From NCBI GenBank assembly GCA_001798715.1, contig MGSF01000046.1, positions 1,515 to 38,632 on the forward strand: a DNA stretch of 37,118 bases. Reading direction: 5' to 3'. This stretch comes from Deltaproteobacteria bacterium RIFCSPLOWO2_02_FULL_50_16. Lineage in GTDB: Bacteria; UBA10199; 2-02-FULL-50-16. Below, one piece after another: positions 1 to 37,118 of the stretch. A program made the position numbers and the translations under genes. Under the pieces are notes generated by a model. The model saw only the letters and a program-made list of their open reading frames with translations, was not told the origin of the DNA and ran no database searches. Positions within the stretch are counted from its first letter, which is position 1. Each line of letters opens with the position of its first letter.

Positions 1-1
1 A

Positions 2-1258
2 AATGCCACCCTTGTCGATCCCGCCGAAAAACGGGAAGGGCGGTTTGATGTAGCCATCAAGGATGGAAAGGTGGCCCAAGTGGCCTCCCACATCAAGGGA
101 AAGGCCGATAAAACTATTGAGGCCAAGGGGCGGCTCCTCTGTCCGGGCCTGATCGACATGCATACCCATCTGCGCGAACCAGGCTATGAGGGTAAGGAAA
201 CCATTGAAACTGGTTGCCGCGCGGCCGCCGCCGGCGGTTTTACGACGATTGCCTGCATGGCCAACACCCAACCCGTCAACGACAATGCCATGATTACGGA
301 ATACATCCTCAATCAGGCGCGACGACTCAATCATGTGACCGTCCTTCCCATTGGGGCCATCAGTCATGGTCTCAAAGGTGAGATCTTGGCAGATATTGGA
401 GACATGACCCATGAAGGGTGCGTGGCCATTTCTGATGATGGTTCTACTATCATGAATGCCGCATTGATGCGAAAGGCGCTTGAATACGCAAAATCATTCA
501 ATATCTTCGTCATCAGTCATGCCGAAGACGCATCCTTGGCGGGGGAGGGGGACATGAATGAGGGCCCCCTCTGTACCCTGATGGGTCTCAAGGGGATCCC
601 CAATGCCTCCGAGGAAATCATCATTGCCCGTGACATTTTTTTGTCCGAGCTCACGCGCTGTCCCCTTCATATCGCCCACGTGAGTACCCGTGAAGGGGTC
701 AACCTCATCCGCGAGGCCAAAAAAAGGGGGGTCAAGGTCACAGCAGAGGTCACCCCCCATCACCTCATCCTGACGGAAGAGGCCGTCAAGGGCTACAACA
801 CCAATGCCAAGATGCGCCCCCCCTTGCGTTCCGCGACCGATGTCAGGGCGGTACAACAAGGACTCAAAGAAGGGGTCATTGATGTCATTGCGACGGATCA
901 CGCCCCTCATAGCTCGGCGGACAAAGACGTCGAATTTTCAAAGGCCCTTAATGGGATCGTCGGCTTAGAGACCGCCGTTCCCTTGACTTATACCCTGGTA
1001 CTCAAAAAGGTGATCTCCTTGAGGCAATGGGTCGCCAGTCTTACACAAAAACCGGCCAAGATCTTGGGCCTGAAAAATAAGGGAACCCTGCGCGTGGGTG
1101 CGGATGCCGATTTTACGATAATCGATACAAAGGCCTCTTATACGATTGACAGCAAGAATTTTGTCTCCAAAAGTACCAATACCCCCTTTGATGGCTGGAA
1201 GGTCCATGGCAGGGTTTTGATAACGGCTGTGAAGGGGAGATTGATTCATGGGACTTAA
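2..1258 (+). CDS. pyrC: Dihydroorotase, 5' end truncated by the window edge
   Basis: Frame is open from base 2 ([26 protein letters not shown]...); motifs [22 protein letters not shown]; followed by carA/carB. Confidence 0.95.
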
Positions 1259-2372
1259 ATCCGCCACCCTTGTCCTCTCTGACGGTAAAATCTTTAAAGG
1301 TCATTCCTTCGGAGCCGAAGGAGAACACATTGGAGAAGTTGTTTTCAATACAAGCCTCTGTGGGTATCAAGAGATCCTCACAGATCCTTCTTATTGTGGA
1401 CAAATTGTCCTCATGACCTATCCTGAAATCGGAAATTATGGGATCAATCCCGAAGACATTGAGTCCAAAAGGCTCTGGCTCTCGGGTTTCGTCGTCAAAA
1501 ACTACAATCCCCGTTTTAGCAACTACCGGGCCCAAAAATCCCTTAAGGACTATTTGACCGAGGCGGGGGTCGGGGGGATTCAGGGGATCGACACGCGGGC
1601 CTTAACCCGTCACCTTCGGGATCAAGGGGCCAAGATGGGGATCATTGCCGTGGGGGATTGTAAGACCGATGATCTCTTGGAAAAGGTCCGGAGGGCCCCC
1701 TCGATGGTCGGTCAAAATCTCGTGAAAGATGTGACCTGTTCAAAACCCTATTCCTGGCAGGAGGGTGAGTGGATTTGGAATCGAGGATATCCCTCTGTGA
1801 AGGAAAAAAAGTGGAGGGTTTCAGTCTTAGATTTTGGCATAAAATACAATATATTACGATCATTAGTGAATGTAAATTGTGATGTGACTGTCCATCCGGC
1901 TTCGACGCCTGCCGCCCAAATTTTGAAGGACCGTCCTGATGGGGTTTTTCTCTCGAATGGTCCCGGGGATCCGGCCCCTGTCATAGAGGCCATTCAAACG
2001 GTCAAGGCGCTGATGGGCAAGATCCCTATCTTTGGAATATGCCTCGGTCATCAAATCCTGGGGTTGGCCTTGGGCGGCCAGACCTACAAGCTTAAATTTG
2101 GTCATCATGGGGCCAATCAGCCCGTCATGGATCTTCAAACCCGCAAGGTTGAAATTACTTCACAAAATCATGGCTTTGCCGTGGACATCGATTCCCTCAA
2201 GGGGAAGGCCGTCATCACCCATGTCAATTTAAACGATCAAACCGTCGAGGGACTGGCCCACAGGGATCTGCCGATTTTTTCGGTGCAATATCATCCCGAG
2301 GCCTCTCCCGGCCCCCATGATAGCCATTATTTGTTTAAACGGTTTACGGAGATGATGGAAAAACATTCCTGA
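1248..2372 (+). CDS. carA: Carbamoyl-phosphate synthase small subunit
   Basis: Class I glutamine amidotransferase motifs ([26 protein letters not shown]); overlaps the pyrC end and precedes carB. Confidence 0.97.
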
Positions 2373-2373
2373 T

Positions 2374-5300
2374 ATGCCCAAACGAACAGACATTCAAAAG
2401 ATCATGATCATTGGTTCCGGTCCCATTGTCATCGGACAGGCCTGTGAATTTGATTATTCCGGGACACAGGCCTGCAAGGCCCTAAAAGAGGAGGGATATA
2501 AGGTTGTCTTGATCAATTCAAATCCCGCGACCATCATGACCGATCCCGATTTTGCGGACAGCACCTATATCGAACCCATCACACCGGAGATCGTTGCCAA
2601 GATCATCGAGAAAGAGCGGCCCCACGCCCTCTTGCCCACCCTGGGGGGACAGACCGCCCTCAATACGGCCGTTGCCGTCGCCGAGATGGGAATCTTGGAT
2701 AAATATAATGTCGAACTCATTGGCGCCAAGCTCCCCGCGATCAAAAAGGCCGAAGATCGGGACCTCTTTAAAACCGCCATACGAAAAATCGGTCTGGAGC
2801 TCCCCGAAAGCGGTGTTGTCACTTCACTCGAAGAGGCCCTAAAGGTCGTTCAGCGTACGGGATATCCTGCCATTATCCGTCCCTCCTTTACCCTCGGCGG
2901 TACCGGGGGGAGTGTGGCTGAGGATCATGATGAATTTATCGAAAAAGTGAATTGGGCCCTCGACATGAGCCCGGTTCATCAGGCCCTGATTGAGCAATCC
3001 GTTATGGGATGGAAGGAATTTGAGCTCGAGGTCATGCGGGATCACAAGGATAATGTCGTCATTATCTGTTCGATTGAAAATCTGGACCCTATGGGAATCC
3101 ATACCGGCGATAGCATCACGATTGCCCCCGCCCAGACCTTAACCGATAAAGAATATCAAATCATGCGGAATGCCTCGATCGCGATTATTCGTGAGATTGG
3201 TGTGGATACGGGAGGTTCCAATATCCAGTTTGCCGTCAATCCGGAGGATGGTCGTCTGGTGGTCATCGAGATGAACCCCAGGGTCTCCCGCTCATCGGCC
3301 CTAGCCTCCAAGGCCACCGGTTTTCCCATTGCCAAGATCGCGACAAAGCTTGCCGTCGGTTACACATTGGATGAGATCATGAACGACATCACGCGATACA
3401 CACCTGCCTCCTTCGAGCCCTCCATTGATTATGTGGTGACCAAGATCCCTCGTTTTACCTTTGAAAAATTTCCACAAACCGATTCCACCCTGACGACCCA
3501 GATGAAATCGGTGGGGGAGGCCATGGCCATTGGCCGAACTTTTAAGGAATCCCTGAACAAGGCCCTTAGGTCCCTTGAAATTGGTTTGAGTGGTTTGGAT
3601 CCGGTAGAATTGGATGATAAAAACACCCTCCTGGCCAATCTTAAACGACCCCATGACAATCGACTTCTCCTGATTGCGGAGGCCCTTCGACGCAAAATGC
3701 TGTCTCTGGAAGAAATTCACCAACTCACCCGCATTGATCCCTGGTTTTTATTTCATATAGAGGAGATTGTTCATTTTGAGGATGAACTGAAAAAAGCCGG
3801 TTCCTTGGACAAGATAGATCCCTTAATGCTCCGGGAGGCCAAGTCCATGGGATTTTCCGACAAGACCCTGGCGACCCTCTTTCATATGAAAGAGCAGGAT
3901 GTCTCGCAATATCGCCAAAATCATCACATCCATCCCGTCTATAAAATGGTCGATACCTGCGCCGCAGAATTCGAGGCCTTTACCCCTTATCTTTATTCCA
4001 CCTACGATGAGGAAGACGAATCCCATCCCACCCGCAAGAAAAAAATTATCATCCTCGGTGGAGGACCCAATCGGATAGGGCAGGGCATTGAGTTTGATTA
4101 TTGCTGTGTTCATGCCAGTTTTGCCCTCAAGGAAATCGGTTTTGAGACCATCATGGTCAATTGCAACCCTGAAACCGTCAGCACGGACTACGACACATCG
4201 GATCGGCTTTACTTTGAACCGCTCACCTTCGAAGACGTTCTTAATATTGTCAAAATCGAAAAGCCTGACGGCGTGATTGTCCAATTTGGGGGACAGACTC
4301 CCCTCAGATTGTCCACAAAACTGGAGGCGGCAGGGGTTCCCATTATAGGCACCAGTCCCCAGGATATTGATCGTGCCGAAGACAGAAAACTTTTTTCTCA
4401 AATGGTCCACAAGATGGGATTGCGACAGCCCAAAAATGGGACGGCCCTCTCCATCGAAGAGGCCATCAAGATTGCCGATGACATCGGTTATCCCGTTGTC
4501 GTCCGGCCATCCTATGTCCTGGGGGGAAGGGCCATGGAGATCGTCTATGATTCAAAACACTTGACAAAATATATGCAACGGGCTGTGAAGGCCTCTCCAG
4601 ATCACCCTGTACTGATCGATCAGTTTTTGGAGACCTCCATTGAGGTGGATGTCGATGCCATTTCTGACGGGGAGGAGACGATGATTGCAGGTATCCTGGA
4701 ACATGTCGAAGAGGCCGGAATTCACTCGGGAGACAGCGCCATGTGTCTTCCCCCGCATTCTCTCGCCCCCGGACTCGTCGAAGAAATTCGCCAGATCACC
4801 TATGCCCTGGCCAAGGAGCTCAACGTCAAGGGACTGATGAATATCCAATTTGCCATCAAGGAAGGGACTGTCTATATCCTTGAGGTCAATCCCAGGGCCT
4901 CCAGAACCATTCCCTTTATTTCCAAGGCCACGGGAATCCCGTTTGCCAAGCTCGCGGCCCAGACCATGACGGGTCGTTCCCTCAAGGCTCTGGGACTGAC
5001 TCATGAAGTGATTCCCCGATACTATTCAGTAAAAGAATCCGTCTTTCCTTTTACCAAGTTTCCTGGCGTCGATACCCTCTTAGGACCGGAGATGAAATCA
5101 ACGGGGGAGGTGATGGGGATCGACAAGACATTCGGGACCGCCTTTGCAAAATCTCAAATGGCCGCCATGAATACCATCCCGTTACAAGGAAAGATCTTTT
5201 TAAGTATTCGTGACAACGACAAGGCCTCCATTGTTGATGCGGCCAAAAAATTCAAACAATTGGGTTTCTCCCTCGTGGCGACGCATGGGACGCAGGACTA

Positions 5301-5589
5301 TCTCTCCAAAAAAGGGATCGAGGTGGAACCGATTAATAAAGTCGCGGAAGGGAGTCCCCACATTGTGGATGCCATCAAGGCTGGAAAAATAGCGATGGTC
5401 ATGAACACGCCGGAGGGTCGAAGCTCGGCGCTGGATTCCTTTTCGATCCGTCGCACGACGCTTATGTGCCAGGTGCCCTATTTTACGACGACGGCCGCTA
5501 TTCGGGCTGTTGCGGAGGGTCTCAGCTCCATTCAGCAGCAGGGGATGAGTGTTGCCTCACTTCAGGAATTTCACTCGCAAAAGATGTAG
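2374..5589 (+). CDS. carB: Carbamoyl-phosphate synthase large subunit
   Basis: 1071 aa; duplicated ATP-grasp halves ([48 protein letters not shown]). Confidence 0.98.
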
Positions 5590-5591
5590 AG

Positions 5592-5733
5592 TAGAGGTCC
5601 CATAATTTTTCTTGAGCGGCTTTTGAAAAGTCAATCTCCTTGCGGCTTATAAGTCATTGACTTTTCAAGCTTGTCCTAATCCGCCGATAGCGGATTAGGG
5701 CATAAAGCGAAAGAAAACATTGTGGGACCTCTA
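5592..5733. repeat. 142-bp palindromic/TIR element between convergent genes
   Basis: Ends tagaggtcccataatttttctt (5592-5613) / aagaaaacattgtgggacctcta (5711-5733) are imperfect inverted repeats; internal 13-bp inverted repeat ttgaaaagtcaat (5623-5635/5656-5668) and hairpin cctaatccgc-cgata-gcggattagg (5675-5699). Confidence 0.8.
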
Positions 5734-5738
5734 CATCT

Positions 5739-6047
5739 TTATCTGAAATCTCTCAAAAATCGAAAACTGTAAATGCCGCTTGTGTGGTTGTCGTTCCAGA
5801 GAAAATGGAGGGCATAGCGGCCGACGCGATTGATCTCGACGGGACGGACAGAATCCGGAATGGATTGAGGATCCACACGGCGCTGCCCCGTCCATTCGTC
5901 CCTACAGTGGGCACAGGGACATTCGCGCCGCAACGCCACCACCGGATAGAGAGATGTCTGGCCATCCGCCCATAAGATACACAATTCGGCATCGGACTTT
6001 TGCCAAATTTTGATAGGTTCATATTGTTGTCTTTGAGAACGGTCCAT
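5739..6047 (-). CDS. DUF971 family protein (gamma-butyrobetaine hydroxylase-like N-terminal domain)
   Basis: LRRECPCAHCRDEWTGQR...RVGRYALHFLWNDNHTSGIYSFRFLR pattern; adjacent to the Mrp ATPase gene, a common arrangement. Confidence 0.8.
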   Translation of the reverse strand: MDRSQRQQYEPIKIWQKSDAELCILWADGQTSLYPVVALRRECPCAHCRDEWTGQRRVDPQSIPDSVRPVEINRVGRYALHFLWNDNHTSGIYSFRFLRDFR

Positions 6048-6050
6048 ATT

Positions 6051-6899
6051 TTATCCCGTTTGTTTCCACACCAGTTTGAAATCAGAGGGGAGGGTATAGA
6101 GGGCCGCATTCAGCACGCTGAGCTCAGCGGCCATGTTTTCGGCAGCCCATCGAAAGGCATGAGCTGCCTGGGAATCCGGCTGGTGAATCAAGAGGGGAGA
6201 TCCACTATCTCCCCCCACGACAATACTGGGATCAATGGGGATCTGCCCTAAAAAAGGGACACCAAAAAAATCACTGATCCTTCGACCGCCTCCCTTGCCA
6301 AAGATGTCTGTCGGTTTTTGACAATGTTGGCAGATAAAGGTACTCATGTTTTCGATCACTCCAATCACGGGGACCTGAACCTGATCAAACATGAGGAGCC
6401 CCTTACGGGCATCCAGGAGACTAATATCCTGCGGTGTGGTGACGATAACGGCACCGGCTAAAGGGGCTTGTTGGGTCAGGGTGAGCTGGACGTCTCCCGT
6501 CCCGGGGGGCAGATCGATGATCATGTAATCCAATGCACCCCAGGCCACAACGGACAAGAATTGTTGGATCATATTGGAGACCATGGGACCTCGCCAAATC
6601 ACGGGCGTATCGGGTCCTGAAAGGACCCCCATGGAAATCACTTGAAGACCGTATTTTTCCAAGGGGACAAGTCTCTTATCCGGTGTGACTTCGGGAGTTT
6701 CATAAAGCCCCATCATCATCCCCATGGAGGGACCATAAATATCGGCATCCATCAGGCCCACCTTGGCCCCCGATTGTGCCAAGGCGAGGGCAAGGTTGAC
6801 AGAGACGGTCGATTTGCCCACTCCCCCCTTGCCGCTGGCGACGGCAATGACATTTTTGACCTGCCGAAGGGCCTCATAGTGTCCTTTTATTCCAGGCAT
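6051..6899 (-). CDS. apbC: Mrp/NBP35/ApbC-family iron-sulfur carrier P-loop ATPase
   Basis: ASGKGGVGKSTVSVNLALALAQ, DADIYGPS, IDLPPGTGD motifs. Confidence 0.93.
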   Translation of the reverse strand: MPGIKGHYEALRQVKNVIAVASGKGGVGKSTVSVNLALALAQSGAKVGLMDADIYGPSMGMMMGLYETPEVTPDKRLVPLEKYGLQVISMGVLSGPDTPVIWRGPMVSNMIQQFLSVVAWGALDYMIIDLPPGTGDVQLTLTQQAPLAGAVIVTTPQDISLLDARKGLLMFDQVQVPVIGVIENMSTFICQHCQKPTDIFGKGGGRRISDFFGVPFLGQIPIDPSIVVGGDSGSPLLIHQPDSQAAHAFRWAAENMAAELSVLNAALYTLPSDFKLVWKQTG

Positions 6900-6975
6900 A
6901 TCTTCACCCTTATCCCATTCCCCAGAAATTTCAATGACTTTCTATATGTCATGATATACATCATCGATGTTTATT

Positions 6976-7011
6976 CTTGACTTTGATTTCCAAATTGAGA
7001 ATTATTCTCAA
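6976..7011 (+). promoter_or_regulatory. Putative Fur box overlapping the feoAB promoter
   Basis: attgagaattattctcaat (6993-7011) is a 19-bp palindrome with a single central base; a ttgact -35-like hexamer at 6976 places the box over the -10 region, upstream of feoA. Confidence 0.75.
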
Positions 7012-7037
7012 TATTAACCGAGGAGTTTGCTATCATC

Positions 7038-7277
7038 ATGAGTCTTTCCAATCTACCCATTAACACCGAAGGCCATATTGTCGGTTACTCCAAAACCCTC
7101 TCTCCTAAGGTTAAATGGCGCCTTCAAGAATTGGGTTTTCAAGAGGGGCAAAAGGTCAAGTGCCTTAGAAAGGTCCCCTTTGGAGGTCCAAGGGTCTTCC
7201 TGATAGGGGACTCTGTTTATTCCCTGGCCTCCGATGTGGCCCATCACATACTGATCGAGAGAGTTGTGACTCAATGA
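7038..7277 (+). CDS. feoA: Ferrous iron transport protein A (FeoA, SH3-like)
   Basis: 79 aa: LGFQEGQKVKCLRKVPFGGPRVFLIGDSVYSL; directly upstream of feoB. Confidence 0.9.
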   Translation: MSLSNLPINTEGHIVGYSKTLSPKVKWRLQELGFQEGQKVKCLRKVPFGGPRVFLIGDSVYSLASDVAHHILIERVVTQ

Positions 7278-9097
7278 AATCCATATTACTTATTGGAAAC
7301 CCCAACTCCGGGAAAACCCTTTTATTCAATCAACTCACAGGATTAACCCAAAAAGTGGCCAATTATCCTGGAATTACAGTGGAGATCCGCACAGGGCACT
7401 TTCATGATCTCACCTTTCATGATTTTCCAGGGGCCTATTCACTGAAACCTCTCACCAAGGACGAAAAGGTGGCCGTTCAGGCCTTTGAAGAGGCCCTTCA
7501 CAAACCTGAGACAAAGGTGATTCTCTATGTGGTGGATTCTACACGCCTTGAAAGAAGCCTCTACCTTCTCCTTCAGGTCATAGAAGAGGCTCGTGCGATG
7601 AAGTGCCCCGTCGTCGTGGCCGCCAATATTATGGATGAAGTCCTCTCCAAGGGGGCCTCTGTCGACCTCAAAGGGCTAGAAGAGGCGCTTCAATGTCCTG
7701 TCGTTGGCATCTCCGCCAAAAAAGGAACGGGGATACAAGAGCTTAAAAAAATTCTATCAACTATTGCTTCAAAGGATAGGGAAGGGCTCCCCCAAAAGAA
7801 AGATTCTGAAAAAAGCTCTTTGGAGACCATCAAAGATCGATCGAGGTTTTTGGCCAAAAAATATGGCCCCTTAACCGATATCCTCATCAAGAGTCAATAC
7901 CGCCTCGATCGCTTTTTCCTCTCCAGTGGGTGGGGTCCTTTTGTTTTTATGGCGATCATGATTTTTCTCTTTCAGGCCATTTTTACCTGGGCGGCCCCTT
8001 TGATGGACTTTTTCTCCTCTAGTATTGAGTGGCTGGGAGGTTGGGTGAGTTCCCAGGCCCCCCCGGGTTTCATGGCCGATTTTATCAGCGATGCCATTTT
8101 TGGAGGGGTGGGTTCATTTATTGTCTTTGTCCCTCAGATCTTCATTTTATTCTTGGTTATCGGTTTCTTGGAAGACTCCGGTTATTTGGCTCGGGCAGCC
8201 GTCATTTGTCATCGCCCCTTGAGCTGGTTTGGTTTATCAGGACGCAGTTTTGTCCCCCTTCTTTCAGGATTTGCCTGTGCCATCCCCGCCATCCTTTCGA
8301 CCCGTAGCATCGAATCTCCTCGAAAGAGGTTACTCACCATGGTGGCCATTCCCTTTATGGCCTGTTCCGCCCGACTGCCGGTTTATGCCTTACTCATCGG
8401 GGCCTTTATCCCTGTAAAGAACGTCTTAGGCGGCCTGATAGGTCTGCAGGGCCTCACTTTTTTCCTACTTTATGCCTTCGGTATCCTATCAGGATTGGTG
8501 ATTTCCGGACTTTTGAATCGTGCCCTGAAGACCGATCAAGATGACACCCCCTTTATTGTCGAAATGCCCCCCTATCGCTTTCCCAGTTTTAAGACGGTGT
8601 TTCGGCATGCCCTCCAGCGCACCACCGATTTCGTCAAGACGGCCGCCCTCATCATTTTTATCGTGACGGCTATCATATGGATTCTGGGTTATTTTCCCTA
8701 TGGAACGGGTCATTTGGATCAGTCCATTTTGGGATTTCTTGGGAAATTGATCGAACCTGCCTTTGCCCCCATGGGGATGGATTGGAAGATTGGGGTGGCC
8801 ATACTGACCTCCTTTGCCGCCCGCGAGGTCTTTGTCGCCACATTAGGAACGCTCTATGGACTGGGTACCGCAGCCGACCAAATGGAAACCCTTACCCATA
8901 CACTGCAACACACCGGTTTTAGCCTGGCTACCGCCATCTCACTCCTTGTTTTTTATGCCTTAGCAATGCAATGTGCCTCCACACTGGCCGTCATGCGAAA
9001 AGAGGCGGGAAGTAACAAGGTCCCGATCCTGGTTTTCGTGGGGCTGAGCCTTCTGGCCTACTCAGGGGCCTGGTTGGCCTACCACATCGTGAGTTAG
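7274..9097 (+). CDS. feoB: Ferrous iron transporter FeoB
   Basis: GNPNSGKTLLFNQLTG G1 motif, DFPGAYSL, FeoB gate/core membrane segments (GFACAIPAILSTRSI). Confidence 0.96.
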   Translation: MKSILLIGNPNSGKTLLFNQLTGLTQKVANYPGITVEIRTGHFHDLTFHDFPGAYSLKPLTKDEKVAVQAFEEALHKPETKVILYVVDSTRLERSLYLLLQVIEEARAMKCPVVVAANIMDEVLSKGASVDLKGLEEALQCPVVGISAKKGTGIQELKKILSTIASKDREGLPQKKDSEKSSLETIKDRSRFLAKKYGPLTDILIKSQYRLDRFFLSSGWGPFVFMAIMIFLFQAIFTWAAPLMDFFSSSIEWLGGWVSSQAPPGFMADFISDAIFGGVGSFIVFVPQIFILFLVIGFLEDSGYLARAAVICHRPLSWFGLSGRSFVPLLSGFACAIPAILSTRSIESPRKRLLTMVAIPFMACSARLPVYALLIGAFIPVKNVLGGLIGLQGLTFFLLYAFGILSGLVISGLLNRALKTDQDDTPFIVEMPPYRFPSFKTVFRHALQRTTDFVKTAALIIFIVTAIIWILGYFPYGTGHLDQSILGFLGKLIEPAFAPMGMDWKIGVAILTSFAAREVFVATLGTLYGLGTAADQMETLTHTLQHTGFSLATAISLLVFYALAMQCASTLAVMRKEAGSNKVPILVFVGLSLLAYSGAWLAYHIVS

Positions 9098-9162
9098 CCA
9101 CAGAACATTCAACTATCCTATTGACCCCCCACAATAAAAAAATGTAAATTAGCCCCAAGGCT

Positions 9163-11142
9163 ATGACACAAACCATCCTCAAGGCCGTTACAAAACCCTC
9201 CCTTCCCCCCCCTTTACCTACGGAAAAAAAATGGACGGTCGAGGACTCCTTAAATCTTTATAGTATTAAAAACTGGGGGGCCCATTATTTTACGGCGAAT
9301 GAAAAAGGGGAGATTGTTTGCTCCCCCATCCCGGGGGACGATCAAAGCATTTCCTTAATCTCCGTTATTGCCATCGCCAAGGAAATGGGGTTGAGCTTTC
9401 CGCTCCAGATCCGCTTTCAGGATCTCCTCCGCCATCGAGTCAAGGCCATCAATCTTGCCTTTCAAAAGGCCGTTGAAGAGCACAGATACAAAAACACATA
9501 CAAAGGGGTTTTTCCCATCAAGGTCAACCAGTTGAGGGAGGTTGTTGAAGAAATTCTTGATGCGGGTCGAGAATTTTCTCATGGCCTCGAAGTCGGAAGC
9601 AAACCTGAGCTCATGGCCGCACTGGCTATCAATGATAATCCTGAAAGCCTCATCATCTGCAATGGTTACAAGGACAACATTTTTATTCGCCTGGCCCTTT
9701 TAGGCCACAAGGTCGGACGTAGGGTGATTCTTGTTGTTGAAAAGATGGATGAGGTCCAGCGTATCATTGATGTCTCCAAACAAATGGAGATCGAGCCTAT
9801 TGTGGGCATTCGTGTCCGCCTTTCAAGCAAGAGTTCCGGCAAGTGGGCAGATTCGAGCGGAGATCTTGCCAAATTTGGTCTCAGCGCCTCTGAGGTCTTG
9901 GAGGCCTGGGAACTCCTCCAAGAAAATAATATGGGTCACTGCCTGAAACTTATCCATTTTCACATCGGTTCTCAAGTCCCTGATATTATGGTGATCAAAC
10001 AGGCCATACGGGAGGCCATTCGTTATTATGCCAAACTCTTTTTACTGGGGGCCTCGCTGGAATACATCGATGTCGGTGGCGGATTGGCGATCGACTATGA
10101 TGGAAGTCGCACGGCGTTTCACTCCTCCATGAATTACACCTTGGATGAATATGCCTCAACGATCGTCTACAATATCTCAGATGTCTGCGATGAAGAAAAA
10201 GTGCCCCATCCTCTGATTATTTCTGAGAGCGGACGATCCACAGTAGCTTATCATACCGTTTTGATCGTTGAGGCCTTTGCGAATGTGGAAAAGAGCCATG
10301 ATTCAAAACTCTTAAAGATTACAGCCGAAGACAAGGAACATAAAATCGTCAAAGATATCCTTTCCATTAAAAGAAAATTGCCTCAAAAAAAGAATGTGGT
10401 GGAACTCTACCACGCACTCGAACAAGTCCGCGCCGAGGCCGATCAGCTATTTAACGTGGGTCTCTTGGATCTTGTGACAAAGGCAAAAGTGGACAACCTT
10501 TATTGGATTGTTGCCGAAAGTATCGAACAAAGGTGTCAAAAGGATGGAGTTGTTTCAGAAGAGATTGACGAATTAAGTCAGCGCTTGAGTGACCAGTATA
10601 TTTGCAACTTTTCAATTTTTCAGTCTCTCCTGGATAATTGGGCGATTGATCAGCTCTTTCCCATCATACCGATCCATCGACTCAACGAACAACCCGATAC
10701 TCATGCCACACTTGTGGATATTACCTGTGATTCTGAAGGCAAGATCGACAATTTCATCGATCTTGAAGATGTCAAAAAATTCCTCCCCGTGCATACTATT
10801 GGTAAGGAACCCTATTATCTGGGCATCTTTCTCACGGGTGCCTACCAAGATATTTTAGGCGATCAGCATAATCTTTTTGGCCGGATCAATGAGGTCCATG
10901 TCTTTCTGGACAGCTCTGAGGAATGCGGATTTTATGTTGAGGAAGTCGTCCCTGGTTCTACCATCGAGCAAGTCCTGAACAATACTCAATATGACGCCAA
11001 TGACCTGGTGAGAAAATTTAAATTTATTATCGATACGGCTATCCGAAGTGACACCATCAGGCCGGCCTTGGGGATGCGACTTTTGGATGAATATCGGAAG
11101 GCCTTGTCCGATTACACCTATCTCTCCGACGGCCATTTCTAG
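9163..11142 (+). CDS. speA: Biosynthetic arginine decarboxylase
   Basis: 659 aa; GVFPIKVNQLREVVEEI (PLP lysine region), HFHIGSQVPD, DVGGGLAIDYDGS, SESGRSTVAYH. Confidence 0.95.
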   Translation: MTQTILKAVTKPSLPPPLPTEKKWTVEDSLNLYSIKNWGAHYFTANEKGEIVCSPIPGDDQSISLISVIAIAKEMGLSFPLQIRFQDLLRHRVKAINLAFQKAVEEHRYKNTYKGVFPIKVNQLREVVEEILDAGREFSHGLEVGSKPELMAALAINDNPESLIICNGYKDNIFIRLALLGHKVGRRVILVVEKMDEVQRIIDVSKQMEIEPIVGIRVRLSSKSSGKWADSSGDLAKFGLSASEVLEAWELLQENNMGHCLKLIHFHIGSQVPDIMVIKQAIREAIRYYAKLFLLGASLEYIDVGGGLAIDYDGSRTAFHSSMNYTLDEYASTIVYNISDVCDEEKVPHPLIISESGRSTVAYHTVLIVEAFANVEKSHDSKLLKITAEDKEHKIVKDILSIKRKLPQKKNVVELYHALEQVRAEADQLFNVGLLDLVTKAKVDNLYWIVAESIEQRCQKDGVVSEEIDELSQRLSDQYICNFSIFQSLLDNWAIDQLFPIIPIHRLNEQPDTHATLVDITCDSEGKIDNFIDLEDVKKFLPVHTIGKEPYYLGIFLTGAYQDILGDQHNLFGRINEVHVFLDSSEECGFYVEEVVPGSTIEQVLNNTQYDANDLVRKFKFIIDTAIRSDTIRPALGMRLLDEYRKALSDYTYLSDGHF

Positions 11143-11144
11143 TG

Positions 11145-11299
11145 ATCCTCGCAAAATACAGTACCATCTCCTGCGTTGCCCACTCATGTACTCTAGTCCC
11201 TTTAGGGATCGACCACTCCCTGCGTCCTAACCTTTCAGGTTAGGGCTCAGTCGGGCCTCAGCGGGCGCCTTGGATCTGGATACTGTCTTTTGCGAGGAT
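11145..11299. repeat. 155-bp TIR element between convergent speA and the patatin gene
   Basis: 19-bp terminal inverted repeats atcctcgcaaaatacagta (11145-11163) / tactgtcttttgcgaggat (11281-11299), one mismatch; internal hairpin cctaacct-ttc-aggttagg (11226-11244); carries short repeat modules also found elsewhere in the window. Confidence 0.85.
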
Positions 11300-11321
11300 A
11301 AGATACTTGAGGACAAAACCC

Positions 11322-12581
11322 CTATGACAACAAAAATTCGATGATCTCTTCACGATGGGCCTCTGCATCATGGAAACCCAGTTCAAGGAGTTGATGGATA
11401 TAATTGGGCATAAAGGCCAGATAACTCAATGTATCCACTCCCGCTCCTGGATCAACATCAAACAACCGAAACAGCATTTTTTCAAAGGTCGTAAAATATT
11501 CTTTCTTCCGTGTATCCTCATAACATTCTGAAAAGAGCTCACTCACGTCTCGAGAAGGAAAGATCTGAAAAACCTTCATCTTTTTCAGGCCACGGTTGGC
11601 AATATCACCTTTAATCCCTTGCTCTTTCAGCCTATGATTTATTTTTTCAAGGTAATCTTTGCCATACACCTTTTCACTCCACTCAATAATCCGGTTGATG
11701 CGACGCAACTGTTCAACGTCATATTGGAGACGATCCAAAAAGAATGAATTCATGACTTTTCCCACGATCTGTCCCAGTGAGGGCTCCTGATTGGGGACCA
11801 GGATATGATGATATTGCTCTCCGGGTTGATAAATGTGATGAAGACCAATAATCATTATTTTCCCCGCCCCCAATTGAATGGCCGGAGACATCGGGGTGTT
11901 CAGCCTCAGGCTTCCATCGATGTAATAATTGTGCTTGACCTTGACGGCCGGAAAAATGAGAGGAATAGCCCCGGAGGCCATGACGTGGACCACGCTCAAA
12001 CGTGTGTCATAGTGGGTATATTCACCGGAGTAGATCACATTGGGACGCTTCTGAATAAACAATTCCATCCGTCCTGTAGAGACATTGGTGGCTGTCACTG
12101 AAACAGCGGCAAGGATACCTTTTTTCAGATTATGCCCTATGTCTTTAAATGAAATAATCGAATGTAGATATTGGGGGAGGGGAGATGTGTCGAAAAAGCC
12201 CTTAAAATGTGCCGCCCCCTTTTTTTCTTGGTCCTTCTTATGAAGATTGAATAAATTGATTGAAATGCCCTTAGCCGTCCTCGAGAGGAGGGACCCCAAG
12301 GCCCCAAAGTGTCTCTTATAAATCTTGTCCTGATCGACATGTTCCCATAGATACCGAAGCCTTTGCCCTTGTTCGAAGGGTTGATGGGCCATGGAGGCCA
12401 TAAAACAGGTATTGATCGCCCCCACAGAAGAACCGCATTGCACTTCAAAGGTCTTTTGTCCCCCATGCCTCTCATGGATTTGCGTGCGAATATAATTGAT
12501 GACCCCGGCTTCATAAGCCCCACGCACCCCCCCTCCGGAGAGAACAAGGGCCATTCTTTGTGGGTTCTTGGGCTCCCTCAT
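11322..12581 (-). CDS. Patatin-like phospholipase family protein
   Basis: LSGGGVRGAYEAGVI oxyanion motif, GSSVGAIN (GxSxG), DGSLRLNTP catalytic Asp region. Confidence 0.9.
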   Translation of the reverse strand: MREPKNPQRMALVLSGGGVRGAYEAGVINYIRTQIHERHGGQKTFEVQCGSSVGAINTCFMASMAHQPFEQGQRLRYLWEHVDQDKIYKRHFGALGSLLSRTAKGISINLFNLHKKDQEKKGAAHFKGFFDTSPLPQYLHSIISFKDIGHNLKKGILAAVSVTATNVSTGRMELFIQKRPNVIYSGEYTHYDTRLSVVHVMASGAIPLIFPAVKVKHNYYIDGSLRLNTPMSPAIQLGAGKIMIIGLHHIYQPGEQYHHILVPNQEPSLGQIVGKVMNSFFLDRLQYDVEQLRRINRIIEWSEKVYGKDYLEKINHRLKEQGIKGDIANRGLKKMKVFQIFPSRDVSELFSECYEDTRKKEYFTTFEKMLFRLFDVDPGAGVDTLSYLAFMPNYIHQLLELGFHDAEAHREEIIEFLLS

Positions 12582-12634
12582 TGACGGCCTCTATATAATT
12601 GGGATAGGGTCATGGTCCTAGGATACATCTTATC

Positions 12635-14014
12635 ATGAATACGCAACTAATTGAACTCCTTAAAAAATACGATGTCCCGGCCCCACGTTATACCAGCTAT
12701 CCCACCGTTCCCGTGTGGACGGAAAAGATAGGGGCCGGAGATTATGGCCAAAAACTGGAAAATCTAAGGACGGGAGAAGCACTTTCTCTTTATTATCATT
12801 TACCTTTTTGTGAACGACTCTGTCACTTTTGCGGTTGCATGCAGGTCATCACTCAGAGAAGAGAGCGCTCCCAGGAATACACGGACGTCCTCCTCTCCGA
12901 GATGGAACTTGTGGCAGGGCACATTCCTCCCTCTGTCCGGGATGTCTGTCAGATCCAGTTGGGGGGGGGAACCCCCAATTTTTTCAAGCCCGAAGAGATT
13001 GAAACGATCCTCCGGCACATTCACAAGCACTTTCATGTCCTCCCCGATGCCGAGATCGCAATCGAAATGCATCCCAAGACCAGCACTGAGTCCTTTTGTG
13101 ACAAACTAAGAGAATTGAAATTTAACAGAATCTCTTTAGGCATCCAGGACTTTGATCCAAAAGTTCAAGAATTAATTTACCGTTTTCAATCCTATGAAAC
13201 GACCCGGAAGATGATCGATTATCTCCGTGGTCTGGGTTTCGATGCCTTTAATTTTGATCTCATTTATGGTCTGCCGGGACAAAGTCTAAAAGGCTGGAGT
13301 AAGACATTGGATCGGGTTTTGGGTCTTCGACCCAATCGACTCGCCATCTATAGTTATGCCCATGTTCCTTGGGTCCGTCCCGTGCAACGTTCTTTTAAAG
13401 ATTCGGACATCCCCCCTGCCGAGATGAAGCTCAAACTTTTTGAAAAGGCCTACACGACCTTGACCGAAAATGGCTACCGCCACATCGGGATGGATCACTT
13501 TGCCTTGAAAGATGATGGATTGAGCACCGCCTTGGAAGAGGGGACAATTCATCGTAATTTCATGGGTTACTCAACCAAGGCCCATGCCCATCAAATTGGT
13601 TTTGGGATGAGCTCCATTTCTTTTGCCGGGGGTCACTATTTTCAAAACTCCAAAGAACTCCCTGCCTATTATGAGGCCATAAAAAGAGGGGAGTTGGCTA
13701 CTTTTCGCGGCTATCTTCTCAATCATGAGGACCGGCTTCGTCGGGATCTCATCACCCAAATTATGTGCCGTTCGTCCGTCGACATCGAGGCCTTTGAAAA
13801 AAAGTGGCAGATCCAATTTCAGACCCATTTCGCCGATAATATCCCTCTTTTATCGGAAATGATGGCGGATCAGCTTGTCTCTATCAATCACAATGAACTT
13901 CGTGCCACAAATTATGGTGTGCTTTTGCTAAGAAATATTGCCATGGCCTTTGATCCCTATCTTCAAAGAGTTAAGGAAGGGGCAAAAAATCCTGTTTTTT
14001 CACGATCGGTCTAA
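12635..14014 (+). CDS. hemN: Oxygen-independent coproporphyrinogen III oxidase (radical SAM)
   Basis: YHLPFCERLCHFCGC radical SAM cysteine motif, QLGGGTPNFF, full-length HemN-type protein. Confidence 0.95.
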   Translation: MNTQLIELLKKYDVPAPRYTSYPTVPVWTEKIGAGDYGQKLENLRTGEALSLYYHLPFCERLCHFCGCMQVITQRRERSQEYTDVLLSEMELVAGHIPPSVRDVCQIQLGGGTPNFFKPEEIETILRHIHKHFHVLPDAEIAIEMHPKTSTESFCDKLRELKFNRISLGIQDFDPKVQELIYRFQSYETTRKMIDYLRGLGFDAFNFDLIYGLPGQSLKGWSKTLDRVLGLRPNRLAIYSYAHVPWVRPVQRSFKDSDIPPAEMKLKLFEKAYTTLTENGYRHIGMDHFALKDDGLSTALEEGTIHRNFMGYSTKAHAHQIGFGMSSISFAGGHYFQNSKELPAYYEAIKRGELATFRGYLLNHEDRLRRDLITQIMCRSSVDIEAFEKKWQIQFQTHFADNIPLLSEMMADQLVSINHNELRATNYGVLLLRNIAMAFDPYLQRVKEGAKNPVFSRSV

Positions 14015-14017
14015 ATC

Positions 14018-14959
14018 ATGAAGGGACTCCTCCTCATCAATCTCGGAACCCCCGAGACCCCCACCAAAAAAGACTTGCGTTGCTATCTGAAGGAATTTCT
14101 TTCCGACCCACGAGTGATGGATATCCACCCCCTGGTGCGTTGGATGATCCTGAATCTTTTTATTCTTCCCTTCAGGTCAAAAAAATCGGCAGCGGCTTAT
14201 CGGAAAATATGGACAGGGCGGGGATCTCCTTTATTATTTTACTTGAAGGATCTGAAGGCACAGGTCTCATCGCTTTTGGGTGAGGAGTATGTCGTGGAAA
14301 TAGGCATGCGCTACGGATCTCCCTCCATGGGTTTAGGCCTAGCCAAACTCATAGGGCAGGGCGTGACCTCCATTGATATCCTTCCCCTCTATCCACAATA
14401 TTCCTTTTCGACCACAGGCTCTACCGTCAACCAACTGCAAAAGATATCCGCCGACCACCCCGACTGGCCCCCCATCCGCATTCTGCCTCCTTTTTATAAT
14501 CACCCAGGTTACATCGACGCCCTCTCTCAATTGATCCGAGATAACACACGCTCACCCGATCATGTCCTTTTTAGCTTTCATGGCCTCCCCAAGAAACAAA
14601 TTCAAAAAGGGGACCCCTATCAATCTCAATGCATATGGACCGCCAAGACGCTTGCTCGAAAACTGGGGTTGTCCAGTGATCTCTATTCCATTGTTTTTCA
14701 ATCCCGCTTAGGATGGAATTCGTGGATCCAACCCTTCACAGACCAAGAGATCGTCCGTCTGGCTCAATCAGGCAAAAAGAGGCTCACTATTGTCATGCCT
14801 TCCTTTATAGCGGACTGTTTGGAAACCCTAGAGGAAATCGGGATTCGTGCCAAAGAGACGGCCCTGGCCCATGGGGTAGAGTCCTTTAATATCGTTCCCT
14901 GCCTCAATACCCATCCCCTTTGGATCAAGGCCGTCTGTCAGATGGTACGCTCATCATAA
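14018..14959 (+). CDS. hemH: Ferrochelatase
   Basis: LLINLGTPETP, RYGSPSM, LPLYPQYSFSTTGS, SFHGLPKK, FQSRLGWNSWIQP. Confidence 0.95.
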   Translation: MKGLLLINLGTPETPTKKDLRCYLKEFLSDPRVMDIHPLVRWMILNLFILPFRSKKSAAAYRKIWTGRGSPLLFYLKDLKAQVSSLLGEEYVVEIGMRYGSPSMGLGLAKLIGQGVTSIDILPLYPQYSFSTTGSTVNQLQKISADHPDWPPIRILPPFYNHPGYIDALSQLIRDNTRSPDHVLFSFHGLPKKQIQKGDPYQSQCIWTAKTLARKLGLSSDLYSIVFQSRLGWNSWIQPFTDQEIVRLAQSGKKRLTIVMPSFIADCLETLEEIGIRAKETALAHGVESFNIVPCLNTHPLWIKAVCQMVRSS

Positions 14960-15174
14960 TCCCCTTGATTATCAATAGATTATTAGACCCTCCCATAGAA
15001 GCCTTCCCTGACACCCAATAGAGGAGGGATCCTTTTAGGGGTCTTGCTGTTGGCCAAGGGATCAAGCCTTCATTTGTTTACATAATATATCTTATGCGAC
15101 TATTTGGCGACCATGAAGGGTCTCATAGAACTCTAAAATGGTTATGAGTAAGATCGCCCTACTACACAAAGGAC

Positions 15175-15208
15175 CATGTACTTCTAATCCTCTAGTTCCT
15201 TCAGGGAA
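15175..15208. repeat. Short dispersed repeat copy (catgta...ctctagttccttcaggga)
   Basis: Similar to copies at 11185-11210 and 17723-17749, with an internal insertion. Confidence 0.55.
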
Positions 15209-15364
15209 AAGAAATGAAACAAGGATAAAAATAAAAAATCTCACATAATGAAAAAAATGGATGTTCGCATTGAGGTACAGGCACAACACAAGCACCTCTT
15301 TCGACATTATAGCTAGAGATCACAATCCATGAGACCAGAGAGACAATTCACAAAGCAAACTGAT

Positions 15365-15395
15365 CATGTGTACGTGTATACACGTCCCTTCAGGG
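15365..15395. repeat. Short dispersed repeat copy with alternating purine-pyrimidine tract (catgtgtacgtgtatacacgtcccttcaggg)
   Basis: Contains the perfect palindrome acgtgtatacacgt (15372-15385); same family as 23814-23859. Confidence 0.65.
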
Positions 15396-15545
15396 CAAAG
15401 AAAAAATAAACGTTAAAAAAATATGAAAAACCAAAAGATAAAAAATAAGTTTATTTAAAAAATCAATAAGCTACGCAAAATAAGAAAAATGACAAATAAC
15501 CAAATAATACAAGATGTTAGGAGTGATGTAGAGAGGGGGAAAAGA

Positions 15546-15577
15546 AAAAACCCCGGATTCAGAGTCCGGGGTTTTTC
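15546..15577 (-). terminator. Rho-independent terminator of the lysine-rich mini-gene
   Basis: Minus strand: aaaaaccccggactctgaatccggggttttttc, GC-rich stem followed by a T run. Confidence 0.9.
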
Positions 15578-15601
15578 AATCTTTCGCTTTTAAGAAGACT
15601 C

Positions 15602-15649
15602 TTACTTTTTCTTTTTCTTCTTAGCAGCCTTCTTTTTCTTTTTCGCCAT
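15602..15649 (-). CDS. 15-codon lysine-rich mini-ORF, MAKKKKKAAKKKKKK
   Basis: Minus strand ggagggaactcATGGCGAAAAAGAAAAAGAAGGCTGCTAAGAAGAAAAAGAAAAAGTAA; preceded by a near-consensus sigma70 promoter and SD, followed by a terminator. Confidence 0.7.
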   Translation of the reverse strand: MAKKKKKAAKKKKKK

Positions 15650-15682
15650 GAGTTCCCTCCTTATTGTTAAGAACTAGTAAGA

Positions 15683-15711
15683 ATTATATTTAATTTCACT
15701 AAAATAGTCAA
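15683..15711 (-). promoter_or_regulatory. Sigma70-type promoter for the lysine-rich mini-gene
   Basis: Minus strand TTGACT (15711-15706), 17-bp spacer, TATAAT (15688-15683). Confidence 0.8.
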
Positions 15712-15817
15712 CTATTTATTTATCATTTGACAAAATTTTAGAACTTTGATCTCTCTTTTTTTCTTTTTTTTCCTTCAAGGTATTTTTTCCGATTCAATTT
15801 TCAAATAAATTTACATA

Positions 15818-15846
15818 TTGACTGAAAAAAACAATACCACTATGGT
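15818..15846 (+). promoter_or_regulatory. Putative promoter for tRNA-fMet
   Basis: ttgact, 17-bp spacer, tatggt, about 60 bp before the mature tRNA 5' end. Confidence 0.5.
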
Positions 15847-15906
15847 GCCTCTCACTATTTTCTTCCACTTCTCATATTCAATGTGATTGTTGGAGGCAAT
15901 ATTGAT

Positions 15907-15980
15907 CGCGGGGTGGAGCAGTCTGGTAGCTCGCCGGGCTCATAACCCGGAGGTCACTGGTTCAAATCCAGTCCCCGCAA
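15907..15980 (+). tRNA. Initiator tRNA-fMet (CAU); CCA not encoded
   Basis: cgcgggg...ccggg-ctCATaa-cccgg...actggttcaaatccagt-ccccgca-a; C1:A72 mismatch and three consecutive GC pairs at the base of the anticodon loop are initiator hallmarks. Confidence 0.95.
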
Positions 15981-15985
15981 CATCA

Positions 15986-16161
15986 CTTTGTTAGTTTGCG
16001 GGCACTTTACGTGCCCGCAAACGTTACAAAGGGATTGTCCCGTTTCACAACGTGAAACGGGGCCAAAGAACAAAAAGTTATAAAGAATTTCACGTCACCG
16101 TCCCGCCTTTGGCGGGACCGCGATAGGAAGAAAACCTTTTTAAGTTTCACCTTCGGTGAAA
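15986..16161. repeat. Cluster of four perfect hairpins between tRNA-fMet and scpB
   Basis: gtttgcgggcac-tttac-gtgcccgcaaac (15994-16022); cccgtttcac-aac-gtgaaacggg (16039-16061); gtcccgcc-ttt-ggcgggac (16100-16118); tttcacc-ttc-ggtgaaa (16145-16161). Confidence 0.85.
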
Positions 16162-16182
16162 ATCTGGCAAACCGTACGAGGT

Positions 16183-16965
16183 TCAACTCTCCACCCTATT
16201 CTCCCCCTCGACACCCTCTTCCTCTTTTTGATCCGAAAGTGTCTCTGAAATGTTCCTATCCATGCTTCGCAATCCCTTCATTTCCTCTTCGAGATTTTCG
16301 ATGGATTTCTTTTCCTGTTCCTCAATGACCATCAGGGTCTCTTCCGAGGTGATAAGATCCTTGATAGGGACCTGATTGGCCAGAGATTCTGCCTTGCCCT
16401 CTTCTTTAATCAGATTTTCAAAGTCCTTGAGAGGGGGGAGATCAGAGAGATTTTTAAGACCAAAGATTTCCAAGAACTCCCTGGATGTTCCATAAATAAG
16501 GGGATTTCCTGGTTCTTCCTTTTTACCAAGAATACGTATCAGGCGACGTTCGAGCAAACTCCGCAACACCCACCCACTATCCACACCCCTAATATCCTCA
16601 ATCTCAGGTCGTGTCATAGGCTGCTTATAGGCAATGATGGAGAGCGTCTCCAATGCTGGGGTGCTTAAACGTGACGGGAGGGGTTTGTTCAGCAACTGAA
16701 TCCAGGAAGAAAACTGCTTTTGCGTCCGAAATTGATAACCCCCGGAAACCTCCGAAAGACAAAGCCCCCTCTTGTTATTTGAATAATCTCCTTCAAGGGA
16801 TTGAAGGGCTTCTTTTATCTCCTCATTTGTCGGACATTCCCGCCCCTCGGTACGCCACAGGGCGTGTCCCTCTTCAGAAATCAAAAGATTGGAAATGTGC
16901 ATGAATGAAAGAGGTGATTCAGAAATGTAAATAAGGGCTTCAATAAGTGATTTCAGGTATTCCAT
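16183..16965 (-). CDS. scpB: Segregation and condensation protein B
   Basis: LIEALIYISESPLSF, LSTPALETLSIIAYKQPMTRPEIEDIRGVDS; overlaps scpA. Confidence 0.95.
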   Translation of the reverse strand: MEYLKSLIEALIYISESPLSFMHISNLLISEEGHALWRTEGRECPTNEEIKEALQSLEGDYSNNKRGLCLSEVSGGYQFRTQKQFSSWIQLLNKPLPSRLSTPALETLSIIAYKQPMTRPEIEDIRGVDSGWVLRSLLERRLIRILGKKEEPGNPLIYGTSREFLEIFGLKNLSDLPPLKDFENLIKEEGKAESLANQVPIKDLITSEETLMVIEEQEKKSIENLEEEMKGLRSMDRNISETLSDQKEEEGVEGENRVES

Positions 16966-17767
16966 CGGACTTCTCCTTTAGGATATCAAGATCCCCTTCC
17001 AACAATCGTGGAATAAGGAAAATGGATTCATAAGACTGACCTTGGATAATTTGAACCATTTTCATCCTGGCCATCTCCAAAATAGCCAAGAAAGTCGTAA
17101 TAAGATCCGATCGAGAGCGATCCTTATCGAAGAGGGATTCAAAAACAATCCTCTCCTTTCCCTTAATAAAGTCTACGAGTTCCATAATACGATCCGACAC
17201 GCTCACCCCCCGATCCCTGCTAATCTCATGCGCCTTTTCTTGAGGCATCCGCTTGAGGATGCCCTGAAACGCCAAAAGAAGGCCCAGGGTATCCGCCTCA
17301 ATGGTGTTGACACCTGAAGACAATTTTTCATGATCCAGGGAACGATGAAAGAGCTCCCGACCCAGCAGATCTCTCTGACCCAGTTCTTTGGCCACCTCTT
17401 TGTATTTCTGATATTCCAATAACTTTCTCATCAATTCTTCACGAGGATCGGGTCCCTCTTCCTCATTTTCGCCCGTCTCCTCGGGAAGCAGAACCTTGGA
17501 TTTGATATGGGTCAGTTCTGAGGCCATGAGGATAAAATCGCCCGCCAGGTCAATATTGAGCTCTTTGGCAAGGGCCAGATAATCAAGATATTCGTTGAGA
17601 AGATGATTGATAGGAATATCAAAGATGTCCAGGTCATTTTTTCTTATAAGATGAAGTAAAAGGTCTAAAGGACCCTCGAAGATTTCAAGATTAATACGAT
17701 AATCGTTGATAACTTCCTTTGACACATGTTCTCTAGTCCCGTTAGGGATGGGAATGGTCTTATTCAA
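16940..17767 (-). CDS. scpA: Segregation and condensation protein A; N-terminus contains a short repeat
   Basis: LEIFEGPLDLLLHLIRKNDLDIFDIPI; overlaps trpS and scpB. Confidence 0.93.
   Translation of the reverse strand: MNKTIPIPNGTREHVSKEVINDYRINLEIFEGPLDLLLHLIRKNDLDIFDIPINHLLNEYLDYLALAKELNIDLAGDFILMASELTHIKSKVLLPEETGENEEEGPDPREELMRKLLEYQKYKEVAKELGQRDLLGRELFHRSLDHEKLSSGVNTIEADTLGLLLAFQGILKRMPQEKAHEISRDRGVSVSDRIMELVDFIKGKERIVFESLFDKDRSRSDLITTFLAILEMARMKMVQIIQGQSYESIFLIPRLLEGDLDILKEKSDGIPEITY
17723..17749. repeat. Short dispersed repeat in frame at the scpA 5' end (cacatgttctctagtcccgttagggat)
   Basis: Near-identical to catgtactctagtccctttagggatc at 11185-11210. Confidence 0.65.
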
Positions 17768-18755
17768 GTTTTAAGGCCTCTCTGACTTTATGCATCGACG
17801 TTACCGCCAATTGCCTTGCCTTTTGACACCCTTCCTCCAGGATCTTATCGATCTTTTCGGGACAAGACAAGATGACCTCCCGCTGGACCCGGATTTTATC
17901 CAGCAGGGTATTGATATTTTTAGCGGCCAATTGCTTACAGGCCACACATCCAATTTCGGCCTTTCGGCATTCGGTGTCAATACGTTTGACATCTTTTTTA
18001 TCCGAATGGAGCTTGTGATAATCAAAAATAAGACATATTTCCGGATTTCCCGGATCTTCCCGTCGTTGTCTGGCCGGATCCGTAATCGAGGTCATGACCT
18101 TTTTTTCAATATCCTTGGAAGAATCCGAAAGATAGAGACAATTATCATAGCTCTTACTCATCTTGCGCCGATCGGGACCCAGCAGTTTTGGGGCCTCTGT
18201 CATGAGGGACTGAGGTTCTACAAAGACCTTCTTTTTATAAAGGTGATTAAAACGGCGGACCAGTTCACGTGTCATCTCGATATGAGGAGCCTGATCGATC
18301 CCTATAGGAACCTTGTGGGCGTTGTAAATAATAATGTCAGCGGCCTGGAGCAAGGGATAACCCAAAAAACCATAGGTGGATAAATCCTTGCCCTTCAATT
18401 CTTGCTGCATCTCTTTATAACTAGGCACTCGCTCCAGCCACCCTAAGGGCATCAACATGGCCAGGAGAAGGAATAACTCGGCATGCTCTTTGATATGGGA
18501 TTGAATGAAAAGGATCGATCGTTTTGGATCCAGACCACAGGCCAACCAATCCACAACCAGCTCTCGCGTGGCCTGAGGAATCAGGGCCGGATCCGAATAT
18601 TCCGTCGTCAGGGCATGCCAATCCGCCACAAAGAAAAGGCACTCATATTCCTCTTGGAGTTTAATCCAGTTGGTCAAAACCCCATGATAGTGACCCAGAT
18701 GCAGCTTGCCAGTAGGCCGCATGCCACTCACCACTCTTTGTTTTTTTTGTTCCAT
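17760..18755 (-). CDS. trpS: Tryptophanyl-tRNA synthetase
   Basis: VSGMRPTGKLHLGHYHGVL (HIGH-like), RRKMSKSYDN (KMSKS). Confidence 0.95.
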   Translation of the reverse strand: MEQKKQRVVSGMRPTGKLHLGHYHGVLTNWIKLQEEYECLFFVADWHALTTEYSDPALIPQATRELVVDWLACGLDPKRSILFIQSHIKEHAELFLLLAMLMPLGWLERVPSYKEMQQELKGKDLSTYGFLGYPLLQAADIIIYNAHKVPIGIDQAPHIEMTRELVRRFNHLYKKKVFVEPQSLMTEAPKLLGPDRRKMSKSYDNCLYLSDSSKDIEKKVMTSITDPARQRREDPGNPEICLIFDYHKLHSDKKDVKRIDTECRKAEIGCVACKQLAAKNINTLLDKIRVQREVILSCPEKIDKILEEGCQKARQLAVTSMHKVREALKLE

Positions 18756-18768
18756 GCGAAATCCTGCC

Positions 18769-19428
18769 CTAAAATGGGATTAAAAACCTTGAGATGAAAC
18801 GGACCGGAATCCACAAAATCCTCATTAATCCGAGGTAATATGCCACAAAAATGATGAGAATGCCATAGTGTGCCCATTGATTATACAAATCGGCCAAGCG
18901 ATCTGGGAGAAACCCCTCCAAGATCTTTCCTCCATCCAGTGGATGAACAGGAATCATATTAAAAAAGGCCAGCCCCAAATTGATATAAATTCCCATGCGC
19001 AACAGAGAATAAATCGCCGAGACAAAGGAATGAGGACCCGTGAAACCCAGCAAGGGAATCATCAGGACATAAAGATAAATGAATAGAGAAAACAATACGG
19101 CCAATATGAGATTAGAAACAGGACCGGCGGCGGCTACCTTGACATTATCCCGGCGGATATTGCGAAAGTTCATCGGGGCCACGGGAACGGGTTTGGCCCA
19201 TCCGGCAATGGGAATCGCCAAACCAGGGGCCAAAAAAACGATGAGGGGCAGCAAAAAAGTGCCAATAAAATCCATATGAACCAACGGATTTAAGGAGAGT
19301 CGGCCCAGCATTTTTGCCGTCGGATCGCCACATTTGTGGGCCATCCAGGCATGGGCGCTTTCGTGAAATGAGAGGGAAAAGAGAAAAACCGGGAAAAACA
19401 GGATAAAGAGTTGCACCTTCTCAGACAT
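18769..19428 (-). CDS. Site-2 protease family (M50) membrane metalloprotease
   Basis: SFHESAHAWMAHKCGDPTAK (HExxH), NMIPVHPLDGGKI. Confidence 0.9.
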   Translation of the reverse strand: MSEKVQLFILFFPVFLFSLSFHESAHAWMAHKCGDPTAKMLGRLSLNPLVHMDFIGTFLLPLIVFLAPGLAIPIAGWAKPVPVAPMNFRNIRRDNVKVAAAGPVSNLILAVLFSLFIYLYVLMIPLLGFTGPHSFVSAIYSLLRMGIYINLGLAFFNMIPVHPLDGGKILEGFLPDRLADLYNQWAHYGILIIFVAYYLGLMRILWIPVRFISRFLIPF

Positions 19429-19492
19429 CTGTCACTCATAACAAACTCCTCTTCTCGATGTCAATCAAGCGAATCGGGGAAGAAACGACCGT

Positions 19493-20425
19493 TTAAGACC
19501 TCGGGTGAAACTGCTTATGAAGATTTTTAAGATGGGTGGGAAGGATATGGGTGTAAATTTGAGTCGTTGTAATATCGGCATGTCCCAGCATCTTTTGAAC
19601 CGAGCGTAAATCAGCCCCTCCCTGCAAAAGATGGGTGGCAAAGGAATGACGCAGCATATGAGGGGTCAGATTTTGACGGATTCCGGTGATCTGGGCGTAT
19701 TTTTTTATAAGACGCCAGAAATTCTGACGCGTCATAGGGCCGCCTTGTTGAGAAACAAACAAATAAGGGGCCCCGTGTTTCTTACAATGCTGTAAACGAT
19801 CCCCTGCGATATAATCCTGCACCCATTTTAAGGCCGCACGCCCGATGGGAATCAACCGCTCCTTCCTCCCCTTCCCCATCGTCAGCAAATAACCCCGCTC
19901 CTGATTCACATCATTCAGTTTTAACTGTACAAGCTCAGTAATGCGCAAACCCGTCGCATACATGAGTTCGAGCATGGCCTTATCACGGCGTCCGATGAGT
20001 GTTGAGACATCCGGTTGGGACAAAAGACGATTGATTTCATCAATGGTTAAATAATGAGGAAGGGGCCTCCCCGTCTTTGGGAGTTCAATATGAGAGGTGG
20101 GATCCTCTCCGATAAGCCTTTGTTGATGGGCATAACGAAAAAACAAACGTAATGTCGTCAATTTTCGCGCCTGTGTCTTACTCCTTACCTTTTGGCGCCG
20201 GGAAAGATCCAGGAGATGTTCTGAAATATGTGTCTGATGAATGGCGGTTATCTTGTTGATCCCCTTGTGTGAAAGGAACTGATAAAATTGCATCAAATCA
20301 GAGCTGTAGGCCTCAATCGTATTGGGAGACAACCCCCTCTCTAATCGAAGTTCCTGAAGAAATGAATCAATAAGGGCCTCCATGGCCTTAAAATACACCA
20401 TCACCTCGAAAGTGTCCACCACCAC
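19493..20425 (-). CDS. xerD: Site-specific tyrosine recombinase XerD (likely start near 20383, MEALIDSF)
   Basis: R...H-x-x-R...H/Y motifs: ATGLRITELVQL, HMLRHSFATHLLQGGADLRSVQKMLGHADITTTQIYTH. Confidence 0.9.
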   Translation of the reverse strand: MVVDTFEVMVYFKAMEALIDSFLQELRLERGLSPNTIEAYSSDLMQFYQFLSHKGINKITAIHQTHISEHLLDLSRRQKVRSKTQARKLTTLRLFFRYAHQQRLIGEDPTSHIELPKTGRPLPHYLTIDEINRLLSQPDVSTLIGRRDKAMLELMYATGLRITELVQLKLNDVNQERGYLLTMGKGRKERLIPIGRAALKWVQDYIAGDRLQHCKKHGAPYLFVSQQGGPMTRQNFWRLIKKYAQITGIRQNLTPHMLRHSFATHLLQGGADLRSVQKMLGHADITTTQIYTHILPTHLKNLHKQFHPRS

Positions 20426-20476
20426 TCCCTGAAGATCTTGATAGACCTTAAAAGATGGATTTGATAAACCGCACCC

Positions 20477-21079
20477 ATGATGCCGTTATCCAGTCTCGAG
20501 AAGGCCTATATCCCACAGATCGAGACCCATCCTGCCCCCCTTCCCCCTCTCAAAAATCACCCATTAATATTGGAAATAGGTCCTGGGCGTGGGGACTTCC
20601 TTTTTCAACTGGCCGAGGAAAATCCCCGTCATTTTATCCTGGCCATCGAGTACAAAAACAGGCGCTATGAAAAGCTTGTGCAGCGTATCGAAAAGAGAAG
20701 GCTTGCCAACGTGCTTCTTGTGAAAGGCGAGGCTCGCTTTGTTTTGAAAAGTTATCTGAAGGACATCCTGTTTGAAAAGGTTTTCATCCTTTTTTCCGAT
20801 CCATGGCCCAAAAAAAGACATGCCAAACACCGGTTGATTGAGGCCGAATTTTTGTCCTTGCTCTCTCGCCTCATGTGTCCAGGGGGAGAACTAATCGTCA
20901 CAACGGACGATGAATCCTATGCCCAATGGATGCAGAGAGAGTTTGAAAAAGTCCCTTGCCTCCTCCCCACCGATAAAAAGGACCAGTATCCCACCATCTT
21001 TGAGACCTTTTACGCCCAAAAGTGGAAAGGAGAGGGACGATCACTCAATGCCTTCTGTTTTGTCAACGGTCCTTATTAA
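20477..21079 (+). CDS. trmB: tRNA (guanine-N7-)-methyltransferase
   Basis: LEIGPGRGDFLFQLAEENP, FSDPWPKKRHAKHRLI. Confidence 0.95.
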   Translation: MMPLSSLEKAYIPQIETHPAPLPPLKNHPLILEIGPGRGDFLFQLAEENPRHFILAIEYKNRRYEKLVQRIEKRRLANVLLVKGEARFVLKSYLKDILFEKVFILFSDPWPKKRHAKHRLIEAEFLSLLSRLMCPGGELIVTTDDESYAQWMQREFEKVPCLLPTDKKDQYPTIFETFYAQKWKGEGRSLNAFCFVNGPY

Positions 21080-21109
21080 GGATTAAGAAAGAAAATAGTG
21101 GAAAATAGT

Positions 21110-21703
21110 TCAGGAGGGATGAATAAGGTTCATGAACTCTTCGCGGGTCTCATGACGATTGCGAAAGGCCCCCAGCATCGAACTCGTGACAACAGTGGAG
21201 CCTGATTTTTGAACGCCCCGCATCTGCATGCACAGATGCTCGGCCTGAATGACAACGGCCACCCCCAGCGGATCCAGGACCTTCATCAAGGTGTCGGCAA
21301 TCTGATTGGTCAGACGCTCCTGGACCTGGAGACGCCTTGAAAACATCTCGACCAGGCGCACAATCTTACTGATCCCCAATATTTTTGTGTTCGGGATATA
21401 GGCCACATGACATTTTCCGAAAAAGGGCAGGAGATGATGTTCGCACAAACTATAAAGGGAAATGTCCTTCATGGTGACCATCTCTTGGTGATCTTCGGTA
21501 AATAGAGCTCCATTGATGATCTCTTCCAGATTCTCCCGATATCCCTTGGTGAGAAAATGATAGGCATCGGCCACTCGTTCAGGCGTCTTTAAGAGGCCTT
21601 CACGTCCAGGATCCTCTCCAATTTCACGAAGAATCCCCCTGACATGCTCTTCCATGGGGATTTTTTGCTGATGGGCATCGATTTGATAGACCTTTTTGGA
21701 CAT
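21110..21703 (-). CDS. folE: GTP cyclohydrolase I
   Basis: [63 protein letters not shown]. Confidence 0.97.
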
Positions 21704-21758
21704 GTCTTTCTCCGGAGGAGAAACCCATGATGGTTTCTTCCTCCCATCACCTCTCCGG
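21704..21758 (-). promoter_or_regulatory. Candidate structured 5' leader of folE with alternative hairpins
   Basis: tttctcc-gga-ggagaaa (plus 21707-21723) contains the folE SD; the same bases can instead pair in ggagg.agaaacc...ggtttct.cctcc (21714-21744) or ccggag/ctccgg (21712-21717/21753-21758). Confidence 0.5.
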
Positions 21759-21768
21759 GGTTACAGGG

Positions 21769-21864
21769 TCCCAGCGCTCGCATCGCACCTCTGGTGTTCC
21801 AGGCGCACCCGAGCTCTGCAAGGGTGCTGTCGCTGGGATACATTGTCCCGACGTTGTCGGGACA
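21769..21864. repeat. Intergenic palindromic repeat copy (same core module as the in-frame inserts) plus adjacent hairpin
   Basis: tcccagcg/cgctggga outer stem (21769-21776/21831-21838) around catcgcacctctggtgttccagg...gagctctg; then tgtcccgac-gtt-gtcgggaca (21844-21864). Confidence 0.75.
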
Positions 21865-21899
21865 TAGATCACATAGACTAGAAGATAACAAAAAGGTTG

Positions 21900-23840
21900 T
21901 CAATGAGTCAGGCGTCGGTGGACGTGATCGGCCGAGCGAGCCGCAAAGGCCATGATCGTCACCATAGGATTGACCCCTAAAGAAGAGGGGAAGACAGAAC
22001 CATCGGCGATAAAGATATTTTTTAATCCATGAATCTCTCCAAAAGGACCCACGACGGATTGATTGGGCTTTGATCCCATACGACAGGTCCCCAAGGGGTG
22101 AAAAGCGCCCAAATCGAGATCGGTCCTCTTCATCTTCAACTGATCCATGATCACCAAGTCTCCCATTCCGTTGACACGAGGCAAGGGGTGAATCCCCGTA
22201 TAGATCTCACGCGCCCCTGCCGCAAAAAAGATCTGGCAGAGGAGCCGAATCCCTTTTTTGAATTTTTCAAGGTCCTGACGATGAAGATTGTACAAAACCA
22301 AGGGATCCCCTGTCGGAAGGCGAACAACACGCCCCTGCCCCGAATCAGAAACCAAAAATCCAAAAGAGGCGCATTGCCTGTAATTTTCCATGAGAGAGCG
22401 ATGCTGCTGTCTGGATACCGAAACGGCCGCGGCACTATACGCAGGGGGGGTAAAGGCCCCTTCAAAATTGATTCCCGCCTCGCGCCACTCATCCATACAA
22501 TAACCCTGAGGGATCCCCTTCCAACCCTCAATATCCTCATCAAAACGGGCAATCACCTTGGCCGCCGGATGGATGGTCAGATGACGCCCGACATGGGAGT
22601 TGTGGAGAAGCAATTGGTTCTTCTTGATGAGGAGAGGGGTCTGCAGGCTCCCTCCAGCCAGGATCAGGATCTCGGCCTTGATATGAATCTGATGGCATTT
22701 TTGGCCCGTCTTGGGATCTACAAAGGTCCCTATGACCTCGGCCCCATAGTCATATTTTGGAATAATGGTCTCGGCGCGACAATTGGCATAAAGCTGGGCC
22801 CCATGGCGGAGGGCTTCAGGGATATAGTTGAGATTGGTGCTTTTCTTGGCCTCCGTTGGACATCCAAAACAACACCTCCCCGCCCCTTGGCAACCGGGGG
22901 CATTCCTTCGCAGGGGATGTCCCTGAAGCCCCAAAACCTCGATCCCCTTTTTTACCTTGAGGCCAATATTTCCTAAAACATCCTCTTTGGCCTCTTCGAT
23001 GTGTAAGGTCTTCTCGACATCTTCGAAATAAGGAGCCAATTCTTTATATGAAATGTCAAGGCCCCATTGCTCATTCCATTTTTCCAACACATTTTCTGGG
23101 AGACGAAAACAGGTGCCGGAATTAATCAGGGTCGTCCCCCCGACCGCCCTGCCCGTTGGGGTAATGATCAGGGGAAATCCGATGGTCGTCTCAAAACCCC
23201 CATCCCTATAGGCCTTACGAACAATGTCATAGGGTTCCTCATTAAAGTTATTGACGTCAAAAAAATCACCCTCTTCCAAAATAACGACCTCATGCCCATG
23301 AGCCGCCAAATGTTTGGCCGCCACCGCCCCTCCAGCACCCGAACCAATGACACAGACCTCTGTCTTGAGAAAAATGTCCTTTTTGGGAAAAATAACGAGG
23401 TTGTTACTCTCCGCCCTTTCTCTTTTGACCGTCACAGGAGGCAGGGAATAACCGAGACATTGATAAACCTCCGGCTGGGAATAATAATTCACATAACACA
23501 TCGATATCAGGAGGCGGAGCATCATCCTCAGGGGATAGAAATGAATCCGTTCCCAAAAATCAAGATAGCCGACCTGCCTTGCGGGTGACAACCATGTGAA
23601 GGGTTTGGCCCCATAGAGGAGTCCCCCCCACTGAAAGATCCTGAAACCCAGTTTGAAATGGATACGAATCAGTCGGGGAAGGGCCTTAAATTGGACTTCT
23701 AGGGATTCAACGACCTTGATCTCGTCTACATCAACGGGAATCTTGTTGGAACGGGGAAGGAGGACCCTCAAAAAGGATTTTAAGATCCTGATTTCTGTAG
23801 GTGATAGATTTTTCACATGTACATGTACGTGTACGTGCAT
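21900..23840 (-). CDS. GMC-family FAD-dependent oxidoreductase
   Basis: VCVIGSGAGGAVAAKHLAAHGHEVVILEEGD (Rossmann), GGTTLINSGTCFR, AGGSLQTPLL, HPLGTCRMG, DGSVFPSSLGVNPMVTIMAFA. Confidence 0.9.
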   Translation of the reverse strand: MHVHVHVHVKNLSPTEIRILKSFLRVLLPRSNKIPVDVDEIKVVESLEVQFKALPRLIRIHFKLGFRIFQWGGLLYGAKPFTWLSPARQVGYLDFWERIHFYPLRMMLRLLISMCYVNYYSQPEVYQCLGYSLPPVTVKRERAESNNLVIFPKKDIFLKTEVCVIGSGAGGAVAAKHLAAHGHEVVILEEGDFFDVNNFNEEPYDIVRKAYRDGGFETTIGFPLIITPTGRAVGGTTLINSGTCFRLPENVLEKWNEQWGLDISYKELAPYFEDVEKTLHIEEAKEDVLGNIGLKVKKGIEVLGLQGHPLRRNAPGCQGAGRCCFGCPTEAKKSTNLNYIPEALRHGAQLYANCRAETIIPKYDYGAEVIGTFVDPKTGQKCHQIHIKAEILILAGGSLQTPLLIKKNQLLLHNSHVGRHLTIHPAAKVIARFDEDIEGWKGIPQGYCMDEWREAGINFEGAFTPPAYSAAAVSVSRQQHRSLMENYRQCASFGFLVSDSGQGRVVRLPTGDPLVLYNLHRQDLEKFKKGIRLLCQIFFAAGAREIYTGIHPLPRVNGMGDLVIMDQLKMKRTDLDLGAFHPLGTCRMGSKPNQSVVGPFGEIHGLKNIFIADGSVFPSSLGVNPMVTIMAFAARSADHVHRRLTH

Positions 23841-23859
23841 ACACGTCCCTTTAGGGACA
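23814..23859. repeat. Short dispersed repeat with 33-bp alternating purine-pyrimidine tract, overlapping the start of the GMC oxidoreductase
   Basis: cacatgtacatgtacgtgtacgtgcatacacgt + gtccctttagggac; encodes MHVHVHVHV on the minus strand. Confidence 0.7.
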
Positions 23860-24037
23860 GGTAGTATAGTGAGACCCTTTCAGTTTGATTCACGAACACA
23901 TACCGCCCTTTCTTTTCTCCCCATCCTTTTCCATAATATAGAAATCACAACCAAAATCAACGAGTTAATCCATAAATTTTCATAAATCTTATTTTGGCAT
24001 TCCCCCTGCATTGTAAGCCCTTATCAAGGAGCCCTCT

Positions 24038-24229
24038 ATGGAGACACGGGAAACTCAATACTCCTATTACATCTCACCGCCACTAACACCCTCATCCGCG
24101 AAAACTCAAGCCCCTATAGAATCAATGCAAAATCAAGCGCAACAAAGCTTGGAGGACTCGGATTTTGAGACCGCAGAAATGATCGTTAACCAGCTTTTAA
24201 AAATCATCAAAATTCAAGAAAAGGTTTAA
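24038..24229 (+). CDS. Small hypothetical protein (63 aa)
   Basis: ATG preceded by aaggag; directly upstream of and co-oriented with the 483-aa ORF. Confidence 0.65.
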   Translation: METRETQYSYYISPPLTPSSAKTQAPIESMQNQAQQSLEDSDFETAEMIVNQLLKIIKIQEKV

Positions 24230-24257
24230 GGTTTATAAGGTTTAAAAAGGAGGTTTT

Positions 24258-25709
24258 ATGGGTCAATCAACAGTGGGAGGACTGGTCCTACAAAATGTCA
24301 ACAAAGATATCCGCCTCACGAGTCTAGAAAACCAAAACAAGGCCCAAAAGGCCCAAATCAAAAGCCTCAACACCCAACTCCAATATGAAAAACAAAAAAA
24401 CTACCTGCAGCGATTTACCCAACATCCCCTCCATCAACATCACAATCCCCATTATTTTATTCCTGTGGTGAAGGGACGCCCTGTCAACCTCCCCTTTGGA
24501 ACGGTTTCTGTCCTTCCTCGCCCTACGCCAGTAAAGATGCAACCGATTCCCTATCCAAAAATGGCCTCCAATACCTTGGCCTCATTGACACGGTTCAAGG
24601 CCGATCCGGGAGCCACCTACAATCTCCTCAATGACCGTGGTCTTGTCATCAATGGTAAGACCCAGGCCGGTCCCACGATGCAAGGAAAAGCCGATCTCAA
24701 TGAAATCGGGATGGTGATCCAGGGGATGGGGGGATATTCACGCATTCATGTCTCAAATCGTGAACTCTATAACGGCACAGGAAAACCCTATCACGCCACC
24801 CTCAATGGCAAGCCCCTCCTCCCGGGGCAATCAGCGCGTCTGGCGGATGGGGGGCTTATTCATATCGCCGCCAGCGGCCAATCCGTCTATGTCAAAAACG
24901 CCGAGGGTTATCAGACCAATATTCAAATCCACAAAAAAAACCAGTTGCAGGCGCAAAATTACCTACAAATCAATGCCCGTTCACCTCATCAAGGGGTTAT
25001 CAAGGACGGGCAAAGGCCCGGAGGGCTCTTGGGCGAAAAGATCTTGGGAAACGACCCCCTCAGCAATCCCGACAAAATTCAAAAGATGAAGGTTGCGCAC
25101 GGTATTCATGGGATGCCGCCGGCTACGGCCGTTTATGATCCCCTTCCTCAAGAGGTCCAGGTAATGGACCTGGCCTATTGTCATCACTTTTCTCCCACGA
25201 TCAAGCCCTCAACAACGACTCAAGAGATGACACCGGAAGTGATCCAAGACCTCTGGAACCAGACCAATAATTTTATCATGGATCAAAATACCAAAAGCGA
25301 CGCCATCCTCGCCCAAAATAAGGACCTCCAGGAGGCACGAAAGCAACAACTCCTTTTAAAGGCCGCCCTGATGGGGGGCAATATCGAGCTTGCCGTACTA
25401 CTTTTTTCGATGTTGGAGACCAAACAGGCGAACAAGGTGAGCACCATGCTCCTCATGCGGATCCAATCCCTCACCCAGCAAAGACAAAACTTGAGCACCC
25501 AAATGAATGAAATCAAAGAAGATGCCAAGGGGGCCTCACAACTCCAGTCCCTGGTGACTCAATCCAACAATGTCGGGACAGAGATCGCGATGCTTCAGAC
25601 ATTTTTACAGGATGTAACATCTTCCAAGAGAAATGACCAGCAATTTGCCAGCAACTTCATCAAGCAGTCCCATGAAACATCCCAGGCCATCATTAGGAAT
25701 ATTGGATAA
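24258..25709 (+). CDS. Hypothetical protein: N-terminal coiled coil, possible VWD-like beta domain, C-terminal helical/coiled coil
   Basis: SD aaaggagg before ATG; ADPGATYNLLNDRGLVINGK...GLLGEKILGND resembles VWF-D/ITIH-C style segments; remainder is Q/N-rich helical. Confidence 0.8.
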   Translation: MGQSTVGGLVLQNVNKDIRLTSLENQNKAQKAQIKSLNTQLQYEKQKNYLQRFTQHPLHQHHNPHYFIPVVKGRPVNLPFGTVSVLPRPTPVKMQPIPYPKMASNTLASLTRFKADPGATYNLLNDRGLVINGKTQAGPTMQGKADLNEIGMVIQGMGGYSRIHVSNRELYNGTGKPYHATLNGKPLLPGQSARLADGGLIHIAASGQSVYVKNAEGYQTNIQIHKKNQLQAQNYLQINARSPHQGVIKDGQRPGGLLGEKILGNDPLSNPDKIQKMKVAHGIHGMPPATAVYDPLPQEVQVMDLAYCHHFSPTIKPSTTTQEMTPEVIQDLWNQTNNFIMDQNTKSDAILAQNKDLQEARKQQLLLKAALMGGNIELAVLLFSMLETKQANKVSTMLLMRIQSLTQQRQNLSTQMNEIKEDAKGASQLQSLVTQSNNVGTEIAMLQTFLQDVTSSKRNDQQFASNFIKQSHETSQAIIRNIG

Positions 25710-25718
25710 GAAAATATC

Positions 25719-26837
25719 CTAGTGAAAAAGGCGATCTCCACCGGCCTGTAAAGGGGAGAGGGAATAATCTTGAGGTCCCCGGAGATCATGGATCATGGAG
25801 GCCAGGGCCCATGCCGACTCCTCCGTCTCCACCAAGGCTAGATGATTGTCATGGAGCCAACGGACCATGGGACCCTCCAACCAGGCTGAACGCAGGGGGA
25901 CAATGCCATCAAAACCCTCCCCCGGATCCACAGTATGTTGGTCATAGCGAGCGTTTGTGTCCACCATGACGGACCAGGCACGCATTCCCCCTTGCACTAT
26001 CGTATTGGTGGCCCATGAAGCGGGATGTCGGTCGATGGGCCATGGGGCCCTATCACTCACAATAATCCCGTCAATGACCTCTTGCGGCTGCATCCCGACA
26101 CGCCTATAAAATCCCTGGACATAATCATAGGTCAAGGCCGTAAAGACATCGGGATCAAGGTGTCTCAATACCTGCCTGTCGGTCACCCTTCCAAGCCGTG
26201 TGGGCACAATGCCATTCAATGGGGCGGCAATCGCAATAAAAAGAGGGGCCCTTTCACGCACCCGCTCACTGAAGGCCTCTATTTGTTCCAAAGACAAATC
26301 CTGCAGGCCAAGACCCTCACGAATCGCCGTGCGGGTTTGTGCATTTCCCTTCGCCAGCATGGCCAGGGTCATCACCGTAAACCCTCCCGCCGAGTGACCG
26401 ACAAAGACGGGACGTTCGGGAAGATCCCATTGACCCTCAACATAATGGCGAAGACTGTCAGCCGTGATGACGGGCCATTGGCGGAGGCGATCTTTTTCCA
26501 CCTCTTCTGAAAAAAGACGCGGTCGAAAACGCAAACCCGCACTCTCAAGGGTCTCAGTATATCTCCTGGCAAATGGAAAACGGACCATGCCATGCCAGGC
26601 CTCAATAGACGATCCATCACCCACATAAACAGTTTCCGTGGGTTTGCTGGGGGGAACTGCGGGTTGGCGTTGAGCCGCATAACGATCATAACCTTCAAGG
26701 GCGAGTCCTGTTGTACCATTCACCACTCGACGGACGGTCCTAACAGTCCTCCCACGACCCGTCATCAGATGGGGAGATCGGGCGAGCCCCTCCGCCCGCC
26801 CCTCACCATAACAATGTCCGGATTTCCCTCTTACCAT
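25719..26837 (-). CDS. Alpha/beta hydrolase (lipase-like)
   Basis: FVGHSAGGFTVM (GxSxG), AIAAPLNGIVPTR, FDGIVPLRSAWLEG (Asp) and DNHLALVE (His) in triacylglycerol-lipase order. Confidence 0.75.
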   Translation of the reverse strand: MVRGKSGHCYGEGRAEGLARSPHLMTGRGRTVRTVRRVVNGTTGLALEGYDRYAAQRQPAVPPSKPTETVYVGDGSSIEAWHGMVRFPFARRYTETLESAGLRFRPRLFSEEVEKDRLRQWPVITADSLRHYVEGQWDLPERPVFVGHSAGGFTVMTLAMLAKGNAQTRTAIREGLGLQDLSLEQIEAFSERVRERAPLFIAIAAPLNGIVPTRLGRVTDRQVLRHLDPDVFTALTYDYVQGFYRRVGMQPQEVIDGIIVSDRAPWPIDRHPASWATNTIVQGGMRAWSVMVDTNARYDQHTVDPGEGFDGIVPLRSAWLEGPMVRWLHDNHLALVETEESAWALASMIHDLRGPQDYSLSPLQAGGDRLFH

Positions 26838-26932
26838 AATATGGTATCTCTATCGACGGCGAGTTGGAAATGTTGTGTGATATTAAAAGGATACGAAAGA
26901 AGTCTCTGAAATCTAAAAAGAAAAAGTGCTCC

Positions 26933-28540
26933 TTACTCCAGGAACTGGGGGAGCCCCCTTAAAACTTGATTGAGGTGATTAAGCATCTCATCAGAACCCA
27001 GTTGTTTCCCGATAAGGCTGTACTGATCAATAACGACCCCCTCCGGGGAGAGAAAAAGAATAGTGGGCCAACCGACAACATTAAATCGCTTGACCATGGA
27101 TTGGCAGACAGCAGTCTCTTCCGTACAATCCACCTTAAGGGCCACAAAATCCTTTAATTTCTCCTGAATCCCGGGATGGGAATACACCGTTTTTTCCATC
27201 TCCAAACAGGGAAGGCACCAGGTCGCAAAAAAATCGATCATGAGGGGTTTGTTTTCACTGCGAGCCGTGGCGAAGGCCTCTTCCGGATTTCTGATCCAAA
27301 AAGATGCCTCCTGAACAAAAATGGAATTTTTAGAAGGTACGAAATGTTGATAGGCAATAGAACCATAATAAAGGGCCGGGAGGAGCAGAAGAACGCCCAG
27401 TCCCCTCTCCAAAAACAGTGTCCAGCGTTTGGCCTTCAAACGCGTTGAAAGGGAATCATAAAAAATATTCATGACAAAAAAGATGACTCCCATACCCATT
27501 CCAAAGACAAAGAGGAGTAAAAAACCATAAAGGGGATTGCCCGATTGAGCAACGTAAAGCAAAAGGGCCGCGATGATGGGTCCCACACAGGGAGCCGCCA
27601 AAAAACCGAGACTAAAACCGGATATCACTGCCCCCAATATCCCCTTCCCTCCCAGGCCGGACAACCATTGGCGGACACGAAAAGGCATCTGGATCTGATA
27701 GAATCCGAAGAGAGAGAGGGCTAATGTCCCATACAAGACGACAATGGCCATAATAAAGTAGATATTTTGGAAAATAAATCCCAAAGACCAACCAAAGGTC
27801 GCGGCAAGATACCCCAGAAGGGCATAGGTAAAGGCCATGGAAAGGACAAGGACAAAGACCAAAAAATGATGCCTCAAACGAGTCCCCCCTCCTTGAGCCC
27901 CAATAAAGGCCAAGGTCAAGGGAATCAACGGGAGGACACAGGGGGTAAAAGATGTGGCAATACCCCCCAAAAAAACAAGCAATAGGGCCGTAAGAAACCC
28001 CAAGTCAGTAAAATTGAGGAGGGACTTCACCCCCCATTGCCGGACGGGCGCAGAGGGGGTCGGAGAGGCCTCCACACCCTGAAAATGAAGGGGAATCTCG
28101 ATCTCTTGCTTTTGTGCAGGATAACACAGGTCTTCCGAACACCCCTGATAGGTGAGAAAAAGTTTTAGATTCTCGTGAGACTTAACCTCCTTTGGAATCC
28201 GGAGGGTGATTTGAAGGGTGGCTGTGTTGAGATAGACATCCAAGACCTTCTTAAAAAACTTGTCCGTTATCTTTGTGGAGGGGGAAAATATCTCATTTTC
28301 AATGGAAAATGTGAGGGGTTGAAGCACCTGGATCTCGATTTTATCCCGGTAGAGGAAATATTTATCCGGTATATAAAATTGGAATGTGATAGGAAGTGAC
28401 TCACCCGGTCTGAGATCCTGAGTCGACAGATTGTATTCATAGTGGAAGGGATCCTTCTCCCCCATTCCCATCATGGGGAGGGTCAGAAAAAACAAACTCA
28501 AGAAATAAAGCCATTTTTTTGCTGAAGAAATGGGCTGCAT
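26933..28540 (-). CDS. dsbD: Thiol:disulfide interchange protein DsbD
   Basis: FTPCVLPLIPLTLAFIGAQ, AAPCVGPIIAALLLYVA, C-terminal thioredoxin FFATWCLPCLEMEKTVY. Confidence 0.95.
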   Translation of the reverse strand: MQPISSAKKWLYFLSLFFLTLPMMGMGEKDPFHYEYNLSTQDLRPGESLPITFQFYIPDKYFLYRDKIEIQVLQPLTFSIENEIFSPSTKITDKFFKKVLDVYLNTATLQITLRIPKEVKSHENLKLFLTYQGCSEDLCYPAQKQEIEIPLHFQGVEASPTPSAPVRQWGVKSLLNFTDLGFLTALLLVFLGGIATSFTPCVLPLIPLTLAFIGAQGGGTRLRHHFLVFVLVLSMAFTYALLGYLAATFGWSLGFIFQNIYFIMAIVVLYGTLALSLFGFYQIQMPFRVRQWLSGLGGKGILGAVISGFSLGFLAAPCVGPIIAALLLYVAQSGNPLYGFLLLFVFGMGMGVIFFVMNIFYDSLSTRLKAKRWTLFLERGLGVLLLLPALYYGSIAYQHFVPSKNSIFVQEASFWIRNPEEAFATARSENKPLMIDFFATWCLPCLEMEKTVYSHPGIQEKLKDFVALKVDCTEETAVCQSMVKRFNVVGWPTILFLSPEGVVIDQYSLIGKQLGSDEMLNHLNQVLRGLPQFLE

Positions 28541-28588
28541 CTATGGTAGTATAATATGAAAGATATGATTTGTAAGTAAAGAAGATTA

Positions 28589-29539
28589 TTGACAGAAATG
28601 TTAAAATCGACCACAAAAAAGGATATGAACGCCCTTCAAAAGACCACGATCCAGACTGGTTGCCGCATTGTCAAATCAGCCAAGGCAACGGCGCTCTTCA
28701 TTTTTATCGATGCCGTGGATCGTCTGGATGCCGTGGAGTCCCTTCCCAAGGGCTGTCAACTCATTCTTGTGACACAAAAGAGAAAAGACGAGGTTTCTCC
28801 CAATTCTATTAAGGAAATCGAAAAACTCAACCCACAGATCCTCATTCTCCCCAAGATCTCCATGACGCGCATGAGCCGTATAAAAATTGCCGTCATGCTG
28901 GCCCTGGCCAAAAAAATAATTGCCATGGGGGATATTATCGTCTTCATCAGTGGTCTCACAGAACTCGCCACACTGGACACCATCCTTCTCATCGACACGG
29001 GAAAAGAATCTGAAATACTCACCTCTCGAGAAATGACCAATTTCTCCGACACCGTCAATCCAGAGGTCTTTCAGCAGGTTTTGAATATTGCCATCGAATT
29101 TGCCAGTAGTGGCCGTGAAGGAAAACCCATAGGGACCATTTTTGTCTTAGGAGATGAGGATCACGTGATGCAGTTCTCCCGTCAGATGGTCATCAACCCC
29201 TTCAAGGGATACGAAAGCGAGGAATGCAATATCATGAATCCGGCCTTGAGGGAAACCATCAGGGAATTCTCGGCAATCGACGGGGCCTTTGTCATCAGTC
29301 ATGATGGTTATATATTGGCCGCCGGACGCTATTTGGGGGCTGCCAGTGAGGAAGACAGCATCCCCCGCGGTTTGGGTTCCCGGCATATTGCCTCGGCCGG
29401 CATTACATCCTTGACAGGAGCCGTTGCAATCACTATCTCAGAGTCCACAGGAGATGTACGAATCTTTAAAAACGGGAAGATCTTCGTTGAGATTGAAAAG
29501 GCTTCCCCCTCACCGAAGGCCATCCCGGTACATCACTAA
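28589..29539 (+). CDS. DAC-domain (DisA_N) diadenylate cyclase-like protein with about 140-aa N-terminal domain; start possibly 28598 or 28625
   Basis: GREGKPIGTIFVLGDEDHVMQFSRQMVINPFKGY, IDGAFVISHDGYILAAGRYL, GLGSRHIASAGIT, DVRIFKNGKI. Confidence 0.88.
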   Translation: MTEMLKSTTKKDMNALQKTTIQTGCRIVKSAKATALFIFIDAVDRLDAVESLPKGCQLILVTQKRKDEVSPNSIKEIEKLNPQILILPKISMTRMSRIKIAVMLALAKKIIAMGDIIVFISGLTELATLDTILLIDTGKESEILTSREMTNFSDTVNPEVFQQVLNIAIEFASSGREGKPIGTIFVLGDEDHVMQFSRQMVINPFKGYESEECNIMNPALRETIREFSAIDGAFVISHDGYILAAGRYLGAASEEDSIPRGLGSRHIASAGITSLTGAVAITISESTGDVRIFKNGKIFVEIEKASPSPKAIPVHH

Positions 29540-29550
29540 AAAAGGAGTTT

Positions 29551-29808
29551 TTGACAATGAGCAAATTTGAGAAAAATCTTCATGACATCCGCACAAAAAA
29601 TATTTACATCAACCAGCGCAAGTTAAGCCAAAAAGATTGGGACAAACACTTAAATCACCTTCCTGACTGTTCTAAAGATTCCGTTGAAATTTTCGTCTAT
29701 GACGAATCAGAAGAAAAAACCGCTACGGGAGAGACCTCTCAAGAGCCTCAAGGCAATCTTGCGAATCATACCGGCTTTGGCGACACAAAGAATCTAGAAA
29801 ACTCATAG
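29551..29808 (+). CDS. Small hypothetical protein (83-85 aa; likely start ATG 29557)
   Basis: aaaaaaggag SD upstream; charged hydrophilic protein co-oriented with the DAC gene 11 bp away. Confidence 0.65.
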   Translation: MTMSKFEKNLHDIRTKNIYINQRKLSQKDWDKHLNHLPDCSKDSVEIFVYDESEEKTATGETSQEPQGNLANHTGFGDTKNLENS

Positions 29809-29874
29809 AGTTTACTAAGGAGTTCAAATTCCACTATACATGGAAATAGCCTATTGTTCCCAATTCTCCTTAGC

Positions 29875-29944
29875 CCCTCTCTTTATTATAATTTATAAAG
29901 GTAAGGGGCCATCCCTACCTTAATAAACTATAATAGGGAGAGGG
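29875..29944. repeat. 70-bp near-perfect palindrome between convergent ORF and lipB
   Basis: ccctctctttattataatttataaaggtaagggg / ccctaccttaataaactataatagggagaggg arms of about 32 bp with few mismatches around a short loop. Confidence 0.8.
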
Positions 29945-29953
29945 ATAGTACTG

Positions 29954-30640
29954 TCAGACCTTATGAGTAGGAATTAATGAACTGACTTGTAATGTATTAA
30001 TTTTCGTCCGAAAGATCGGATCCATAACCTCAAGTATCTTGGTCTTGACCTCCAGCATCGATACATTTTTTCCAAGCTCTTTTTCCATACTCGTCATCTC
30101 GCAGTCCTGTAGGCCACAGGGGTGAATGAATCGATAGTGGTCGAGATTGCATGAACAATTGAGACTGAAACCATGCATCGAGACGTTTCGCTCCACATGA
30201 AAACCCAGAGAGGCTATCTTGCGCCTCCCGTCGACCGTCCACAATCCTGGATAAGATGTTTTGATCCGTGTCTTCATTTCCCAGTGGATGAGGGTTTCTT
30301 GAAGAAGGATTTCTGTCTGATGCACCCACTGGGGGATTGAAAGACCTCGAGCTCTTAAATCGCAGATAAGATACCCCACAATCTGTCCAGGACCATGATA
30401 GGTCACACGCCCGCCGCGTTCGGTGGCCATCACCGGAAAACCATGGGAACTATCAATGATATCACTCGCCACAAAACGTTTGCCCAATGTCAAAACAGGG
30501 GGGTGTTCCACAAAGAGCAAAAGGTCCGGAATCAAACCCCGCTGTCTCTGAATCCTTAGCTTTTTTTGAAGATCGTGACAGATTGAATAAGAAACCAACC
30601 CCAAATCAAGTGAGAGAAAATCCATAAACATCCTGTTCAA
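29954..30640 (-). CDS. lipB: Lipoyl(octanoyl) transferase
   Basis: RGGRVTYHGPGQIVGYLICDLR, RKIASLGFHVERNVSMHGFSLNCS. Confidence 0.95.
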   Translation of the reverse strand: MNRMFMDFLSLDLGLVSYSICHDLQKKLRIQRQRGLIPDLLLFVEHPPVLTLGKRFVASDIIDSSHGFPVMATERGGRVTYHGPGQIVGYLICDLRARGLSIPQWVHQTEILLQETLIHWEMKTRIKTSYPGLWTVDGRRKIASLGFHVERNVSMHGFSLNCSCNLDHYRFIHPCGLQDCEMTSMEKELGKNVSMLEVKTKILEVMDPIFRTKINTLQVSSLIPTHKV

Positions 30641-31719
30641 TAAAGGGGCAGGTCCCGCGTCACCTTATGGGTCCCCTTCCACTCCTTAAGAAAACCCTGG
30701 GGACGATGATAGTCATCATAGGCAACATAGGCATAAGTAAAGCGAGTCGATTTCCCCAGTTCTTGTGGGTCTAGATTGAGCTTTTCATTCCAAAGCCCCG
30801 TATTGATATACCTTTTCCCGGGCATGACCTGTTTATAACGAAAGGTGTGTGTATGCCCAAAAATAACTAGGGAGATATTTTGATGAATCAGCAAGATGCG
30901 TTTGGCCACAATATCGAGGTTTTGATCAATCGATATTTCCTTTAAGATATTGAGAGTCGTAAAAAAAGAGGACCGCCTCGTAGGCGACCTAAAAAAGCGG
31001 AGTTTGATAAAATAGACGGCGATCCCTATCAAGGATTTGATGGCAAATAAGGTCTCATGAATCAGGGCCCATCGAATATAATGACGCATCGGGTAGACCT
31101 TTGAAAAATAGGGTTTGCGCCTCCTCACCTTTGACGAATAGTTGATGACAACAAAACAGCCCCAGGGCAAATTAATAATGGGTTCTGGCAAATTTTTCGT
31201 CAAAAAATAACGCCTGGGATTAAAGAGGCTGTCCGCAAAATAGTTGTTTCCATGCTCCACATAAACGCCGTCAAAAATAAGGGGTTCCAGATGAATGCGA
31301 GTGCCCTCCCCCAAATAATCCATCAATACCTTTTGAACCCCGGGCCATAAGAGGCCACAGTCGTGATTGCCCAAAATAAAGATGATATGATGCCCCTGAG
31401 TCTTGGCAAACTGCCGCAGGGCCTCAAAGACCTTTGGATGTCCCTTAATGATCCATTGGGTTCTTTGAACGCAAACCTTCTCGGTCAAGATATCAGGATC
31501 GACTTCATCGGGAAAAAGGTGAAGGTGGTTGAAAAAATCCCCATTGCAAATCAGCTCGACATCGGCCTTCTCATAGATCCCCTGACAATAATATTCCAAA
31601 AATTCAACAAACGGATCATCATAAAAGAAATCTTCGAGATAATTGACAGATCCATCCTCAAGGATAGGACCACCCCCGATATGAAAGTCACTCACAACAA
31701 TTTTGCATTTAAGTGTCAC
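30637..31719 (-). CDS. Calcineurin-like metallophosphoesterase
   Basis: VVSDFHIGGG, NGDFFNHL, ILGNHDCG, VIFGHTHTFRYK. Confidence 0.88.
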   Translation of the reverse strand: MTLKCKIVVSDFHIGGGPILEDGSVNYLEDFFYDDPFVEFLEYYCQGIYEKADVELICNGDFFNHLHLFPDEVDPDILTEKVCVQRTQWIIKGHPKVFEALRQFAKTQGHHIIFILGNHDCGLLWPGVQKVLMDYLGEGTRIHLEPLIFDGVYVEHGNNYFADSLFNPRRYFLTKNLPEPIINLPWGCFVVINYSSKVRRRKPYFSKVYPMRHYIRWALIHETLFAIKSLIGIAVYFIKLRFFRSPTRRSSFFTTLNILKEISIDQNLDIVAKRILLIHQNISLVIFGHTHTFRYKQVMPGKRYINTGLWNEKLNLDPQELGKSTRFTYAYVAYDDYHRPQGFLKEWKGTHKVTRDLPLY

Positions 31720-32341
31720 GGGGCTCTCTCGTTCCAGTTTTAAGTATCCTCAATCCAATGATATAATATTGAATGAGGGTCATGAAGACAAGAAGACCCG
31801 CAGGATACAAAAAATAGGGGAATACCTTTTCAATCCCCTGCAGACTAAAGGGACCGTGACCTTCTAAGGCCAAGGGTTTGAGAAGTGCAATAGAGACTGT
31901 AATGATAAATAAAAGCGTTGCGATTTTAGAGATCACGGTCGGTTTGTACTCTATGTGAATATTTCTTAGTTTGTAGCGAATAAGCCCATAAAGAATCAAT
32001 AAATCACGGGCAAAGACAAGGACGAGTAACCATAGGGGCAAATAAGATTTTAGCATCAAGACAACGACGGACAACCACATCATCACCTTATCCGCCAAAG
32101 GGTCCAGAAAGGATCCCAGCTGACTTTTCTGATGCAGAAGACGGGCCAATGTCCCATCCACCAAGTCCGTGGCCGCCCCCCCCACAAAGAACCAAAAGGC
32201 CAGGACCCACTGATTTTTTAGACCAAAGACAAAAAAGACGGCAGCGCAGCAAAGGCGGGCCAGGGAGAGACAATTGGGAACCGTCATAATACGCCCCCAA
32301 TGCTGGTTATTGACCTTCGACAGGCCTTCTGACATATTCAT
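31709..32341 (-). CDS. CDP-alcohol phosphatidyltransferase family (PgsA-like)
   Basis: DLVDGTLARLLHQKSQLGSFLDPLADKV matches DGxxARxxxxxxxxGxxxDxxxD. Confidence 0.92.
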   Translation of the reverse strand: MNMSEGLSKVNNQHWGRIMTVPNCLSLARLCCAAVFFVFGLKNQWVLAFWFFVGGAATDLVDGTLARLLHQKSQLGSFLDPLADKVMMWLSVVVLMLKSYLPLWLLVLVFARDLLILYGLIRYKLRNIHIEYKPTVISKIATLLFIITVSIALLKPLALEGHGPFSLQGIEKVFPYFLYPAGLLVFMTLIQYYIIGLRILKTGTREPRDT

Positions 32342-32438
32342 TCATCCAGTAATTTGAAGGTAAATGACAATTTTGTCAATGACTTCTTAGACTTACAAGT
32401 CAGCTCATTTTTTTCTACTCATGTGAAGGCGCTGAGAC

Positions 32439-33608
32439 ATGATGGACAAGACACAAAAATATATCGGCTGGGCCTGTACCTACACCCCCCTTCCCCTCAT
32501 CGAGGCCTCAGGATTCACTCCTTATCGCCTCCTCCCCACAACCCAGGCCCCTGATCGTTCAGGACATAAGCTTCACGACAATCTATGTCCCCATATCAAA
32601 AAAATCCTTGATCGAGCCCTCGATAACGATCTGCCTCCACTGGCCGGAATCGTTTTTGTTAATAGCTGCGATGCCATGCACCGACTGGCGGACGCCTGGA
32701 ATCAAGTACGCCCTCATGATAACACCATTCTCATTGATCTCCCAATCGCACCTCCGGTGCTCCAGGGTCCCGGAGCTCTGTCGACGGGGCCCATCGCACC
32801 TCCGGTGCTCCAGGGTCCCGGAGCTCTGTCGACGGGGCCCATCGCCAATGACGAAAAATCCGTCGACTTTTTGAGCCAGGAATTTTCCAAACTCTCCCAG
32901 ACCCTTGCAGAATGGTCGGGAGAGACCCCCACAAAGGCAGCCACCCAAGAAGGCCTGTCGCACTATCACGAGATTTATAACCTTCTCGATGAAATTAAAA
33001 ATCACCACATCAAGGGTACCCTCAACAAAGGGGGGGCCTTTATGCAAGACCTCTACAATCAAGCGGCCACACAGTCCTCCACTCAAACCCTAGAATCCCT
33101 TAAAAAATGCCTCGCCTCCTTCCAAGAGACTCCTTCCCTTCATAAAGGTATCCCCCTCTTTCTTTTTGGAAATGTCCTCCCAGACCCCGAGGCCTTTTCA
33201 CTTTTTGAATCCTGCGGGGCTTACATCGTTGCCGATAATCTTTGTACCGGTTTTCGCCAATTTGCCGCCTACGACAAGATCCCGCCAGGTCTCAACAATG
33301 ATCAAGATGTTTTTGCCTTCCTGGCTCGCTCTCTCCTCATGCGAACCCCCTGTGCCCGTACATTTGATCCCCAAAAACCCCTTTATATCGCCGATCAGCT
33401 TTTGGCCGAGGCCAGGTCTTATGGGGTTCGGGGCGCCATTGGACACACGGTCAAGTTTTGCGATCCCTATTTGGCCCGACTTCCCATAATACGAGAGGTC
33501 TTTAAAAAGGCAAAAATGCCCCTCCTCCTCCTTGAGGGAGACTGTACGTTGCGCTCGATGGGTCAGCACCGCACACGTATTGAGGCTTTTGTTGAAATGT
33601 TGGGGTAA
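32439..33608 (+). CDS. 2-hydroxyacyl-CoA dehydratase / benzoyl-CoA reductase-type subunit (HgdB/BcrB/C-like) carrying an in-frame tandem repeat insertion
   Basis: GIVFVNSCDAMHRLADAWNQ, IADQLLAEARSYGVRGAIGHTVKFCDPYLARLPIIREVFKKAKMPLLLLEGDCT; neighbours a paralogue and an activase. Confidence 0.85.
   Translation: MMDKTQKYIGWACTYTPLPLIEASGFTPYRLLPTTQAPDRSGHKLHDNLCPHIKKILDRALDNDLPPLAGIVFVNSCDAMHRLADAWNQVRPHDNTILIDLPIAPPVLQGPGALSTGPIAPPVLQGPGALSTGPIANDEKSVDFLSQEFSKLSQTLAEWSGETPTKAATQEGLSHYHEIYNLLDEIKNHHIKGTLNKGGAFMQDLYNQAATQSSTQTLESLKKCLASFQETPSLHKGIPLFLFGNVLPDPEAFSLFESCGAYIVADNLCTGFRQFAAYDKIPPGLNNDQDVFAFLARSLLMRTPCARTFDPQKPLYIADQLLAEARSYGVRGAIGHTVKFCDPYLARLPIIREVFKKAKMPLLLLEGDCTLRSMGQHRTRIEAFVEMLG
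32745..32840 (+). repeat. 48-bp palindromic module, two exact tandem copies, in frame inside a dehydratase-subunit gene
   Basis: atcgcacctccggtgctccagggtcccggagctctgtcgacggggccc at 32745-32792 and 32793-32840; encodes IAPPVLQGPGALSTGP twice. Confidence 0.95.
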
Positions 33609-33614
33609 AACTTT

Positions 33615-34883
33615 ATGATTTCACAATATTTTGATTCTCTCATCAGCGGCATTGAGGCCAAGATAAAGGAAGATCCCAAGGCCTTTCATCCCCGCAAAAA
33701 ATACACCCTTGAGGTGGCCCGACTGGGAAAAAGACTCTATGCCCGAGAAGGGCCCATCGCATCTCCGATGCTTCAGGGTCCCGGAGCCCTGCCGACGGGG
33801 CCTATCGCTCTCTGTGGCGTCACGACCCCCTTTGACCTCCTGAATGCCATGGGAGTCACCTCCTGTTTTGTCGAATTCATTGGGGCCCTATTGGCCTCAA
33901 GCGGAACCGTCGCCCCCTTTCTTGAAAAGGCCGAGCATTCAGGTTACGCCTCGGATTCCTGCGGCTATCATCGGGCCGTCCTCGGGGCCTCACAAGAGGG
34001 GCTGATGCCCCATCCCGACTTCCTGATCGCCACCTCCTGCCCCTGTAGCGGGGGATTGGCGACGATGGAAAACCTCGCCCATCACTATAAAAAAGACCTC
34101 TTTCTTCTTCATATCCCACAGGACCTGTCAAAAAAGAATGTAGATTATTTGGCCCGGCAAATCATGGAAATGGAAACCTTCGTGACCCGGCACACAGGTC
34201 GCCCCCTTGATCCTGATCGTCTCCTAAAAGTCATCGAAAAGACCAATCAGGCCCGGGAACTGATGGTCGAGATCTATCACCTTGCCCAGCACATCCCCTC
34301 CCCCAATAGTGGCAAGGAACTGGGAAACTTTGCTATTGTCATGGCCTTATTATTGGGGACGGACGCCGCCATTGATGTCACCAGGGCCTATCGTGATGAA
34401 TTTGCCGCAAGACTCCATGCGGGGTCTAGCGGTGTCCCTCAAGAACGCCTGCGCCTCATGTGGATTCAGAATCGTATCCAATTCAAAAATTCAATCATCC
34501 CAGATCTGGAAAAAAATTATCAGGCCTCCGTCATCGTCGATGAACTCAATAGCATGACCTGGGATCCCATTGATCCTCATGATCCTTATGTGGGTTTTGC
34601 CGAAAGGGCCATTTCCATTCCTTTCAATGGTGGCGTAGAACGACGTGTCCAGCATCTCAAGAAATTGGCCCAAGATTATAAAATCGACGGGGCCATCAAT
34701 CCCTGTCACTGGGGATGCCGGCAAGGAACGGGGGCGAGGGGCTTGATCGAGGAGGGTCTTAAAGAAATCGGGGTTCCTGTCCTCAATCTGGAAGTGGATT
34801 GTGTCGATACAAGGAATTATGCCGAGGGACAGCTGAAGACGCGGCTGGGGGCTTTTTTCGAAATGCTGCATAGTCGCCATTAG
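33615..34883 (+). CDS. 2-hydroxyacyl-CoA dehydratase / benzoyl-CoA reductase-type subunit with one in-frame repeat insertion
   Basis: ALCGVTTPFDLLNAMGVTSCFVEFIGALLAS, SYxCGYHRAVLG-like segment, ATSCPCSGG, GAINPCHWGCRQG. Confidence 0.85.
   Translation: MISQYFDSLISGIEAKIKEDPKAFHPRKKYTLEVARLGKRLYAREGPIASPMLQGPGALPTGPIALCGVTTPFDLLNAMGVTSCFVEFIGALLASSGTVAPFLEKAEHSGYASDSCGYHRAVLGASQEGLMPHPDFLIATSCPCSGGLATMENLAHHYKKDLFLLHIPQDLSKKNVDYLARQIMEMETFVTRHTGRPLDPDRLLKVIEKTNQARELMVEIYHLAQHIPSPNSGKELGNFAIVMALLLGTDAAIDVTRAYRDEFAARLHAGSSGVPQERLRLMWIQNRIQFKNSIIPDLEKNYQASVIVDELNSMTWDPIDPHDPYVGFAERAISIPFNGGVERRVQHLKKLAQDYKIDGAINPCHWGCRQGTGARGLIEEGLKEIGVPVLNLEVDCVDTRNYAEGQLKTRLGAFFEMLHSRH
33756..33803 (+). repeat. 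Diverged single copy of the 48-bp palindromic module, in frame
   Basis: atcgcatctccgatgcttcagggtcccggagccctgccgacggggcct; encodes IASPMLQGPGALPTGP. Confidence 0.93.
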
Positions 34884-34890
34884 AAATTTT

Positions 34891-35676
34891 ATGTACTATC
34901 TGGGTATCGACATAGGCAGTCTTTCCTGCGACGCCGTCTTAATCGACCATGAGAATAAAATCATGGCCTCTTCCGTCGTTCCTACCGGTGCACAGAACCG
35001 CATCGCCATTGAGCGCGCCACTCAAGAGGTCTTCAAAACGGCCCACATCACACCCAAAGACGTCAAGGCCACTGTGTCAACGGGATATGGACGTGACCGT
35101 GTGGAGGAACGTCTGGCCGCTGTCACGGAAATCACCTGTCATGCCCGCGGTATACGGCACCTGTTGCCAAAAACAAATGTGCTCATCGACATCGGGGGAC
35201 AAGACAGTAAGACGATTCGAATCGACGACAATTCTCTCGTTGTCGATTTTGCCATGAATGATAAATGCGCCGCGGGCACGGGGCGCTTTTTGGAGGCCAT
35301 GGCCCGGGCCCTACAAGTCGATATCGAGGAATTGGCCAAACTGGATCACGGGGCCTCCGGCCATGTCACCTTAAGCAGTATGTGTACCGTTTTCGCTGAA
35401 AGTGAAGTGGTGTCCCTTATTGCCGATGGTATCTCTCCCCATGAAATTGTTCACGGGCTCAATCGAGCGATTGCGACCCGTATTTTGGGTCTTGTCCATC
35501 GTGTAGCCCCCAGCATCAATGGTCTTTCGGTGGCCATGTCAGGGGGGGTAGCCCATAATAGTGGAGTCATTCGTGCCTTAAGCGAAGGTCTCAATTGCGA
35601 AATCTTGGTTCCACCTCGGCCCGATACGGTGGGGGCCCTCGGGGCCGCACTCATCGCCCGCGAAAGGGACAGTTGA
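34891..35676 (+). CDS. BadF/BadG/BcrA/BcrD (HgdC)-family ATPase, dehydratase/reductase activase
   Basis: YYLGIDIGSLSCDAVLID, DIGGQDSKTIRID, NDKCAAGTGRFLE, MSGGVAHNSGV. Confidence 0.93.
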   Translation: MYYLGIDIGSLSCDAVLIDHENKIMASSVVPTGAQNRIAIERATQEVFKTAHITPKDVKATVSTGYGRDRVEERLAAVTEITCHARGIRHLLPKTNVLIDIGGQDSKTIRIDDNSLVVDFAMNDKCAAGTGRFLEAMARALQVDIEELAKLDHGASGHVTLSSMCTVFAESEVVSLIADGISPHEIVHGLNRAIATRILGLVHRVAPSINGLSVAMSGGVAHNSGVIRALSEGLNCEILVPPRPDTVGALGAALIARERDS

Positions 35677-35688
35677 AGCCCCATCGAC

Positions 35689-36960
35689 TCATTTGTGTCC
35701 CTCAATAAAACGTTGATAGCGATTAAGATGTTTCTCACCCATCTCCACACTCAGTCGAACTCCTTTTCCTAAATCCTTTCGACTTAATACACGACAATTT
35801 TTATAGATCTCCGAAATGGGTTGAAAATCCTCATAGGGAAAAAATAATGACACCTGTTTTAGATTTTTAGACAAATGATCGTCTATGGATAGTAACAAAT
35901 TCTTTAGCCCCTCTTTTTTGAGGGCTGAAATACCTATGATAGGATCCTCGGGAGAGTCCTCATGATGAAAAAGGTCCATCTTGTTATAAATCTTAATAAG
36001 GGAAATAGAATCCAACTCCAAATCCCGGAGTACCCCTTCGACGGCCGTGACTTGCTGGCGATAGAGAGGATGTGAAATATCAATCACATGAAGAAGCAAA
36101 TCGGAGCTCCGCACCTCCTCAAATGTCGAATGAAAGGCCTCGATGAGTTGATGCGGCAGTTTATTGACAAACCCCACTGTATCTGTCAGAAGAATCTCGC
36201 GGTTACTGGGCAATTTTAACCGTCGGACCGTAGGATCGAGGGTCGCAAAGAGTGTGTCCGCCACAAAAACATCCGCTCCCGTCAAGGATTTCATGAGCGT
36301 TGACTTGCCTGCATTGGTATAACCCACGAGCGTCACAATCGGGAGAGGAATGGCCTCTCTTTTTTCCCGGTGGATTTTCCGATGTCTTTTTAATCCCTCC
36401 AATTCCTGCTGAAGCCGCGAAATGCGCTCACGGGCCCTCCGGCGATCCACTTCCAATTGTGTTTCACCAGGACCCCGCGTCCCGATTCCCCCTCCCAATC
36501 GTGAAAAATGAATCCCCTTCCCCACAAGTCTGGGAAGCAAATATTTCATCTGGGCCAATTCAACCTGCAATTTTCCCTCTTTTGTGTGAGCCCGTTTTGC
36601 AAAGATATCGAGAATAAGTCCCGTGCGGTCCAAGACCTTGACGCCAATAACGTCTTCCAGATTTCGATTCTGAGTGGGAGACAAATCCTCATCAAAAATG
36701 ATCACATGTAGATCCCCTGATTGGGCCAGCGCCAAAATCTCCTCCACCTTTCCACTTTTTATATAGGTCGAAGGATCAATCTTCCTCACCTCTTGAACCA
36801 ACCGATGGCGCACGATGGCCCCCGCCGTTTCCGCCAATCTTTTCAGCTCATCGAGTGAATCAAGGGTTTTTTTCTTGTCGCGGGAGGATCGATAGCACCC
36901 GACCAATAATGCATTTTCGAAAGTGGGCGTTTGAGGACATGTCTTTTGAAAAGAAGGCAT
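35689..36960 (-). CDS. hflX: GTPase HflX
   Basis: GGGIGTRGPGETQLEVDRRR, VGYTNAGKSTLMKSLTG, LTDTVGFVNKLPHQLIEAFHSTFEEV. Confidence 0.95.
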   Translation of the reverse strand: MPSFQKTCPQTPTFENALLVGCYRSSRDKKKTLDSLDELKRLAETAGAIVRHRLVQEVRKIDPSTYIKSGKVEEILALAQSGDLHVIIFDEDLSPTQNRNLEDVIGVKVLDRTGLILDIFAKRAHTKEGKLQVELAQMKYLLPRLVGKGIHFSRLGGGIGTRGPGETQLEVDRRRARERISRLQQELEGLKRHRKIHREKREAIPLPIVTLVGYTNAGKSTLMKSLTGADVFVADTLFATLDPTVRRLKLPSNREILLTDTVGFVNKLPHQLIEAFHSTFEEVRSSDLLLHVIDISHPLYRQQVTAVEGVLRDLELDSISLIKIYNKMDLFHHEDSPEDPIIGISALKKEGLKNLLLSIDDHLSKNLKQVSLFFPYEDFQPISEIYKNCRVLSRKDLGKGVRLSVEMGEKHLNRYQRFIEGHK

Positions 36961-36964
36961 CTTA

Positions 36965-37118
36965 GGGAACCTCTAATAACCCCAAATTTCGGGAACCTCT
37001 AAAAACCGCCCAGGTGCAAGGCGCCCGCCGAGTGAGGCCCGAGGCGTACTAGACTGTTCGCAGAGCTCACAGTACCTGAGGCATCAGAGATGCTGATCCG
37101 AAAGTACGTTGAGGGCCG
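36965..37118. repeat. Modular intergenic repeat element, truncated by the window end
   Basis: gggaacctctaa at 36965 and again at about 36991; on the minus strand contains gcatctctgatgcctcagg...gagctctg (module of the in-frame inserts) and cgggcctcactcggcgggcgccttg (module shared with 11246-11279). Confidence 0.75.

Follow-up and report, generated by a model that had tools for sequence, protein, structure and literature searches.

A predicted 15-residue lysine peptide and its class-wide family of lysine-rich relatives, with a possible role as stand-alone polycations

Can a reading frame of 15 codons that encodes little except lysine be a gene, and, if so, what would its product do? A preliminary description of the window (the whole stretch of 37,118 nucleotides analysed here) had pointed to a complete compact transcription unit for such a peptide, named polyK hereafter. 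The unit was re-examined, its relatives were collected from the 47 genomes of the organism's class, and the possible functions were weighed against each other.

The transcription unit and its reading frame

The locus and its context comprise the following features:

15706..15711, minus strand: -35 hexamer TTGACT, from a promoter scan
15683..15688, minus strand: -10 hexamer TATAAT, with a 17-nt spacer to the -35 TTGACT
15655..15662, minus strand: Shine-Dalgarno (SD) sequence AAGGAGGG, 5 nt 5' of the ATG
15602..15649, minus strand: polyK ORF, 15 codons plus TAA, encoding MAKKKKKAAKKKKKK
15546..15576, minus strand: intrinsic terminator AAAAACCCCGGACTCTGAATCCGGGGTTTTT, then a T run; 12-bp stem, 7-nt loop
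16183..18755, minus strand: scpB, scpA and trpS, 5' of polyK and on the same strand (context)
14018..14959, plus strand: ferrochelatase gene hemH, convergent with polyK (context)

The unit described earlier, TTGACT-17-TATAAT, SD, ATG, 15 codons, TAA and terminator, was correct base for base. The SD at 15662-15655 does lie 5 nt before the ATG, and the leader, previously put at roughly 30 nt, spans about 27 nt from the expected transcription start to the ATG. The ORF (nucleotides 15649..15602 of the minus strand, ATGGCGAAAAAGAAAAAGAAGGCTGCTAAGAAGAAAAAGAAAAAGTAA) reads ATG GCG, five lysine codons (AAA AAG AAA AAG AAG), GCT GCT, six further lysine codons (AAG AAG AAA AAG AAA AAG) and TAA; lysine and alanine thus account for 14 of the 15 residues (11 K, 3 A), and the earlier count of 13 had to be amended.

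The promoter matches the consensus at 11 of 12 positions. Across the 2.3 kb scanned, no other site exceeded 9/12, and shuffled sequences gave about four sites at 9/12 or better. The sequence TATAATTC, located at its -10 region, was found again 5' of many relatives' polyK genes. The predicted 137-nt transcript folds essentially into the terminator (z score -4.1), and both the minimum-energy and the centroid structure from single-sequence folding contained the terminator only, with no antiterminator. As hemH is convergent, this terminator cannot attenuate a downstream gene. The only known RNA family detected in the window was a tRNA.

Within the window, polyK is the sole ATG-initiated ORF of 12-60 codons with a K+R content of at least 59%. 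In 200 windows simulated with a second-order Markov model, such ORFs arose at 0.01 per window, and none of at least 15 codons carried an SD of 6 nt or more. A chance origin of the lysine-rich ORF is therefore excluded by the simulation. A search of the window's own genome for M-A-K5 with up to one mismatch returned a single match. From these sequence features, the ORF is almost certainly a real and complete gene for a 15-residue lysine peptide.

Elsewhere in the window, a 48-nt unit (GPIAPPVLQGPGALST) is present as two tandem copies at 32739-32845 and as one copy at 33750-33808, in frame within two adjacent paralogous genes and with 90-93% identity between copies; its appearance is that of a coding repeat that was copied or inserted as a mobile unit.

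A lysine-rich family across the class

Family members were found by a pattern search for an SD followed by an ATG and a K-rich start, after which each locus was read; the relatives found include no other class of the phylum. A DNA search with the window locus matched short ORFs bearing the same SD in other families. Gene names given below, except for SWIB and HU, are readings of the sequence and not library matches. Firm members were present in 31 of the 47 genomes, with one gene per genome, and in 14 of the 47 none was detected by this non-exhaustive search. Two further candidates were counted outside the 31, a polyK gene truncated at a contig end (G043) and a doubtful 16-mer without a terminator (G024). 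The latter ORF (L284, MAAKKKKKAGAKKKKR) has a modest SD and lies directly 5' of a gene whose sequence resembles that of topoisomerase VI subunit B.

Family peptides measure between 15 and 149 aa, usually 15-50 aa, and the predicted window peptide is the shortest firm member. Examples are:

G014: MAKKKKAKKKAKKAKKKKK
G026: MAAKKKAKKKAKKKTAKKKKK
G015: MAKKKKKATKKKATKKKKKAKKRR
G005: MAKKKKKAVKKKKKVAKKKAAKKKKR
G010 and G016: MAVKKKKAAKKKPAKKKAATKKKTAKKKKK
G033: MPKKKKKAVKKKATKKKKKAKKKKK
Long members: G007, 50 aa; G019, 52 aa; G039, 80 aa; G037, 91 aa; G028, 118 aa; G001, 149 aa

The longest of them belongs to the only same-order relative of the window. Long members extend by short repeats such as KKKKVV and ATKRK, the latter as pentamers in G001. 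Composition was analysed in 31 peptides (the 16-mer of G024 included and G023 left out), which together comprise 1178 residues: 665 K, 182 A, 96 R, 81 T and 66 V, with K+R making up 59-75% across the peptides and with not a single D, E, F, W, Y, N or Q. Composition was thus kept across the family with length and residue order free, and no conserved non-basic residue was found among the positional relatives of 15-149 aa. No additional domain was seen in the 15-mer or its relatives. Nine representatives of 21-149 aa (seven from the class family and two from other phyla, the 15-mer being too short to scan) matched no model of Pfam or NCBIfam at E <= 1, which is a weak sign of novelty because such libraries handle low-complexity sequence poorly.

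The gene order around the members was as follows, with the fourth line read only to the contig limits:

G000 (window): trpS-scpA-scpB-polyK
G004: trpS-scpA-scpB-rluB-polyK-protein kinase-M16
G041: scpA-scpB-rluB-LarB-EamA-polyK-PvlArgDC-agmatinase (SpeB)-M16-M16
G007, G013, G017, G019, G025, G029, G031, G035, G037 and G046 (ten genomes): (HAD)-(LarE)-(LarB)-(EamA)-polyK-PvlArgDC-agmatinase or M16
G010, G016, G028 and G039: kinase and/or RlmN-type neighbours in common
G009, G027 and G033: LarE-LarB 5' of polyK
G002, G009, G015 and G033: gamma-glutamyltransferase 5' of polyK
G008, G014, G026, G032 and G045: CoA-transferase 3' of polyK, with RsmI and RluA beyond it in the first four

In total, polyK lies directly 5' of the PvlArgDC gene in 12 genomes and of the agmatinase gene in two more. 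A targeted look in the genomes without a member revealed a 30-aa member exactly 5' of PvlArgDC in G023; in G044, PvlArgDC stands in another context and no polyK member was found upstream. Judged by this chain of gene orders, the family is inherited across the bacterial class.

Two other lysine-rich groups were observed in the course of this work. A mini-protein distinct from polyK is spread over the class (AFGGYTINFKGCKD...MTKKLWAYVKRKKLSKK, 51-130 aa; L003, L022, L025, L056, L060, L070, L074, L077, L079, L081 and L082). Its N terminus often bears a K-rich tail, and it resembles part of the SWIB domain only, mostly near or below the Pfam cut-off. In the window's genome there is also a canonical SWIB protein whose basic tail is almost absent (G000:C45:92362-92583, L129; MAKKQSAFMKPVQPDAALAAIVG...), and the SWIB proteins of several relatives carry K-rich tails. 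A third K-rich family (L085, L091 and L093) follows the pattern MAKKKKxK...KARVxKVKxKL...GLxEMxxxVQxAVxxIGxTASRVxExxIEPL, with a basic N-terminal and an amphipathic C-terminal half.

Selection on the product and signals for its expression

A synonymous-substitution test had been proposed for the relatives. The genes of G010 and G016 encode an identical 30-aa peptide and differ by nine base changes, all nine of which are third-position and synonymous (P between 4e-7 and 1.5e-5 for blind changes, depending on transition bias). The mixing of AAA and AAG codons had also been put forward as avoidance of long A homopolymers. Across the family this held, as the longest A runs sum to 189 compared to 250 +/- 9.3 expected when the lysine codons were permuted within each gene, with none of 3000 permutations as low, a figure that is approximate because the members are partly non-independent. 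For the window ORF alone, with a longest A run of 5, it did not (permutation P = 0.26), and A-run avoidance was dropped as single-gene evidence. On consecutive AAA codons, E. coli ribosomes slide and lose the frame (PMC9207662). Because A runs are avoided and poly(A) makes ribosomes slide, it is suggested that the full-length product matters.

Together, the nine synonymous changes, the avoidance of A runs and the lack of any acidic or aromatic residue in 31 peptides show that selection acts on the peptide product across the family. As the window gene has no close relative, selection on it is judged from the family, which in this way supports the earlier proposal that the short ORF is a real gene under selection for an intact polylysine peptide. 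The preliminary description had also asked whether relatives keep the hairpin and lose the ORF, and the reverse was found: the K-rich frame, promoter, SD and terminator were kept, and the hairpin sequence differed.

The best sigma-70 promoter within 130 nt upstream scored 10.8/12 on average across the family, reaching at least 11/12 in 20 of the 31 members and 12/12 in ten, compared to none of 329 other genes at the same loci and 0.6% of shuffled upstream regions at 11/12 or better. Terminators follow 30 of the 31. All members have an SD match of 6-7 nt, as against 6 nt or more in 5% of controls, although this enrichment is partly built in by a search pattern that demanded an SD; promoter and terminator were outside the search criteria. 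Strong expression of the polyK genes is expected from promoter and SD.

What the peptide may do

The reading that we favour, with a probability of roughly 0.6, is that polyK encodes a polycation which is abundant and acts in trans, equivalent in function to a basic tail of the histone H1/Hc2/AlgP type that stands alone. The locus would be a monocistronic unit encoding a polycationic micro-peptide of 15 aa with a net charge of about +11, strongly expressed and abundant. Acting in trans, and disordered like a basic tail detached from any folded body, the peptide would neutralise and condense a polyanion, as lysine-rich tails do in the histone H1-like proteins of bacteria. Chromosomal DNA or RNA is the most likely target, with the ribosome and polyphosphate as further candidates. 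From charge and composition, binding to a polyanion is probable. Because charge, the exclusion of acidic and aromatic residues, expression signals and position are kept while length and order are free, selection would be on bulk charge and not on a fold. Among the functions suggested in the preliminary description, the likeness to histone H1-like or AlgP-like tails, as a tail binding nucleic acid or another polyanion, fits best.

Two of the closest known systems are long or fused proteins. Hc2 (HctB) and its Bordetella/Burkholderia relatives are likewise polycationic, rich in Lys, Ala and Thr, and variable in length through short lysine-rich repeats, which in Chlamydia are pentamers (PMC2848022). 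The polyK family shares with Hc1/Hc2 a Lys/Ala-rich composition, the absence of acidic residues and length variation by short basic repeats; the curated Hc1/Hc2 family model matched none of the nine representatives of 21-149 aa. However, Hc2 has 165-237 aa and is developmentally regulated, whereas polyK peptides have 15-50 aa as a rule and near-consensus promoters. The C-terminal KPAA tail of AlgP/PhaF from Pseudomonas is also disordered, K/A-rich and basic, but it is proline-rich and fused to a structured N-terminal domain, whereas polyK has no domain and little proline. AlgP is located on polyphosphate granules, whose spacing requires its K-rich tail, and KPAA peptides from this tail bind DNA (PMC9239181). 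By its sequence, polyK resembles H1-like tails in its likely working, yet falls outside any named family, and no stand-alone bacterial polylysine gene was found in the open-access literature.

Some observations bear on the polycation reading from the other side. As all 47 class genomes carry HU/IHF genes (2 to 7 per genome), there is no evident gap for a nucleoid protein; replacement of HU was rejected, and the peptide would supplement it. A 15-mer may also be degraded quickly, which counts against this reading. Arginine decarboxylase and agmatinase are polyamine-making enzymes, and the adjacency of polyK to their genes in 14 genomes is suggestive, although it may reflect position alone.

The strongest rival, which we consider unlikely, is that polyK is a tiny basic ribosomal protein held in an rRNA pocket, a counterpart of bS22, bL37, bTHX or eL41. 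These proteins are like polyK in size, basicity, overlooked genes and strong expression signals, and similar peptides occur in many phyla. In Borrelia, bS22 (61% Lys/Arg) and bL38 were both missed by annotation and found by cryo-EM (PMC10618245). The COX24_C profile (PF08213) was detected in none of the 47 genomes, the window's included, so the bS22 site might be free, but the test is weak for such short proteins and the model rings in only one of 14 controls. Against a ribosomal role, the known proteins keep a defined sequence and length, whereas an rRNA pocket is ill-suited to relatives of 15-149 aa with scrambled order and no conserved non-basic residue. Moreover, 14 of the 47 genomes had no detected member, and neither the family models nor a PDB sequence search with a relative gave a match, although low complexity weakens both tests.

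Much less probable is a leader or attenuator, in which slow translation of the lysine codons would control a downstream operon through the terminator, ancestrally that of polyamine synthesis (PvlArgDC, agmatinase). SpeFL is the leader peptide of a polyamine operon, located 5' of speF-potE, and in part of the class polyK is likewise a short ORF with a terminator near polyamine genes. The position directly 5' of PvlArgDC or agmatinase speaks for it, as does a polyK-PvlArgDC gap in G046 of only 65 nt, terminator included, and translation of polylysine is slow (PMC9207662). However, a co-directional gene after the terminator is found in only part of the class: the downstream gene is convergent in the window (hemH) and in G002, G009, G015, G027 and G033, and unrelated in many genomes (CoA-transferase/RsmI, protein kinase). 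In nine of the 12 genomes (L107, L106, L119, L120, L122, L123, L283, L298 and L299), the decarboxylase gene is preceded by a conserved promoter-like element of its own, CTTG[TA]-N~14-TG[AT]TA-N-CGCG, which is unlike the TTGACA/TATAAT of polyK and may serve another sigma factor; in G046 and G023, which lack it, PvlArgDC may rely on read-through. Peptides of up to 149 aa also differ from a SpeFL-type leader, and the minimum-energy fold of the single sequence contained no antiterminator. Attenuation of polyamine genes was rejected as a general function on the basis of the convergent or unrelated downstream genes and the separate element, and the ribosome-stalling leader proposed earlier is disfavoured.

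A small RNA with an incidental ORF is highly improbable: the transcript of about 130 nt is short and has a stable 3' hairpin, but the synonymous-only changes, frame-consistent lysine codons, A-run avoidance, correctly spaced SD and unconserved hairpin sequence all speak against this reading. Least credible of all is the antimicrobial also listed in the preliminary description, a secreted or membrane-active cationic peptide, as high charge is set against nearly absent hydrophobic residues, the lack of both a signal peptide and a hydrophobic face, no nearby leader, export or immunity genes, and a single gene per genome inherited like a housekeeping gene.

Beyond the class, a cross-genome scan for the pattern SD-MAKK...KK-stop with 13-23 codons matched at least 120 stretches, and among the matches listed, at least 60 stretches held in-frame K/R-rich ORFs of up to 30 aa. 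The groups among the matches listed were Deltaproteobacteria MAGs, Bdellovibrionales (L165, MAKKKATKKKATKKKATRKKK), Planctomycetes, Dormibacteraeota/Chloroflexi (with MAKKKAAKKPAAKKKAAKKKK identical in at least five loci), Acidobacteria, Rhodoplanes/Xanthobacteraceae, Actinobacteria and archaeal MAGs. Conservation of the polyK neighbours held within such groups but did not extend to the window's class. Shared descent across phyla is not claimed, as common neighbours are weak and inconsistent; repeated origin is as possible as common descent. On three Phycisphaerales-type contigs (L236, L238 and L279), the polyK ORFs lie near nadD and the CTP synthase gene and have similar 3' sequences with a potential long hairpin of the TTCTGTGA...TCACAGAA type.

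Bacterial basic proteins that resemble histone tails are known either as domains or as long proteins built of repeats. The polyK family would be the tail alone, down to 15 residues, as a conserved gene; its promoters and ribosome-binding sites rank among the best in their surroundings, yet it lies below the usual gene-calling limit and is absent from the family libraries searched (Pfam, NCBIfam). Tentatively, and with more doubt than for polyK itself, many bacteria and some archaea might harbour hidden gene-encoded polyamine-like peptides. These stand-alone lysine tails, 13-35 aa long, would be expressed from near-perfect promoters and SDs, often beside polyamine synthesis in one class, and would act as counter-ions, abundant and tunable, to nucleic acids or polyphosphate. 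If polyK genes are expressed as their signals suggest, an abundant cell component would have been overlooked in many phyla, and the question becomes testable of whether a domainless, gene-encoded polycation organises the nucleoid, the ribosome or polyphosphate.

Follow-up and report, generated by a model that had tools for sequence, protein, structure and literature searches.

The genome of Deltaproteobacteria bacterium RIFCSPLOWO2_02_FULL_50_16 carries dozens of copies of a tiny double-hairpin DNA element with a fixed length of 48 bases, which is best explained overall as a non-autonomous miniature mobile element whose two-hairpin unit is inserted as single-stranded DNA and directed to hairpin loops (probability about 0.72). 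The copies were located in the host genome (1.73 Mb in 90 contigs, labeled C11, C21, and so on), starting from a contig stretch of 37,118 nucleotides, referred to as the window. The genome-wide covariance-model search proposed in the original prediction was run with a model, R1, built from simple copies of the unit, and it returned 62 matches at E ≤ 1, about 45 of them below 0.001, which also take in related subfamilies with different stems. Pattern searches of the whole host genome gave 34 matches to a 20-mer core with up to three mismatches, compared with 1 for the reversed control, and 41 matches to the 15-mer CTCYGGNGCTYCAGG with up to one mismatch, again compared with 1 for the reversed control.

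Nine simple copies of the unit could be aligned without gaps, and each of them consists of hairpin A (GCNCC-TCY-GGNGC), a TYCAGG linker, and hairpin B, as exemplified by GTCCCAGCG-CTCTGC-CGCTGGGGC. The proportion of paired cells in the two helices of these copies was 90.5%, compared with 38–54% when the partners were slid, and four pairs were altered on both sides, whereas none was so in the slid versions. Thus, the stems vary with compensation, whereas the loop and the linker are conserved. The two hairpins stand head to tail, with their CTCYG loops 24 nt apart; because this spacing is exactly maintained in a tandem array, the 48-nt unit can be read as two 24-nt hairpin modules. The measured unit ends (CCCATC..CTGGGA, CGCATC..GGGTG, and CGGATC..ACAGT) are not inverted repeats of one another. 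A subfamily with near-identical hairpins, found at C56:2305, C62:35802, C81:20879, C72:3117, C31:6116, C41:15323, and C83:4220, is embedded at one and the same position in a longer dispersed repeat, ..GGGGCTAAAGCC[element]GAAAA.., with which it has apparently been copied.

The copy that drew attention to this family is a 96-nt intergenic composite in the leader of folE, at 21743–21838 on the plus strand, with folE on the minus strand. It is made up of an outer 48-nt unit (21743–21779 plus 21828–21838) and an inner 48-nt unit, GCATCGCACCTCTGGTGTTCCAGGCGCACCCGAGCTCTGCAAGGGTGC, at 21780–21827 on the plus strand, which interrupts the loop of the outer unit's second hairpin; cutting out the inner unit leaves exactly 48 nt. 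The inner unit sits at CTC|TG of the outer loop, although 21779–21826 at CT|CTG is an equivalent reading. The core noted in the original prediction, CATCGCACCTCTGGTGTTCCAGG, is present at 21781–21803 (23 bp), and its resemblance to inserts within coding sequences holds, with up to 21 of 23 positions identical, compared with a maximum of 18 of 23 among 200 simulated windows of equal length (first-order Markov model). The likeness covers the whole 48-nt unit, with compensated stems, and is therefore not a chance similarity restricted to the short core. The element had been taken to start at 21769, but its start lies at 21743, since the first hairpin had been overlooked. The stem TCCCAGCG (21769)/CGCTGGGA does pair as described; it does not wrap the core, however, and is the second hairpin of the outer unit, split at its loop. 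Likewise, the second perfect hairpin, TGTCCCGAC-GTT-GTCGGGACA at 21843–21863, exists as predicted but lies outside the element; it belongs to another repeat, found in gene leaders, whose first hairpin it forms, and the leaders at C44 and C21 have a hairpin with other stems in the same position. The fixed length of 48 nt, the nesting in hairpin loops, and the assignment of this hairpin to a different repeat had not been noted before. The DNA fold of 21743–21864 was more stable than those of shuffled sequences, with z values of about −3.2 and −3.4 for the two strands.

The leader repeat is common to several genes and comprises a CCCGCC-TTT-GGCGGG hairpin, a GGAAGAAACCATCATAGGTTTCTCC hairpin, and GGAGAAAGACATG. 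In the window, GGAGAAAGACATG lies at 21701–21713 on the minus strand and reads as a putative ribosome-binding site with the start codon of folE (ORF 21110–21703). The second hairpin of the repeat, GGAAGAAACCATCATGGGTTTCTCC on the minus strand at 21717–21741, adjoins this site; the same pattern is found at C39, C21, and C52, with a related form at C44, so that at least five unrelated genes have the GGAAGAAACCATCATAGGTTTCTCC hairpin adjoining the ribosome-binding site in their leaders. As a separate observation, GGAGAAAGACATG occurs three times in the leader of an ftsK-like gene around 1340–1540 of C21, within two head-to-tail copies of a 65–66-nt leader unit; this is another small repeat, one by which gene starts are duplicated.

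Evidence for mobility was obtained by comparing sites within this one genome. In comparisons of three kinds, sites that are otherwise identical differ by the presence or absence of units, in exact 48-nt steps. At one point of the gene leaders, C21 has nothing, C44 has 48 nt, and the folE leader of the window has 96 nt, as judged between paralogous leaders; the loop of the first leader hairpin is 3 nt long in C21, 50 nt in C39, and 98 nt in C52, the C39 step being 47 nt net. The second comparison concerns a MITE-like repeat with the core CGGCCCTCAACGTAC..TAGTACGCCTCGGG, of which at least eight copies were observed (37038–37118 in the window, C11, C21, C53, C62, two in C69, and C87). At 37053–37100 on the minus strand, the window copy contains a 48-nt unit of a third subfamily (CGGATCAGCATCTCTGATGCCTCAGGTACTGTGAGCTCTGCGAACAGT), and the filled site, TTT^CTAG, within the repeat core at 37042–37113 on the minus strand measures 72 nt. 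Seven other copies of this host repeat are empty exactly at this point and carry CTCAACGTACTTT^CTAGTACGCCT, or versions of it differing by one to two bases, over 24 nt, whereas the filled copies in the window, C54, and C73 have the same sequence plus 48 nt without duplication. The tally is thus seven empty copies and four filled readings from three loci; as the three filled copies are identical, they may represent one event that spread with the host repeat.

The third comparison is provided by nested copies. The CTC and TG of the outer loop are separated by 48 nt in seven loci (window, C86, C13, C63, C62, C76, and C52), and the outer loop halves are 96 nt and 95 nt apart in two further loci, where an extra unit of the third subfamily is placed at GAGCTC|TGCGAA; one nested case measures 47 nt. 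Nested units were accordingly counted at nine loci, although copies with a common outer context may stem from fewer events. At the clean sites of all three kinds (MITE-like, leader, and nested), there is no target duplication and the junction is T^C; the nested and leader insertions lie 3′ of CT, and the MITE-like insertion 3′ of TT. The recurrent loop targets, given as occurrences uncorrected for a background rate, include the element's own hairpins, the leader hairpin, and two unrelated hairpins (C71 and C27). Hairpin loops, including those of the element itself, are hence recurrent targets, and as a result units nest.

In our codon-usage survey, many of the strongest matches were inside genes, in both orientations and in different frames. 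Because copies occur in several frames and both orientations within genes, and also in intergenic sites, leaders, and other repeats, the claim that the element is not protein-derived is supported. Since 48 bases are exactly 16 codons, a coding insertion adds a 16-residue linker and can be accommodated in frame in many housekeeping genes without breaking them. In the window, a tandem pair at 32741–32788 (R1, 77.6 bits) and 32789–32836 (83.2 bits), both on the plus strand, lies in frame in a 2-hydroxyacyl-CoA-dehydratase-like ORF (32439–33608), with CTCYG loops at 32752, 32776, 32800, and 32824 and with the peptide PIAPPVLQGPGALSTG repeated at a period of 48 nt. Another unit, at 33752–33799 on the plus strand (76.9 bits), is in frame in the HgdB/2-hydroxyacyl-CoA-dehydratase-like ORF 33615–34883, and exactly 16 residues are lacking in two homologs of 56–57% identity identified by tblastn. 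The AlphaFold2 model of the product of the latter ORF, based on a nine-sequence alignment, had a mean pLDDT of 86, and its sole segment below 50 was the insert, residues 46–60, placed between a helix and a strand, a low value that is partly expected because no homolog covers the insert.

Inserts of the same size are present elsewhere in the genome: ClpB has 16 extra residues directly before the Walker B strand compared with solved ClpB, and TlyA has 16 extra residues compared with 13 homologs. RlmN contains a composite of about 62 residues that is absent in solved RlmN, and a NirB-like protein contains one reading as 48 residues, as inferred from its repeats. Units were also found in acetyl-CoA synthetase, an HDAC-like protein, agmatine deiminase, riboflavin synthase, UvrC, a MetH-type activation domain, and aconitase, in regions for which the alignment of homologs is poor or lacking. 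The inserts in UvrC (about 66 nt) and riboflavin synthase (about 69 nt) seem to fall off the 48-nt series, which would imply incomplete units or changes after insertion, and the insert in phosphoglycerate mutase was left out as an exact case because it measures 16–17 residues depending on the homolog. The younger units are stop-free in most or all frames. Type-1 units have 5.6 of six frames open, compared with 4.9 in shuffles; as this maximum was reached, though never exceeded, in 500 shuffles and the units are mutually related, the finding is suggestive only. Taken together, the 62 model matches, the exact empty and filled pairs within the genome, and the 16-residue inserts missing from homologous proteins support the earlier proposal that the palindrome is able to enter both genes and the gaps between them.

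With respect to the mechanism, the T^C junction, the absence of target duplication, and the preference for hairpin loops suggest movement through single-stranded DNA, comparable to the way in which TnpA-REP and IS200/IS605 enzymes act on hairpins in DNA single strands. The unit would move as single-stranded DNA, would be recognized by hairpin shape and loop sequence, and would be joined into single-stranded hairpin loops without target duplication, as in TnpA-REP/IS200-IS605 chemistry. TnpA-REP cleaves single-stranded REP substrates at CT (PMC8266576), which is consistent with the insertion 3′ of CT in the nested and leader copies. On this explanation, the intergenic copy of the window represents selfish DNA acquired by the folE leader through two consecutive insertions. 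Several findings count against it, namely, period-48 direct repeats at some coding copies, which are not predicted by insertion without target duplication, the 47-nt cases, the inserts off multiples of 48, and the search for a cognate transposase, which found none in the host genome: its single Y1_Tnp gene, at C87, has its own GGGGTCAG-type terminal repeats, and no unit was present in the 3.3 kb around it. This gene was considered as a partner of the unit and rejected, given its own GGGGTCAG terminal repeats (judged by the GGGGWSAS motif, PMC3733652) and the lack of any unit nearby. The locus itself, C87 1471–2451, is of note as a Y1 transposase gene of the GGGGTCAG terminal-repeat type that has been inserted beside a duplicated gene end.

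The direct repeats deserve attention, as they are the reason for retaining an explanation that dispenses with a transposase. By replication error, a nascent strand could switch template through short homology to a 48-nt hairpin unit, either close by or in circular form, copy it once or more, and return, which predicts exact multiples of 48 accompanied by direct repeats of the homology. Such repeats, of 5–13 nt at period 48 and often with CATCGC, do flank several young coding copies, for example, GTCGACGGGGCCC in TlyA and CCCATCGCCCCT in phosphoglycerate mutase, and those of 9–13 nt have a period of exactly 48 at coding copies including C25:13880, C77:17492, and C62:43768; they are unexplained by insertion without target duplication. 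The tandem pair at 32741–32836, the failure to find a cognate transposase, and the compensated stems, which fit hairpin correction, also agree with template switching. However, the clean sites of the MITE-like, leader, and nested kinds show neither direct repeats nor homology, the nested and leader copies being free of any period-48 repeat, and the targets have T^C and hairpin loops in common; moreover, the scatter across many contigs requires a long-range step. We therefore regard template switching as an unlikely, if serious, origin of the family.

It is very improbable that the units are functional RNA hairpins, such as attenuators, terminators, or leader regulators, duplicated under selection. 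The covarying stems and the intergenic or leader position of several copies, that in the folE leader among them, would suit such a role, whereas the many copies within coding sequences in both orientations, the empty sister leaders in the same genome, and the lack of matches in 145 other genomes do not. For the folE-leader copy itself, a regulatory role is possible and finds no support here: no consensus site of a terminator or promoter was found at 21743–21863, and Rfam gave no match to the copy, the only RNA-family match in the window being a tRNA. An artefact of assembly or binning is hardly credible, even though this is a metagenome-assembled genome in 90 contigs and short repeats can confuse assembly, because the copies lie inside long unique contigs and keep the reading frames of conserved genes, the unit sequence differs between sites, and empty and filled sites are held by different contigs. 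Loop-directed insertion of a mobile 48-nt unit is the explanation that we favor.

It is known already that palindromic repeats can be carried in frame in essential genes, both as Rickettsia palindromic elements (RPEs) and as intragenic REPs (PMC10969869, PMC3733652). RPEs (Ogata 2000/2002) are described in the review PMC10969869 as dispersed palindromes that occupy intergenic sites and also lie in frame in unrelated genes, many of them essential, with the proteins apparently still functional. The present unit resembles them in being in frame in unrelated protein genes (the window ORFs, ClpB, TlyA, RlmN, and others), but RPE families are about 100–150 bp long with a conserved peptide, whereas the unit here is 48 nt long, is read in several frames and both orientations, nests in its own loops, and is without a CGTC tag, in a host not known as a member of Rickettsiales. 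The GTAG- or CGTC-tagged intragenic REPs of Opitutus terrae, R. conorii, and Thauera are short hairpins that occur singly, as dimers, or in clusters and add roughly 20–80 residues to ORFs (PMC3733652). Our unit likewise consists of short hairpins, single or composite, within ORFs; unlike them, it has no GTAG or CGTC tag at its ends by the criterion of that study, and it shows a fixed 48-nt step and loop-nested copies.

In REPINs, the replicating unit is a hairpin doublet whose arms are inverted and flank the RAYT gene (PMC3116915), and TnpA-REP acts on single-stranded hairpins, with cleavage at CT and no target duplication (PMC8266576). A hairpin doublet as the replicating unit is a shared feature, and the clean insertions here, 3′ of CT or of TT, show no target duplication either. 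However, the hairpins of the 48-nt unit stand head to tail with a 24-nt spacing of their loops, and the host's sole Y1 transposase gene, at C87, has unrelated terminal repeats and is flanked by no copies. Because the defining tags and the RAYT linkage fail, the family is not classed as a member of the RPEs or REPs, though its behavior is alike. It also differs from MITEs in having neither terminal inverted repeats nor target-site duplications, as judged by the exact comparison of empty and filled sites. SDR5 of heterocystous cyanobacteria (Elhai 2008, as cited in PMC4390886) is a very small mobile module that targets the position between nucleotides 3 and 4 of HIP1 (GCGATCGC). Compared by description only, the two are alike in small size and in precise insertion into a short palindromic target, and unlike in that the 48-nt unit is found at T^C sites, often in hairpin loops. 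No description of a fixed 48-nt unit nesting in its own hairpin loops was found in a partial literature search. We tentatively raise the somewhat doubtful possibility that the family represents a distinct class of mobile element, a 48-nt double hairpin inserted as a single strand into loops including its own, with recursive nesting, a 16-codon length that passes through essential genes, and an enzyme other than RAYT.

These findings extend in-frame palindromes in essential genes, so far mostly a Rickettsia story, to a distant lineage, and they provide clean empty sites within one genome, which the Rickettsia case has rarely offered. The strict 48-nt step combined with insertion into hairpin loops makes the mechanism testable, as it predicts that the single-stranded intermediate has a single length. 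Should selection for passing through genes have fixed the unit at a multiple of three, this would be a case of selfish DNA whose form was set by the reading frame and, in that case, a natural source of 16-residue linkers in conserved proteins.

As for distribution, R1 gave no match in the genomes of 145 relatives, the nearest of which was one genome of the same order, or in 45 members of the class, a set overlapping with the former. Exact-pattern scans of genome-contig and viral-contig collections, from which near relatives of the window may be left out, and a plasmid scan yielded nothing for the unit. The carB protein of the window was closest, at 67%, to that of a Geoalkalibacter MAG, and the sole Rickettsiales protein among the named top matches was a distant one from Pelagibacteraceae, at 60%. 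A relative in the same class carries a different in-frame insert in its TlyA (CHPRESGDLGIAWDSRFHGND), which looks like a REP-type palindrome; in-frame palindromic inserts may be common in the class of the host.

Follow-up and report, generated by a model that had tools for sequence, protein, structure and literature searches.

A 48-bp palindromic repeat found in frame in both subunit genes of a predicted acyl-CoA dehydratase and dispersed through a deltaproteobacterial genome

Palindromic repeats that lie between genes and also, in frame, within many conserved genes have been described in Rickettsia (RPE) and Wolbachia (WPE) (PMC2229807, PMC3767692). The intragenic REP elements, which carry GTAG or CGTC tags, are short hairpins that are mostly intergenic, although some of them occur in frame in repair or metabolic genes and some are clustered (PMC3733652). 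In the mitochondria of nematomorphs, coding palindromes keep their hairpins while their arms evolve in concert, for which template switching has been proposed (PMC6649704). Here we describe a palindromic repeat in a 37,118-nucleotide stretch, hereafter the window, of contig MGSF01000046.1 (positions 1,515 to 38,632) of Deltaproteobacteria bacterium RIFCSPLOWO2_02_FULL_50_16. When compared with the open-access literature, this element is of the RPE-like kind, yet it is neither an RPE by unit length nor a GTAG/CGTC REP.

The genes in which the element was noticed form an operon whose sequence predicts a 2-hydroxyacyl-CoA dehydratase/benzoyl-CoA reductase type of system (Table 1). A 48-nt insert of 16 codons occupies window positions 33756-33803 inside the HgdA-like gene and keeps its frame. 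The earlier note had presented it as a separate, diverged copy of the repeat in the adjoining subunit gene, with coordinates and sequence that are right, and its nature as an insertion is shown by homologues without the 16 codons: in an alignment with the HgdA homologues of two genomes of the same class (56-59% identity), the gap comprises exactly 16 amino acids at the repeat. Similarly, the HgdB homologue of G003 aligns without both tandem copies. As the same note had observed, the fourth pair of hairpin 1 differs on both sides of the stem, being T:A in the HgdA copy (GCATC TCC GATGC) and C:G in the HgdB copies (GCACC TCC GGTGC).

Table 1. Element copies and host genes in the window (window coordinates)
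Feature	Position	Strand	Basis
HgdB/BcrC-like subunit, PF06050, host gene	32439..33608	+	
HgdB-like gene, 48-nt tandem copy 1 of 2, starting directly after CTC	32742..32791	+	63.4 bits
HgdB-like gene, tandem copy 2 of 2	32790..32839	+	70.9 bits, the best match of the genome; insert missing from the G003 homologue
HgdA/BcrB-like subunit, PF06050, host gene	33615..34883	+	
Palindromic element copy in the HgdA-like gene, in frame	33753..33802	+	covariance model match, 65.8 bits; exact 16-aa gap against the G003 and G044 homologues
HgdA copy, basal stem	CCC 33753-33755 / GGG 33776-33778	+	
HgdA copy, hairpin 1	GCATC 33759-33763, loop TCC, GATGC 33767-33771	+	
HgdA copy, hairpin 2, decayed	around loop 33787-33792	+	
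Acyl-CoA dehydratase activase, third gene of the operon, without element	34891..35676	+	TIGR00241, 236 bits
Intergenic copy upstream of folE: outer element with a second element nested in its loop	21743..21838	+	hairpin 2 arms 21769-21776 / 21831-21838; covariance model match 21779-21829
48-bp element nested in the outer element's loop at CTC^TG, target not duplicated	21780..21827	+	sequence

The two dehydratase subunit genes carry separate insertions of different subtypes. The alternative that gene conversion between the neighbouring subunit genes carried one insertion to both, as had been proposed, is very improbable: the HgdA and HgdB copies are indeed close neighbours (45/50 positions identical), but the copies in the TlyA, NirB and apgM genes are nearly as near (41-47/50), the HgdA and HgdB copies lie at unrelated positions in their genes between non-homologous flanks, and the family is genome-wide. 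In addition, the HgdA copy is a mosaic, its hairpin 1 being identical over 24/24 nt to that of a non-coding copy on another contig (C52), while the nearest relative of its hairpin 2 is that of HgdB. Nothing indicates that the inserts serve the dehydratase enzyme.

The genome, a MAG of 1.73 Mb, was surveyed over 1,734,556 bases minus 53. It contains 13 BLAST matches, with E values down to 1e-22 beyond the dehydratase locus, and an iterated nhmmer profile yielded 50 copies in 42 clusters, a repeat family far beyond chance and in agreement with the active spread that had been suggested from the two subunit genes. According to a codon-usage model of coding status, 18 clusters are located in frame within genes, 23 lie between genes, in some cases in tRNA spacers, and the remaining one extends across a gene end; random insertion into this genome, about 90% of which is coding, would be expected to place about 38 of the 42 clusters in genes. 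No copy that clearly breaks a frame was seen among the 42 clusters. A special tie to one enzyme complex is not supported at this scale, nearly all of the 18 in-frame places being in unrelated genes: the hosts include ClpB, UvrC, RlmN, RibE, TlyA, a NirB-like nitrite reductase, acetyl-CoA synthetase (Acs), aconitase, NuoF and agmatine deiminase, as well as apgM, a MetH activation domain, a histone-deacetylase-like protein and TPR proteins. As in RPE and WPE, with which it was compared by description rather than by sequence, the element is thus dispersed in intergenic DNA and present in frame in many unrelated genes, core genes among them, where the palindromes appear to be tolerated.

Homologues lacking the insert were found for HgdA, ClpB, TlyA, UvrC and RlmN, and the measured net insertions in genes are multiples of three. 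When ClpB is aligned with the solved E. coli protein, a gap of 16 aa opens immediately before the Walker B strand (a predicted tryptic peptide bearing the insert is ...AIAQTEGPSPLR). TlyA has gained 16 aa, UvrC has 22 aa more than 21 homologues, and RibE has about 20 aa extra. In RlmN, about 61 extra aa just before the CxxxCxxC motif correspond to three element copies, nested or adjacent and in both orientations (G000 C63:15954-16122, L015). The domains around the inserts are intact in ClpB, TlyA, UvrC, RlmN and RibE. In the agmatine deiminase gene (G000 C65:14566, L084), the loop of the element's hairpin 1 is interrupted at CTC^ by 21 nt that contain two mini-hairpins, a different and smaller kind of module.

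All six frames are used among the 23 genic copies, of which 10 have sense and 13 antisense orientation, and the peptides that the element encodes in its six frames are unrelated to each other, so that no shared peptide is selected. Hence, the idea that selection favours the peptide PIAPPVLQGPGALSTG for a function, such as that of an interaction or linker segment, is hardly credible; the open frames and the retention in enzymes agree with it, but the six different frames contradict it in general, leaving room for a peptide function in an individual gene. We also considered whether the element is selected to have open frames and rejected this, because the mean number of frames open per element (4.35) is nothing special when compared with that in composition shuffles (4.26).

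A covariance model of 50 positions describes the fold of the element as a 3-bp basal stem, a 5-bp hairpin 1 with a TCY loop and a hairpin 2 with a TCT or CTCTGY loop, the two hairpins being in direct order. The covariation that the earlier note had read from a few copies was observed over many: the paired cells of hairpin 1 reach 98.6% in the own genome and 99.1% in the copies from Elusimicrobia described below, none of 500 shuffles being as high and versions with slid stem positions likewise lower, controls that do not fully remove the relatedness among copies. All four pair types occur at the third pair of hairpin 1, the basal stem, which is included in the covariation, exists as CCC/GGG, CGC/GCG, CAC/GTG and CCT/AGG, and hairpin 2 keeps its pairing through 30 arm/loop sequence types. 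The second stem of the earlier note (GCTYC/GGAGC) is present in the dehydratase copies and is not conserved in the family, its cells being paired at 65.5% against 65.3% in shuffles; it competes with hairpin 1 for two bases.

One reading of this covariation is that the hairpin is a selected RNA structure in these mRNAs, regulatory or involved in processing, with compensatory changes after insertion. This appears improbable. In its favour, the coding copies also covary strongly in hairpin 1 (101/105 Watson-Crick cells against a shuffled mean of 86) and the tandem HgdB copies fold with z = -2.3 against shuffles; however, the single HgdA copy folds no better than shuffles (z = -0.7), hairpin 2 is weaker in coding than in non-coding copies (4.8 versus 6.5), the copies lie in both orientations in functionally unrelated hosts, and arms have changed en bloc in non-coding copies. 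A known RNA family was likewise discarded, as the window segment 32600-33900 gave no Rfam match at E<=1.

The en-bloc change is best seen in two non-coding copies, C72:3168 and C56:2306, which match almost completely for more than 100 bp and differ in hairpin 1 at 5/9 nt (the loop and two complete base pairs, with both partners changed) but at 1/58 of the other core positions. Both belong to an intergenic subfamily of about 130 bp (AAAGCCG-element-GGCTCAAGAAAAATT) with a fixed hairpin 2 (CTCAAGCC TCT GGCTTGAG), of which other members in G000 are C81:20930, C31:6117, C62:35803, C41, C83, C52:20078 and C45:74508; some members share long flanks. Such an exchange of both arms suggests that conversion, module exchange or template switching was at work, any of which would produce it without selection. 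Covariation is accordingly evidence that a palindrome is kept, and not of selection for it by these genes, which removes the step from covariation to selection at the gene that had been taken earlier. The earlier view that the hairpin, and not one peptide alone, is constrained or maintained stands in so far as all six frames are used and covariation is strong over about 90 copies, but selection on the hairpin within a gene does not follow from it. It is possible that the covariation arises mainly at the DNA level, where quasi-palindromes would undergo arm conversion or template switching with no selection on the fold, and that dispersal is ordinary transposition: near-identical copies have exchanged both arms in one step, 30 arm types surround an invariant loop, and template switching is documented to create compensatory changes in RNA genes and hairpins (PMC8794818). 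On the other hand, conversion alone leaves unexplained that the loop, the linkers and the spacing are kept across both phyla. This process is compatible with a mobile element and fits inside that explanation as a sub-mechanism.

Insertion of the element can be followed where copies are nested. In the intergenic copy upstream of folE, the arms of the outer element are complementary at 8/8 positions and stand 54 nt apart, that is, a 6-nt loop plus 48 nt, and the same exact 48-nt nesting was found at C86, at C13 (within NirB) and at C63, there in a hairpin 1 loop within RlmN. The nested insertions, whose lengths were counted on the sequence, are always at CTC^YG and do not duplicate the target; direct repeats are present at genic sites and may be element sequence. 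CTC stands directly to the left of the element in 14/45 copies of the own genome and in 30/43 copies of Elusimicrobia, against a background of 1.8%, and in the own genome this may partly reflect nesting in older copies. A stem test on nested flanks was modestly above the null (3/45 versus 1%; 4/42 versus 2.8%). Other palindromes occur in the same DNA. Tri-loop hairpins lie beside the nested element at window positions 21701-21729 and 21844-21864 (TTTCTCC GGA GGAGAAA; TGTCCCGAC GTT GTCGGGACA), and hairpins of the TTTCTCC/GGAGAAA type recur genome-wide, several of them close upstream of ATG as if overlapping ribosome-binding sites. An unrelated repeat, a perfect 22-bp palindrome around GAA (AAATCCCCCTAAACCCCCCTTT), is present at G000 C27:2557.

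An exact-pattern scan over 84,980 species genomes matched two Elusimicrobia MAGs from groundwater, besides one chance site; the pattern match in Aeromicrobium (L144) was dismissed as chance, having no covariance model match. With the covariance model, 35 copies were detected in each of the two Elusimicrobia MAGs, at least 12 in a third (G661) and one or two in two others, and no copies in 384 other genomes, 45 of them of the own class, a search in which the best candidates per genome were scored and weak families could be missed. The in-frame hosts in Elusimicrobia are Lon, RpoN, adenosine-deaminase-like and epimerase-like genes, and the Lon insert, of about 31 aa net, is missing from the 70%-identical Lon of G060. 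In G061 (L151), a GltD-like N-terminus carries a different palindromic insert with a 12-bp direct repeat (GATCGTGGCCGC) on its flanks. The own phylum is not Elusimicrobiota, because the kinship list passes from the same class directly to the same domain after 45 genomes, with the phylum of G060 taking in more than 295 genomes, and because UvrC is 37% identical, compared with 43-53% among members of the own class. The element is therefore common to two phyla, by transfer or from a common source. This distribution also bears on an assembly artefact or contamination, which is highly unlikely: the genome is a MAG with N gaps and the AcnA copy (C13:16009) adjoins one, but all clearly genic copies are in frame with measured lengths in multiples of three, and three more MAGs from another phylum show the same pattern with their own subtypes of the element.

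The element was compared with several described systems. Unlike RPE and WPE, whose units measure 105-146 bp, it has a 48-bp unit with two hairpins in direct order, is read in all six frames, inserts into its own loops and resides in two other phyla; a Rickettsia RPE proper was rejected, since nested and genic insertions give a unit of 48 bp instead of 100-150 bp. As with the intragenic REPs a uvr gene is hit, here uvrC, but the element consists of two different hairpins, not REP dimers, GTAG and CGTC tags at its ends occur in 1/50 and 3/50 copies, not above chance, and a RAYT neighbour was not found among those checked, so that REP identity was not upheld. The element resembles MITEs (ERIC/RU-1, the 107-bp form of Correia/NEMIS) in being a short non-autonomous repeat, and some MITE families form intragenic in-frame fusions; a long terminal inverted repeat and, at nested sites, a target duplication were not seen. 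It shares with the nematomorph coding palindromes the hairpins kept in coding sequence and the arms evolving in concert, although the latter are built from the host gene itself and not from a dispersed insert. In single-stranded DNA transposition of the IS200/IS605 (HUH) type, elements with hairpin-bearing ends insert next to a short motif without target duplication. The hairpins, the frequent CTC and the clean nested sites may be comparable here, as an analogy only; no linked Y1 transposase was found among those checked. Y1/RAYT-type transposases do occur in the element-rich genomes, with no element near those checked, and the ends of the Y1_Tnp of the own genome are unrelated to the element; mobilisation by a RAYT was accordingly not retained for the transposases checked. 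A lone, RAYT-like Y1_Tnp of 328 aa (G000 C87:3991-4977, L106; ends AGGGGTCAG...) is inserted in a gene, the 3' end of which occurs again beyond the insertion. As to a vector, neither the 50,697 phage records nor the 72,556 plasmid records that were searched gave a match, and an exact-pattern search of IMG/VR gave none either.

These results are probably explained by a dispersed, non-autonomous palindromic mobile element of RPE-like, loop-targeting kind with a unit of about 48 bp, for which we infer the inserting enzyme and the insertion step. A putative trans-acting enzyme would recognise the folded single strand and insert it after CTC, preferably in hairpin loops. Because the unit comprises 16 codons and is GC-rich, with 4.3 of six frames open on average, many genic insertions would leave the frame intact, and purifying selection would remove the others, leaving only frame-keeping insertions in genes. 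The arms might stay complementary through conversion, module exchange or template switching among copies, whether or not selection for mobilisation contributes. More tentatively, the element may stand for a distinct class of mobile palindromes that are recognised as single strands, insert preferentially into hairpin loops, among them their own at CTC^YG, change both arms en bloc, measure exactly 16 codons so as to pass through genes and have moved between phyla.

In-frame palindromes in core genes are familiar chiefly from Rickettsia and Wolbachia, in which they are often attributed to an intracellular life and to the decay of the genome, and from intragenic REPs. The occurrence of a 48-bp version in two unrelated phyla, in genes such as ClpB, UvrC, Lon, RlmN and RpoN, suggests that an intracellular lifestyle is apparently not needed. 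The exact empty sites of the nested copies and the clear exchange of arms make this a clean system for the question of how such elements move and for that of covariation versus selection, and the element copies would provide a natural collection of enzymes with apparently tolerated insertions of 16 residues.
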